Shown here in pieces: positions 1 to 47,534 of a stretch of DNA of 47,534 nucleotides. Made by a program: the position numbers and the translations under genes. Source of the DNA: Fusobacteriota bacterium (GTDB lineage: Bacteria > Fusobacteriota > Fusobacteriia > JAPLKR01). Where the stretch lies: contig JAPLKR010000025.1 in the NCBI GenBank assembly GCA_026387965.1, forward strand, positions 1 to 47,534, given 5' to 3'. The notes below the pieces were generated by a model. That model was given only the letters and a program-made list of their open reading frames with translations, ran no database searches and was not told the DNA's origin. How positions within the stretch are numbered: position 1 is the first letter of the stretch; each line of letters starts with the position of its first letter.

Positions 1-386
1 ACAGAACTGCTTCGTATACCCCCCAAGATAGTTCTCAAGCTACTTTCTGTGGGTATATTGAAAAAGAGCACCAACATATTAACTTTATGCATTCCACTAA
101 AAAAATTCAAAATATTGTCAGAACTTTCTCGCCCGCTCCAGGGGCATTTGTATTTTTAAATGGAAAGAGAGTTAAAATTTTCTCAGTACAAGAGTGCTGC
201 GAAAGTTCACATTTAGAGGGAGTCCCTGGGACTGTCACTGGTATTGCACCTAAACTTGGATATATTGTGAAAACGGGTTCCTCAAGCGTTATTTTAACAA
301 CTCTGCAACCTGAAAATAAAAAAATCATTTCAGGAATTGACTCTTTAAATGGCAATCTTTTTTTTATAGGTGAACATTTTAGTTAA
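1..386 (+). CDS. fmt: Methionyl-tRNA formyltransferase, C-terminal part (5' end outside window)
   Basis: The reading frame is open from the window edge (codons in phase with base 3) to a TAA at 384-386, giving about 127 residues. It begins R-T-A-S-Y-T-P-Q-D-S-S-Q-A-T-F-C and continues with E-K-E-H-Q-H-I-N-F. This matches the junction where Fmt passes from the catalytic domain to the C-terminal tRNA-binding beta-barrel (Q-D-x-S-x-A-T-Y, K-x-x-x-x-I-x-W). The remainder fits the OB-like C-terminal domain, including a G-x-V-x-x-I-x-x-x-x-G-Y-I-V-K-T segment. Fmt formylates initiator Met-tRNA with 10-formyl-THF. The neighbour folD makes that cofactor, which supports the call. An internal ATG at 87 is not the start, because the homology extends upstream of it. 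Confidence 0.88.
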   Translation, partial: RTASYTPQDSSQATFCGYIEKEHQHINFMHSTKKIQNIVRTFSPAPGAFVFLNGKRVKIFSVQECCESSHLEGVPGTVTGIAPKLGYIVKTGSSSVILTTLQPENKKIISGIDSLNGNLFFIGEHFS

Positions 387-399
387 CTTATATTATTAT

Positions 400-427
400 T
401 TGATTTCAAAATTTATTTAGCTATAAA
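400..427 (+). promoter_or_regulatory. Candidate sigma70 promoter for folD
   Basis: TTGATT at 400-405 and TATAAA at 422-427 are separated by 16 bp in the gap between fmt and folD. Transcription would begin near 434, about 45 nt before the folD start. The match is good but not perfect, and co-transcription from fmt remains possible because no terminator is visible after fmt. Confidence 0.4.
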
Positions 428-480
428 TTCTCACACTAATCTTAATACTATAGCGTTTTGCGTATTTTAAAGGAGGATTC

Positions 481-1326
481 TTGACAATAAAGCTCGATGG
501 AAAATCTGTGTCAGAAAATATTTTTACTAAACTTAAATCCCATATAGCCTTGCTTGCTTCAAAGCCCACATTAGCGGTCATCATTGTCGGTACTAATGCT
601 GCCTCTCAAGTCTATGTGAAAAATAAAATCAAAGCGTGTGAAAAAATTGGTATTATTTCCAACCATATTCATTTAGATGCAAGTGTTTCGCAAAACGACC
701 TCCTTCAAATGATTGAATCTCTAAATGCAGATCACACAATTAATGGAATACTCATCCAGCTACCTCTTCCTTCACACATCAGTGAAAAGAAAATTATTCA
801 AGCGATACATCCAAAAAAAGATGTTGATGGATTTCATTATTCCAATATTGGAGCTCTCTCGATAGGGCTACCTAAATTCATCTCTTGCACACCTCTGGGA
901 ATTTTAACACTACTTCAGCACTACTCTATCGAAATATCTCAAAAGCATGTTGTAATTGTTGGACGAAGTAATATTGTTGGTAAACCGCTTGCTATGCTTC
1001 TGACCAATCACGACGCAACAGTTACATTGTGTCACTCTAAAACGCCTTCATTAGAAAATTTCACTACCCAAGCAGATATACTCATCTCTTGTGTTGGTAA
1101 ACCAAATTTTATCACTCTGTCAATGGTAAAAGAGGGGGCCGTTGTTGTAGATGTTGGTATCAATCGCCTTGATAATGGTACTCTAGTAGGGGATGTTTCT
1201 TACGAAACAGTTTCCAAACTGGCAAGTTTTATTACCCCTGTACCTGGTGGGGTGGGTCCAATGACCATCGCATCATTGATGGAAAACACCCTTAAAGCTT
1301 ATAAAATACAAACCCCTTGCATGTAG
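481..1326 (+). CDS. folD: Bifunctional methylenetetrahydrofolate dehydrogenase / cyclohydrolase FolD
   Basis: This 281-residue protein has the usual FolD length. It converts 5,10-methylene-THF to 10-formyl-THF in the cytoplasm. Visible signatures are Y-V-K-N-K at residues 45-49 with the catalytic Lys at 49, Q-L-P-L-P, P-K-K-D-V-D-G, the NADP-site motif G-R-S-N-I-V-G-K-P, and P-V-P-G-G-V-G-P-M-T near the end. The start is a TTG, chosen because AAAGGAGG lies 5 nt upstream and no in-frame ATG precedes the conserved N-terminus. Its product is the formyl donor for Fmt, encoded just upstream. The stop codon TAG (1324-1326) lies inside the loop and 3' arm of the terminator hairpin. Confidence 0.96.
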   Translation: MTIKLDGKSVSENIFTKLKSHIALLASKPTLAVIIVGTNAASQVYVKNKIKACEKIGIISNHIHLDASVSQNDLLQMIESLNADHTINGILIQLPLPSHISEKKIIQAIHPKKDVDGFHYSNIGALSIGLPKFISCTPLGILTLLQHYSIEISQKHVVIVGRSNIVGKPLAMLLTNHDATVTLCHSKTPSLENFTTQADILISCVGKPNFITLSMVKEGAVVVDVGINRLDNGTLVGDVSYETVSKLASFITPVPGGVGPMTIASLMENTLKAYKIQTPCM

Positions 1327-1341
1327 CAAGGGGTTTGTATT
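1305..1341. terminator. Bidirectional terminator between folD and the first outer-membrane protein gene
   Basis: A perfect 16-bp inverted repeat (1305-1320 and 1326-1341) closes a 5-nt loop. The two genes converge here. The folD stop lies in the loop and right arm, and the TAA of the minus-strand gene begins in the right arm. The arms are GC-rich in the middle and A/T-rich at the ends, so the hairpin can act in both directions, although the U-tracts are short. Confidence 0.75.
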
Positions 1342-1984
1342 AGAATGTGTATCCGAGTTGTAGGCCAGTAGTGAATATGTTTGTGGTGTCATTCGATGTG
1401 TTGTTATTGAAACTCAGGTGGTCTGTTAATTGATAGTAGTTTGCATCGAGTTCTGCATAAAAATTATTAGTGATATATATGCCAGCCCCTACGCCTAAGT
1501 ATAATCCTGGATCAATTGTTTCACTCGTATTAAACCACCCATCAGCATTTGAAAAACGGCTAATATTCATACCTATTCTTCCTAATACAAACGGAGTCAT
1601 CGAGCTCCCTTGAAATTCGTATTTATCTTCAAAATATATAGGAATTGATGTTAGTGAATTAAGGGAACTTCTAGAAAAATATGCTTCTTCAAAAATTTTA
1701 TATGCATTCGTAGGAGAAGCATTAAGAGTAGCTACACCTAATCCAATTCCCATCTCATTATTGTTTGCCACTCCATAAAGTAGTGCTGCATTCAGGACAT
1801 ATCCTGCGCTCACTGAATTGTTCCTGTTCATGTCCAAGCCATTGTTGAATCCTGATTCACTGTAACTAACAGGAATATTAATGCCACCACTTAAATCTGT
1901 ATGAAAGCCACCCTGAACGATACTACAAAAGGCAAATTGTGCTCCTACGACAGTTAACGCCCCTACTAATAATATTTTCTTCAT
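1340..1984 (-). CDS. Small outer-membrane beta-barrel protein (paralogue 1)
   Basis: This 214-residue protein starts at ATG 1984, which has GGAG about 10 nt upstream; an in-frame GTG at 1993 is less well placed. An N-terminal Sec signal (M-K-K-I-L-L-V-G-A-L-T-V-V-G-A then F-A-F-C-S) precedes alternating hydrophobic/polar strands rich in Gly, Tyr and Asn. It ends L-Q-L-G-Y-T-F, with the terminal Phe typical of BAM-assembled outer-membrane barrels. Its length suits an 8-stranded OmpA/OmpX-like barrel. It is paralogous to the gene at 2156-2839: the signal, the I-V-Q-G-G segment, the S-Y-S-E-S-G segment and the last strand are shared. Function beyond outer-membrane location is unknown. A consensus promoter lies upstream. 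Confidence 0.75.
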   Translation of the reverse strand: MKKILLVGALTVVGAQFAFCSIVQGGFHTDLSGGINIPVSYSESGFNNGLDMNRNNSVSAGYVLNAALLYGVANNNEMGIGLGVATLNASPTNAYKIFEEAYFSRSSLNSLTSIPIYFEDKYEFQGSSMTPFVLGRIGMNISRFSNADGWFNTSETIDPGLYLGVGAGIYITNNFYAELDANYYQLTDHLSFNNNTSNDTTNIFTTGLQLGYTF

Positions 1985-2036
1985 CTTTTCCACTCCACTT
2001 TTTTAATATTTTTTTTATATCGTTATATTAACTATC

Positions 2037-2065
2037 ATTATATGTGATTTGTCTATATTTGTCAA
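2037..2065 (-). promoter_or_regulatory. Perfect-consensus sigma70 promoter for outer-membrane protein gene 1
   Basis: On the minus strand TTGACA (2065-2060) and TATAAT (2042-2037) are separated by exactly 17 bp. Transcription should start near 2030, giving a leader of about 46 nt before ATG 1984. A full-consensus promoter suggests strong constitutive expression, as expected for an abundant envelope protein. Confidence 0.8.
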
Positions 2066-2127
2066 ATTGTTACTCAAACAATTTTCGAAAATTTTAACAC
2101 GTTCTACAAGTCTATCACAAAGAAACC

Positions 2128-2148
2128 CCCTTGCAAAGTATGCAAGGG
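2128..2148 (-). terminator. Hairpin terminator after outer-membrane protein gene 2
   Basis: CCCTTGCA (2128-2135) and TGCAAGGG (2141-2148) form an 8-bp stem with a 5-nt loop just past the stop codon of the minus-strand gene at 2156-2839. The downstream tract on that strand is G/T-rich rather than a clean U-run. The stem sequence resembles the folD/outer-membrane-gene-1 terminator, consistent with duplication of gene plus terminator. Confidence 0.6.
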
Positions 2149-2155
2149 AGGGTAA

Positions 2156-2839
2156 TTAAAATGTGTATCCGAGTTGTAGGCCAGTAGTGAATATATTAAT
2201 ATTATCTGTTGTTGTAAAATTACCCACAAAAGGTCCATTGAACGTGAGGTTCGCGCTAGATTGGTAATAATTTATGTCCGCTTCTGCAAAAATATTTTGT
2301 GTAATATACGCGCCTAATCCACCACTTATATATAATCCATCTCCGTATGTTTCACTAAATGAGTCTCCATTAGAATCATATATAAAATTTTGTTTAGGAT
2401 TTGTTGAGAACGCGTACCCTGCTTTTGCAACAACAAAGGGATTCATCTGATATTTTGAAAATTCCTGCTTAAACTCCACATAAATTGGAACAATATTCAT
2501 TTGACTAGGTGTGCTAAACTGTCCAAGCGTAACACTCTTTACGGCATTATCGAATGCACTGTTCACTGTTGGGGTTAATGTTAGAACTCCAATTCCTAAT
2601 CCAATACCTGTGCCATTCGCAATTCCATATACTGAACTAACATTTAAATCAGCTCCTGTTGACATCGAGTTATATGCTTTCATATTGTTTCCATAAAAAG
2701 AAACCCCCGATTCACTATATGAGATCGGTATATTTACTCCAGCACTGACGCTTGTTTCCAATCCCCCTTGAACAATATCCGCAAATACAAATTGCGCTCC
2801 AACTGCTACCAATACACCTATCAATAATATTTTTTTCAT
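2156..2839 (-). CDS. Small outer-membrane beta-barrel protein (paralogue 2)
   Basis: This 227-residue protein starts at ATG 2839 with GGAG upstream. It has a clear Sec signal peptide (M-K-K-I-L-L-I-G-V-L-V-A-V-G-A-Q-F-V-F-A-D, cleavage expected after F-A) and ends L-Q-L-G-Y-T-F with a C-terminal Phe. Beta-strand periodicity and the conserved I-V-Q-G-G and S-Y-S-E-S-G motifs match the neighbour at 1340-1984, so the pair is a tandem duplication. The protein is about 12 residues longer than its paralogue because of loop insertions. A minus-strand TATAAT lies upstream at about 2887-2892, without a good -35. Its specific role is unknown; an OmpX/OmpW-like structural or small-molecule porin role is possible. 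Confidence 0.75.
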   Translation of the reverse strand: MKKILLIGVLVAVGAQFVFADIVQGGLETSVSAGVNIPISYSESGVSFYGNNMKAYNSMSTGADLNVSSVYGIANGTGIGLGIGVLTLTPTVNSAFDNAVKSVTLGQFSTPSQMNIVPIYVEFKQEFSKYQMNPFVVAKAGYAFSTNPKQNFIYDSNGDSFSETYGDGLYISGGLGAYITQNIFAEADINYYQSSANLTFNGPFVGNFTTTDNINIFTTGLQLGYTF

Positions 2840-3153
2840 TTCTATTCTCCATATTAATTTATTTTTTTCTCAGCTATATTGTTTCATTATACACTTTATT
2901 TTCACTCTCTTCCATTATGAAATGCTCAAAATAACATTAACAAATCTTACTTATTTATATGTTTATCTCCAAATATTTCAAAAAATTTTCTCTTCTTGGG
3001 ATGATTTATCCTGAAAATTTGAATATTAACCACTTAAATACAAAAAAAAACGTCATTTGCAAGAAGTATTTTCAACTTTTTAACTATTCAATCACACTAT
3101 TTTTTGTTAAAATAGAAGTGAACATAATTCTCAATTTAAAGGAGTCTATAATT
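2840..3153. other. Intergenic region between outer-membrane protein gene 2 and dapF
   Basis: This 314-base divergent, very AT-rich stretch contains the promoter side of the minus-strand gene ending at 2839 and the leader of the lysine operon. I looked for a lysine riboswitch (L-box) core and for a leader peptide and saw neither. An in-frame ATG at 2959 would extend dapF, but the extension is not DapF-like. AAAGGAG at 3138-3144 marks the true dapF start. Confidence 0.5.
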
Positions 3154-3987
3154 ATGATAAATTTTACAAAATATCATGGTCTTGGTAATGATTTTATTAT
3201 ATTAAAAGATAAATATTTGAGTGGATTTGACTACAGTGCACTTGCTAAAAAAATCTGCAACCGTCATACTGGAATTGGTGCCGATGGATTTATCGTCGGT
3301 ACTTATAACGTTCGACCTGAAATGGCTTTTTATAACTCAGATGGAAGTCGAGCTGAAATGTGTGGAAATGGAATTCGTTGCTTTGCAAAATTTTTACACG
3401 ACGAGAAAATTATGACAGAGAACCAATTTTCTATTGATACCCTAGCAGGTCCACAACTTATTAATATTCAATCGCTCTCCCCTTTCTCTGTAACAGTTAA
3501 TATGGGGAAACCAGATTTTAAACCCAAAAATATTCCAGCCAACACAAAAAATGGAAAACATAAAGAAAGAATCACCAATGTTCCCCTCATCGTAAATAAT
3601 CAAACTTTCTATATCTCATCGCTCCTTATGGGCGTTCCCCATTCTGTCGTTAGAGTCAATTCCCTGCAAGAGACGGATCTGAATCTTGTTGGAAAAGCCA
3701 TTGAATCTCATGAGTGGTTCCCTAATAGAACTAATGTTGATTTTATTGAAGTGATTACTCATAGCCATATCAAAATGCAAACTTATGAGCGTGGTGCAGG
3801 GCTTACTCTTGCATGTGGAACAGGTGCATGCGCAAGTGCAATTATGGGAAACTATTTAGGCTATCTTAATAAGGAAATCACTGTTGAACTCCCACTTGGA
3901 AACCTCGAAATTCGAATTGATAGTGATAATTCCGTATACATGACTGGACCCGCTGTGAAAATTTGCGAAGGAGTGTTTCATGAGTAA
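3154..3987 (+). CDS. dapF: Diaminopimelate epimerase
   Basis: DapF interconverts LL- and meso-diaminopimelate in the cytoplasm, feeding lysine and peptidoglycan synthesis. The chosen start ATG 3154 follows AAAGGAG and gives 277 residues beginning M-I-N-F-T-K-Y-H-G-L-G-N-D-F, the family N-terminus. The two catalytic cysteines are visible in N-S-D-G-S-R-A-E-M-C-G-N-G-I-R and L-A-C-G-T-G-A-C-A. It is the first gene of a five-gene lysine operon. Its 3' end overlaps asd by 8 bases through an ATGAGTAA motif, suggesting translational coupling. Confidence 0.96.
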   Translation: MINFTKYHGLGNDFIILKDKYLSGFDYSALAKKICNRHTGIGADGFIVGTYNVRPEMAFYNSDGSRAEMCGNGIRCFAKFLHDEKIMTENQFSIDTLAGPQLINIQSLSPFSVTVNMGKPDFKPKNIPANTKNGKHKERITNVPLIVNNQTFYISSLLMGVPHSVVRVNSLQETDLNLVGKAIESHEWFPNRTNVDFIEVITHSHIKMQTYERGAGLTLACGTGACASAIMGNYLGYLNKEITVELPLGNLEIRIDSDNSVYMTGPAVKICEGVFHE

Positions 3988-4981
3988 TAAGAATTCAATT
4001 GCAATTGTTGGTGCTAGCGGTATGGTTGGACGAAAGTTGCTCGAAGTATTAGAAGAAATTGACTTAAATATTGAAAGACTATACCTTTTTGCCTCAAAAA
4101 ATTCTGCGGGGGATAAGCTTACTTTTAAAGATGAAGAGATTACAATTTTAGAGCTCACTGAAGAAAATATTAAATCACGTCATATAGATTTTGCACTTTT
4201 TAGTGCTGGTGGGGCTGTAAGTTTAGAATACGCCCCCATATTTGTACGCTATGGTGCAGTTGTCATTGACAATAGCAGTACATGGAGAATGAATAGTAAT
4301 ATTCCTCTTATCGTTCCTGAAGTTAACCCTCAAGCTGTCCTCGCGCATTCTGGGATTATTTCAAATCCAAACTGTTCAACCATTCAATGTGTCCTTCCTC
4401 TTCAAGTATTAAAAAAATATGGATTGAAATCTGTTAGTTACACTACCTATCAAGCAGTTAGTGGAAGTGGTATGAAGGGAAATGCTGATCTTATACGTAC
4501 TCAAAAAGGTGAGAGTCCTACTTTTTATCCCTATTCTATCTACAATAATATCTTGCCTCAAATCGATATTTTTCTTGATAATGGCTATACAAAGGAAGAG
4601 ATGAAAATGGTTGAAGAGACAAGAAAAATTCTCGAACTTGAAGATTTAGAAATTTCTGCAACGTGTTGTCGCGTTCCTATTTCAAATTGTCACAGTGTAT
4701 CTATGCATATAGAACTTGAAAAACCTTTCAAAATTGAGGAAATCATGGAGGATATGCGTAATTTCCCAGGAATTATCTTACTCGATAACGTTTCTGAAAA
4801 AGTATATCCCCTTGCGAGTATTGCAAATAATAAAAACGAAGTATTCATTGGTAGAATTCGGAAAGATTGCTCAAATCCTAAAAAAATTCAACTTTTTTGT
4901 GTAGCGGATAACATTCGAAAAGGAGCCGCTACTAATACCATACAGATTGCAAAACTATTAATTGATAGTAAAACAACTTAA
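3980..4981 (+). CDS. asd: Aspartate-semialdehyde dehydrogenase
   Basis: This 333-residue enzyme reduces aspartyl phosphate with NADPH to aspartate semialdehyde, the branch point of lysine, threonine and methionine synthesis. The N-terminal Rossmann motif V-G-A-S-G-M-V-G is at residues 10-17, the catalytic Cys lies in S-N-P-N-C-S-T-I-Q, and the active-site region Q-A-V-S-G-S-G follows. GGAG precedes the start at 3980. The first codons overlap the end of dapF. Length and order match bacterial Asd. Confidence 0.95.
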   Translation: MSNKNSIAIVGASGMVGRKLLEVLEEIDLNIERLYLFASKNSAGDKLTFKDEEITILELTEENIKSRHIDFALFSAGGAVSLEYAPIFVRYGAVVIDNSSTWRMNSNIPLIVPEVNPQAVLAHSGIISNPNCSTIQCVLPLQVLKKYGLKSVSYTTYQAVSGSGMKGNADLIRTQKGESPTFYPYSIYNNILPQIDIFLDNGYTKEEMKMVEETRKILELEDLEISATCCRVPISNCHSVSMHIELEKPFKIEEIMEDMRNFPGIILLDNVSEKVYPLASIANNKNEVFIGRIRKDCSNPKKIQLFCVADNIRKGAATNTIQIAKLLIDSKTT

Positions 4982-4983
4982 TA

Positions 4984-5011
4984 TAGGATAGGATTTCACT
5001 GCTATATCCTA
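4984..5011 (+). other. Hairpin between asd and dapA
   Basis: TAGGATA (4984-4990) and TATCCTA (5005-5011) form a 7-bp arm pair around a 14-nt loop within the 57-base asd-dapA gap. No U-run follows. It could be an RNA-processing or stability element that separates expression of asd from dapA; it does not look like a terminator. Confidence 0.35.
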
Positions 5012-5038
5012 ATACTATATTGAAAAAAGGAGATAATT

Positions 5039-5914
5039 ATGTTTAAAGGAAGCATTGTTGCACTCATTACACCCTTTACGTCAAATGGGGAAATAAATTA
5101 TCCAAAATTTTCACATCTGATCGACTATCACATACAAAATAAAACAGTGGCTATTCTTATTTTAGGAACGACAGGTGAATCCCCAACCGTCACGGATGAA
5201 GAGCGTGAAAAAATCATTAAATTTTGTGTAACTCACGCAAACAAACGTATTCCTATTATTGTAGGGACGGGATCAAACTCAACATCAATTGCCATAGAAA
5301 AAAGCATTCAAGCACAAAATCTCGGTGCAGATGCTTTACTTCTTGTAGCGCCATACTACAATAAAGGTAATTTAACGGGGATCATCAAACACTATGAAAC
5401 CATCGCTTCATCCGTAATTTTACCTTGTATTTTATATAATGTACCTGGAAGAACGGGGGCATTTATTCCCGTTAAAGCTGTGGAAGTTTTATCAAAACAC
5501 GTAAATATTATTGGGATTAAAGAAGCCAGTGGGGATTTAGGATACTCTATTAAAATAGCAAAATTCCTATCGCATACTTTTTCTATGTGGTCTGGAAATG
5601 ACGATATGGTTGTTCCACTCCTCTCCATCGGGGCCATTGGGGTTATTTCAGTGAGTGCAAATATCATTCCAGTTCAAACACAAGAAATGGTTGAAGCGTT
5701 TTTCAAAGGGGAAATTGAAAAATCTCGCGAGATTCAACTTCACTATTTAGAACTTATTAATGCGCTTTTTTCAGAAGTTAATCCAGTACCTATTAAAGAG
5801 ATTATGAATATTATGGGAATGAATGTAGGAGGCTATCGACTGCCTCTTGACCAGCCAAGTGATGATACTAAAGCAAATTTAGCCACTCTTGCAAAATCTT
5901 TTAACTTAATTTAG
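5039..5914 (+). CDS. dapA: 4-hydroxy-tetrahydrodipicolinate synthase
   Basis: This 291-residue TIM-barrel lyase condenses pyruvate with aspartate semialdehyde. Family motifs are G-T-T-G-E-S-P-T near residue 42, Y-N-V-P-G-R-T-G with the catalytic Tyr, and the Schiff-base Lys in I-G-I-K-E-A-S-G-D. The start has AAAAAGGAG upstream. It lies third in the lysine operon, 7 bases before dapB. No unusual residues were seen. Confidence 0.96.
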   Translation: MFKGSIVALITPFTSNGEINYPKFSHLIDYHIQNKTVAILILGTTGESPTVTDEEREKIIKFCVTHANKRIPIIVGTGSNSTSIAIEKSIQAQNLGADALLLVAPYYNKGNLTGIIKHYETIASSVILPCILYNVPGRTGAFIPVKAVEVLSKHVNIIGIKEASGDLGYSIKIAKFLSHTFSMWSGNDDMVVPLLSIGAIGVISVSANIIPVQTQEMVEAFFKGEIEKSREIQLHYLELINALFSEVNPVPIKEIMNIMGMNVGGYRLPLDQPSDDTKANLATLAKSFNLI

Positions 5915-5921
5915 GAGTAGA

Positions 5922-6644
5922 ATGAATATATTACTTATTGGCTATGGAGCCATGGGAAAACGATTAGAAACCATTATTGAAACGTCAAATCATACTCTTA
6001 TAGGGATTATAACTTCTCAAACGACAAAATACCCCAATCACTTTGAAAAAGTCCTTATCCCTGACATCATCATTGATTTTTCTCACTACGCAATATTAAA
6101 TAAAACTTTAGAGTATGCAAAGCTTCATCATATTCCTCTTATTATTGCTACAACAGGCCACTCAAATGAAAACCTTGAAAAAATAAGAAGTGTTTCTCAA
6201 GCGATTCCCCTACTTTTAACAACCAATACTTCTTATGGTGTTTCAGCAATTGTGAAGCTTCTTAAAGTCGCTACCCCACTCCTCAAAAATTGGGATATTG
6301 AAATCATTGAGAAACATCATAACAAAAAAATGGATGCCCCAAGCGGTACTGCTCATACGCTTGTTGAAACTATTGAAAGTTCGAGTGGGTTTGCACACGA
6401 AAAAATCTTTGGTCGTTCAGGCTTAAGAAAACGAACCAAAAATGAAATATCTGTTCACTCTGTTCGAGGAGGAACCATCATTGGAGAGCACTCTATTCTT
6501 TTTTGTGGCCAAGATGAAGTGATTGAAATAAAGCACTCTGCACTCTCTAAAGATGTTTTTGCTTATGGTGCCCTTAAAATGGCTGAATTGTTAGTTGATA
6601 AACCATCGCAACTTTATACAATGCAAGATTTAATACAAATTTAA
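5922..6644 (+). CDS. dapB: 4-hydroxy-tetrahydrodipicolinate reductase
   Basis: This 240-residue enzyme reduces hydroxy-tetrahydrodipicolinate to tetrahydrodipicolinate. It starts with a short Rossmann motif, I-G-Y-G-A-M-G. The family signature E-K-H-H-N-K-K-M-D-A-P-S-G-T-A lies near residue 132. It is somewhat shorter than E. coli DapB (273), in line with Thermotoga- or Firmicute-like forms. GGAG precedes ATG 5922. It sits in operon between dapA and dapH. Confidence 0.95.
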   Translation: MNILLIGYGAMGKRLETIIETSNHTLIGIITSQTTKYPNHFEKVLIPDIIIDFSHYAILNKTLEYAKLHHIPLIIATTGHSNENLEKIRSVSQAIPLLLTTNTSYGVSAIVKLLKVATPLLKNWDIEIIEKHHNKKMDAPSGTAHTLVETIESSSGFAHEKIFGRSGLRKRTKNEISVHSVRGGTIIGEHSILFCGQDEVIEIKHSALSKDVFAYGALKMAELLVDKPSQLYTMQDLIQI

Positions 6645-6659
6645 AATAGGAGTTACCAC

Positions 6660-7358
6660 ATGAATTCATATGAAATAATAAAATATATCAGTAATGCAAC
6701 GAAAGTTACCCCTGTAAAACTCTATGTGAATGGCAATATTGCCGATATAACATGGCCTAATTGTAAAGTATTTGGAAGTTGTAAAAGTAAAACTATTTTT
6801 GGAGACTGGTCAGATATCGAACCCGTATTAGAAGCTCATAAAAACAATATCACAGACTTTATCGTCGAAAACGGTTGTAGAAATTCAGCTATTCCTATGC
6901 TTGACCTTAAAAACATTAATGCGCGAATTGAACCTGGAGCTATCATACGCGAACATGTAACAATTGGTAATCAAGCGATTATAATGATGGGCGCAATTAT
7001 CAATATTGGAGCAAGTATTGGGGATAAAACCATGATTGACTTTAATGCTGTACTCGGAGGACGTGCTACTGTTGGAAACAACTGCCATATTGGGGCTGGA
7101 GCTGTCCTTGCAGGGGTAATTGAACCTCCAAGCGCCGATCCCGTTGTTGTTGAGGATAATGTACTTATAGGGGCAAATGCCGTCATTCTAGAAGGGGTTC
7201 GTATTGGTAAAAATTCAGTTGTGGCTGCAGGTGCGGTGGTAATTGAAAATGTCCCCGAAAACTGTGTCGTAGCAGGGATTCCAGCAAAAATCATTAAAAT
7301 ACGGGATCTCAAAACAGACAGTAAAACACAGCTTATCGAATCACTCAGAAATCTGTAG
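6660..7358 (+). CDS. dapH: Tetrahydrodipicolinate N-acetyltransferase
   Basis: This 232-residue left-handed beta-helix acetyltransferase converts tetrahydrodipicolinate to the N-acetyl-amino-keto-pimelate of the acetyl branch of lysine synthesis. Hexapeptide repeats run from about residue 90 to 205. The family-typical Y-E-I-I-K-Y-I start and the acetyl-CoA loop segment [11 protein letters not shown] are both present. DapH, rather than succinyl-type DapD, narrows the pathway. The later acetyl-pathway genes (aminotransferase, dapL deacetylase, lysA) are not in this window. Confidence 0.93.
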
Positions 7359-7388
7359 TGCTTCAAAATAATACTTAGAGAGGATTTT

Positions 7389-8333
7389 ATGAAAGCACTT
7401 ATTATGCCAATTGGGATCGTAATTAGTATACTTTTGGGACTACTTTTCCCAAATATTGCTACTTTTCTCACTCATAATAGTATTGATAATTTAATGATTG
7501 TCGTAATGTTTATCATCTATGGGATCAAAATTAATTTTAAAGATTTTGATTTTTCTCCAAGCCAAATTAGAATTATTATCCTTGCGATTATTCTTAATTT
7601 AATTGTTGCTCCATTCATATGTAAATTTATAGGTAGTTTTGGACTATCAACTTATTTTTTATCAGGACTACTTCTTGTGAGTCTAACGCCACCTACACTC
7701 GCGAGCAGTGTACTGTTTTCTGAAGCTTCTGGTGGAGAAGTTCCAACAAGTATTTTACTTACAGTAATACTTAACTTTGTTTCCATTATTACCATTCCCA
7801 TTATGCTTGGAATTATTATTCCCGTTAGTAAAGGGCACTCCGTTTCAATGTTTTTTATGTTTGTTACTTTAGTTGTACTGATATTAATTCCTTATGTCGC
7901 TGGTATGATATTTGCAAAAATAAAGAAACTCAAAACCCGCAATATTTTCATTAAATTTGGTCCGATGGTTGCTCTTTTTATTATCGTATTTGCAAGTTTA
8001 GGTTCATCTAAATCATCCATTTTCCAGCTTAGGATTTCAGAACTTCTTTGGTTAATTTTCATGGCTCTAATTATTAACTTAGCTTTTTTCCTCATAATTT
8101 TTCTTGTGACGAATATTCTTAAGGTTCCCACTAAAGCAAGTAAAGCACTTATCTTCAGTTGTGGAACTAAAACACTGCCGATGTCACTTATCCTAATTGG
8201 ATTAATGGCCTTTCCTAACGCTGATGCCATAGTTGCTGCAATTGTATATTATTTTACACAGCTTATTTCTGGGTCAATTGTGGCTGCTCTGCTCCATAGA
8301 TATAAGAAATTCAAAAGAATTATTCACAATTGA
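7389..8333 (+). CDS. Bile acid:sodium symporter (BASS/SBF-like) family transporter
   Basis: This 314-residue inner-membrane protein has about ten transmembrane segments. Features that resemble SBF-like BASS proteins are the helix-breaking stretch S-L-T-P-P-T-L-A-S-S in the fourth or fifth segment, followed by L-L-T-V-I-L-N-F, and the late motif S-C-G-T-K-T-L-P-M-S. The gene follows dapH by 30 bases with its own Shine-Dalgarno (AGAGAGGA) and no terminator between, so it probably belongs to the lysine operon. The substrate cannot be read from sequence; export or uptake of lysine, diaminopimelate or a related acid is an inference from position. TGA is the stop codon. Confidence 0.7.
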   Translation: MKALIMPIGIVISILLGLLFPNIATFLTHNSIDNLMIVVMFIIYGIKINFKDFDFSPSQIRIIILAIILNLIVAPFICKFIGSFGLSTYFLSGLLLVSLTPPTLASSVLFSEASGGEVPTSILLTVILNFVSIITIPIMLGIIIPVSKGHSVSMFFMFVTLVVLILIPYVAGMIFAKIKKLKTRNIFIKFGPMVALFIIVFASLGSSKSSIFQLRISELLWLIFMALIINLAFFLIIFLVTNILKVPTKASKALIFSCGTKTLPMSLILIGLMAFPNADAIVAAIVYYFTQLISGSIVAALLHRYKKFKRIIHN

Positions 8334-8412
8334 AAAAGTTTAAAATTTCAATGTAACAATATGTTGTGAGATTTGTGGTGAAATTTTATAAATAACACAT
8401 TTTAGAAATTTC

Positions 8413-8722
8413 ATGGATTTTTTTATTTATACTGGGATCTTTAATATGTTCTTTGAACTGATTGAGATTATTAACATGGCAATGCCTCTAATTCTCTTTC
8501 AGGAAAAGGAAAGAAAAACTGCTCCCATCTCTGTCCAAGTGGCTCTTTTCTAACAAAATTTATGAATAAAGTGAGTATGAATTTGTTGTATCCATTTGTT
8601 TAACGGGTAGCAATATCGAAAAAATAAGTATTGTCATTTTTAAAATAATTGTTATTACCTCTGTCATTGCTGTCGTGATTAGAATAATATATAAACCTCG
8701 TAATTGGTATCAGTGTGTTTGA
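8413..8722 (+). pseudogene. Decayed membrane-protein coding stretch (family not recognised)
   Basis: This lies in a 465-base gap between the BASS gene and the next gene. ATG 8413 opens a 46-codon frame (M-D-F-F-I-Y-T-G-I-F-N-M-F-F-E-L...) ending at TAA 8551. A second open stretch, 8570-8719, in the next frame encodes a hydrophobic helix (I-V-I-F-K-I-I-V-I-T-S-V-I-A-V-V-I-R) followed by Y-K-P-R-N-W-Y and a TGA. Neither has a convincing ribosome-binding site. The pattern looks like remnants of one membrane-protein gene broken by frameshift. The remaining sequence, 8334-8412 and 8723-8798, holds nothing else I can identify. Confidence 0.35.
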
Positions 8723-8798
8723 TGGAACAATTAAGTGGAAAGCTTACACATTATACGAATAAAAAGAAGAGTGAAAAACTTTATTTTGTGAGGAACAT

Positions 8799-9887
8799 AT
8801 GCTAATATTAAAGAGAATTTTTTTTGAACCTATCTTATATAAATTAATTATTGGGCTTTTTATTATTATGACAATTGATACTGTTTTATTTCACAATAAC
8901 ATCTATTCAAGATATTACTATGCCGATGTTGTCATTCTATACAGTTTTATTTCAAGCAGTGTTATTCGCTCCCTCTATGTTGCTAAAGAGCGTGTTATAT
9001 ACTCTCTCTCTGCTGTATTTGTCGGTCTCATCTGCTTAACACTTTTTAATAACAATATTCTTTTAAGTTATTATGTCGGAGCTTTTTTTCTCTATTTCCT
9101 CGCTTCAAAACTTGGGAATCCGACATTTATACGTGGGCTTGGACTCTATGGTGTTGTCATTGTTATTCACAACAACATACACTCTCTTGGGCAATCATAT
9201 GCCATGTATACTTTCGACAGAACCTATCAAACTCTTATCGGGGCTGCTGTTGTCGTTTGTGTTGAATTTGGTTATATTATTCTTCTGAGATACTTTCAAC
9301 ACAAGAAGCGTCTTAAATTAGGCACACTTTATAAAATTTCAAATCCTTCTAGTATTTTAAAGCCTAAACTCTCTTTTTTATCTTCATTTATCAAACCATT
9401 TAAAGATAAAAATTTTATTTTCATGTGTTTTACAATTTTGATAATCTCTTTAATCCTGCACTATGTACTGGGACTCTCCTATAATGTCTACGGCCTTGCC
9501 CTTATATTTGCACCAGGTATCTGCAAACTCAATTCAAAAGATTATTTTATCAATGTAAAAAAGTTTGGAAAGTCCATTGCCCTTTCAGTTATTGCGCTTG
9601 TTGTAATTTATGTCCTTCCATTAAATCATTCGAATTTTAATCTAACTATATTAATTGCTGTCATTGTTGTACATTTTGTCCCTTTTATCATACCATTTTT
9701 TAAAGATGAGGATAAACGGTTAGCCTATCGTATCATTATCATCTATTTTCTACAAGGATACCTGTTAAATCAAGATTACTCAATTGCACTAAGTTGGGTT
9801 ATAGCATTTATGTCCGTCTTTGTTGTAACGGGCATCATACTTTTCACTTATCTCTCCCTTACTACTAAATCTAAAATAATTTCATAA
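8799..9887 (+). CDS. Integral membrane protein, possible aromatic acid exporter (FUSC/ArAE-like)
   Basis: This 362-residue protein has two blocks of about five transmembrane helices (roughly residues 15-165 and 205-355) separated by a basic cytoplasmic loop. The segment R-T-Y-Q-T-L-I-G-A-A-V-V-V at the end of the first block resembles the R-x-x-D/Q-T-L-I-G-x-x-V-A motif of FUSC/aromatic acid exporter proteins, which also consist of two such helical blocks. The ATG at 8799 follows GTGAGGA. No operon partner is obvious. The substrate is unknown and the family call is moderate. Confidence 0.55.
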   Translation: MLILKRIFFEPILYKLIIGLFIIMTIDTVLFHNNIYSRYYYADVVILYSFISSSVIRSLYVAKERVIYSLSAVFVGLICLTLFNNNILLSYYVGAFFLYFLASKLGNPTFIRGLGLYGVVIVIHNNIHSLGQSYAMYTFDRTYQTLIGAAVVVCVEFGYIILLRYFQHKKRLKLGTLYKISNPSSILKPKLSFLSSFIKPFKDKNFIFMCFTILIISLILHYVLGLSYNVYGLALIFAPGICKLNSKDYFINVKKFGKSIALSVIALVVIYVLPLNHSNFNLTILIAVIVVHFVPFIIPFFKDEDKRLAYRIIIIYFLQGYLLNQDYSIALSWVIAFMSVFVVTGIILFTYLSLTTKSKIIS

Positions 9888-9920
9888 TAAAAGTCTATAA
9901 TTCATTTTAAGGAGTGTCCT

Positions 9921-10499
9921 ATGGCAATAGAACGATGTGAATGGTGTTTGAAATCCCAAATTTATATTAATTACCACGATAATGAATGGGGAACCCCAAT
10001 GCATAATGAGAAACAACATTTTGAATTTTTTCTCCTAGAAACCTTTCAAGCTGGACTCTCATGGCACACTATTTTACAAAAAAGAGAGGGCTTTCGTGAT
10101 GCCTTTGCTCAGTTTGAAGTTGAAAAAGTGGCAGCGTTTTCAGATGATAAAGTTGAAGAACTTATGTTAAATCATAATATTATCAGAAATCGCCTTAAGA
10201 TTCAAGCTGCTACTGTTAACGCGCAAAAATTTATCGAAATTCAAAAAGAATTTGGGAGTTTTGATGCTTACATCTGGGGATTTACTTCTGGAAAGCCTAC
10301 TGTGAATCACTGGAAAGCTCTCTCTGAAGTGCCCGCAACTACTGTGCTCTCAGATACTATCTCAAAAGATTTGAAAAATCGGGGGTTCAAATTTATTGGT
10401 AGTACAACCATCTACGCTCATCTACAAGCAATAGGTATCGTAAATGATCATTTAATCAGCTGTTTTAGACATCCCAATAATCAAAAAAGCTCAACATAA
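9921..10499 (+). CDS. tag: DNA-3-methyladenine glycosylase I
   Basis: This 192-residue enzyme removes 3-methyladenine from alkylated DNA. Family features include an N-terminal R-C-E-W-C with C6, the Y-H-D-N-E-W-G motif with H19, E-T-F-Q-A-G-L-S-W near residue 46, F-T-x-G-K-P-x-V-N-H-W, and the C-terminal N-D-H-L-I-S-C-F. The Cys and His residues at the two ends form the structural zinc site of Tag. AAGGAG precedes the start. The TAA stop lies in the loop of the following terminator hairpin. Confidence 0.95.
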   Translation: MAIERCEWCLKSQIYINYHDNEWGTPMHNEKQHFEFFLLETFQAGLSWHTILQKREGFRDAFAQFEVEKVAAFSDDKVEELMLNHNIIRNRLKIQAATVNAQKFIEIQKEFGSFDAYIWGFTSGKPTVNHWKALSEVPATTVLSDTISKDLKNRGFKFIGSTTIYAHLQAIGIVNDHLISCFRHPNNQKSST

Positions 10500-10517
10500 T
10501 GTTGGGCTTTTATTTTT
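10487..10517 (+). terminator. Rho-independent terminator of tag
   Basis: AAGCTCAACA (10487-10496) pairs with TGTTGGGCTT (10500-10509) with one G-T pair, and a T-rich run follows to 10518. The loop is the stop codon TAA of tag. The convergent minus-strand gene ends at 10518, so the hairpin may also stop transcription from that side. Confidence 0.8.
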
Positions 10518-11306
10518 TCACACTCCCATAAAATTTGGTTTTCGTTTCTCACAAAAAGCTTTAATTCCCTCTTGATAATCTTGACTTTCATATACTTCTT
10601 GGCGCATACGTTCTATTTTTTTCCTTAAATGCGGTGATACCTCTCCACAAGAAAGAAGCACATCTATTTCAACTTTAACCAGCTCAATATACAAGGGGGA
10701 CTTTTCACAAATAGTAATTGCAATTCTCTTGGCAAACTCTAAACTCTCTTCTTTATCAACAATATGATTAACGATTCCATATTCCATAGCTTTGTGACAG
10801 TTAATAGAACTAGCGGTATATAACATTTCTTTTAAATGATGAACACCTATGATACTCAGCATACTTTTTATGCCCTCTAAAGGATACGCCAGCGTGAAAT
10901 TGGCCGGGGTAATGGCAAAAAGACAATCGGGAGTTGCAATTACAATGTCTGTTAATAAAACAAGCTCAAAAGCACCGCCATATACACCGCCATTTACCAC
11001 TGAAATGATTGGCTTGGAAAAGTTTTTTATTTGATTAATAACACTTCTGAAATTACTACTTTCCCCCAGAGGATCTCCAAAAATATCTTTGAAATCTTTA
11101 ATACTATGGCCTGAAGAAAACATTTTACACTCTTTCGAAGCTTTTAATATTACACAGTGTGAACTGCTCTTTGAAATTTCATCAAAAATATCTGAAATTT
11201 CCGAAAGCATCTGTTTATTCAAGTAGTTATGTTTTGATGCGCAATTTAACTCGACAATAGAAATCAATCCCTCTTGATAATAATTTATCATTTCGTATTT
11301 TTTCAT
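10518..11306 (-). CDS. Methylmalonyl-CoA decarboxylase-like enzyme (crotonase superfamily, ScpB/YgfG type)
   Basis: This 262-residue crotonase-fold protein is closely reminiscent of E. coli ScpB (YgfG). It shares F-S-S-G-H-S-I at residues 63-69 (catalytic His 67 equivalent), K-P-I-I-S-V-V-N-G-G-V-Y-G-G-A-F-E forming the oxyanion hole, I-T-P-A-N-F-T-L-A-Y with the active-site Tyr, and the C-terminal block M-R-Q-E-V-Y-E-S-Q-D-Y-Q-E-G then E-K-R-K-P-N-F-M-G-V. The predicted reaction is (R)-methylmalonyl-CoA to propionyl-CoA plus CO2. No mutase or propionyl-CoA transferase gene is adjacent, so it is an orphan. The stop is TGA at the family's normal end. GGAGG precedes ATG 11306. Confidence 0.8.
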   Translation of the reverse strand: MKKYEMINYYQEGLISIVELNCASKHNYLNKQMLSEISDIFDEISKSSSHCVILKASKECKMFSSGHSIKDFKDIFGDPLGESSNFRSVINQIKNFSKPIISVVNGGVYGGAFELVLLTDIVIATPDCLFAITPANFTLAYPLEGIKSMLSIIGVHHLKEMLYTASSINCHKAMEYGIVNHIVDKEESLEFAKRIAITICEKSPLYIELVKVEIDVLLSCGEVSPHLRKKIERMRQEVYESQDYQEGIKAFCEKRKPNFMGV

Positions 11307-11324
11307 CGTTCCTCCAAAGTCAAT

Positions 11325-11352
11325 AAAAAAAGGTGATTAATCACCTTTTTTT
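11325..11352 (-). terminator. Rho-independent terminator of the five-gene membrane locus
   Basis: A 12-bp perfect inverted repeat (11325-11336 and 11341-11352) has a TTAA loop, with A-tracts on one side and T-tracts on the other. It lies immediately after the stop codon of the minus-strand gene at 11354-11923 and separates that operon from the crotonase-like gene. Confidence 0.85.
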
Positions 11353-11353
11353 A

Positions 11354-11923
11354 TTATTTAAGATTTTTTCTATTTTTGAATTTTGAGCAATAGTTTTCAG
11401 TTTCTGATTTAAATAATGATAAGCCATTTGGTTCAAGCCCTCTTTTAGGGATAATGAAGGCATTTACTTTCCCAAAAAAAAGTAGCAATTGATCTTTTGT
11501 CTCTACAACCTCAGTGATATTATCCCACAAAATCAACTTAGGACTCTCCTCAGATACTACATGTAGGCCTTTTTTTGTTGAGGTAATTTCAATTGGTATG
11601 TCTTTATTGCCGCGGCTTTCACTAATTTTCTTCTTAACAAGCTTCATATAACTTTTTTCAGTAATACTTTTTACAATGTGCGATATTGCGTATCCAAGTA
11701 TCGCTCCAATAATAGCCGTAATAACTATAGAGGTAAATTCAAATGTTTTGGTTTTCCACCAAGTGCATACAACTGCTACCACCATAATGACAATAGTAAA
11801 TAACATTCTATTTTTTTTAATCGTATTCATAACCACTTCATCACTGCCCATAAGATATTTATGATACGTTATTTGATCCTCAACTTTTAACACATACTGC
11901 AATGTAATAATTTCTTTTGCCAC
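11354..11923 (-). CDS. Membrane protein with YcxB-like C-terminal domain
   Basis: This 189-residue protein starts at GTG 11923 with AGGAG 6 nt upstream. The N-terminal about 38 residues are soluble, two transmembrane helices follow (about 40-58 and 65-85), and the C-terminal part (about 90-180) contains I-T-S-T-K-K-G-L-H-V...W-D-N-I-T-E-V-V-E-T-K-D-Q-L and then a strand ending I-P-K-R. This matches the layout of the YcxB-like domain (PF14317), a small membrane-associated domain of unknown role. It is the last gene of a minus-strand operon beginning at 15114. Confidence 0.65.
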   Translation of the reverse strand: MAKEIITLQYVLKVEDQITYHKYLMGSDEVVMNTIKKNRMLFTIVIMVVAVVCTWWKTKTFEFTSIVITAIIGAILGYAISHIVKSITEKSYMKLVKKKISESRGNKDIPIEITSTKKGLHVVSEESPKLILWDNITEVVETKDQLLLFFGKVNAFIIPKRGLEPNGLSLFKSETENYCSKFKNRKNLK

Positions 11924-11932
11924 CGTGCACTC

Positions 11933-12424
11933 CTACTTTTTCTTTTTTTGATTAGGCTTTATTTTAATGTTTTTATGCGTTATCGAGGAGGTTTTCGCCG
12001 ATTTGTTTTTAAAATTATTACCTTCGTTAGGCTTCTCGAACACCGCTTTAAGTATCTCCCGGTTAGTATAATAATTAGCGTGCATAAAAATATTATAAAC
12101 TAAAAAAATAATACAAATAATTAGTCCATACACTGAGATTACAGGCATTTTAAATCCTTGGCTTAAAACAACTAAAAGCATAACCACACCAATCAGTGTT
12201 GCTATCCAAATATATATGTGTTCCATCAAAGTATTCCTCATTAATAGCAAAGTCGTCACTATCGCATATACAACAGCTAAAATAATAATTAAAACCATTC
12301 CAACAGTAGCTATTGTCTCAAAAAAATAGTTATAAATCATTACTGCATATACAATCATAATTATAGCCACAATATAACTTAGTCCCAGTGTAACTGGAAA
12401 CATCCCTTTTATTTCCTTACTCAT
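11933..12424 (-). CDS. Small integral membrane protein of unknown function
   Basis: This 163-residue protein has four predicted transmembrane helices in the first 110 residues and a basic, hydrophilic tail ending in K-P-N-Q-K-K-K-K. I place the start at ATG 12424, 5 nt after AGGAG; an ATG at 12427 and a GTG at 12430 are alternatives. No family was recognised. It lies between the lipase-like gene and the YcxB-like gene in one operon, so a role in the same envelope process is plausible but unproven. Confidence 0.6.
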   Translation of the reverse strand: MSKEIKGMFPVTLGLSYIVAIIMIVYAVMIYNYFFETIATVGMVLIIILAVVYAIVTTLLLMRNTLMEHIYIWIATLIGVVMLLVVLSQGFKMPVISVYGLIICIIFLVYNIFMHANYYTNREILKAVFEKPNEGNNFKNKSAKTSSITHKNIKIKPNQKKKK

Positions 12425-12453
12425 CATCACTCCTAATTTAACTTCAAAAATTT

Positions 12454-13110
12454 TTACATAAATTTCCCATTTTTTAAAAATTGATCCACATATGAAACCG
12501 TTCTTGTTTTGTAATGAATCTCTTTGTGTCCATATGGAAGTACCTTAAAGTCAGCAAGACCAATCATATACACTGAAAAAATCGAAACCAACCCGTCGTT
12601 GATACCTTCTTCATATTTTCCAATCGCTAAATTACATTTATTACCCGCTAATGCTCCAGCTTCAATTTTAAATTCAAAATGCCTCTCTTTCGCAAGCTCT
12701 GTAGTAGTTTTAAGTGATTTGACTGTCTTAAAAAGTCGTGTGAATATTTTTATTTTGCTATCCGCTTTATCAGCTAGTGTAATTCCGTGATTTGGCGTTG
12801 CAATCATAACAATTCGAGCTACATGTAGTTGATTTTCTTCGCTTTTCTCAAGATACCGTCTAATTACCAACCCACCTGTACTGTGTCCTACCATATTAAC
12901 CTTTGTTCCAAAAGGAAGCTTTTCATATATTTCATTCATCTGTTTTTCAAAAATATTTTCAGCGTTCTCCACGGTTTTAAATCGTAGTGGTAAATTAGCA
13001 TAATATATTTCATACCCTAACTTTGATAACTCAAGTCCAAAATACTTCATATCACTTTTAGTCTTATTATATCCATGAATTAACACAACAACGTTACTAA
13101 TTTTTTCCAT
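12454..13110 (-). CDS. Alpha/beta-hydrolase, lipase/esterase-like
   Basis: This 218-residue cytoplasmic-looking hydrolase has no signal peptide. It opens V-V-V-L-I-H-G-Y (oxyanion region). The nucleophile elbow is G-H-S-T-G-G near residue 76, the I-A-T-P-N-H-G segment is typical of triacylglycerol lipase/PGAP1-like proteins, and the likely catalytic His lies in Y-G-H-K-E-I-H near the C-terminus. It follows the zinc-ribbon membrane protein gene by 8 bases. With the acyltransferase-like gene at 13834-15114 it suggests ester or lipid turnover. Confidence 0.8.
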   Translation of the reverse strand: MEKISNVVVLIHGYNKTKSDMKYFGLELSKLGYEIYYANLPLRFKTVENAENIFEKQMNEIYEKLPFGTKVNMVGHSTGGLVIRRYLEKSEENQLHVARIVMIATPNHGITLADKADSKIKIFTRLFKTVKSLKTTTELAKERHFEFKIEAGALAGNKCNLAIGKYEEGINDGLVSIFSVYMIGLADFKVLPYGHKEIHYKTRTVSYVDQFLKNGKFM

Positions 13111-13118
13111 TTGACCAC

Positions 13119-13832
13119 CTAAAAGTGTAATTTTTTCTTCATGCTCTCTTTAAGCTCTTCTGCCATATCATGATGGAAATAGAGGCAAAGAGCAAAAAGT
13201 CCCAGTAGGGGTATTAGCGTATATATGGAAAACGTAAAACGAAATCTCTCATAGAGATAAATTCCTACGGTTACATCAACGAAAAAGATAAGAATTTGTG
13301 CCATAATTAAATACAAGGCTCCCACTAAAAATATATTTCTAACTCCAAGACGTTTATAAAAATATATCGCTACTAAAGTAAATACATAGAAAAATATGAG
13401 TAAGGTCAGTTCAAAGGTCAGTTGAATATTAAATACCCCATCTTTCAAGTCAAGCAAGACAAAAAACAGAACTATGAGTACAAAATATTGTGTCGATATC
13501 CAATACTCTTTTCCTTTTGTGTAAAAAAGGGCAATAAGTATCCCAATCCATACTAAAGCCAGTGATATATCAGCAGGTTTAGACCAGCTAAATTGATGAC
13601 TTGTGCTTATATCTGATACAAAAAACGTTAATATTAGTAAGATAAATATAATTGATGTGATTATTCCAAGTCTAAATTTTCGTTTTCGAACTCTTTCTTT
13701 ATAAGATGTTTTTGCAACTGGAAACTTGTACTCTGTCTCTTTTATTAGCTCTTCTGGTACTTTAAAGTGGCAAAGTGGGCAAAACTTTTTATTTTCTTCA
13801 AGTTTAACACCACATTTTGAACAATACGACAT
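13119..13832 (-). CDS. Zinc-ribbon integral membrane protein (DUF6320-like)
   Basis: This 237-residue protein begins with a treble-clef/zinc-ribbon module, C4-x2-C7 and C18-x2-C21, followed by a basic linker and about six to seven transmembrane helices (residues about 52-225). The combination resembles DUF6320-type proteins found beside condensation-domain acyltransferase genes, and that is the case here: the upstream gene's stop is 1 base before this ATG. Molecular function is not established. Translational coupling with the acyltransferase suggests they act together at the membrane. Confidence 0.65.
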   Translation of the reverse strand: MSYCSKCGVKLEENKKFCPLCHFKVPEELIKETEYKFPVAKTSYKERVRKRKFRLGIITSIIFILLILTFFVSDISTSHQFSWSKPADISLALVWIGILIALFYTKGKEYWISTQYFVLIVLFFVLLDLKDGVFNIQLTFELTLLIFFYVFTLVAIYFYKRLGVRNIFLVGALYLIMAQILIFFVDVTVGIYLYERFRFTFSIYTLIPLLGLFALCLYFHHDMAEELKESMKKKLHF

Positions 13833-13833
13833 T

Positions 13834-15114
13834 TTACCCCCTATTACTCTCTATTTTAACGTTTATTCCTAATTGAACGAGTTTTCTAAAAAAACGTCTT
13901 TCTATCTCTGTGTCATCACATAAACTTCCAAAAGAAATCGCCAGTATTCCTTTAGTTGCAATGAGGCCAACTTTAATTTTATTTAGATCACTTGGTGGTG
14001 GATAAAATTCAATCGTATCAATTAATTTTTCTGCTTTTAAATCAAACTTTTGTAGTCCAAGATTAGAAAACCCACTCGTATAATTTCCTTCCCCAATTCT
14101 GCTGTATAGTATGGGTAGAACGATATCCTTAATAACAAGAGGTACCAATCTATTGAAAATATTGTTACTATGTGCTATTACCTGCTTCAATTCTGAATTT
14201 AAAAATCTCTTGTGTAACCTAGATTTAAAGAAATACTTCACATAATCAATAATCTCATCAAATTCATAATATCCATATTTTGTTTCAATCGTTGGAACAA
14301 GTGAGATAAAAAAATTCCACATAGTTGCATTTGGATAGAACCTTCTAAGATCAACAGGAATATTTATTGAAACTGGACGTTTTGTCAGAAGTTTACGCTT
14401 TAAATAAGGCTGCTCTTTAATATAATCAAACACTGTTTCAAAATAGAGAGCAAGTAGAAACTCTGAAATTGTAGTTTCATATTTTAGCGCTTCGCGTTTT
14501 ATCTCTTCTACTGACAAATACCCAGTAGTGACAAAGTATACTCCTTTGTTATTCTTTTTATAAGGGAAATGCATTGCTTTTTTTAATTTCTGTGATGGTA
14601 GATGAAACATTTTTATGTGATTTTTGATAAATCCATCTTCCACTTCCCTTTCATCAATTTTCAATTCAAATAATGTGCTATATTTTTCATAATTTAAATC
14701 AAAGTCAGAAATTAAATTAGCATATATCTCTAAAAGTAATTTCAGAAATGTTGTTGCGCCAATACCATCTGTAAGCCCATGCATAATTTCAAGGGATATT
14801 CTTGAGTTGTAATAGATTAGATTCAGGGGAAAAAAACCTTTATCCTTATGAGTACACGGATAAAATATTTCAAGTTCTGCTGTCCTAATTTCTTTACATT
14901 TTTCAAAATAGTTCCAAAAAAAACCTTTTTTTCTCACTACATTAAAATAAGGAAAGCGCTTCAATGTAAGTTCGAATGCACTGTTTAAACACGGTACATC
15001 TACAGAAGTGTTTAGTGTAACAGAAAATCTATAAAAAGTTGTTGTACGCTCAGAAATTACAGAACCATATAATTTCCCAGCATTCTCCATCCTGAACCAC
15101 TCTCTTTTGTTCAT
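13834..15114 (-). CDS. Condensation-fold acyltransferase (alcohol acetyltransferase/PapA-like)
   Basis: This 426-residue protein belongs to the chloramphenicol-acetyltransferase/condensation fold. The N-terminus W-F-R-M-E-N-A-G-K-L-Y-G followed by F-P-Y-F-N-V-V resembles alcohol acetyltransferase-like proteins. The active-site region is M-H-G-L-T-D-G-I-G-A near residue 139, a variant of H-H-x-x-x-D-G in which the first His is replaced by Met and the second is kept. A later segment, P-V-S-I-N-I-P-V-D-L-R-R, is also family-like. It is the first gene of the operon ending at 11354. The acyl donor and acceptor are unknown; an extended -10 promoter lies upstream. Confidence 0.72.
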   Translation of the reverse strand: MNKREWFRMENAGKLYGSVISERTTTFYRFSVTLNTSVDVPCLNSAFELTLKRFPYFNVVRKKGFFWNYFEKCKEIRTAELEIFYPCTHKDKGFFPLNLIYYNSRISLEIMHGLTDGIGATTFLKLLLEIYANLISDFDLNYEKYSTLFELKIDEREVEDGFIKNHIKMFHLPSQKLKKAMHFPYKKNNKGVYFVTTGYLSVEEIKREALKYETTISEFLLALYFETVFDYIKEQPYLKRKLLTKRPVSINIPVDLRRFYPNATMWNFFISLVPTIETKYGYYEFDEIIDYVKYFFKSRLHKRFLNSELKQVIAHSNNIFNRLVPLVIKDIVLPILYSRIGEGNYTSGFSNLGLQKFDLKAEKLIDTIEFYPPPSDLNKIKVGLIATKGILAISFGSLCDDTEIERRFFRKLVQLGINVKIESNRG

Positions 15115-15169
15115 CCATGCTCCTTATTTTGTATAGCTAATTATTAAATACGTCTTATTTCTCTCTAAT

Positions 15170-15178
15170 ATTATATCA
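15170..15178 (-). promoter_or_regulatory. Extended -10 promoter for the acyltransferase operon
   Basis: On the minus strand TG-A-TATAAT (15178-15170) lies about 55 bases upstream of ATG 15114, just past the terminator of the preceding unit. No good -35 is visible, as is common for extended -10 promoters. Confidence 0.5.
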
Positions 15179-15187
15179 AAAAATATG

Positions 15188-15223
15188 GAAAAGGACTACT
15201 CTAATTACTGAGTAGTCCTTTTC
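15188..15223 (-). terminator. Rho-independent terminator of the interrupted small ORF
   Basis: A 14-bp inverted repeat (15188-15201 and 15210-15223) has an 8-nt loop. On the minus strand it lies 11 bases after the TAA at 15235. A U-rich stretch (CATATTTTTT) follows on that strand. Confidence 0.75.
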
Positions 15224-15234
15224 TCAAAAAAAGT

Positions 15235-15489
15235 TTATTGTATAATGTTGTATTTTCGTTCTGAGTTGGCTCTGTAGAATCGTTTAGAATAAAACATAGC
15301 AATTTCTAAAATTTCTTTCAACCTTACTCTTTCAAGTTGCACTAGAAAAATTGCCACTATCCGCGGTTTTTTGATTCAATACTGTAATGTGTCTGATTTT
15401 TTAAACTTTAAGTCGACTATTACACGCCAATTGTATCTCTCATTTGCTGTTTTCCCGAGAGATTCGCTCATTTTAATTTTTCCTACCAT
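15235..15489 (-). pseudogene. 84-codon frame interrupted by a single in-frame TGA
   Basis: From ATG 15489 (alternative ATG 15471) the frame encodes 37 residues, meets TGA at 15378-15376, and continues in the same frame for 46 more codons to TAA 15235. Product parts are M-V-G-K-I-K-M-S-E-S-L-G-K-T and, after the TGA, I-K-K-P-R-I-V-A-I-F-L-V-Q-L-E-R with a basic amphipathic C-terminus. A strong terminator follows directly. No family was recognised. The likeliest reading is a recent nonsense mutation. The rest of the 15115-15536 gap holds a promoter and the terminator. Recoding of TGA cannot be excluded, but no clear selenocysteine-insertion hairpin is seen. Confidence 0.45.
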
Positions 15490-15536
15490 GAAACTATATT
15501 TTTATGATTTATTAGATTTTTAAAAATGAACTTGCA

Positions 15537-16580
15537 CTACTCACTCCATTTTCGAAGAATTGCACGCACAGGGCTGCCATCACCATCTTCAATTTTTAGA
15601 GGAAGTGCAATCAACTCATAAACACCTTCTGAAACATTTTCTAAATCAAGGCCTTCTAATGCTCTCATATCGTATTTTGCAATTGCATGGTGTGCACTAA
15701 ATCCAGTCTTTTCATTGTCAACACTTGGTGTATCAACACCTATCAAAACAACATCTTTAAAATAGAGATATTCAATTGCTTCACGTGAAAGAGCGACAAA
15801 GCTATTTTCAAATTTTTCTTTATTGAGTGCACTATTGGTTTTAAGTAAAATTCTTGGTGCATGAACATAGTATTGCTTTAATATCTCAACTGAAATAATA
15901 CCATTCTTTAAGGATTCATCACTAATGTCTAAAACTTGCGCTTTACCAATATAAAAATTCAAACTATCATTTTCAAAGCTATTTTTACACTTCATAAAAT
16001 GCGAACGCGAATCTACATGTGCCCCTAAATGCAGTGCCGTCTCAACACTAGAAAGATTTAACATGTCACCCTTTTCCATACTACTTGAAACAATTCTTTT
16101 AAAAGGTACATCTGTTGGGTATACTGCCGTTCTTTCACTGATGGTCGGTGTTATGTCAAACAGAATTTCCTGTTTACTATTTTGTAAAAAATCATGTGCA
16201 TCTCTCAAAATATTCATAGCGCTCATATATGTTAAAAGCGAAATAGCTTCTTTATATGAAACCCATTTTATTTCAAGAACCTCCTCAACTTGAACTTTAA
16301 TGTCATCGCTTAAAGCTTTTGCAAGAAAAAAAGTAACAGTTTTATTTGAATTTGCTTTAGGGGAATACTGTACTCTACGACTAAAGTCAGGCATTAAATC
16401 AACTTTCAATCCAGTTTCTTCATAAATTTCCCTTTTGGCCGCAGTAATATTTGATTCTCCTTCCTCTAAATGTCCTTTTGGAAAATCCCAATGCCCACCA
16501 TTTTTATGTATTATGACTAAATATACAATAATAGTTTTTAAACGATATACTACTGCTCCTGCAGAATACTCTATTTTCAT
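15537..16580 (-). CDS. NUDIX hydrolase fused to kynurenine formamidase-like cyclase
   Basis: This 347-residue protein has two domains. Residues 1 to about 138 are a NUDIX hydrolase close to Ap4A hydrolases: P-K-G-H-L-E-E-G-E then K-R-E-I-Y-E-E-T-G-L fit the box G-x5-E-x7-R-E-U-x-E-E-x-G-U. Residues about 142-347 are a KynB-type cyclase/arylformamidase. H-L-G-A-H-V-D-S-R-S-H-F supplies the metal-binding His/Asp set (family H-x-G-T-H-x-D-x-P-x-H), followed by G-V-D-T-P-S-V-D, A-H-H, Y-E-L-I-A-L-P-L-K and S-P-V-R-A. Start is ATG 16580 with AGGGGAATTG before it; an upstream TTG is unlikely. It lies 8 bases after hsp20. No other kynurenine-pathway gene is nearby, so the amide substrate is uncertain. 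Confidence 0.85.
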   Translation of the reverse strand: MKIEYSAGAVVYRLKTIIVYLVIIHKNGGHWDFPKGHLEEGESNITAAKREIYEETGLKVDLMPDFSRRVQYSPKANSNKTVTFFLAKALSDDIKVQVEEVLEIKWVSYKEAISLLTYMSAMNILRDAHDFLQNSKQEILFDITPTISERTAVYPTDVPFKRIVSSSMEKGDMLNLSSVETALHLGAHVDSRSHFMKCKNSFENDSLNFYIGKAQVLDISDESLKNGIISVEILKQYYVHAPRILLKTNSALNKEKFENSFVALSREAIEYLYFKDVVLIGVDTPSVDNEKTGFSAHHAIAKYDMRALEGLDLENVSEGVYELIALPLKIEDGDGSPVRAILRKWSE

Positions 16581-16588
16581 CAATTCCC

Positions 16589-17065
16589 CTATTTAATTTC
16601 AATTTCTATTACTGGCTCAACTACTACCTCTTTCTTATTTATGGTTACAGTTAAAAGTCCATTTTTATACTCCGCACCAACACTTTTTTCATCTCCTAAA
16701 AGTGGCATCGGAATAACTTTGAAAAACTTACCATAATCTCTTTCTTCAAAATAAATTTCTTGAATCGTATTTTGAGCTTTTTTCTCGCCTCTAATCGTGA
16801 TGCTCTCTTTTCCTAGTGTTAATGCAATATCTTCTTTTTCAACACCAGAAAGCTCAATTTCAATAACAAATCCTTTTTCAGTTTCATACATATCCATTGC
16901 AGGTTCAAAACCCGTTTCTACTCCAGAACACGCCTTCTTTGAAATGGAATTTTGAATTTTTTGAGAAACAGCATTTACTTTTTCCTCTAACTGTCCTCTA
17001 ACTTCTTCAATATGTCCCTTAACACCTTCTAAATGCTCTTTTAAATGTGATGTAATATTTTTCAC
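16589..17065 (-). CDS. Small heat-shock protein, Hsp20 family
   Basis: This 158-residue protein has an alpha-crystallin domain at about residues 52-145: P-A-M-D-M-Y-E-T-E at the start, E-L-S-G-V-E-K-E-D-I in the middle, and G-L-L-T-V-T-I near the end (the usual A-x-x-x-N-G-V-L signature appears as A-E-Y-K-N-G-L-L). The first 45 residues form a charged amphipathic helix with near-heptad repeats (H-L-E-G-V-K-G-H-I-E-E-V-R-G-Q-L-E-E). A C-terminal I-E-I-E-I tail supplies the I-x-I anchor. It acts as an ATP-independent holdase. Start is GTG 17065 after AGGAGG. It lies in operon after uppP and before the NUDIX-KynB fusion. Confidence 0.9.
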   Translation of the reverse strand: MKNITSHLKEHLEGVKGHIEEVRGQLEEKVNAVSQKIQNSISKKACSGVETGFEPAMDMYETEKGFVIEIELSGVEKEDIALTLGKESITIRGEKKAQNTIQEIYFEERDYGKFFKVIPMPLLGDEKSVGAEYKNGLLTVTINKKEVVVEPVIEIEIK

Positions 17066-17084
17066 GTTTCCTCCTACTAAAATT

Positions 17085-17900
17085 TTATATTATATGCAAA
17101 CCAAACAAGACTAAAATCACGATCCCAAGTCCAATTCGGTAATACCCAAATCCTTTAAAACTGTTGTTTTTAATAAAACCCATAAATGCTGATATAACAA
17201 TAAGAGCAACCACAAATGAAACAATAAACCCAATAGCTAAAAGTCCTAATTCAGGATGTGAGAATTTAGCCCCATGTTTCAAAACCGTATACCCCGAAGC
17301 TAAAATCATCGTTGGAATAGCTAGAAAAAAAGAAAATTCTGCAGCCACTTCACGACTTCCTCCTAAAAGCATCCCCCCGATAATTGTACTTGCGGATCGT
17401 GAAGTCCCAGGAATCATCGCAAAACACTGTATCCAACCAATAGCAAAAGCTTTTCCAAGTGATAAATCTCTTAATTTTACAATTTTAACTTCTCGCTTCT
17501 TTCCTTCAAGTACGATTAATACAACTCCCCCAATAATCAGCATAATGGCTACAACAATCGAGTTAAAAAGATAGTGTTCAATTATATTGCCAAAAAGTAG
17601 TCCTAAAATTATGGCTGGAATAACAGCTACAATTATTTTAGACCAAAGTGAGATAAATGTTCCCTCTTTTTCATTTATAATAGGGTTTTTTCTAGGAATG
17701 AGTTTTTTCCAAAAATACACAATTACTGAAAGAATCGCCCCCAATTGAATCACAACATCAAATGACTCTGTAAAATTCGTTCCAAAATGTACCCAATGGT
17801 TCACAATAATCAAATGCCCTGTTGATGATATGGGCAAAAATTCTGTTACCCCCTCAACTATTCCAAGAATTACTGCGTAAATGATATGTATAATTACCAT
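17085..17900 (-). CDS. uppP: Undecaprenyl-diphosphatase (BacA type)
   Basis: This 271-residue inner-membrane enzyme recycles undecaprenyl diphosphate to the monophosphate carrier for peptidoglycan and other envelope glycans. The two family signatures are visible: E-G-V-T-E-F-L-P-I-S-S-T-G-H-L at residues about 17-31 and I-P-G-T-S-R-S-A-S-T-I near residue 165. About eight transmembrane helices are predicted. ATG 17900 follows GGGAG. It is first in a three-gene minus-strand operon with hsp20 (20-base gap) and the NUDIX-KynB gene. A sigma70-like promoter lies upstream, back to back with that of the HAD gene. Confidence 0.95.
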   Translation of the reverse strand: MVIIHIIYAVILGIVEGVTEFLPISSTGHLIIVNHWVHFGTNFTESFDVVIQLGAILSVIVYFWKKLIPRKNPIINEKEGTFISLWSKIIVAVIPAIILGLLFGNIIEHYLFNSIVVAIMLIIGGVVLIVLEGKKREVKIVKLRDLSLGKAFAIGWIQCFAMIPGTSRSASTIIGGMLLGGSREVAAEFSFFLAIPTMILASGYTVLKHGAKFSHPELGLLAIGFIVSFVVALIVISAFMGFIKNNSFKGFGYYRIGLGIVILVLFGLHII

Positions 17901-17938
17901 ATTCTATCTCCCAAAAAATATTCTTTTACCTATTATTT

Positions 17939-17967
17939 ATTATAGGACATTTCAAGAAAAAAGTAAA
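17939..17967 (-). promoter_or_regulatory. Candidate promoter for uppP
   Basis: On the minus strand TTTACT (17967-17962) and TATAAT (17944-17939) are 17 bp apart. The -10 is perfect and the -35 weak. Transcription would start about 30 bases before ATG 17900. Confidence 0.55.
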
Positions 17968-17971
17968 CTGT

Positions 17972-18000
17972 TTGAAATTATTTGAAAAATATTCTATAAT
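17972..18000 (+). promoter_or_regulatory. Promoter for the HAD phosphatase gene
   Basis: TTGAAA (17972-17977) and TATAAT (17995-18000) are separated by 17 bp. The start of transcription would lie near 18007, about 20 nt before ATG 18029. It is divergent from and nearly abuts the uppP promoter. Confidence 0.7.
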
Positions 18001-18028
18001 ATAATAAATGAAAATTTTAGGAGCGCAA

Positions 18029-18832
18029 ATGAATTCATATTCTGTACATATTTTTGACTTAGATGGTGTAATCTATCTTGGAAATACCGCTATTCCTCAT
18101 GCAATTGAGTACCTGAACCATCTCTCAATAAAAGGCGATAAAGTCTATTTTTTTACCAACAATTCTTCCAAAACACGACTTTCTGTGGCCGAAAAAATTT
18201 CAAAACTCGGATATACCACAAATGAAGAACAAATTATTAGCAGCTCATCCATTGCGAATGAGTATTTTGCAACTAAAAACTATAAAAGTGCATTTTTATT
18301 TGGAGAGCTTGGCGCACGCAATGCTCTTTTTGACAATGGAATTCAAATCATTAACGACTCAATACCACTCGAAACCATTTTAGATAATGATTCTATAAAA
18401 TGTGACATTGTGCTGGCTGGAATTTTTCGAACTGCAACTTACTCGCATGTTGCCGCCGCATCTCTCCTTTTACAGCGCGGCGCAAAATTCATTGTAACAA
18501 ATACTGACCCTTCTATTCCAATCGAACGTGGACTATTCCCAGGGGCTGGTGCTATGATTAAAGCTATTGAAACGGCGTCTGGTATTGTCCCTGAAATCAT
18601 ATTTGGAAAGCCTAGTCCTATCGGAATTTTGAGCCTCATTAGTAATTTAAATCTTCCAGAAACGAATTTCATTATGTATGGAGACAGAATGGATACTGAT
18701 ATCCTATGTGGGTATAATGCAAACATTAGTACCGCGCTGATGCTCACTGGCGCTATGACACGCGAAGATGCTAATTCTTATCCCTTTAAACCAACATATA
18801 TCTACAATAATTTTTTAGAGTGTATGCAATAA
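18029..18832 (+). CDS. HAD-superfamily phosphatase, subfamily IIA (NagD-like)
   Basis: This 267-residue protein starts at ATG 18029, 6 nt after AGGAG; an ATG at 18008 overlaps the expected transcription start. Motif I is F-D-L-D-G-V-I-Y-L-G, motif II is F-F-T-N-N-S-S-K, motif III includes the Lys in F-G-K-P-S-P, and motif IV is Y-G-D-R-M-D-T-D. The class IIA cap lies between motifs II and III. Family members dephosphorylate sugar phosphates, nucleotides, phosphoglycolate or 4-nitrophenyl phosphate; the true substrate is unknown. It is monocistronic. Confidence 0.9.
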   Translation: MNSYSVHIFDLDGVIYLGNTAIPHAIEYLNHLSIKGDKVYFFTNNSSKTRLSVAEKISKLGYTTNEEQIISSSSIANEYFATKNYKSAFLFGELGARNALFDNGIQIINDSIPLETILDNDSIKCDIVLAGIFRTATYSHVAAASLLLQRGAKFIVTNTDPSIPIERGLFPGAGAMIKAIETASGIVPEIIFGKPSPIGILSLISNLNLPETNFIMYGDRMDTDILCGYNANISTALMLTGAMTREDANSYPFKPTYIYNNFLECMQ

Positions 18833-18850
18833 TTTAGATTTCACGAAAAT

Positions 18851-18912
18851 ACCTTCTGTGTTGAAGTTTCAGTGCATGAAATTGCTTGTAACCTCATCAA
18901 GAAGGTTTTTTT
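18851..18912 (+). terminator. Probable terminator of the HAD gene, long hairpin
   Basis: ACCTTCT (18851-18857) pairs with AGAAGGT (18900-18906) and a T-run follows to 18912. An inner hairpin TTTCA/TGAAA (18867-18871 and 18877-18881) lies in the loop. A shorter alternative stem, AACCT with AGGTT, uses the same 3' arm. The convergent lipoprotein gene ends at 18911. Confidence 0.5.
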
Positions 18913-20071
18913 ATCTAGTCACTTGATTGATTATTGGCAAAATAATTTGAGATGTATTATACCCGACTGTGGCATTTTCACTACCCTCTGCTTGCTCAAA
19001 CCCTATCAAGAAGGCTGAAGTATTCACTACATTATTTTGAGACACATACACTGTAAGTGACGTAGAACGAAATGCCACTGCAGATGAATTTCCACCATCT
19101 ATTCCTATAATTCCTTTTCCTCCGGTATCATCTGGTGTCTTATTTCCTAAGCTATTACCTTTAAGAGTCACAGTCCCTAATATATCTGCAAAATTAGAAG
19201 CTCCAGCATAAAAAATTATAAAATTATTACTGAGTGGCACTGAGGGACCCATCACTGTATTATTTTCAAATATTAGATTAAACTGCCCTGTTGCTCCGCT
19301 CCAATTATCTTGATTATAAAATTGAAAATATGGACCCGTTATAACACTATTTCCGGTTATAGTTAAGGTTCCAGTATATTTTTCAGTCGTATTATACCCA
19401 GAATTTGTTGAAGTTAAATATATAAACCTTGGGTGAATTCCATTTATACTGCTGTTTATTAAACTATTACCACTAATATTACAGTTTCCAGATACAGCAT
19501 ATATACCCATAGGGTAAAACTTTTGATTTGATAAAGTTGAGGTATATTCAAACGTATTTTTCGAGATATTCCAACTCCCCGCACGCATTACAATTCCAAA
19601 TTCTACAATACCTATAGTGCAATTATTGATATTTATATTCGTCAACAAGTCCCCCGAATTATTTGGATTGGAAACTACTATTGCTGATTCTACTGATGTA
19701 TTTGTCGATTTCCGATTCAAAATTGTTAGTTTAGAAAGTTGTACATTGCTCATTATAATATTAAATATTTGAATGGGATCACTTGCTGTCCCGGCCGTTT
19801 CAAATATAACACCATTTTGCGTCTCTCCAACGATATTTACTGGTTTTGAAACCACAATAGTAGAATTTACAGTATATGTCCCATTATATACTAAAATATT
19901 TGAACCACTTACCACTTGAGAGCTCGCTAGCGCTTCTTGAAGTGTTGCAAAATCACCCCCGCTACCAACGGTCCAATATTTAATTGATTGTTGAGTATTT
20001 GCTGACTTCATACATCCAAAAAGTCCGATAATAATTACAATAACCACTGTAGTAATAATAATTTTTTTCAT
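18911..20071 (-). CDS. Lipoprotein with parallel beta-helix (pectate-lyase-like) repeats
   Basis: This 386-residue protein starts at ATG 20071 with AAAGGGG upstream. It has a lipoprotein signal peptide ending in the lipobox L-F-G-C, so C20 should be lipidated. After a short linker, G-S-G-G-D-F-A-T-L-Q-E-A-L and V-Y-N-G-T-Y-T-V mark the start of a right-handed beta-helix domain. N-I-x-G-x and I-x-x-N-x repeats rich in Asn, Ser and Thr run through most of the chain. Such proteins are surface-exposed adhesins or polysaccharide-binding or degrading proteins. No catalytic residues can be assigned. It appears to be monocistronic. Confidence 0.75.
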   Translation of the reverse strand: MKKIIITTVVIVIIIGLFGCMKSANTQQSIKYWTVGSGGDFATLQEALASSQVVSGSNILVYNGTYTVNSTIVVSKPVNIVGETQNGVIFETAGTASDPIQIFNIIMSNVQLSKLTILNRKSTNTSVESAIVVSNPNNSGDLLTNININNCTIGIVEFGIVMRAGSWNISKNTFEYTSTLSNQKFYPMGIYAVSGNCNISGNSLINSSINGIHPRFIYLTSTNSGYNTTEKYTGTLTITGNSVITGPYFQFYNQDNWSGATGQFNLIFENNTVMGPSVPLSNNFIIFYAGASNFADILGTVTLKGNSLGNKTPDDTGGKGIIGIDGGNSSAVAFRSTSLTVYVSQNNVVNTSAFLIGFEQAEGSENATVGYNTSQIILPIINQVTR

Positions 20072-20196
20072 TTCATTCCCCTTTTTCTGTATTTTGGTAT
20101 GCTGAAACACACAAGTCAAGTCAAATAAAGTAAAATGGCCTATGCATTTATACCTTGAACGGGATTTTTCACAATAATTATTTCAATTTTTATTAT

Positions 20197-20754
20197 TTAA
20201 CTTTTTGAAAAAATATAGCCCATTTGAATAAAGGATAAACCTAAAATAAATGGCCCTGCAATTGATAAAACCACCGAAGCAAAGGTTACACCAGAAAAAA
20301 AGAGTATTACCCCATATAGTGCAAATAGCTTTCTATACGAATTCCCCACTTTTGATTTAGCAAATTTAACCATTTTAACACCTAAAATCACTAGAACAAC
20401 ACCAAAATATATCGAGACACATACAAGTATCATTGCCACTGTTAACATGCCTAAATCATACCTATACAGTGAACGTATTATTAAAATCATTACAACCGTT
20501 GCCACATAGCCAACCACCATTAATGTTATCCAAAAAGTCATATCTACTTGATAATTTTTCTTAATACTCTTATTAAACCTAAACATGAAGAAAATAAAAA
20601 GCCCTAATATCACAACATCTACCATTCCTGTGATTATAGTATATACAATTGGCGCAAAAATCATGTAATTGCTCATGAACAATAATGCTGTTGGATAAGC
20701 AATCATAATAATCCCAAATATATAATTTGTTACAGAATATTTTAGCAAATCCAT
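20197..20754 (-). CDS. Integral membrane protein of unknown function
   Basis: This 185-residue protein has about six transmembrane helices covering nearly the whole chain, with a short basic loop near residue 63 (N-K-S-I-K-K-N) and another near residue 130. TTAGGAG precedes ATG 20754. It follows the geranylgeranyl-reductase-family gene by 8 bases and is probably co-transcribed with it and the PHP gene. No family was recognised; a membrane lipid role is possible from context only. Confidence 0.6.
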   Translation of the reverse strand: MDLLKYSVTNYIFGIIMIAYPTALLFMSNYMIFAPIVYTIITGMVDVVILGLFIFFMFRFNKSIKKNYQVDMTFWITLMVVGYVATVVMILIIRSLYRYDLGMLTVAMILVCVSIYFGVVLVILGVKMVKFAKSKVGNSYRKLFALYGVILFFSGVTFASVVLSIAGPFILGLSFIQMGYIFSKS

Positions 20755-20762
20755 AATAACTC

Positions 20763-21776
20763 CTAACTTCCAATATATTTTTGAAATTTTTTGGTTTTGA
20801 GTAGTGCGAAAAAAATATGAAGGTAAAAATTAGCCCATTTCCCTTTTCTTTTAAGACTTGCAAGCCCTTTTTCTTGCCTTTTTTTAAATTCTAAGATCTT
20901 TTCAATTTCGTTTTTTTTTGAAACCCCCTCTATAATTTCACGTCCTACGATACTACCACTTTCAAGTGCGTAACCAATGCCTTCTCCCGTAGTAAGCGAG
21001 GTGAATCCTGCAGCATCACCTATCAAATAGATTTGTTTAAACTTGTAACCCAGATATTCACAATTGATTGGTGCTCCATAGAGCTTCAAGGAAGAAATAT
21101 CTATATGGGAATAATTTTTTTTCATATATTCATGTAATTGAGCTCTCGCTTTTTCATGAGATAAATATTCCAGTTCATAATATATTCCTACAGTAACTTT
21201 ATTAATTTGAGGAAATTCCCAAATATAACCAACACCATAATTTTTACAATCAAAATTCCATATAAGTTCACTTCTTTTTTCTTCAATTTCATAATATTGA
21301 CCATAACTCATGAGACTCTTTAGTTTTAAATACCTTCTAACTCTTGAATTACTTCCATCAGCTCCAACGAGTATGTCATAGTTGTATACACCTTTTGTTG
21401 TTTCGATATTTCTATCTGAAATTTCAATAACTTTTTCACCTTTTATAAAGGTGAAATTTTCACTTTGCTCAAGTTCTTTTTTTTGAAATTCTCCTAAATC
21501 TTTTCTGTTCATAATATAAATTGGACTCGAAAGAACCAGTTTTCTTCTAATTTTTCCAATTTTCACAACTTGTTTTTGAAATGCTAGTGCTCTACTGCTT
21601 TTTGAAAGGTCTACAACGCTGTTTTGCCCTGTAACCCCTCCAGCACAAATTTTTGGGCCAATAATTTCATTTTTTTCAATAATGAGAACTTTTTTATGAC
21701 TATTTTTTAGCTCTTTTGCGCAAGCAAGCCCCGCTGGTCCTGCCCCCAAAATAATAACATCAAAATGCGTTTCCAT
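20763..21776 (-). CDS. Geranylgeranyl reductase family FAD-dependent oxidoreductase
   Basis: This 337-residue flavoprotein has the N-terminal dinucleotide motif I-L-G-A-G-P-A-G-L-A-C-A at residues 9-20, the conserved C-A-G-G-V-T-G segment, the middle motif V-G-A-D-G-S-N-S-R-V-R-R, and the second FAD contact L-I-G-D-A-A-G-F-T-S-L-T-T-G-E-G-I. Members reduce isoprenoid chains or similar hydrophobic substrates; in bacteria the substrate (quinone, polyprenyl or carotenoid) is often unknown. It lies between the PHP-domain gene and a small membrane protein gene. ATG 21776 follows AGGAG. Confidence 0.85.
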   Translation of the reverse strand: METHFDVIILGAGPAGLACAKELKNSHKKVLIIEKNEIIGPKICAGGVTGQNSVVDLSKSSRALAFQKQVVKIGKIRRKLVLSSPIYIMNRKDLGEFQKKELEQSENFTFIKGEKVIEISDRNIETTKGVYNYDILVGADGSNSRVRRYLKLKSLMSYGQYYEIEEKRSELIWNFDCKNYGVGYIWEFPQINKVTVGIYYELEYLSHEKARAQLHEYMKKNYSHIDISSLKLYGAPINCEYLGYKFKQIYLIGDAAGFTSLTTGEGIGYALESGSIVGREIIEGVSKKNEIEKILEFKKRQEKGLASLKRKGKWANFYLHIFFALLKTKKFQKYIGS

Positions 21777-21783
21777 ATTTCTC

Positions 21784-22677
21784 CTATTTTATCTTAAATC
21801 TATAGGGCTGCTTCATTAAATATTCCTTAAAAACTGTAATAGATGATCGAATTACCCCTCTGTGCGGTCGCTTCTCAAGATGCCCATGATAATTCATATG
21901 AATTTTTCCATCCTTTGAAGTAATAATCGTATTAAATATATCTTGTAGTGTACTTGACGGCGAAGTAACTTCTAAGTAATTTCCTAGCTCACTAAAATGG
22001 TGTGCATCACTTCCCACCGCGATAAATTTTAAGTTGTGAATGTGATAGTCATATTCGGGAACCACCATACTTTTTTGCAACTTAAAACGATGTTTTTTTG
22101 ACACTTTTCTTGAAATTATTTGGGCATTATCAAGTTGATGTAAAAATTTAATAACATGTTGCATCCCACCAACGCTCACAATTTCAAGAGACCCAAGCCG
22201 CTTCACATAATATTGAAATTTTTCATACCCAAGGTTCTTAATAATGCCTGTCTTACTTGGAACATATGGATGCGTGACAAATCCATATATATCTTCATGC
22301 GTTTCGATGAAGGCAATCGCCTCTTCATACGTCAAATTATAGGGGGTTAATTCAGGATAGTCATAGATTGAATCACTCCTAGAAAACATAATCAGATCAA
22401 CACCCTCTGAAGTGAGATACTCAAGTCCTGGAAAACAATACATCTCTTCTGGTTGAGTGCTTTTCATTATTTCATACGCACGTTTAGGATTTTTATATAC
22501 ATGCTCTGTAACAAGGAGTGTATTAACCCCTACTTCCCTAAAAGTTTCCCACCATTTATGTGCCATTTCTATAGCTTTTGTCTCATCTGTTTTTAAATTA
22601 GGATGAAAATGGTAGTCTACTCTCAACTCCATTAATTCTCTAAATTTCATTTCCATTACTGCCACACTTTCTGACAT
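21784..22677 (-). CDS. PHP-domain phosphoesterase-like protein
   Basis: This 297-residue protein has a PHP metal-dependent hydrolase pattern: D-Y-H-F-H-P-N at about residues 21-27, T-E-H-V near residue 57, an E-T-H-E-D then V-T-H-P-Y segment, and G-S-D-A-H-H near residue 218. These His/Asp residues would bind a trinuclear metal site. The substrate is unknown. The start is ambiguous: ATG 22677 lacks a Shine-Dalgarno and sits 8 bases after an extended -10 box, suggesting a leaderless mRNA, while later ATGs (codons 8 and 10) also lack one. It heads a three-gene operon. Confidence 0.75.
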   Translation of the reverse strand: MSESVAVMEMKFRELMELRVDYHFHPNLKTDETKAIEMAHKWWETFREVGVNTLLVTEHVYKNPKRAYEIMKSTQPEEMYCFPGLEYLTSEGVDLIMFSRSDSIYDYPELTPYNLTYEEAIAFIETHEDIYGFVTHPYVPSKTGIIKNLGYEKFQYYVKRLGSLEIVSVGGMQHVIKFLHQLDNAQIISRKVSKKHRFKLQKSMVVPEYDYHIHNLKFIAVGSDAHHFSELGNYLEVTSPSSTLQDIFNTIITSKDGKIHMNYHGHLEKRPHRGVIRSSITVFKEYLMKQPYRFKIK

Positions 22678-22685
22678 TTATTTAT

Positions 22686-22694
22686 ATTATAGCA
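22686..22694 (-). promoter_or_regulatory. Extended -10 promoter giving a probable leaderless mRNA
   Basis: TG-C-TATAAT on the minus strand (22694-22686) lies only 8 bases before the PHP-gene ATG. Transcription would begin within about 3 bases of the start codon. Confidence 0.55.
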
Positions 22695-22804
22695 AACCAC
22701 ACTGAAATTGTGGAGAAAATTCTATATTTTAATAAATAATTTTTATTATCCCAATTTCAATTTTTTTGATATAATAGTGTTATAATATATTTTTAGGAGG
22801 TACT

Positions 22805-23194
22805 ATGCGATTTGCACATGTTATGATTAGAGTTAACAATTTAGATGAAAGTATTGAGTTTTATTCCACTGTTCTAGGAATGAAACTTCAAGATGTTGTG
22901 GTCAATGATGAGTATCAATACACCATCGCATTTTTAGGATATGGTGATGATCGACACAAAGAAACATGCCTTGAACTAACTTACAACTGGGGAAAGTCGA
23001 GCTATGAAATAGGGACGGCATTTGGCCATCTTGCCATTGCTGTAGTGGATGTTTACAAAGCTTGTGAAGAGGTCTCTGCAAAAGGAGGAAGTGTCACACG
23101 CCCTGCTGGTCCTTTAAAAGGAAAGCCTGATTCTATTATTGCCTTTATTAAAGACCCAAATGGATATCAAATTGAGCTTGTTACACAAAAATAG
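22805..23194 (+). CDS. gloA: Lactoylglutathione lyase (glyoxalase I-like, VOC superfamily)
   Basis: This 129-residue protein has the GloA order: H5 in R-F-A-H-V-M-I-R-V, the N-L-D-x-S-I-E-F-Y repeat start, L-E-L-T-Y-N-W-G with the metal Glu, G-H-L-A-I with the second His, and I-E-L-V near the C-terminus with the last metal Glu. It detoxifies methylglyoxal as its thiol hemithioacetal. AGGAGG precedes the start. The stop TAG is followed at once by the ccdA ATG, so the two are co-transcribed. Confidence 0.92.
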   Translation: MRFAHVMIRVNNLDESIEFYSTVLGMKLQDVVVNDEYQYTIAFLGYGDDRHKETCLELTYNWGKSSYEIGTAFGHLAIAVVDVYKACEEVSAKGGSVTRPAGPLKGKPDSIIAFIKDPNGYQIELVTQK

Positions 23195-23845
23195 ATGTTT
23201 AATATTACCTATTTATCTGCTTTCATCGCAGGTATTTTAAGTTTTATTTCTCCTTGTATCCTACCTTTACTACCAATGTATCTTGCTTTTTTTGCACGCT
23301 ATGAAAAGAAAAACAAGTTCACGTTAATTTTAAATATCATCGCTTTTATCTTAGGTTTTGGAACTATCTTTATCCTAATGGGCCTTACTTCTGCAATGCT
23401 GATTAACCAATTTATATCATTTAAACTATATATTCGAATCATTGGATCCCTTATTATGATGGTCATGGGTCTATATATTTTGGGCGTATTGAAAATCCGC
23501 ATTCTTTCTAAGGAAAAACGCTTTCATCCTATATTTAAAAAATCCACTTGGCTGGTTTATCTTATTGTAGGAATGACCTTTGCTGCAGGATGGACTCCCT
23601 GTATCGGTCCCATTCTTGCCTCTATTCTCTTTATGGCGGGTATGCAAGGTGATATCTTTCATAGTTTAATGCTTCTGATATTTTACACTCTTGGGCTTGC
23701 CATTCCTTTTATACTGATTGGGATTTTTGAGCAGTGGATGATGAATTTCTTAAAACGCTCACGCATTATACTTTTTTTTATTTATAAACTTGCCGGAATT
23801 GTTTTAATTATTATGGCATTTATTTTACTTCTCAAAGGTTATTAA
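23195..23845 (+). CDS. ccdA: CcdA-like thiol:disulfide transmembrane electron carrier
   Basis: This 216-residue membrane protein has six predicted helices. The two redox cysteines lie in F-I-S-P-C-I-L-P-L-L-P near residue 22 and G-W-T-P-C-I-G-P near residue 134, each next to Pro as in CcdA/DsbD. It passes electrons from cytoplasmic thioredoxin to periplasmic partners. The likely partner is the thioredoxin-like protein encoded 13 bases downstream. There is no Shine-Dalgarno: the ATG directly follows the gloA stop, so translation is probably coupled. Confidence 0.88.
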   Translation: MFNITYLSAFIAGILSFISPCILPLLPMYLAFFARYEKKNKFTLILNIIAFILGFGTIFILMGLTSAMLINQFISFKLYIRIIGSLIMMVMGLYILGVLKIRILSKEKRFHPIFKKSTWLVYLIVGMTFAAGWTPCIGPILASILFMAGMQGDIFHSLMLLIFYTLGLAIPFILIGIFEQWMMNFLKRSRIILFFIYKLAGIVLIIMAFILLLKGY

Positions 23846-23858
23846 TCAGGAGGTATCT

Positions 23859-24296
23859 ATGAAAAAAATTTTATTAGTCTTAGTAGCCCTATTTTTAGTG
23901 CTACTTGCATTTGCCGAGACAACTTCAAGCACACCTAACCAAAAGGCATCAACTATTCGATGGCAGCCCTATTCTCAAGCTTTTGCCCAAGCACAAAAAC
24001 AAAATAAACTTGTCTATGTATATATTGGTAGCGACACGTGTTACTATTGTAAAAAAATGGAACAGGAGACTTTTACTGACAAGAATGTTATCTCCGTGCT
24101 AAATAATAACTATATTGCAACAGAGATCAACATAGATAAAAATCCCTCGCTAGCTTCACAATTTAATGTACAAGGAACTCCTGTTTCTGTTTTTATCACA
24201 CCGAATCAAAAAATAATAGGACAAATCCCAGGATACCTTCCTTCAAAGGATTTTATCAGTGCACTTAACTATGTTACTAAAAAGTATACGCCATAA
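23859..24296 (+). CDS. Periplasmic thioredoxin-fold protein
   Basis: This 145-residue protein has a Sec signal peptide (residues 1-19, cleavage after L-A-F-A). The mature thioredoxin fold carries the active-site motif C-Y-Y-C near residue 58 and the cis-Pro loop G-T-P-V. K-K-M-E-Q-E-T-F after the active site resembles thioredoxin_7/DsbD-gamma-like and SoxW-like proteins, which work as reductants for cytochrome c maturation or disulfide repair. AGGAGG precedes the start. It is last in gloA-ccdA-trx and ends at a strong terminator. Confidence 0.88.
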   Translation: MKKILLVLVALFLVLLAFAETTSSTPNQKASTIRWQPYSQAFAQAQKQNKLVYVYIGSDTCYYCKKMEQETFTDKNVISVLNNNYIATEINIDKNPSLASQFNVQGTPVSVFITPNQKIIGQIPGYLPSKDFISALNYVTKKYTP

Positions 24297-24332
24297 AAAA
24301 AGGTCTGAAGCATGTGTTTCAGACCTTTTTTA
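24297..24332. terminator. Bidirectional terminator between the thioredoxin gene and the metallophosphoesterase gene
   Basis: A 13-bp perfect stem (24297-24309 and 24318-24330) with an 8-nt loop, A-run on the left and T-run on the right, lies between two convergent genes. The left gene stops at 24296 and the right gene at 24330. Confidence 0.9.
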
Positions 24333-25382
24333 TTTTATATCAATAAGTAAAAATTCTGTTTTTCCTCCACCCGTTCTGTAAGGTGAGTAGGAAGTGTCAA
24401 ATCCTGAAGATACAATGATATCTGTATTTTTAATACGTTTATATCCATAGCATGGGCGATAAATGAATTTGTAAAATAGACTGAGGGGGAAAAGTTGTCC
24501 TCCATGAGTATGTCCAGAAATTTGTAGTTGAATATTTTCTTGAGTACTTTCTTTTGTAAGTGGGCGATGTTCAAGTAGAATTTTTATCGGTGTTCTAACA
24601 ACCGTCAACATCTCTTCTAAACTTTTTCTGTCTCTTTGGCACACATCAGTACGTCCTAAGAAAGATATGTCATCATTGATCTCTAAGACTTCATCAAGTA
24701 AAAGTTGTATCCCGCTATTTTGAAGAAACTTCATATTCTCATCAATATCCCCATAAAACTCATGATTTCCTAGTATTCCGTATACGCCTAAAGGCGCATC
24801 AATTTTTTTCAATACATTTTGAATTTCAGGCTTCACACTACTTGCAAAAGCATCAATTACATCTCCAACAAATACTACTATTTCAGGGTTTTGCTTATTA
24901 ATACTTGATACTAGTTTTTCCACTCTTGAAGCTTTGGTTTGTACATTCAAATGTACATCTGTTACGGCTACAAACCTAAAGGGTACCCTTGAACCATAAT
25001 TAAATTCTCTTTTAAAAATGAAAATGTTTCGGTATATCAAGTGAGCTCTTAAACTATAAATTGCATAAAATACGACAAATATTATGGTAAGTAGCAATAT
25101 GTTCTTTTCTATGAAAGCATTGATATTCACAACAAAATGTAGCAGTAAAACCATTAAAAATAAAAAAAGTAGCAACATATACATCATAACAAAATGTCCA
25201 GAAACTTTCATAATATATTTTTTTAAATGGTATTCATTGTGTTCTGTAATTAAAAGTATTATGAGTAGCAAAAATAAAAATTCAAAAATATTTTTTAATT
25301 GATAATTATAAAACTTCTCAAGATAGTGCGTTATGTATAACGTTGGTAAACAATATAGAACTAATAATATTATTCTTTGCAT
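24330..25382 (-). CDS. Membrane-anchored metallophosphoesterase (YkuE-like)
   Basis: This 350-residue protein has about four N-terminal transmembrane helices (residues 1-115) followed by a calcineurin-like phosphoesterase domain. Metal-site motifs are T-D-V-H-L near residue 139, F-V-G-D-V-I-D, G-N-H-E, L-E-H-R-P and G-H-T-H-G-G-Q. YkuE-type proteins hydrolyse phosphoesters such as UDP-diacylglucosamine-like lipids at the membrane; the substrate here is unknown. GAGG precedes ATG 25382. It is monocistronic. Confidence 0.88.
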   Translation of the reverse strand: MQRIILLVLYCLPTLYITHYLEKFYNYQLKNIFEFLFLLLIILLITEHNEYHLKKYIMKVSGHFVMMYMLLLFLFLMVLLLHFVVNINAFIEKNILLLTIIFVVFYAIYSLRAHLIYRNIFIFKREFNYGSRVPFRFVAVTDVHLNVQTKASRVEKLVSSINKQNPEIVVFVGDVIDAFASSVKPEIQNVLKKIDAPLGVYGILGNHEFYGDIDENMKFLQNSGIQLLLDEVLEINDDISFLGRTDVCQRDRKSLEEMLTVVRTPIKILLEHRPLTKESTQENIQLQISGHTHGGQLFPLSLFYKFIYRPCYGYKRIKNTDIIVSSGFDTSYSPYRTGGGKTEFLLIDIK

Positions 25383-25431
25383 TCAAACCTCTATTAATTA
25401 TTTTCTCATCTAGTATTATACCACAAAAATA

Positions 25432-25463
25432 AAAATGAGAGTAGTTTTTTCTACTCTCATTTT
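25432..25463 (-). terminator. Rho-independent terminator of the PfkB kinase gene
   Basis: A 13-bp perfect inverted repeat (25432-25444 and 25451-25463) with a T6/A6 loop follows the stop codon of the minus-strand kinase gene, and T-rich sequence follows on that strand. Confidence 0.85.
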
Positions 25464-25464
25464 C

Positions 25465-26394
25465 TTAAAACCGTGTATATTTAATTTTACCTAAATATTC
25501 TTTTACTTTTTCATAACTCGGAAATTGTGTCCCATCAAGTGTTACGGTTGCGGCCCCTGTTGCTGCCGCCAAAACTGCCATTTGGTCAATTTCATACCCA
25601 TTAGCTTTAGCAAAAGCAATTGCTGCTACCATAGCATCTCCTGCACCCACCGTACTTTGAACTTCTACATTTAACCCTTCTACTTTCAATGCAAAATTTT
25701 TATCGATAAAATATGACCCTTTTTCACGATTAGAGATCACTACAAGTTCAATGCCTTTTTGAATCAATTTTCTGCCATAAAAAATAATCTCTTCATCATC
25801 ATTGGTATCAATTTCAACATCAAAATGCCTTTGCAACTCATAAAGATTAGGCTTTATAATATTTGGAAGCCCTTTTATGCCTTCATCGAATGCTGGGCCC
25901 GAGCTATCTAGGATAACAAATTTGCTTTGTGATTTTAATAGGGATACTAATTCAAAATAAATTTTTGGGGATACGCCCTTTGGAATGCTTCCAGAAATAA
26001 TATGGATTGAATTAGGACTTTTTTTCAATATTTCAATTAAATTCTTAATATCCTCCTCTGAAGGGGTAGGCCCTATTTCATTTAATTCGGTAATCAATTT
26101 TGATGTTTCGTCAACAATTTTAACATTAGTGCGCGTCTCTCCATCAATTTCTACAAAATAGTTTTGAATTCCATTTTTTTCTAAATCATAGACTATTTTC
26201 ATTCCACGGGTACCAGCAATAAAGCCCGTAGCCCTTGAATCCATTCCAAAATTCTTCAACATTTTAGATACATTGAGTCCTTTTCCACCCACGTCCTCTC
26301 TCGAATGCGAGACAATATTTAACTCGCCCGGAATAAATTTATGTGTTGTAAGTGTTTTATCTACAGCTGGGTTTAGTGTAATGGTTGTAATCAT
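25465..26394 (-). CDS. fruK: 1-phosphofructokinase / tagatose-6-phosphate kinase family (PfkB)
   Basis: This 309-residue kinase starts at ATG 26394 (M-I-T-T-I-T-L-N-P-A-V-D-K-T, the family N-terminus), with GAGAGG upstream; an in-frame GTG at 26400 overlaps the ribosome-binding site. PfkB signature 1 is G-G-K-G-L-N-V-S at about residues 36-43, and signature 2 is V-G-A-G-D-A-M-V-A near residue 252 with the catalytic Asp. It phosphorylates fructose-1-phosphate or tagatose-6-phosphate. No PTS gene is adjacent, so the substrate is not settled. A consensus-like promoter overlapped by a palindrome lies upstream. Confidence 0.88.
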   Translation of the reverse strand: MITTITLNPAVDKTLTTHKFIPGELNIVSHSREDVGGKGLNVSKMLKNFGMDSRATGFIAGTRGMKIVYDLEKNGIQNYFVEIDGETRTNVKIVDETSKLITELNEIGPTPSEEDIKNLIEILKKSPNSIHIISGSIPKGVSPKIYFELVSLLKSQSKFVILDSSGPAFDEGIKGLPNIIKPNLYELQRHFDVEIDTNDDEEIIFYGRKLIQKGIELVVISNREKGSYFIDKNFALKVEGLNVEVQSTVGAGDAMVAAIAFAKANGYEIDQMAVLAAATGAATVTLDGTQFPSYEKVKEYLGKIKYTRF

Positions 26395-26429
26395 TTTCAC
26401 CTCTCAAATAAAGTATTTATTTTATAAAC

Positions 26430-26458
26430 ATTTTATCATCATTATTGACATGTGTCAA
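26430..26458 (-). promoter_or_regulatory. Promoter of the PfkB gene with overlapping palindromic operator
   Basis: On the minus strand TTGACA (26458-26453) and TAAAAT (26435-26430) are 17 bp apart. The -35 is half of an inverted repeat, TTGACA and TGTCAA (26445-26450 and 26453-26458) around 2 bases. Flanking ATCATC (26435-26440) and GATGAT (26461-26466) extend the symmetry. This is a plausible repressor site. Confidence 0.6.
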
Positions 26459-26474
26459 CAGATGATATTAATTT

Positions 26475-27056
26475 TCAATAATTTTCTGGAAAGAGTTCTC
26501 TTTCTAGGGCTTCAATTACAATATGAAGAATCATCATGTGTACTTCTTGAATTCTATCAGAAGTTTTACCCTCTACAATAAATTCATAATCACACAGACC
26601 TTTGATTTTTCCACCATCTTTACCTAAAACCCCAACGGTTGACATTCTCAAAGATTTAGCCTTTTTGATAGCTAGTTCAATATTTTTAGAATTCCCACTG
26701 GTAGAAATTCCTATAAACATATCTCCTTCACGACCATAAGCTTCAACTCCACGCTCAAAAATAGCATCAAATCCAAAATCATTTCCCACGCAAGTGATGT
26801 GTGATGCATCTGCTAAAGCAAGAGCCCCGAGTGCTTTTCTATTCCCTCTAAATCTCCCAGTTAACTCTTCTGCAAAGTGCATAGCATCGCAACAGCTTCC
26901 GCCATTTCCTGCAATAAGAATTTTCCCACCTAATTTATAAATTTCAACCATAGACTTTGCCAATTTAGCAATTTCGTGGAAATTTTTTTCATTTTCAATA
27001 AAGTTTTTCAAAATAAGCTCCTCTTCTAAAAACGAAGCTTTAATTTCATTAAACAT
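26475..27056 (-). CDS. gmhA: Phosphoheptose isomerase
   Basis: This 193-residue SIS-domain enzyme converts sedoheptulose-7-phosphate to D-glycero-manno-heptose-7-phosphate for LPS core or S-layer glycans. Family residues are visible in A-G-N-G-G-S-C-C-D-A-M-H-F-A-E-E-L-T-G-R-F, G-I-S-T-S-G-N-S-K-N, and the C-terminal Q-E-V-H-M metal/catalytic segment. ATG 27056 lies 6 nt after AAGGAGG and is preferred over the TTG at 27059. It suggests a diderm envelope. It has its own promoter. Confidence 0.93.
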   Translation of the reverse strand: MFNEIKASFLEEELILKNFIENEKNFHEIAKLAKSMVEIYKLGGKILIAGNGGSCCDAMHFAEELTGRFRGNRKALGALALADASHITCVGNDFGFDAIFERGVEAYGREGDMFIGISTSGNSKNIELAIKKAKSLRMSTVGVLGKDGGKIKGLCDYEFIVEGKTSDRIQEVHMMILHIVIEALERELFPENY

Positions 27057-27088
27057 CAAAATCCTCCTTTATTTAAACTATTATATAC

Positions 27089-27117
27089 ATTATACTCTCT
27101 ATTTTTGAACATTTCAA
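27089..27117 (-). promoter_or_regulatory. Promoter of gmhA
   Basis: On the minus strand TTGAAA (27117-27112) and TATAAT (27094-27089) are separated by 17 bp, about 33 bases before ATG 27056. Confidence 0.75.
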
Positions 27118-27144
27118 GGCAACAACGGTATTTTGGTCAATTTG

Positions 27145-28026
27145 TTAGGTTTTAACATGCCGCTTTTGAAACTGATTTAAAAACTCTATCTTTGAACTGC
27201 TCCAAATTGGTGCAATCAAACATCTTTTGTCGGGATCACTGCTCAATCGGTGTACCACTATATCGGCTTCTATTGTTTCTATACTTTGAATAAGAATTTT
27301 CATGTAGTGCTCTTCACTCAAGAGTTCAAAAGGTGAACTCTCATACAAAGTGGCAAGTGCCGTTCCTTTTGCTACATAAAAATGGTGAAATTTCACCCCC
27401 CATATTTTTTGTGAATTGAGAAAACGAACGCTCTCAAGCATCTCCTCTCTGCTCTCTCCTGGTATCCCAAAAATCAAGTGGGCCACTACCTCTATTCCCC
27501 TAGTTTTTAAACTATTTACAGCCCATTTAAATATTTCGATAGAGTACCCTATTTCAAGCCACTCTCTACTTTTAGTGTGGATGCTTTGAAGCCCAATCTC
27601 AATGTAAACAAATATCTTTTTACTTAGTTCTTCAAGTACGCCTAAAATATCTTCATGAATACAATCAGCTCGTGTTCCAATTGAAATCGCTACAATCTCT
27701 TCAAATTCGAGCAAACTCACATAACTGCTTTCAAGATATGCAACATCACCATAGGTATTAGAAAAGTTTTGAAAGTAGGCTACAAATTTTTTAGCCTTAG
27801 GATGTTTTCGCTTCACTCTCTTGATTTGGAGTTGTACTTGCTCGTGAAGAGTCCCACAGTTTAAAAAATCTCCACTCCCATTTTCACTACAAAATATACA
27901 CCCCTTAGTTGAGAGCGTCCCATCACGATTAGGACACGTTGCATATAGAGTAAGAGACAATTTATGAACTTTTTCTCCAAATCTCTCTTTAAAAAAGCTG
28001 TTCAAATCCAAATATCCCTTATCCAT
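27145..28026 (-). CDS. Radical SAM protein, TIGR01212/YhcC family
   Basis: This 293-residue protein carries the 4Fe-4S/SAM cluster motif in T-C-P-N-R-D-G-T-L-S-T-K-G-C-I-F-C near residue 30; the long first spacer is typical of the YhcC family. Later motifs are E-I-G-L-Q-S-I-H and H-L-I-F-G-I-P-G-E. Related proteins are thought to act in RNA or protein modification; the exact reaction is unknown. ATG 28026 overlaps the stop of the upstream HD gene as TAATG; a GTG at 28035 is an alternative start. The two genes form an operon. Confidence 0.88.
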   Translation of the reverse strand: MDKGYLDLNSFFKERFGEKVHKLSLTLYATCPNRDGTLSTKGCIFCSENGSGDFLNCGTLHEQVQLQIKRVKRKHPKAKKFVAYFQNFSNTYGDVAYLESSYVSLLEFEEIVAISIGTRADCIHEDILGVLEELSKKIFVYIEIGLQSIHTKSREWLEIGYSIEIFKWAVNSLKTRGIEVVAHLIFGIPGESREEMLESVRFLNSQKIWGVKFHHFYVAKGTALATLYESSPFELLSEEHYMKILIQSIETIEADIVVHRLSSDPDKRCLIAPIWSSSKIEFLNQFQKRHVKT

Positions 28027-28655
28027 TATACCCACTCACTTATAAAATTATCTAAAAATTGGCGTAAAAAGGCATCCTTCTCTATTGCTAATGCTCGCCC
28101 ACTTTCACTGTTCATCAGCGTCTTAACTTTTAATAGTTTTTCATAAAAATGATTAATAGTTGTTCCTTCAACTGCTTTAATATAAGCTAAATACGACTCT
28201 TCACTCTCAAATTTTTGTGGAAGCTTTTTAGGATTGTGCATCTCTTCTCCAAAATGTCCCGCATAATAAAAAGCCCGTGCTATCCCTATTGCTCCAATGC
28301 TATCGAGTCTATCTGAATCTTGAACAATTTTACCCTCCAGAGTTCTGAGTGGCTTAGAATGCCCTCCTTTAAATGAGATATTTTCAAGATCGAAAATGAT
28401 CTCTTCACACTCTGAAATGCTAAATTTTGTTGATATTAGTTCTAAAACTTCTCTCTTAGCACGCTCTTTTTGCTCTACAAATTTATAGTCAAGTGCTTCA
28501 TGTAGCCATGCCATCACTGCAATTTTATTAATGCTTCCACCTTCTTTTTTAGCAAGTTTTCTAGAGAGTAGTTCGACCCTTTGTATATGGTCAAGACCAT
28601 GACCACTTTTGTCACTTTGCATTTTACTTGTTGCATAGTGAATAATCTTTTTCAT
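28026..28655 (-). CDS. HD-superfamily phosphohydrolase with HE in place of HD
   Basis: This 209-residue protein starts at ATG 28655 with GAGGAG upstream. It has G-H-G-L-D-H-I-Q-R-V with the first metal His, then A-W-L-H-E-A-L-D-Y-K-F where family members normally have L-L-H-D, and the highly conserved I-V-Q-D-S-D-R-L-D-S-I-G-A-I-G-I-A-R. It resembles the YpgQ/YedJ group of nucleotide pyrophosphohydrolases. The central Asp is Glu, a conservative change that may keep metal binding. It is translationally coupled to the radical SAM gene. Confidence 0.82.
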   Translation of the reverse strand: MKKIIHYATSKMQSDKSGHGLDHIQRVELLSRKLAKKEGGSINKIAVMAWLHEALDYKFVEQKERAKREVLELISTKFSISECEEIIFDLENISFKGGHSKPLRTLEGKIVQDSDRLDSIGAIGIARAFYYAGHFGEEMHNPKKLPQKFESEESYLAYIKAVEGTTINHFYEKLLKVKTLMNSESGRALAIEKDAFLRQFLDNFISEWV

Positions 28656-28799
28656 ATTAAACTCCTCATACCTAAAAATTAAACCACACACATGGATGAC
28701 ACTTAAAAACTCTATTGCAAAATAGAAAAGCGAAATATTTTTACCAACATATTTTTGTAAGATTTGTTAAAATTTAGTCCGTGTCGAAAAAATATTATC

Positions 28800-30716
28800 T
28801 TAACCTTTTAATATTTTTAAATGCCCAAGTAGAAGCTTTTTTTCATTCATCTTAGGGTTTTTCCAAACGTACTCCACACACGCCTGAAGTGCTTCTCCTA
28901 TCTCTTTTCCTTGATATGTTTCAACTAAATCACTTCCTGTTAGCGCTAGATCAAAAAGTGTTATTGGCTCTTTCTTCATCAGAATATCCTCAATCATATC
29001 CTCAATTTCACAAAACAGTTTGAAACAGTGAGGCTTTGATTTTCCATAGACGTCTGCTCTAAAAAGATGAAGTAAATTACGATATTTTTCTAGAGATAAC
29101 TCAGAGATTGCCCTTTTGATATCCACTCTCTGATAAGCTCTCCACGACGAGTGATATCTAATATACTCCATACTCTCTTTAGCCACTACATTACTTACTT
29201 TAAGGCGCGCAAATATTACTTCACTCATTTTTGCACTTAACTCGGCATGTCCCGAGTATTTTGCAAATCCATCCTCTCTCATCACCTGACAATGGGGCTT
29301 TGAAATATCGTGAAGCAGTGCAGAGAGTCGAAGCGGCAAATGCACTGGGGTATGCTCTACAACGGCAAAAATATGTTCGTGAAGTTCATAACATTGGTGT
29401 TTTGCACGCTGATTAAATCCTATACAAGCATTAAATTCTGGAATTATAATGGATAAAACACCGCTTTCACATAGTAGTTCTAACCCTCTTCTCACATTAT
29501 TACTGAGTAGTATCTTAAAAAACTCAATAGCAACCCTTTCGCTTGAAAGGGTTGCTATCCCCTCTTTTAATACTTTCATCGCTTCAAGGGTATTCTCTTC
29601 AATCTCAAATTTCAACTCCGTAGCATGACGTAGACCTCTAAGTATTCGTAAATAATCCTCTTGAAAACGGAGTTTTGGTTCTCCTACTGCCACAATTTTC
29701 CCCTCAAGCAAAGCACTCACACCTTGATATGGGTCCACGAGTCCCTCTTTTAAGTTGTAGGCAAAAGCATTCATGGTAAAATCTCTACGAGATAAATCTT
29801 CAACAATATCACTTACAAACTCAATATTCTTAGGATGTCTCCCATCTAATATTCCCCACTCTTTCCTATATCTAGCTATATCAAAGAGATAATCCCCCAT
29901 TTTTATTTGAACAATTTCGAAGGATTTTCCTACAATAATTGGATGATACGCTTCAAATATTTCACATATTTCAGCGCTTGAAAGAGTGGTTGCAAAATCA
30001 TAATCCCTAGGTGAAATATTTAAAAGTAAATCTCTGACACTTCCTCCCACCACATACCCCGTGCCCTTTAAATTAAGTTTTTCGAGTACGTACTCAACTT
30101 CAGATGGCAAAACTATCCTCTCAAGCTTTGAGTATAAACAACCGCAATAATCTTGTCGATATACATTATACTCTTTTGAGAGTTCTACACTCGCTCTAAA
30201 TCCGTTTTGTTTTTTAAAATCCGCTACGAGAAATTTCACCCCGTAAATCTTTTCAAAATGCCGCCCCAATTCATTAATCCATTTAGAATTTTTATGAGGA
30301 CTTACCGAAATAGATGTTGAAAAGTACTCATACCCACGTGCCTTCGCTTTTTTCGCGCTCTCTCGAAGTCGAATAGCAAAGCACCTCTTACAGCGGGGTC
30401 CACCCTCTCTCTCTTCACTATGGATACGTGTAATTTGATTAAACTCTTTTGGGTCGAAGGGGGCTACTATGACATTTTCCTTATATCCCCTTCCTTTAAC
30501 ATACTTTTCAACTGCTTCAGAGCGAAGAGAATACTCGCTTTTCGGAAAAATATTCGGATTATAAAAAAATAGTGTCACATCAAAAAGTTCTCTTAATTTT
30601 TCTAGCACTGAGGTTGAACAAGGCGCACAACATACATGTAGAAGCAGTTTGGGTTTGCTCTCTAACCTCTTTATCGATCCCATCGTTTCTATATATTCTT
30701 GATAATCATTTACCAT
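28800..30716 (-). CDS. QueH epoxyqueuosine reductase fused to CCA-adding tRNA nucleotidyltransferase
   Basis: This 638-residue single frame joins two tRNA-maturation enzymes. Residues about 22-200 are QueH: C29-C30-x-x-C33, C109-x-x-C112 in G-G-P-R-C-K-R-C, S-T-S-I-S-V-S-P-H-K, and C191-G-C193. QueH makes queuosine in the anticodon loop of GUN tRNAs. Residues about 208-638 are a class II CCA-adding enzyme: V-V-G-G-S-V-R-D at 222-229, R-D-Y-D-F with the catalytic carboxylates D238 and D240, R-R-D-F-T-M-N-A, R-F-x-E-D-x-L-R-I-L-R, and an HD domain with L-L-H-D-I-S-K-P-H. No stop, frameshift or plausible internal ribosome-binding site separates the parts. AGGAG precedes ATG 30716, which follows the LysR gene by 9 bases. 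Confidence 0.9.
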   Translation of the reverse strand: MVNDYQEYIETMGSIKRLESKPKLLLHVCCAPCSTSVLEKLRELFDVTLFFYNPNIFPKSEYSLRSEAVEKYVKGRGYKENVIVAPFDPKEFNQITRIHSEEREGGPRCKRCFAIRLRESAKKAKARGYEYFSTSISVSPHKNSKWINELGRHFEKIYGVKFLVADFKKQNGFRASVELSKEYNVYRQDYCGCLYSKLERIVLPSEVEYVLEKLNLKGTGYVVGGSVRDLLLNISPRDYDFATTLSSAEICEIFEAYHPIIVGKSFEIVQIKMGDYLFDIARYRKEWGILDGRHPKNIEFVSDIVEDLSRRDFTMNAFAYNLKEGLVDPYQGVSALLEGKIVAVGEPKLRFQEDYLRILRGLRHATELKFEIEENTLEAMKVLKEGIATLSSERVAIEFFKILLSNNVRRGLELLCESGVLSIIIPEFNACIGFNQRAKHQCYELHEHIFAVVEHTPVHLPLRLSALLHDISKPHCQVMREDGFAKYSGHAELSAKMSEVIFARLKVSNVVAKESMEYIRYHSSWRAYQRVDIKRAISELSLEKYRNLLHLFRADVYGKSKPHCFKLFCEIEDMIEDILMKKEPITLFDLALTGSDLVETYQGKEIGEALQACVEYVWKNPKMNEKKLLLGHLKILKG

Positions 30717-30725
30717 TGTTATCTC

Positions 30726-31598
30726 CTAATACTCAACTTTATACTTATCTAAAAAGTGTAAAAAGAGCTTCAATTCACGCGCCGACTCCTTTTCACTGCA
30801 ATAAACCACCTGATAACCTACTTGATACTCCTTTAAATCCACCAACGATTTCAGCTCTCCAAGAGCAATTTCTCGTGCTACACAGTGAAATGGAAGTATC
30901 GCAAATCCGAGTCCTTCTTTCACGAGATTTTTGACTGTTTCAATGCTTCCTTTTACTACCATTTTCTTATTTAGATGAATTTTATGTTCTACTTCAATGT
31001 AACTTTTACATTTATCTTGAAGAATACTGTCATCTCGACCTATTAAAGTAAATGCTTCTAGCTTTTTCAGATCATCAATCTCATTTTTAGAAACTAAAAC
31101 ATAAGGGTAATCAGCTATTTTTTTTACTGTAAGTATTGGGTTTGAAATCGTAAATTCTCCCATAAGTAAAATATCAATTTCTCCAAATAGAAGCATTTTT
31201 ATCGCAATATCTCTTTCCAACACATGAATTTCAAACTCTATCTGTTGATGCTTTCTAGAAAATTCACTAATGAGTTTAGGCAAAATGGGTTCCCCTACCA
31301 TATGTGTTGCTCCAACAATGATTTTGGCATGATTATTTTTTATCACACGTTCAATTTCATCTTCTGCACGGCTTACTTTTTCAAATATTTCGCGCGCTAG
31401 AGTGAATAGTCTTTCCCCTGTATACGTCAGTTGAATTTGCTTTGCCTCGCGGTTGATAAGTTGGGTCTTCAGTTCGCCTTCAAGTTTTTTAATTTGTATT
31501 GAAACTGCAGATTGATTAATAAAAAGCTTCTCTCCAGCTTTTGTAAAACTCTTCTCTTTAGCCACTTCATAGAATATTTTTAAATAGTGCAGATCCAT
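30726..31598 (-). CDS. LysR-family transcriptional regulator
   Basis: This 290-residue protein starts at ATG 31598 (M-D-L-H-Y-L-K-I-F-Y-E-V-A) with AAGGAG upstream. The winged HTH covers residues 1-60 (S-F-T-K-A-G-E-K-L-F-I-N-Q-S-A-V-S-I-Q-I), followed by a linker helix and a periplasmic-binding-like effector domain (I-I-V-G-A-T-H at about 92). It is divergent from amt-glnK across a 228-base gap and runs into the QueH-CCA gene. By family habit it would regulate the divergent genes, perhaps ammonium uptake, but this is inference. Confidence 0.9.
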   Translation of the reverse strand: MDLHYLKIFYEVAKEKSFTKAGEKLFINQSAVSIQIKKLEGELKTQLINREAKQIQLTYTGERLFTLAREIFEKVSRAEDEIERVIKNNHAKIIVGATHMVGEPILPKLISEFSRKHQQIEFEIHVLERDIAIKMLLFGEIDILLMGEFTISNPILTVKKIADYPYVLVSKNEIDDLKKLEAFTLIGRDDSILQDKCKSYIEVEHKIHLNKKMVVKGSIETVKNLVKEGLGFAILPFHCVAREIALGELKSLVDLKEYQVGYQVVYCSEKESARELKLFLHFLDKYKVEY

Positions 31599-31707
31599 AA
31601 TACTCCTTAAGTTATAATATTTACCACAGGAACACAAAGTACAGTGACTCTCAATATTCAGAATTTTATGGTCTTCAAATTGATTATATTTTCCTAACCT
31701 TATTATA

Positions 31708-31726
31708 CCATATATTTTATATATGG
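31708..31726. promoter_or_regulatory. Palindrome in the LysR/amt divergent region
   Basis: CCATATAT, TTT, ATATATGG form a perfect 8-3-8 inverted repeat. It is AT-rich and lies between the divergent start sites, about 20 bases upstream of the amt -35. It is a candidate LysR-type operator, though AT-rich palindromes arise easily here. Confidence 0.4.
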
Positions 31727-31746
31727 CACTTAGAAAAACTATATAT

Positions 31747-31775
31747 TTGCTTTATCTTTTCATAAGATTTATACT
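31747..31775 (+). promoter_or_regulatory. Promoter of amt-glnK
   Basis: TTGCTT (31747-31752) and TATACT (31770-31775) are separated by 17 bp, about 50 bases before ATG 31827. No sigma54 -24/-12 element was seen. Confidence 0.55.
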
Positions 31776-31826
31776 AATTTTATAGTAAATATATAAAACT
31801 ATATCAAGAATTTAAAGGAGGAGACT

Positions 31827-33143
31827 ATGCAAAAAATTAGAGGCTCTCGTTTATATCTACTTTTTATGATGTTTTTTGGACTTGGCTATGTAGCACTTGC
31901 TGATAGTCCGGAAGTGCTCACTGCTGAAGTTGTACAAACCAATTTAGATTACACATGGACTCTTATCGCAGCTGCTATGGTATTTTTTATGCAAGCGGGA
32001 TTTGCAATGCTAGAGATAGGATTTACAAGAGTAAAAAATGCAGGAAATGCTGTAATGAAAAATGTCATGGATTTTTGTGTTGGAATGCTCGTATACTCCG
32101 CGGTTGGCTATGCCTTTATGTTTGGAACGGGCGGCGTTATTGGAAGCTCAAACTTTTTTCTTGATGGACTCACTGGTTGGGATTGGACTTTTTTCCTTTT
32201 TCAGGCGATGTTTGCTGCCACTGCTGCTACCATTATGGCCGGGGCAATTGCTGAGAGAACTAAATTTTCAAGCTATCTTGTAGCAAGTATTGTTCTTACC
32301 GCCATTATTTATCCTCTCTATGGGCATTGGGTTTGGGCAAATGGAGGTTGGCTAAAAGCGTTAGGTTTTACTGATTTTGCTGGTTCTGCTGTTGTACACT
32401 CGGTTGGAGGGTGGTTTGCGCTTGCTGGAGCAATTATGGTCGGACCGCGAATTGGAAAATTTGTATGCAAAAGAGCTACGGCTATCCCAGGCCACAATAT
32501 TCCCATGGCGGCACTTGGCGTATTCATACTCTTTTTTGGATGGTTTGGATTTAACGCTGGAAGTGTGACAAAAGGAATTTCTGATATTGGCCCCATTGCA
32601 GTTAATACCTGTATTGCAGGCTCTGCCGGTGGCGTTGCAGCAATGATTTTCTCCTATTATATCTTTAAAAAAATGGATATTGGAATGACTTTAAATGGTA
32701 TCCTTGCTGGACTAGTAGCGATTACAGCTGGATGTGCTAGCATGCCAACTTGGGCAGCTTTTGTGGTAGGAATTATTGGAGGAGTCTTAGTTGTCTCTTC
32801 TGTTTTATTTTTTGATAGAATCGGTGTAGATGACGCAGTAGGTGCCGTCTCTGTTCATGGTGTAACCGGAACTTGGGGAACCCTCGCTGCAGGAATATTT
32901 TTCTCTGACCGTATGTTTGATTTTCACGTAATTGGAATTCAAATTCTAGGAAGTGTTGTGGCATTCATAATGGGGTTTGGTGGCGGTTTAATCATTCTTT
33001 ATATCTTAAAAAAAACTATGGGACTTCGTGTAAGAAGAGAAGAAGAACTAGAAGGATTAGATATGGCAGAACATGGAAGTGTTGCTTATCCTGAATTTCA
33101 ACCCAAAAGCGAACTCAGCATTATTTTAAGTGTGAAAAAATAG
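31827..33143 (+). CDS. amt: Ammonium transporter
   Basis: This 438-residue Amt/AmtB protein carries a cleavable N-terminal signal (residues 1-25, cleavage after V-A-L-A) and eleven transmembrane helices. Family motifs are F-F-M-Q-A-G-F-A-M-L-E with the periplasmic gate region, A-G-A-I-A-E-R-T-K, G-G-W-F-A-L-A-G-A-I-M-V-G-P-R-I-G, F-I-L-F-F-G-W-F-G-F-N-A-G-S, and the pore His pair (S-V-G-G-W segment H and V-H-G-V-T-G-T-W-G-T). AAAGGAGGAG precedes the start. It is paired with glnK 26 bases downstream, the usual Amt regulator. Confidence 0.95.
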   Translation: MQKIRGSRLYLLFMMFFGLGYVALADSPEVLTAEVVQTNLDYTWTLIAAAMVFFMQAGFAMLEIGFTRVKNAGNAVMKNVMDFCVGMLVYSAVGYAFMFGTGGVIGSSNFFLDGLTGWDWTFFLFQAMFAATAATIMAGAIAERTKFSSYLVASIVLTAIIYPLYGHWVWANGGWLKALGFTDFAGSAVVHSVGGWFALAGAIMVGPRIGKFVCKRATAIPGHNIPMAALGVFILFFGWFGFNAGSVTKGISDIGPIAVNTCIAGSAGGVAAMIFSYYIFKKMDIGMTLNGILAGLVAITAGCASMPTWAAFVVGIIGGVLVVSSVLFFDRIGVDDAVGAVSVHGVTGTWGTLAAGIFFSDRMFDFHVIGIQILGSVVAFIMGFGGGLIILYILKKTMGLRVRREEELEGLDMAEHGSVAYPEFQPKSELSIILSVKK

Positions 33144-33169
33144 ATTTACTACCCATTTGGAGGTGTGAA

Positions 33170-33508
33170 ATGAAAAAAATAGAGGCAATTATTCGCCCAA
33201 GTGTTATCCATGCAATCAAAGAAGCTCTTGTGGCAGAAAATATTTTAGGCATGACGCTTACTGAAGTAAGGGGCTTTGGTAAACAAAAAGGTCATACTGA
33301 ACTTTTTCGGGGGATTGAATTTCAAGTGGAATTTGTAAATAAAGTAAAAGTTGAAATTATTGTGAGTGATGATAAGCTAGAAAGGGTTATCTTTATTTTT
33401 CTCACACATGCACGTACGGGAAAAGTAGGTGATGGAAAAATTTTCATCTATCCTGTTGATGATGTCATCCGTGTGAGAACTGGAGAGCGTGGAGATAGTG
33501 CTATTTAA
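33170..33508 (+). CDS. glnK: P-II nitrogen regulatory protein lacking both T-loop tyrosines
   Basis: This 112-residue P-II protein has G-F-G-K-Q-K-G-H-T-E-L at residues 35-45, then F46 and F51 where proteobacterial GlnB/GlnK have Tyr46 and the uridylylated Tyr51. The B-loop T-G-K-V-G-D-G-K-I-F and the C-loop R-T-G-E-R-G are intact, so ATP/2-oxoglutarate binding should remain. P-II proteins plug the Amt pore when nitrogen is ample. The Tyr loss means control must be by ligands, not uridylylation. GGAGG precedes the start. Confidence 0.95.
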   Translation: MKKIEAIIRPSVIHAIKEALVAENILGMTLTEVRGFGKQKGHTELFRGIEFQVEFVNKVKVEIIVSDDKLERVIFIFLTHARTGKVGDGKIFIYPVDDVIRVRTGERGDSAI

Positions 33509-33523
33509 CTTCTTTCTTCTATA

Positions 33524-33562
33524 AAAAACTGAGTGAACTCTTATTGAGCACACTCAGTTTTT
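33524..33562. terminator. Bidirectional terminator between glnK and the acyl-CoA operon
   Basis: A 12-bp perfect stem (33524-33535 and 33551-33562) encloses a 15-nt loop with a small inner CTC/GAG pairing. It has A- and T-tracts on both sides and lies between convergent genes. Confidence 0.85.
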
Positions 33563-33570
33563 ATTTGAAA

Positions 33571-35013
33571 TTATTTCCAGCTCGGAGGGTGATATCCTGC
33601 TGGAACACTCTCTTTTTCCCAATAGGCTTTGGTTAATGAATAGTGAACCGGGGACCCAAAATATTCTAAAAATCCATGGCCAGAGTGCCCTGAAAGCATA
33701 TAATCGGGAAGTACACTCATATCGAGTGTAACACCTTCTATCTCTGATTTTGAAAATTTACCAAAACTTTGAAGCCACATAGCTGTTTGAGCGAGTGAAA
33801 CCTTAACGATATAGCTCCCACCCTCTTTTTCACGCTTAATAAGTGCCGCTAACGTCCCAACTGCTGCAAGATAACCTGTAATATAGTCATTTGGGAAAGT
33901 TGGAAGCATTGCAGGTACCCCATTTTCACCTTGTTCGATATCAAGACCTGTTGCCGTTTGAGCTAACTGCTCCCATCCTGGAAAATATTTCCACGGTCCA
34001 TGATGACCATAACAGTTGATAGAAATATAGATTATCCCTTTTCCTTGCTTTGAGAGACGATTTGCAATATCTTGAGCGCCAAACCCATATTTATCAAATG
34101 TTTTTGGTCTAAAACTCTCTGAAAAAATATCTGCCCCCTCCTCTATGAGTTTCCACATAGTGTTTTTACCCCGCTCATCTCTCAGATCGATCATTGTATT
34201 TCTCTTCCCTTGGCTTGTATCCATAAGAAAGGGAAGTATATAAGGAACATGGGGAGGGTTAATTCTCATAACATTTGCGCCTTGCTCAGCAAGCATCATC
34301 CCGCAGGTTGGTCCAGCAAGTACATGGGTTAGATCAAGCATCTTAACACCACTTAAGGGTCGAAGTTCCCCCTCTTCTTGCGCAGTAAAAGGCTGTGGAT
34401 TCCCATCTGCAATTTTCTCAATTTCTATAGGCATTAATAGGCCATCTTTCATGTGTGTTTCTTGAAGCACTTTGCCCTGTTCTGTTTTATCCCACTCCTC
34501 ACGGGTTCGACATACCACACAACACAGATGTGCATTTTGCACTGTTTTTTCAAGTTCAAAAGCGTCCCACTCTTTTACTGCATGTGCAATATCCTCATGG
34601 TTGTCTGCACATTGTAAAATTTTCAAAAGTCCTCTTCGGAGCTTTGGAAATCCCCCATTAATAAAGACCCATTTCCCCCCTTTAGCTTCATAAAGTCCCA
34701 CACATGGGTACTCTATATCAGGAAAGGGAATTTCATACCCATTATTTCTCATAAAGGCGCATCTCAGCGTTGAAAGTGCCGCAACATTAAGATCAATCTC
34801 AATCGTTTGCTGATGCTTTTCTCCACTGCGAATATCATATATTTTTGAAATAAGGGCTGCCATTGCAGAGAGTGCGGTCGCTGAAGCCTCTCCAATATGC
34901 CACGGTGACGGAGATACTGGCTCGCATCCAGTGATTTTAATCTCAACTCCCTCTGTGCTTAACCCTAAGTGTTTCAGAAGATGATCGTAATGCCTTTGCA
35001 TAACTTCATTCAT
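33571..35013 (-). CDS. Type III (CaiB/BaiF-like) CoA-transferase, extended N-terminal form
   Basis: This 480-residue enzyme contains the usual family N-terminus only at residue about 220: L-S-G-V-K-M-L-D-L-T-H-V-L-A-G-P-T-C-G, followed by F-S-E-S-F-R-P and G-Y-L-A-A-V-G-T-L-A-A-L. Before this, about 215 residues include A-S-A-T-A-L-S-A-M-A-A-L-I and I-D-L-N-V-A-A-L, resembling a repeat of the GYLA helix region. This two-part arrangement is found in a known long CaiB-like subfamily. It moves CoA between carboxylic acids. It is the last gene of the operon from 40187, after an internal terminator. GGAGGG precedes the start. Confidence 0.82.
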   Translation of the reverse strand: MNEVMQRHYDHLLKHLGLSTEGVEIKITGCEPVSPSPWHIGEASATALSAMAALISKIYDIRSGEKHQQTIEIDLNVAALSTLRCAFMRNNGYEIPFPDIEYPCVGLYEAKGGKWVFINGGFPKLRRGLLKILQCADNHEDIAHAVKEWDAFELEKTVQNAHLCCVVCRTREEWDKTEQGKVLQETHMKDGLLMPIEIEKIADGNPQPFTAQEEGELRPLSGVKMLDLTHVLAGPTCGMMLAEQGANVMRINPPHVPYILPFLMDTSQGKRNTMIDLRDERGKNTMWKLIEEGADIFSESFRPKTFDKYGFGAQDIANRLSKQGKGIIYISINCYGHHGPWKYFPGWEQLAQTATGLDIEQGENGVPAMLPTFPNDYITGYLAAVGTLAALIKREKEGGSYIVKVSLAQTAMWLQSFGKFSKSEIEGVTLDMSVLPDYMLSGHSGHGFLEYFGSPVHYSLTKAYWEKESVPAGYHPPSWK

Positions 35014-35049
35014 TTTATACCCTCCATAAAAATTAGATAAATTCAGAAA

Positions 35050-35074
35050 AAATGCTACTTAAAAAGTAGCATTT
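35050..35074 (-). terminator. Internal terminator between the broken ter gene and the CaiB gene
   Basis: AAATGCTACT and AGTAGCATTT (35050-35059, 35065-35074) form a 10-bp stem with a 5-nt loop. On the minus strand a run of six T follows. The next gene, 35013-33571, has no clear promoter of its own, so it would depend on read-through. Confidence 0.75.
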
Positions 35075-35082
35075 CTTTGTTA

Positions 35083-36160
35083 TTAGTAATTTAATTTAGC
35101 CAGTGCATCCACATTAATGGGGATATCATAGTCAATGTTTGAAAAACCAAATCCATTAAGTTCTAAGAACTCTTGCATAAACCCTTCGATATCTGAACAG
35201 CTATGTAGGTTTTCGTTTGATACTTTAGACATTAACGCTTCCACTTCTGCTTGCACAGCTGGAACCATCTCAAGATTATCCCCTCTTACTCGTCCTTTAG
35301 CATCTACCACACGCTTATCACCATACACCATATCTACAACCAATCTTTCGATTTGTCCGATACAATCTTCGTGAATTTTGTTCTCTTTCATTACTTTATA
35401 CAAAATACTGCAATAGATTGGGAATAGTGGAATATAAGCGCTTGCTTTTGTTACGAGCGCTTTACACACTGAAACAAAACCTTCTCCATCTACTTTTTTC
35501 ATTAAATCATTAATTTCAAATGCTTTTTTTTCTAAATCTCTTTTTGCTGCACCAATTGTTCCACCTTCATAGATTGGATACATAGCTTTTGGTCCTTCAT
35601 AAGAGTAAGCTGTTGTAATACACCCTTCAGCTAGAACACCTGCTTCTAGAAGCATTTTCATCCAAAGCTTCCAATCTTCTCCACCCATAACTTTTACAGT
35701 ATTGAAGATATCTTCCTCAGTGGCTTTTTCCATTTTTCCAGCAACGATTGTCCCAGTTGTAAGGTCGATAGTATTTGCTTCAATAGCGCCATCGATGCTT
35801 TTAAGAGCTGACATATATGTTTTTCCATCAATTGGGTCTGTTCTTCTACCTGAAGCAAGTGAATATACCACTAAATCCACTTTACCACCAAACACCTCTT
35901 TGATGTAGTCAATAACAGCTTTTTTCATTTCCATTCCAAAAGCATCCCCTACGAAGTTTTTAGCCAGTAATCCTTTTTTTTCTGCAAACTCTTTTACCCA
36001 AATGTTATTCCACCATCCAGCCGTTCCAACTCTTTTATCAGAAACACCTAGTTCAAAAGAGATTCCAATCGTATCCGCTCCACATCCAAATGCTGAAACA
36101 ATACGCGTTGCGGTTTTTTGATACTGCACCTTTAAATTCTGGTTTAATAATCATTTCCAT
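35083..36160 (-). pseudogene. trans-2-enoyl-CoA reductase (FabV/Ter), 5' deletion and frameshift
   Basis: The main frame (36129-35083, 348 residues from a GTG) matches Ter/FabV from R-I-V-S-A-F-G-C-G-A-D-T onward, including V-Y-S-L-A-S-G-R-R-T-D-P, V-K-V-M-G-G-E-D-W, the active-site A-Y-S-Y-E-G-P...I-Y-E-G-G-T-I-G-A-A-K, and V-T-K-A-S-A-Y-I-P. Upstream, ATG 36160 with AGGAG starts M-E-M-I-I-K-P-E-F-K-G-A-V-S-K, the normal Ter N-terminus, but in another frame. Roughly 45-50 residues between, including the Gly-rich NADH motif G-x-S-x-G-Y-G, are missing. The gene would reduce crotonyl-CoA to butyryl-CoA; as written it should be inactive. Confidence 0.82.
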
Positions 36161-36161
36161 T

Positions 36162-36533
36162 TTACAAAATCTCCTGATTTTCTGATTTGGGGGGTATTCC
36201 TGTTGCTAGCCCTCTCGCTAATACTGCATTGTTTTGATTCTTGCACTCAATTTTAATTTTAGCGAGTTTAAATACTCTTTTTTCTTGAATTTCTGCGATT
36301 TCAACCCTTAACGTCAATACATCATTTACGTGAACTTGAGAAAAATACTCTGTTTCTTGTTCTCTGTATATTGCACCATCACCGAGTAACTTTCCAATTG
36401 CTGATGAGACCATCCCTTGCACAAAAAATGCGGTTATTACGCTTGGAATCGCTTCATTTTCGATATTTAATAGAGTTTTAACTTGATTTATATCGCTTGC
36501 TTTGATTTCTAATTCTAACATAAAATTATTCAT
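36162..36533 (-). CDS. MaoC-like hot-dog protein, catalytic motif lost (fourth of four)
   Basis: This 123-residue hot-dog-fold protein lacks the D-x-N-P-x-H hydratase motif entirely; the usual H-G-M is Q-G-M. Sequence from F-F-V-Q-G-M-V-S-S-A-I-G to K-I-K-I-E-C-K-N-Q and I-P-P matches the neighbour at 36948-37364 closely, so they are a sub-pair. AGGAG lies 5 nt before ATG 36533. It ends 1 base before the ter start. Without catalytic residues it may be a structural partner of an active MaoC subunit. Confidence 0.75.
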   Translation of the reverse strand: MNNFMLELEIKASDINQVKTLLNIENEAIPSVITAFFVQGMVSSAIGKLLGDGAIYREQETEYFSQVHVNDVLTLRVEIAEIQEKRVFKLAKIKIECKNQNNAVLARGLATGIPPKSENQEIL

Positions 36534-36546
36534 ACATTCTCCTAAA

Positions 36547-36936
36547 CTATGTCAATTTTGATAAAATTTCAACATCACATTTCCAAATCATAAGTTGCTG
36601 ACCCGATGCATTGAAACATCTACCAATAAAGTTTATATTATTTCCCTCGAATGCTAAAACTTCAATTTTTGAAGTAAATTTTTCATTCATTTTTAGAGGT
36701 ACTTTGAAAATTGTTGACTCTTTACATAGTTTAAAATTTTGCTTAATAATTCTTTGAAGATCACTGGTTATAGTTGCCACAATAAGCATACCATGAACTA
36801 TTTTATCCTCTATCTTGTCACCTTTACTTGCATCTACAAGATGAATAGAATTAAAATCTGTACTCAATTTTGCATATGTTTCCACATCACTTTGACTAAT
36901 CATATGTTCGAATTCAAAAATTTTTCCTACCTTCAT
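36547..36936 (-). CDS. MaoC-like (R)-specific enoyl-CoA hydratase (third of four)
   Basis: This 129-residue protein starts at ATG 36936 after GAGG; a GTG at 36942 is inside the ribosome-binding site. It retains the hydratase motif as T-D-F-N-S-I-H and the following I-V-H-G-M-L, giving the catalytic Asp and His, although the usual Pro after Asn is Ser. It would hydrate crotonyl-CoA to (R)-3-hydroxybutyryl-CoA or the reverse. It lies 14 bases upstream of the fourth copy. Confidence 0.8.
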   Translation of the reverse strand: MKVGKIFEFEHMISQSDVETYAKLSTDFNSIHLVDASKGDKIEDKIVHGMLIVATITSDLQRIIKQNFKLCKESTIFKVPLKMNEKFTSKIEVLAFEGNNINFIGRCFNASGQQLMIWKCDVEILSKLT

Positions 36937-36947
36937 TTTCACCTCAC

Positions 36948-37364
36948 TTATTCAATGGTTGGGGGTATCACAGTAGCTGTTCCTGTAGCCACCAACTCTT
37001 CATCTTGATTATAACATTCTATTTTGATTTTTGAAATAATAAAATTCTTTTTCTCAATAATTTTTTCAACGATGGCTTTCACAATAACCGTATCATTTGC
37101 AAAAACATTCTTTAAAAATTGTGTCTCTTGCTCAAGATAAATTGATCCAAAACCCGGCATTTTTGCGCCTAGCGTTGCAGAAATAAGCCCCTGAATATAA
37201 ATATTTTGAACAAGTTTTTTTGTAAAACCAGCTTCTTTCCAGTAGAGTTCATTGGTACATAGAGGGTTTCTATCTCCTGTAATACTTTCAAAATTATACA
37301 CATCACCATCCGTTATTGTTCTAATATAGTAAGCGGTTTGTCCAATTTTAAGATTAGTTTTCAT
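36948..37364 (-). CDS. MaoC-like hot-dog protein with His-to-Cys in the active-site motif (second of four)
   Basis: This 138-residue protein has G-D-R-N-P-L-C where active MaoC hydratases have G-D-x-N-P-x-H, and Y-I-Q-G-L-I for the usual H-G-M-I. The Asp is present but the catalytic His is Cys, so hydratase activity is doubtful. The start overlaps the end of the previous MaoC gene by 11 bases, with AAGGAG upstream. Its C-terminal half is close to the fourth copy. Confidence 0.8.
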   Translation of the reverse strand: MKTNLKIGQTAYYIRTITDGDVYNFESITGDRNPLCTNELYWKEAGFTKKLVQNIYIQGLISATLGAKMPGFGSIYLEQETQFLKNVFANDTVIVKAIVEKIIEKKNFIISKIKIECYNQDEELVATGTATVIPPTIE

Positions 37365-37818
37365 ACAATGCTCCTTCGCCTACTAAATTTGGTATCAGCG
37401 TTTCAACGCTCCCCTCTGTAACAATCACACCCTCTTGATTAACACATGTGGTGTTTAACGTTATTTTAAGTCCCTCTATTTTAATAATTTCAAGATTAAC
37501 TGTAATACTATCTCCTACAAATACAGGCTTTTTAAATTGTATATGTTGTTTTGTCACAATGGTTCCAAGCCCAGGAAGTTTTTGAGTAATAGCCCCTGAA
37601 ATATACCCTGCACAAATCATCCCATGCATAACACGATGCTTAAACATCCCATCCTTTGAATGCTCTTCATCAATATGTGCTGGATTAAAATCACCCGTAA
37701 TTCCAGCAAATAAATATATGTCAAATGTTTCTACTGTTTTAGTAAACATTCCTTTATCTCCAACCTTTAACTCTTTTGGTACGCTATCTCTAAGTATCTG
37801 TCTAATATCAAACATCAT
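37354..37818 (-). CDS. MaoC-like (R)-specific enoyl-CoA hydratase, full motif (first of four)
   Basis: This 154-residue protein has the complete motif A-G-I-T-G-D-F-N-P-A-H-I-D followed by F-K-H-R-V-M-H-G-M, as in PhaJ/MaoC hydratases. It should be the main catalytic subunit interconverting (R)-3-hydroxyacyl-CoA and trans-2-enoyl-CoA. A G-rich ribosome-binding site precedes ATG 37818 (a second ATG follows directly). It lies 9 bases after the SDR gene in the operon. Confidence 0.9.
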   Translation of the reverse strand: MMFDIRQILRDSVPKELKVGDKGMFTKTVETFDIYLFAGITGDFNPAHIDEEHSKDGMFKHRVMHGMICAGYISGAITQKLPGLGTIVTKQHIQFKKPVFVGDSITVNLEIIKIEGLKITLNTTCVNQEGVIVTEGSVETLIPNLVGEGALYEN

Positions 37819-37827
37819 ATTTCCCCC

Positions 37828-38613
37828 TTATCTCATGTTCCAACCGTGCGATACGATTAAATCTTGTCCTGAATAAGCATTAGATTTTGCGCTAGCAAAA
37901 AACAAAACTGCCTCCGCTACTTCTTCAACTGTTGTAAATTCTCCATCGATGGTGTTTTGAGTCATAGATCTAAGAACTTCCGCTTCTGATATATTCTCAA
38001 GCTTAGCTCTCTCAGGAATTTGTTTTTCGACAAGTGGTGTTAATACAAATCCTGGTGCTACTAGATTACATGAAATATTATGAGGACCGCCTTCAATAGC
38101 TATCGTTCTTGTTAGCCCAACCACTGCATGTTTTCCTGCAACATAAGCTGCTTTATCTGTTGAAGCCAGAAATGAGTGAACTGATCCAATATTTACAACC
38201 CGCCCAAAACTATTTTTTTTCATGATTTTAAAACATTCACGTGACATATAAAAACTACCATGTAAATTGATATTTAAAAGTGAATGCCACTTTTCGGAAG
38301 TAAAATCTTCAAACTTCTCAATAATTTGAATACCTGCATTATTTACTAAAATATCTATTTGTCCATGTTCTTTTTCCATTTGAGTGATAAACGCAATAAC
38401 CTCTTGCTCGTTTGAAATGTCAAGTTTGTGTCCAATAACTTCTACACCACACTCAAGAGAGATATCCTTAGCGGCTTGTACGCATATTTCCTCTGTTGGC
38501 AGACCAACCACTATTACTTTACCTCCTGCATTAGCAAGTGCAACGGCAATTCCTTTACCAATTCCTGAAGTTCCACCTGTTACAATTGCAACTTTTCCTG
38601 TTACTGTCATCAT
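37828..38613 (-). CDS. Short-chain dehydrogenase, 3-hydroxybutyrate dehydrogenase-like
   Basis: This 261-residue SDR starts best at ATG 38613 after AAGGAG; an upstream ATG at 38640 overlaps the CoA-transferase stop. Cofactor motif T-G-G-T-S-G-I-G-K-G, N-N-A-G, and the catalytic Ser, Tyr and Lys in G-S-V-H-S-F-L...Y-V-A-G-K are present. V-H-S-F-L-A-S-T-D-K-A-A-Y-V-A-G-K-H and P-G-F-V-L-T-P-L-V-E-K-Q-I resemble D-3-hydroxybutyrate dehydrogenases, which interconvert acetoacetate and (R)-3-hydroxybutyrate. That fits the CoA-transferase and MaoC neighbours. Confidence 0.85.
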   Translation of the reverse strand: MMTVTGKVAIVTGGTSGIGKGIAVALANAGGKVIVVGLPTEEICVQAAKDISLECGVEVIGHKLDISNEQEVIAFITQMEKEHGQIDILVNNAGIQIIEKFEDFTSEKWHSLLNINLHGSFYMSRECFKIMKKNSFGRVVNIGSVHSFLASTDKAAYVAGKHAVVGLTRTIAIEGGPHNISCNLVAPGFVLTPLVEKQIPERAKLENISEAEVLRSMTQNTIDGEFTTVEEVAEAVLFFASAKSNAYSGQDLIVSHGWNMR

Positions 38614-38636
38614 TTTGCATGCTCTCCTTAACTTTT

Positions 38637-40187
38637 TCATAGGGTAAGTCCCATTTTTTCTATCTTAAACAATCTAGAATCCATAAGTTTTAGCTCTTTA
38701 GAAATATTGGGTTTAAAACTCATATGTGCTAAAATATCACGTTCTAAATCTACGCCTGGAGCTATTTCTATAAGCGTAAATCCTTCGTTCGTAATTTTAA
38801 AAACCGCTCTCTCCGTAACGTAGTGAACAATTTGTCCTTTTTCTCTCGCATATTCACCACTAAAAGTAATCTGCTCTACAAAATCAATAAGCTTCGGAAC
38901 ATTTCCATCCTTAATTATCTTAAACGCACCATTACCTGTTTCAAACTGCATCTTTCCAGCCATAAATGTTCCACAAAATACTACATTGTGCGTATTTTGT
39001 GAAATATCAATAAATCCACCGCATCCTGCAATTTTCGGTCCAAATTTAGATACATTTACATTTCCAAAGATATCACACTCTGCCATACCTAGAAAAGTAA
39101 TATCAAGTCCACCACCATCATAAAAATCAAACTGGTATGCATGGTCTAAAATGGCTTGTGGTGCACGTAGTGCTCCAAAACTCAACCCCCCGGCCGCGAT
39201 TCCACCTATTCCACCTGGCTCAACCGTTGGCGTGAAATTATCCGATATCCCCTCTTCTTCAATAACTTGCGCCACAACTTCTGGGAGGCCTATTCCAAAG
39301 TTTAATACTTTCATCTCTTTTTGTAAAAACATCGCAGCACGTCTTGCAATAATTTTTCTTTCATTTAGAGGATAAGGAAAAAAATCATCTTTTTCAATAG
39401 GCTTTGAACTAATATATTCTGGATTAAAATCCTCTGCAAATGTTTGCATGTGATTCTTCATATCTTCTACTTCTACAACAAAATCAACGCATATCGATGG
39501 GATAACAACACTTTTTGGATCGAGTGTTCCATTAGGAACAATTTTCTCAACTTGTACAATCACTTTCCCTCCTGAATTTCTTGCAGCCATCGCCATAGGA
39601 AGATTTTCTATTTTTAACGCTTCTTTTTCCATACTGATATTTCCATATTCATCTGCATAAGTCCCTCGAAGTATCACAAAATCAAATCGCCCCGTTTTAT
39701 AAAGAAGAAAGTCCTGTCCATCTATTTGTGTTTTTTTCACTAAATCTTGTTGAGTTTTCGAATTAAGTTTCCCCCCTTCTAGATCTGGATCTACAAACGT
39801 GTGCATCCCTACTTTACTAATAGCGTAGCCCTTTTTTCCCGCAATAGTTCTAAGAAGTTGATTAAGTATCCCTTGTGGAAAATTGTATGCTTCAATTTTA
39901 TTTTCTGCAACCAATGCTTGAAGCCTTGGCGAAAGGCCATAATGTGCGCCAATTGTTCTTTTCAGTAACCCTTCATAGGCAAAACGTGAAAGTCCTTTTT
40001 CTGCACCATTCCCTTGCCCTGCAACAAAAAACAGGGATAAATCTCTGGGGCTCTTAGTTTCTAAAAACCGTTTTTCAATAGCTTTATAAATTTCTTCTGC
40101 AACCGCTATTCCCACGAACCCACCAATACCCACTCTAGCACCATCAAATATCATCTCTGCAGCTTCAACTGCTGTAATTTTTTTCAC
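38637..40187 (-). CDS. Family I acyl-CoA:carboxylate CoA-transferase (PCT/YdiF-like)
   Basis: This 516-residue protein contains both alpha and beta halves of a family I CoA-transferase. The first half has G-A-R-V-G-I-G-G-F-V-G and R-T-I-G-A-H-Y-G; the second has L-N-F-G-I-G-L-P-E-V-V and the catalytic Glu in V-E-P-G-G-I-G-G-I-A-A-G-G. It would move CoA between acetate, propionate, 3-hydroxybutyrate or acetoacetate. Start is GTG 40187 (K-K-I-T-A-V-E-A-A follows), about 10 nt after TAGGAG; a TTG at 40208 lies before that site and is rejected. It heads the acyl-CoA operon. Confidence 0.9.
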   Translation of the reverse strand: MKKITAVEAAEMIFDGARVGIGGFVGIAVAEEIYKAIEKRFLETKSPRDLSLFFVAGQGNGAEKGLSRFAYEGLLKRTIGAHYGLSPRLQALVAENKIEAYNFPQGILNQLLRTIAGKKGYAISKVGMHTFVDPDLEGGKLNSKTQQDLVKKTQIDGQDFLLYKTGRFDFVILRGTYADEYGNISMEKEALKIENLPMAMAARNSGGKVIVQVEKIVPNGTLDPKSVVIPSICVDFVVEVEDMKNHMQTFAEDFNPEYISSKPIEKDDFFPYPLNERKIIARRAAMFLQKEMKVLNFGIGLPEVVAQVIEEEGISDNFTPTVEPGGIGGIAAGGLSFGALRAPQAILDHAYQFDFYDGGGLDITFLGMAECDIFGNVNVSKFGPKIAGCGGFIDISQNTHNVVFCGTFMAGKMQFETGNGAFKIIKDGNVPKLIDFVEQITFSGEYAREKGQIVHYVTERAVFKITNEGFTLIEIAPGVDLERDILAHMSFKPNISKELKLMDSRLFKIEKMGLTL

Positions 40188-40206
40188 TAATATTATACTC
40201 CTATAC

Positions 40207-40228
40207 AAAATGAGACATGATTCATTTT
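40207..40228. promoter_or_regulatory. Candidate operator upstream of the acyl-CoA operon
   Basis: AAAATGA (40207-40213) and TCATTTT (40222-40228) form a 7-8-7 inverted repeat. A minus-strand TAAAAT overlaps its far end and may be the -10. On the minus strand the site shares ATGAAT...TCAT with a site at the TetR gene's promoter (41413-41426), so it is a plausible binding site for the tandem TetR protein. Confidence 0.45.
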
Positions 40229-40267
40229 ACAATATTCGTGTGAAGTTTGTGCGATATAAACTATGTG

Positions 40268-41392
40268 TTACAATTTGTTTTTTGTCCCACTTTCTAAAAA
40301 CTTTAAAACTTTTTTATACAGTGTGTCAGAATTTTTTATCAACTTCGTATAGAACATATCAATCCCAGCATAATGACTGATTCCAACCATAATGCAAGAT
40401 ATTAATAGCTTCTCTTCGATACTGTAAGATGTAGTCTCAAGCACCCTCATAAAGAGCCTTTTTATCCTATCATATCTTTCACTAAAAGTTTTGAAATGAA
40501 ATTCTGCATCCCTAATAATTCTATATTGTTCCGGGGTGATCGAAAAATAAGACTGTATCAAATACAACATTTTCAGTGTATTGGTAAATTTATCTTCATA
40601 TTTGAACGTATTCTCATATACAATTTCTTCAATTTGAGAATCAAATAATTCTAAAATAACTTTCAGAACTTCCTCTTTATTTTGAAAACAGTGATAAAAT
40701 GACCCTGTACTATACCCAAGTTCTTTCATAATCACTTCGATTTTAACATTAAAATATCCCATTTTTCCAAAAAGTTCTGTGGCCTTTCTCACTATTTGCA
40801 TTTTTTTTGAAAGTGTTAAGGGAGTTTTTAGAAAACAGTCACTGGCTTCAATAATTTTATTTAAATCACATTGGCTTTTTTCATTAAATCCTTCAAGAAT
40901 AAACCGTACCAAGAACTCACAATCTAGTTTTTCATTTAATCTAAAATATGCAATAGAGGTATAACGAATAGCTGCCATAACAATAACATATTGGTACTCT
41001 GAAATTTCGCATTTATATACTTTTTTCAAAGTTTTAATATAAATATCACGAATAGCCAGTTCATATTCAATAAATGTATACTGGGCTTCTCTAAATAATC
41101 GTACCAAATTGTATTCGTTTTCAATAACTTCATAATTTAATTCTATAAATTTTTTCAACCGATGTTCAACATTAGCACCATCTATAACTTCAAATTTTAT
41201 TTTATGTTTATCAAGAAGACTGTTTACCAGAGCTGAAAAAATATCCCGCTTACTTGAAAAATAGTTATAAAATACACCATTTGATACTTTTGCATGTGAT
41301 GTGATTTGTAAGACCGAAACTTCATCATATGGTAGAGTTGAAAAAATTTCAATTGCTGATCTTATCAGTTTATTTTCAATATTATCTTTCAT
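40268..41392 (-). CDS. Tandem TetR-family regulator (two TetR units in one chain)
   Basis: This 374-residue protein contains two TetR-type units. The first HTH is at about residues 8-55 (I-R-S-A-I-E-I-F, then S-N-G-V-F-Y-N-Y-F-S-S-K-R-D-I-F). The second is at about 200-250 (V-R-K-A-T-E-L-F, then S-T-G-S-F-Y-H-C-F-Q-N-K-E-E-V). Each is followed by its own helical ligand/dimerisation domain. Most TetR proteins are about 200 residues and dimerise; this one may act as a covalent pseudo-dimer. It is upstream of and in the same direction as the acyl-CoA operon. GGAAGG precedes ATG 41392. Its promoter carries an ATGA/TCAT site, suggesting autoregulation. Confidence 0.88.
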   Translation of the reverse strand: MKDNIENKLIRSAIEIFSTLPYDEVSVLQITSHAKVSNGVFYNYFSSKRDIFSALVNSLLDKHKIKFEVIDGANVEHRLKKFIELNYEVIENEYNLVRLFREAQYTFIEYELAIRDIYIKTLKKVYKCEISEYQYVIVMAAIRYTSIAYFRLNEKLDCEFLVRFILEGFNEKSQCDLNKIIEASDCFLKTPLTLSKKMQIVRKATELFGKMGYFNVKIEVIMKELGYSTGSFYHCFQNKEEVLKVILELFDSQIEEIVYENTFKYEDKFTNTLKMLYLIQSYFSITPEQYRIIRDAEFHFKTFSERYDRIKRLFMRVLETTSYSIEEKLLISCIMVGISHYAGIDMFYTKLIKNSDTLYKKVLKFLESGTKNKL

Positions 41393-41412
41393 TTGCCTTC
41401 CTTTCTAACGCA

Positions 41413-41441
41413 ATGATACAATTCATCACCTTAATTGTCAA
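41413..41441 (-). promoter_or_regulatory. Promoter of the tandem TetR gene with overlapping operator
   Basis: On the minus strand TTGACA (41441-41436) and TATCAT (41418-41413) are exactly 17 bp apart. The dyad ATGA...TCAT (41413-41426) covers the -10, the place where a repressor would block polymerase. The preceding gene's terminator ends just upstream. Confidence 0.7.
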
Positions 41442-41444
41442 CTA

Positions 41445-41472
41445 AAAAATCTAGTGTCTCCACTAGATTTTT
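41445..41472 (-). terminator. Terminator of the FAD oxidoreductase operon
   Basis: A 12-bp perfect stem (41445-41456 and 41461-41472) with a 4-nt loop contains the TAG stop of the minus-strand gene in its arm and is followed by T6 on that strand. The TetR promoter's -35 begins 3 bases further on. Confidence 0.85.
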
Positions 41473-42848
41473 GATTTTAAATAATATTTTGCTATTTCTT
41501 TTGGATAACCTCTTCTAACGGCAATAGCTTCTGCAACTTCTTCTATTTTGCTGGATTCTGTTTTTAATGGAACTATTTCTATAGTTTCTCCCAATATTTT
41601 TTCTATAATTTTTCTTGCAATATTAATAATTGAGGAGTATTTGACTAGCTCAATACGAATATAGTTTTCAGAAAAATCCACGCCCCCTGTACGCTTAGAA
41701 ATTTCACCTTTAGAAATTTTTTGAATACCAAAAAATGGCTTATATACCACATTACCTATGTCAAAAATTTTAATATATTTACCAATTTTTGAAACGGCAC
41801 TATAAGTTCTTCTTTCTAGTTCTTCTTTACTAAACCCTTGTATCAAAATATTTTCAACTACGCTATTTAAACTTAGTTTTTCATCACTACATGAGTGGCT
41901 TATCCCATTTTCAAAAAGAGTGGATTCGTGCGTCATTGAGTGAAGCTGAAAATAATTACCACATTGTGGTGTCAATTGCCCCATTCCTTTTGTCGTGCCT
42001 CGAATGCCGTGAAAAATTATTTCAGGTATCGTTTTTAATTGCGTACAGTTAACCAGATAGGCTGCTTTAAACTCAACCATCTCCTCTTCATAAATACCTA
42101 ATAATTTATCAACGGCACCACTTTGATATCCTGCAGCATTTACTACGAAGTCTACTTGAATAAAATGCTCACATTCTTCACACTTTAAAAGTAACTCTAA
42201 CGTCTCTTCTTTCATACAAATACCTAATACCTGACTATTTAAATGTACTTTTACAGAACTATTTTTCAATTCTTCTTCGATTAGTGCTGCAATGCGAAAG
42301 AGTGCGATTCCAGGTTCATTGATCATCATGATTGGAAATTTCAGTGTATCTAGTACAAGCTTTTCAACAACATTTCCTAACCAATCACTATGAGTTATTG
42401 GCTCTTCTACATAAGGTTTATCAAGCAGCTTTGCTACATCATCTTCATAATAAAGTGTATAGTAGTTATCGGGGAGGCCTAAAACTTCATTTCTTAGGTC
42501 TTGTGAAATAAGTTCAAAGTAATATTTTTTTAGCTCTTGCGCCTTATCTATAAGCTCTTCTAATTCGAATGGAATATCTTTTGGAACACACAAAAGTGTC
42601 GGCCTATGATTGATTCCAAGAGGATATCTTCTTGCAAATTCTATTGATTCACGTAGTAATTCTTTCGCATCCTCTACTGGTATTTCTGGATATAAATTAC
42701 CCCCTGCATGTAAATGACATGCAGGAGGGCCATTAACGACTTCATTCCCTTTTTCAATCAAATGAACTTTCATCCCATATTTTTCAAGTTCGAGAGCAAC
42801 AGTAGTTCCTGAAATTCCTGCTCCAATCACCGCAACCGTCTTACTCAC
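41463..42848 (-). CDS. FAD-dependent oxidoreductase (DAO superfamily)
   Basis: This 461-residue protein starts at GTG 42848, placed 6 nt after GGAGG; the following residues, S-K-T-V-A-V-I-G-A-G-I-S-G, form the FAD-binding N-terminus. A glycine-oxidase/D-amino-acid-dehydrogenase-like body follows, with V-N-A-A-G-Y-Q-S-G in the middle and Y-K-P-F-F-G-I-Q and R-T-G-G-V near the end. The substrate is unknown. It overlaps the YkgJ-like gene by 8 bases through GTGAGTAA. It is last in an operon beginning at 44461. Confidence 0.8.
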   Translation of the reverse strand: MSKTVAVIGAGISGTTVALELEKYGMKVHLIEKGNEVVNGPPACHLHAGGNLYPEIPVEDAKELLRESIEFARRYPLGINHRPTLLCVPKDIPFELEELIDKAQELKKYYFELISQDLRNEVLGLPDNYYTLYYEDDVAKLLDKPYVEEPITHSDWLGNVVEKLVLDTLKFPIMMINEPGIALFRIAALIEEELKNSSVKVHLNSQVLGICMKEETLELLLKCEECEHFIQVDFVVNAAGYQSGAVDKLLGIYEEEMVEFKAAYLVNCTQLKTIPEIIFHGIRGTTKGMGQLTPQCGNYFQLHSMTHESTLFENGISHSCSDEKLSLNSVVENILIQGFSKEELERRTYSAVSKIGKYIKIFDIGNVVYKPFFGIQKISKGEISKRTGGVDFSENYIRIELVKYSSIINIARKIIEKILGETIEIVPLKTESSKIEEVAEAIAVRRGYPKEIAKYYLKSKI

Positions 42849-43185
42849 TTTTGTCCTCCGTAATGACTGAATTTTGAAGCCCTGGACACTCTTCATGTTG
42901 CCATTCCCAAGGGAAATCACTACACTGTTTAGGTCTTACAGCATAAATTTGACACTTTTTTGACTCTACATCGTAATAGATGCACGTTCCATTTTCAGGT
43001 TCAGTTAAAGCTAATCCTTTTCGACTTGGGGCAAGAGTGGTGAAATTTTCAATATAATTCGCTTCACTCATTTTTAAAAAACTTGAAATGGCCTTAATAT
43101 CTTTTCTAGTGATAAAAACAAACCCCTTCCATTCACAACACTTTCCGCATAAAGTGCAACTGAATTTCTCGAAATCGTATCTCAT
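42841..43185 (-). CDS. YkgJ-family cysteine-cluster protein
   Basis: This 114-residue protein has C-T-L-C-G-K-C-C at about residues 10-17, the CxxCxxCC signature of the YkgJ/UPF0153 family. Further cysteines lie in G-T-C-I-Y-Y, K-K-C-Q-I-Y, R-P-K-Q-C-S-D-F-P and E-E-C-P-G. The family binds a metal or Fe-S centre of unknown use. GGGAG precedes ATG 43185. It is translationally coupled to the FAD oxidoreductase, so the two may act together in a redox step. Confidence 0.88.
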   Translation of the reverse strand: MRYDFEKFSCTLCGKCCEWKGFVFITRKDIKAISSFLKMSEANYIENFTTLAPSRKGLALTEPENGTCIYYDVESKKCQIYAVRPKQCSDFPWEWQHEECPGLQNSVITEDKSE

Positions 43186-43210
43186 TATCGCTCCCTTTTA
43201 AGCATTATTT

Positions 43211-43936
43211 CTACTCTTGCAAGTCAATACCACCCGCTAACTTATTTAACCTTTCTCTACGCTCATGCCAATCAGGCATCAGTGTTGTTAAAAATTGATA
43301 ATAGTCCTTGCTATGGTTTGCATGTCTTAAATGGGCTAATTCATGCATCACTACATACTCGATCAAACTATCTTCAAAATGAATCAAATGAGTTGAAAGA
43401 GTTACTATTTTCTTCATAGGAAGACAACTTCCCCAACGACTTTTCATAAAGCGAATCTTTAAACTCGGCATCTCTATACCGTAACGACTCGCTACTGTAA
43501 AAGCATTGTTTAACACTTTTGGGTATACAAAGAGTGCTTGATCATACAAAAACTTCTTGAAAACTCCCTTTTTAAGCTCACCATTTTCAACATCATCAAC
43601 GCAAATGTAAAGCGTTTTATTTTGAAGATAAGCAGATTTTTTCTTTGAGCTTATCACCTCTAAGGGATAGATTTCCCCAAGAAGTGATACTTTTTCACCA
43701 CTGACAAAGTTCAACTCACTCTTACTTCCCCCTTGAGCCTCTTGCATTTTAAGTTTTGACACAATCCATTTACTCTTTTGGTAAATAAACTGCTCAATTT
43801 GAAAAATTCCCACTCCTTTCGGAGCAGAAATTTTTAGTATTAGCGCTCTATCAATTTTTATGATGATATGTCGAATATCTTTAAACTCAACACTATATTC
43901 AATCTTTTGCCCACTCAGCGCAATAATTCTCTTCAC
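43211..43936 (-). CDS. YgjP-like M48-type metallopeptidase (DUF45)
   Basis: This 241-residue protein has the zinc motif H-E-L-A-H-L-R-H-x-N-H-S-K-D-Y, containing HExxH with a downstream third His, preceded by R-W-G-S-C near residue 168. This is the WLM/DUF45 layout seen in E. coli YgjP and related to Wss1/SprT-like proteases. It has no signal peptide. The start is GTG 43936, immediately after the stop of the upstream gene, so translation is coupled. Confidence 0.85.
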   Translation of the reverse strand: MKRIIALSGQKIEYSVEFKDIRHIIIKIDRALILKISAPKGVGIFQIEQFIYQKSKWIVSKLKMQEAQGGSKSELNFVSGEKVSLLGEIYPLEVISSKKKSAYLQNKTLYICVDDVENGELKKGVFKKFLYDQALFVYPKVLNNAFTVASRYGIEMPSLKIRFMKSRWGSCLPMKKIVTLSTHLIHFEDSLIEYVVMHELAHLRHANHSKDYYQFLTTLMPDWHERRERLNKLAGGIDLQE

Positions 43937-44461
43937 TTAAATCCCCATAAGTTTTGATTGATAGCACACTCTTTGAGCCTCTAGATCACTATCACTAATT
44001 TCTAGTGCACCATAAGTAACAAAAGCATCAAGATAGATAAGCCCGCATAATTTTGCCAATTGGCAAAGTGGTTTTGTTAACTCTTCCACTGTTGTAGAAT
44101 TATATCCTTCAGGGGTGTAGGTATCTTTCGGTCCGCCCGTTGTGATTGCAAAAAGCACTTTTTTGCCTTCAAGTGCTTTTCCTTGACTTCCATAAGCAAA
44201 ACCATGTGTAAGCACATCATCAAACCATTTTCTGAGTAGCGGAGTTGTTGAGTACCAGTGAAAAGGAGTTTGAAAAATAATAGTATCATGTGCTAGAAGT
44301 CGACTTTGCTCTTTTTTGACATCAATCTGAAAATTCCCATACTCATCATAAAGATAGACAATCGTTACATTTTTAAGTGTTTCTATTCCCTTTAATAAAG
44401 CTTTGTTGAGTCTTGAATTCTCCCAGTTAGGATGTGCAATATAGATGATTTTTTTACTCAT
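43937..44461 (-). CDS. NAD(P)H:quinone oxidoreductase, flavodoxin-like (KefF/MdaB type)
   Basis: This 174-residue flavoprotein begins Y-I-A-H-P-N-W-E-N-S-R-L-N, the FMN/FAD phosphate loop of the NQO1/KefF family. It continues Q-T-P-F-H-W-Y-S-T-T-P-L-L-R-K-W-F-D-D-V-L-T-H-G-F-A-Y-G and T-T-G-G, all family hallmarks. It reduces quinones by two electrons or serves as a potassium-efflux accessory. It is first in the operon with the YgjP-like peptidase, YkgJ-like and FAD oxidoreductase genes. No kefC was seen. Confidence 0.9.
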   Translation of the reverse strand: MSKKIIYIAHPNWENSRLNKALLKGIETLKNVTIVYLYDEYGNFQIDVKKEQSRLLAHDTIIFQTPFHWYSTTPLLRKWFDDVLTHGFAYGSQGKALEGKKVLFAITTGGPKDTYTPEGYNSTTVEELTKPLCQLAKLCGLIYLDAFVTYGALEISDSDLEAQRVCYQSKLMGI

Positions 44462-44499
44462 AATTATTCCCTTTATTTAAATTTTATTTATTTTATACT

Positions 44500-47037
44500 T
44501 TATCGCTTCAAGGTGAAATTTTGCTCCTTTAATCTCTCCGAAAGCGTAGTGAAATCAATACTTTTACTGTGATCAATTGTGACTCTTTGAGTTTCAAGAT
44601 CGACAACTACACGCATTATTCCTTCACTCACCATAATAGCGTCCGTTACTTTCTTCACACAACTCTGGCAATTCATTTTAGTTATCTCGACTACTGTTTC
44701 AAAAGTATTCTCTTCAATCCTAGCGTTGCTTAAATTAGTAACTTTCAAAGTAGCGACTGTTTTATTTAGTCCACTCTCTAGACTGTGATTGATTTCACAC
44801 AGTTCAACGTTCACTATCGCTCTATCTCTGTTTGTGTTACCTTTTTCCAAATTATTCTCTCTAAAATTTATTTGGTTTAACCTAAGAGCATTCGCCACTA
44901 CGCAGAGTGAACTAAAGGCCATTGCAAAAGCCGATATCATAGGGCTGAGTTTCCAATGAAGAGAGTAAAAGAATACCCCAGCAGCTATTGGAATTAAGAG
45001 TATATTATAAAAAAAAGCCCAAAACAGATTCTGCTTGATATTTACAATACATTTTCTACTTAGTACTATAGCATGAATCACACCATAAAGTGAACTCCTC
45101 ATGAGGACTACGCCTGCACTTTCAACAGCAATATCTGTCCCACTCCCAATCGCAATCCCAACATCACTTAAAACAAGTGCGGGTGCATCATTAATTCCAT
45201 CTCCAACAAAAGCTGTACATCCCTCATTTTTATATCTCTCTATTACACGCCCTTTTTCACTCGGAAGCATATTACACATCACGTCATCAACACCCAAAAA
45301 GGCTCCAACAGCCTCACCAACTTTTTGATTGTCACCCGTTAATAAAGTAGTCTTTATCCCCATCGCTTTTAAGCTTGAAATTACGCTCTTTGCCTCGACT
45401 TTTACGGTATCTTCTAAATATATCGCTCCAACACATACTGCATTCACAACTACAAATGAAACTGTCGCTATCTTATTTTCATCAAAATCAACTTTTATAT
45501 TTAAACGTTCCATTAATGCTTTGTTCCCAACGATAACCGTATACATACCTAGAGTACCCTCAATACCTAACCCTTGATGTACTTTTACATCTTCGTAAGG
45601 GAAAAACTCTACGCACTCCCTCTCACAGTATGAAACAAGTGCTTTGCCAAGAGTATGTTCAGAATATTTTTCCAAGCTTCCCACTAACGACAATAGTAAC
45701 TTTATGTCGATATGTGTAGAAATGTGAGTGATCTCTATTTTTCCCGTTGTAAGTGTTCCAGTCTTATCAAATACCACCCGTTTGACTTTATGAAGACTTT
45801 CTAAGACCTCGCCATTTCGAATCAAAACACCAAAACGCGCTCCAACACCTGTTGCCACCATAATGGCTGTAGGAGTTGCTAACCCCAATGCGCAAGGACA
45901 TGCCACGACCAAAACAGCTATGACCATCATCAATGAAAAGTTTAAACTATGGCTAGTTATTCCCCAATACGTTCCCACTACAACTGCAATAAGCAGTACT
46001 ATCGGAACAAAATACTCTGATATTTTATCCGCTATTTTAGCAATAGGAGCTTTCGACCCTTGAGCGGATTGAACAAACTTTATTATTTCAGAGAGGAGGG
46101 TATTTTCAGGTGATTTTGCCACCTCTACTTCCAACACACCCGTAAGATTAAGTGTCCCTTCAAAAACTTCTGCCCCTTTGGATTTCATTATGGGAAAACT
46201 CTCCCCAGTCAACATTGCCTCATCAATTTCTGACGTACCCGTGACTATTATCCCATCAACAGGGATTTTTTCCCCAACCTTAATTTGTACATTATCACTT
46301 AGAACAATTTGAGATATATCGCACAGCTGATACTCACTGCCGACTTTTTTATATACTTTTTGACTTTTCAGATTTAAGAGTTTTGAAATTGCTGCCCCTG
46401 TTTTACCTTTTGCACGCTTTTCAAGTTGTTTGCCCAAAAATATTAGCGTTATAATGACCCCACTCGATTCAAAATAGAGTTCGTGCACAAAATGACTATT
46501 GCCATTAGCTATCTCAAAAAGAGAAAACAGAGAGTAAACAAGGGCTGCCCCAGCCCCCATAGCGACTAAACTATCCATATTTGGATGGCGTCTTACAAAA
46601 TGCTTGAAACCATTAATAAAAAATCCTCTTCCTACATAAAGAATGGGAATAAGTAGAATAAGCTCAAGCAGCGCATACCACAGCGCATTTGAAGAAATGA
46701 TTGAAGTCAGTTTTGTACTCATCATTGGAACCATGGCAATACATACCAATACTATACAGAAAAAAATAGCTATCCATAGCATGTAACTATTTGACTTTTC
46801 TTCGTTACTATCCCTAAGCGAATCCTTCAATGGGTGTAACTGATATCCTGATTTTTCAACTTTTCCAAAAAAAATCTCTTCATCAATTTCTTTTTTCGCT
46901 TCAAAAGAGAGCGTTTCGGAGGCAAAATTCACACTTACCTTTTCAATACCTTCCATTTTTATAACTATTTTTTCAATAGTGTTTGCACACACCGCGCAGT
47001 GCATTCCTTTAACTTTATACTGATACTTATAAGCCAT
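44500..47037 (-). CDS. copA: Copper-exporting P1B-type ATPase with HMA domains at both ends
   Basis: This 845-residue inner-membrane pump exports Cu(I). Order: N-terminal HMA with G-M-H-C-A-V-C (C14, C17), six helices with C-P-C in A-C-P-C-A-L-G-L-A-T-P, actuator motif T-G-E-S, phosphorylation motif D-K-T-G-T-L-T, G-D-G-I-N-D-A-P-A-L, two final helices, then a polar linker of about 60 residues and a second HMA with M-N-C-Q-S-C at the C-terminus. A C-terminal HMA is uncommon, since extra HMAs are usually N-terminal. GGAGG precedes ATG 47037. It appears monocistronic with its own promoter; no copZ or regulator gene is adjacent. Confidence 0.94.
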   Translation of the reverse strand: MAYKYQYKVKGMHCAVCANTIEKIVIKMEGIEKVSVNFASETLSFEAKKEIDEEIFFGKVEKSGYQLHPLKDSLRDSNEEKSNSYMLWIAIFFCIVLVCIAMVPMMSTKLTSIISSNALWYALLELILLIPILYVGRGFFINGFKHFVRRHPNMDSLVAMGAGAALVYSLFSLFEIANGNSHFVHELYFESSGVIITLIFLGKQLEKRAKGKTGAAISKLLNLKSQKVYKKVGSEYQLCDISQIVLSDNVQIKVGEKIPVDGIIVTGTSEIDEAMLTGESFPIMKSKGAEVFEGTLNLTGVLEVEVAKSPENTLLSEIIKFVQSAQGSKAPIAKIADKISEYFVPIVLLIAVVVGTYWGITSHSLNFSLMMVIAVLVVACPCALGLATPTAIMVATGVGARFGVLIRNGEVLESLHKVKRVVFDKTGTLTTGKIEITHISTHIDIKLLLSLVGSLEKYSEHTLGKALVSYCERECVEFFPYEDVKVHQGLGIEGTLGMYTVIVGNKALMERLNIKVDFDENKIATVSFVVVNAVCVGAIYLEDTVKVEAKSVISSLKAMGIKTTLLTGDNQKVGEAVGAFLGVDDVMCNMLPSEKGRVIERYKNEGCTAFVGDGINDAPALVLSDVGIAIGSGTDIAVESAGVVLMRSSLYGVIHAIVLSRKCIVNIKQNLFWAFFYNILLIPIAAGVFFYSLHWKLSPMISAFAMAFSSLCVVANALRLNQINFRENNLEKGNTNRDRAIVNVELCEINHSLESGLNKTVATLKVTNLSNARIEENTFETVVEITKMNCQSCVKKVTDAIMVSEGIMRVVVDLETQRVTIDHSKSIDFTTLSERLKEQNFTLKR

Positions 47038-47068
47038 ATTGGACCTCCAGACATTATTTATACTTTAT

Positions 47069-47097
47069 ATCATACTTCATGAAAACTCAAATGTCAA
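47069..47097 (-). promoter_or_regulatory. Promoter of copA
   Basis: On the minus strand TTGACA (47097-47092) and TATGAT (47074-47069) are separated by 17 bp. The normal 17-bp spacing argues against a CueR/MerR-type promoter, which usually has 19-20 bp. Confidence 0.7.
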
Positions 47098-47117
47098 CAA
47101 CACTTATCAAGAATTAT

Positions 47118-47142
47118 GAGATGAAACAAAGAGCGTCATCTC
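47118..47142 (-). terminator. Weak hairpin after the DUF481-like gene
   Basis: GAGATGA (47118-47124) and TCATCTC (47136-47142) form a 7-bp stem with an 11-nt loop, 4 bases past the minus-strand stop at 47147. No strong U-run follows, so termination is uncertain. Confidence 0.4.
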
Positions 47143-47146
47143 TTAG

Positions 47147-47534
47147 TTATATTCCATATATAATAGCCATTGTTGTCTGTGTGTTAGTACGACTTTTTTC
47201 TGTTGCTGGTGCAGTTGTACAAATAATTCCATAATTAATTTGCATAGACATATTATCAGTTAATTTTGAAGTTATTGCAAAAAGAGATTGCAAATTGGTT
47301 TGCTGTGCGCCAACCACTGCAGTTAGTGCTTCCGATACAACTGATGTTTTGCTTAAAAAATACTTATAATTAAGCACTGTATTTGCTGCAAGATAGTACG
47401 ATGATAGTGCACCAGGTTGTGGCGGTGATAGACCCACTTTTTGAACACCAGCTGGACCAATCAATGCCGTCAAATTTTGTGTTTTATCGTTTATAATAGA
47501 ACGCCTATAACCTATTGACTCTGTCACAGTATAA
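47147..47534 (-). CDS. DUF481-like outer-membrane protein, C-terminal part (5' end outside window)
   Basis: The minus-strand frame is open from the window edge to TAA at 47147, about 129 residues. Alternating strands (Y-Y-L-A-A-N-T-V-L-N-Y-K-Y, S-V-V-S-E-A-L-T-A-V-V) and the end, with L-T-D-N-M-S-M-Q-I-N-Y-G-I, T-N-T-Q-T-T-M-A-I-I-Y-G-I, resemble the DUF481/YdiY barrel C-terminus (S-x-L-x-x-x-L-x-x-x-L-x-Y then T-D-T-x-x-x-x-x-L-x-Y). The last residue is Ile rather than Phe. The family is an outer-membrane protein of unknown role. Confidence 0.6.
   Translation of the reverse strand, partial: YTVTESIGYRRSIINDKTQNLTALIGPAGVQKVGLSPPQPGALSSYYLAANTVLNYKYFLSKTSVVSEALTAVVGAQQTNLQSLFAITSKLTDNMSMQINYGIICTTAPATEKSRTNTQTTMAIIYGI

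Follow-up and report, generated by a model that had tools for sequence, protein, structure and literature searches.

A single reading frame uniting QueH and a CCA-adding enzyme in a Fusobacteriota genome

The fused gene and its modules

The window (the whole 47,534-nucleotide stretch of DNA that was analysed) carries on its minus strand a frame of 638 codons, uninterrupted by a stop, that runs from an ATG at 30716 to a stop ending at 28800. Its N-terminal part is a QueH module and its C-terminal part a CCA-adding nucleotidyltransferase module, and the gene order around it is lysR, queH-cca, HD phosphohydrolase, mnmL:

30726..31637, minus strand: gene for a LysR-type regulator, upstream of queH-cca and ending 9 nt ahead of it
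30723..30727, minus strand: AGGAG, Shine-Dalgarno sequence of the queH-cca gene
28800..30716, minus strand: fused queH-cca gene, 638 aa (open reading frame and Pfam)
30117..30716, minus strand: QueH module, residues 1-200, with C29, C30, C33, C109, C112, C191 and C193 (Pfam, PDB match, alignment and invariant columns)
28803..30116, minus strand: class II CCA-adding nucleotidyltransferase module with HD domain, residues 201-638 (Pfam, NCBIfam, PDB, alignment and invariant columns)
28026..28691, minus strand: HD phosphohydrolase gene, downstream of queH-cca (Pfam/NCBIfam)
27145..28035, minus strand: mnmL/ytqA, for a radical SAM tRNA wobble-uridine modification protein, downstream of queH-cca (TIGR01212, E 4.9e-83)

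The QueH module is complete. The Pfam QueH profile (PF02677) matches residues 24-197 over profile positions 1-173 of 175 (E 1.9e-62, 210.9 bits against a cut-off of 23.5), 27 of the 28 columns that are near-invariant among 82 QueH sequences are kept, and so are all seven conserved metal-binding cysteines. In a sequence search of the PDB, residues 24-206 match QueH entry 7lc5 (E 1.3e-38), which, like 7lc7, is the QueH of Thermotoga maritima. The CC, RCxxC and CGC cysteines are common to the two proteins; the T. maritima enzyme, however, is a stand-alone chain of 192 residues, whereas the QueH of the window carries a C-terminal nucleotidyltransferase.

The C-terminal module is matched by the Pfam PolyA_pol head domain at residues 221-341 (E 3e-29, 102.4 bits against a cut-off of 23) and by the PolyA_pol_RNAbd region at residues 370-430 (E 5.6e-17, 61.7 bits against 22). 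The NCBIfam models for CCA tRNA nucleotidyltransferases align over residues 209-430 (E 3.6e-60) and, in the case of the actinobacterial model, over residues 221-615, both below their curated cut-offs; the best of these models scores 204 against a cut-off of 290. An HDIG match at residues 449-513 is weak and likewise below its cut-off (E 3.3e-5), and the metal ligands of the HD domain are kept (H448, H469-D470 and H490), as are the near-invariant H522 and D555. The catalytic DxD (D238 and D240), RRD (R310-D312, with R311 and D312) and EDxxR (E353, D354 and R357) motifs are all present, and 46 of the 49 columns near-invariant among 32 CCA enzymes are retained. Residues 211-422 match PDB entry 1miv (E 9.9e-29), the class II CCA-adding enzyme of Geobacillus stearothermophilus, with which the module shares a head domain and RNA-binding region, the catalytic carboxylates, RRD and EDxxR. 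Unlike 1miv, which is a stand-alone protein of 404 residues, the enzyme of the window also possesses an HD domain and is preceded by QueH at its N terminus. From these PDB sequence matches the folds of both modules can be regarded as secure, and specificity for CCA, as opposed to A-only or poly(A) addition, would follow from homology.

A sequence-only reading of this DNA had described one frame joining a complete QueH to a complete CCA-adding enzyme, and the 638 codons, the Pfam matches and the invariant columns bear this out. The motifs are also where it had placed them, with CCAPC at 29-33, RCKRC at 108-112, CGC at 191-193, GGSVRD at 224-229 and the carboxylates at D238 and D240. At the level of sequence the joining of queH and cca is real, and the in-frame meeting of two full domains is far beyond chance.

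The module boundary and a hairpin

In alignment, the QueH proteins of relatives stop a few to about 25 residues past the CGC motif and their CCA enzymes begin about 22 residues ahead of VGG, so that one module gives way to the other at about residue 200-203 and nothing is inserted between them as a linker. Two candidate translation signals lie at this boundary, and a hairpin lies further into the gene:

30117..30122, minus strand: GAGAGG, candidate Shine-Dalgarno sequence 6 nt before TTG 203, within codons 199-200 (duplex energy)
30108..30110, minus strand: TTG codon 203, in frame, a candidate start within the gene for the CCA module; CCA enzymes that stand alone begin in the region aligned with it
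29527..29558, minus strand: perfect 14-bp hairpin within the CCA coding region, followed after about 4 nt on the sense strand by a U-run

The GAGAGG duplex with the anti-Shine-Dalgarno sequence has an energy of -5.8 kcal/mol, against a median of -6.4 kcal/mol at the gene starts of the window. Only about 8-12% of internal ATG, GTG and TTG codons score as well as TTG 203, and such a start codon is expected by chance at about 0.4% of positions, or at about 4% within five codons either side of the boundary. The pair is thus suggestive of an internal start, and could be due to chance. TTG 203 may be a remnant of an old cca start or a working start that yields free CCA enzyme; its position at the module boundary together with a ribosome-binding site means that the CCA enzyme may also be made alone.

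The hairpin could act as a pause site or a weak terminator. None of 300 synonymous shuffles reached a 14-bp hairpin, and the corresponding place in the cca of relatives pairs over no more than 7 bp. The other seven perfect hairpins of at least 11 bp in the window are at or near gene ends.

Occurrence and likely roles

The set for the phylum comprised 98 genomes, all of one class and including the source genome. The fusion is present in one of the 98, the rest having separate genes, and the QueH-CCA architecture was found in none of the 97 relatives nor in 22 further genomes. It was also absent among the matches listed from two other phyla (398 and 392 genomes), where a fusion would rank at the top because both of its modules score, and where the best scores belong to single modules. 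None of 64 QueH loci of public genome contigs carries it, and the viral contigs searched hold neither QueH nor a CCA enzyme joined to QueH. The fusion is undescribed in the open-access papers searched, and the earlier statement that it was not known as a characterised enzyme agrees with its absence from these papers and from about 900 other genomes. Whether the pair is confined to one lineage had been proposed as a check; the fusion was seen in a single genome, and there is thus no sign of conservation of the joined form or of selection on it. From the sequences compared, QueH-CCA is a new domain pairing and a singleton.

The source genome is a draft of 1.79 Mb in 141 contigs, estimated to be 95.5% complete. 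Its one QueH and its one PolyA_pol-type enzyme are both in the queH-cca gene, and no second QueH, no QueG and no second nucleotidyltransferase was found in it at this completeness. A search for separate queH and cca genes, which the sequence-only reading had recommended, thus finds the sole copies of both in the fused gene. TGT and QueA are present in one copy each. The protein must therefore supply both activities, since the genome with its TGT and QueA offers no other QueH, no QueG and no other nucleotidyltransferase. With QueG absent, reduction of epoxyqueuosine in tRNA by the QueH module is plausible, and the last step of queuosine synthesis is, on this gene complement, that of the queH-cca protein, provided that queuosine is made from epoxyqueuosine in this organism. 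The tRNA genes recovered (tRNA loci collected with Rfam and analysed with ARAGORN) comprise 30 distinct ones, and every one of them encodes CCA, including those for the four queuosine tRNAs, Asp(GTC), His(GTG), Tyr(GTA) and Asn(GTT). No CCA addition is therefore needed to finish a queuosine tRNA, and the CCA module is expected to serve in repair; on the evidence of the tRNA genes its role is probably repair rather than maturation. In E. coli, the CCA enzyme repairs CCA ends and does not complete newly made tRNAs.

The reading that we favour, with a fair margin of doubt, is that of a genuine fusion between two functional tRNA enzymes, found in one genome, whose domains act independently and which arose by loss of a stop codon. 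Acting after TGT and QueA, the QueH module would carry out the reduction that turns epoxyqueuosine, at position 34 in each of the four GUN tRNAs, into queuosine, and the C-terminal module would repair worn CCA ends on all tRNAs, the two most likely being tethered only by co-expression. Independent activities are favoured because the two modules work on the tRNA at sites far from each other, one at either end, no linker is available to bridge the distance, and the substrates are not the same, being four tRNAs for QueH and all tRNAs for the CCA enzyme. It had been suggested instead that queuosine completion is coupled to 3'-end maturation, perhaps so that only CCA-complete queuosine tRNAs are released. 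The encoding of CCA in every recovered tRNA gene, those of the four queuosine tRNAs included, speaks against such coupling, and this genome gives no hint of a release check. More generally, queuosine tRNAs could be passed between the domains, or be released only with an intact CCA end. Both domains are complete, are sole copies and act on tRNA, and the lack of a linker may place them rigidly with respect to one another. However, CCA repair would concern all tRNAs and QueH only four, no relative conserves the fusion, a start at TTG 203 would separate the activities, and some 75 angstrom separate the anticodon from the 3' end within a single tRNA. Functional coupling is very unlikely, and a tight form of it, for example across a dimer, finds no support in these observations. 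A still more improbable form of it has QueH and CCA acting as a rigid unit, in which one tRNA-binding event, or a dimer, serves to check the 3' end as well as the anticodon base; if true, this would be a new kind of coupling in tRNA quality control.

Two other explanations concern whether the frame exists in the cell and whether all of it is used. Separate queH and cca genes could have been joined through an error of base calling, consensus or assembly that removed a stop. One base change would be enough, the modules adjoin at the very place where two separate genes would have their end and their start, an apparent ribosome-binding site and start for cca survive there, the family is represented by one genome and the assembly is a draft in 141 contigs. 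On the other hand, the reading frames of the two modules match exactly through the join, all 49 genes listed in the window are intact frames, so that the error rate looks low, and a chimeric join in frame and exactly at a domain boundary is improbable. An artefact accordingly seems quite unlikely. Somewhat easier to entertain, though also unlikely, is that only QueH or only the CCA enzyme is made or active, the other module being dispensable or translated from its own internal start. The internal TTG with its Shine-Dalgarno sequence and the strong hairpin within the cca part would fit such an arrangement, and encoded CCA lessens the need for CCA activity. The retention of near-invariant columns in both modules argues that neither is a passenger, as does the lack of a backup gene for either activity. 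If queH-cca is made as one chain, it provides a natural test of whether anticodon-modifying and 3'-end repair enzymes benefit from a shared polypeptide; if its domains act independently, as we favour, it is an oddity of gene arrangement.

Origin and other fusions of either enzyme

In six relatives (G002, G025, G033, G059, G061 and G066), mnmL lies within 6 kb of queH, and in several it is directly adjacent. At L162, L166, L167, L168, L169 and L170, queH and mnmL, each a wobble-base modification gene, occupy a common neighbourhood. In the window, cca and the HD phosphohydrolase gene lie between the two. In trees, both modules sit on long branches that lie close to the rest of the phylum without falling inside it, positions that are as expected for an early-branching, divergent lineage, and there is no sign in these trees of a ready-made fusion having been transferred. 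The simplest history, drawn from gene order in relatives rather than from an intermediate, is that cca arrived immediately behind queH, in a neighbourhood of queH and mnmL, and that the stop between queH and cca was then lost to give a single frame. The old ribosome-binding site and TTG start of cca would persist at the boundary, so that free CCA enzyme may be produced in the cell alongside the fusion.

Each of the two enzymes is also joined to other partners elsewhere. Proteins of about 590-600 aa in which a CCA enzyme is fused to NUDIX are widespread in family f4 of the same class (L066, L067, L069, L072 and L079). Those at the first four loci resemble queH-cca in having an orthologous CCA module, an HD domain and a further fused domain, but in them the extra domain is a C-terminal NUDIX and queH is a separate gene elsewhere. 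QueH, for its part, is joined to Gfo/Idh/MocA proteins at L050, L056, L059, L061 and L063, where, as in the window, an N-terminal QueH is followed directly by a second enzyme domain; there, however, the partner is an oxidoreductase and the phyla differ. These fusions come from Kiritimatiellae and related MAGs, and their QueH parts form one supported clade. The queH-cca gene adds a further case to the CCA-NUDIX and QueH-oxidoreductase proteins, which suggests that both enzymes readily join other domains. Three genomes of the set (G004, G020 and G023) have two class II nucleotidyltransferase genes each, one of them with a NUDIX extension. The window itself encodes, at 15537-16583, a protein with a NUDIX and a Cyclase-family (PF04199) domain, whose NUDIX is at most 43% identical to the CCA-fused NUDIX of family f4.
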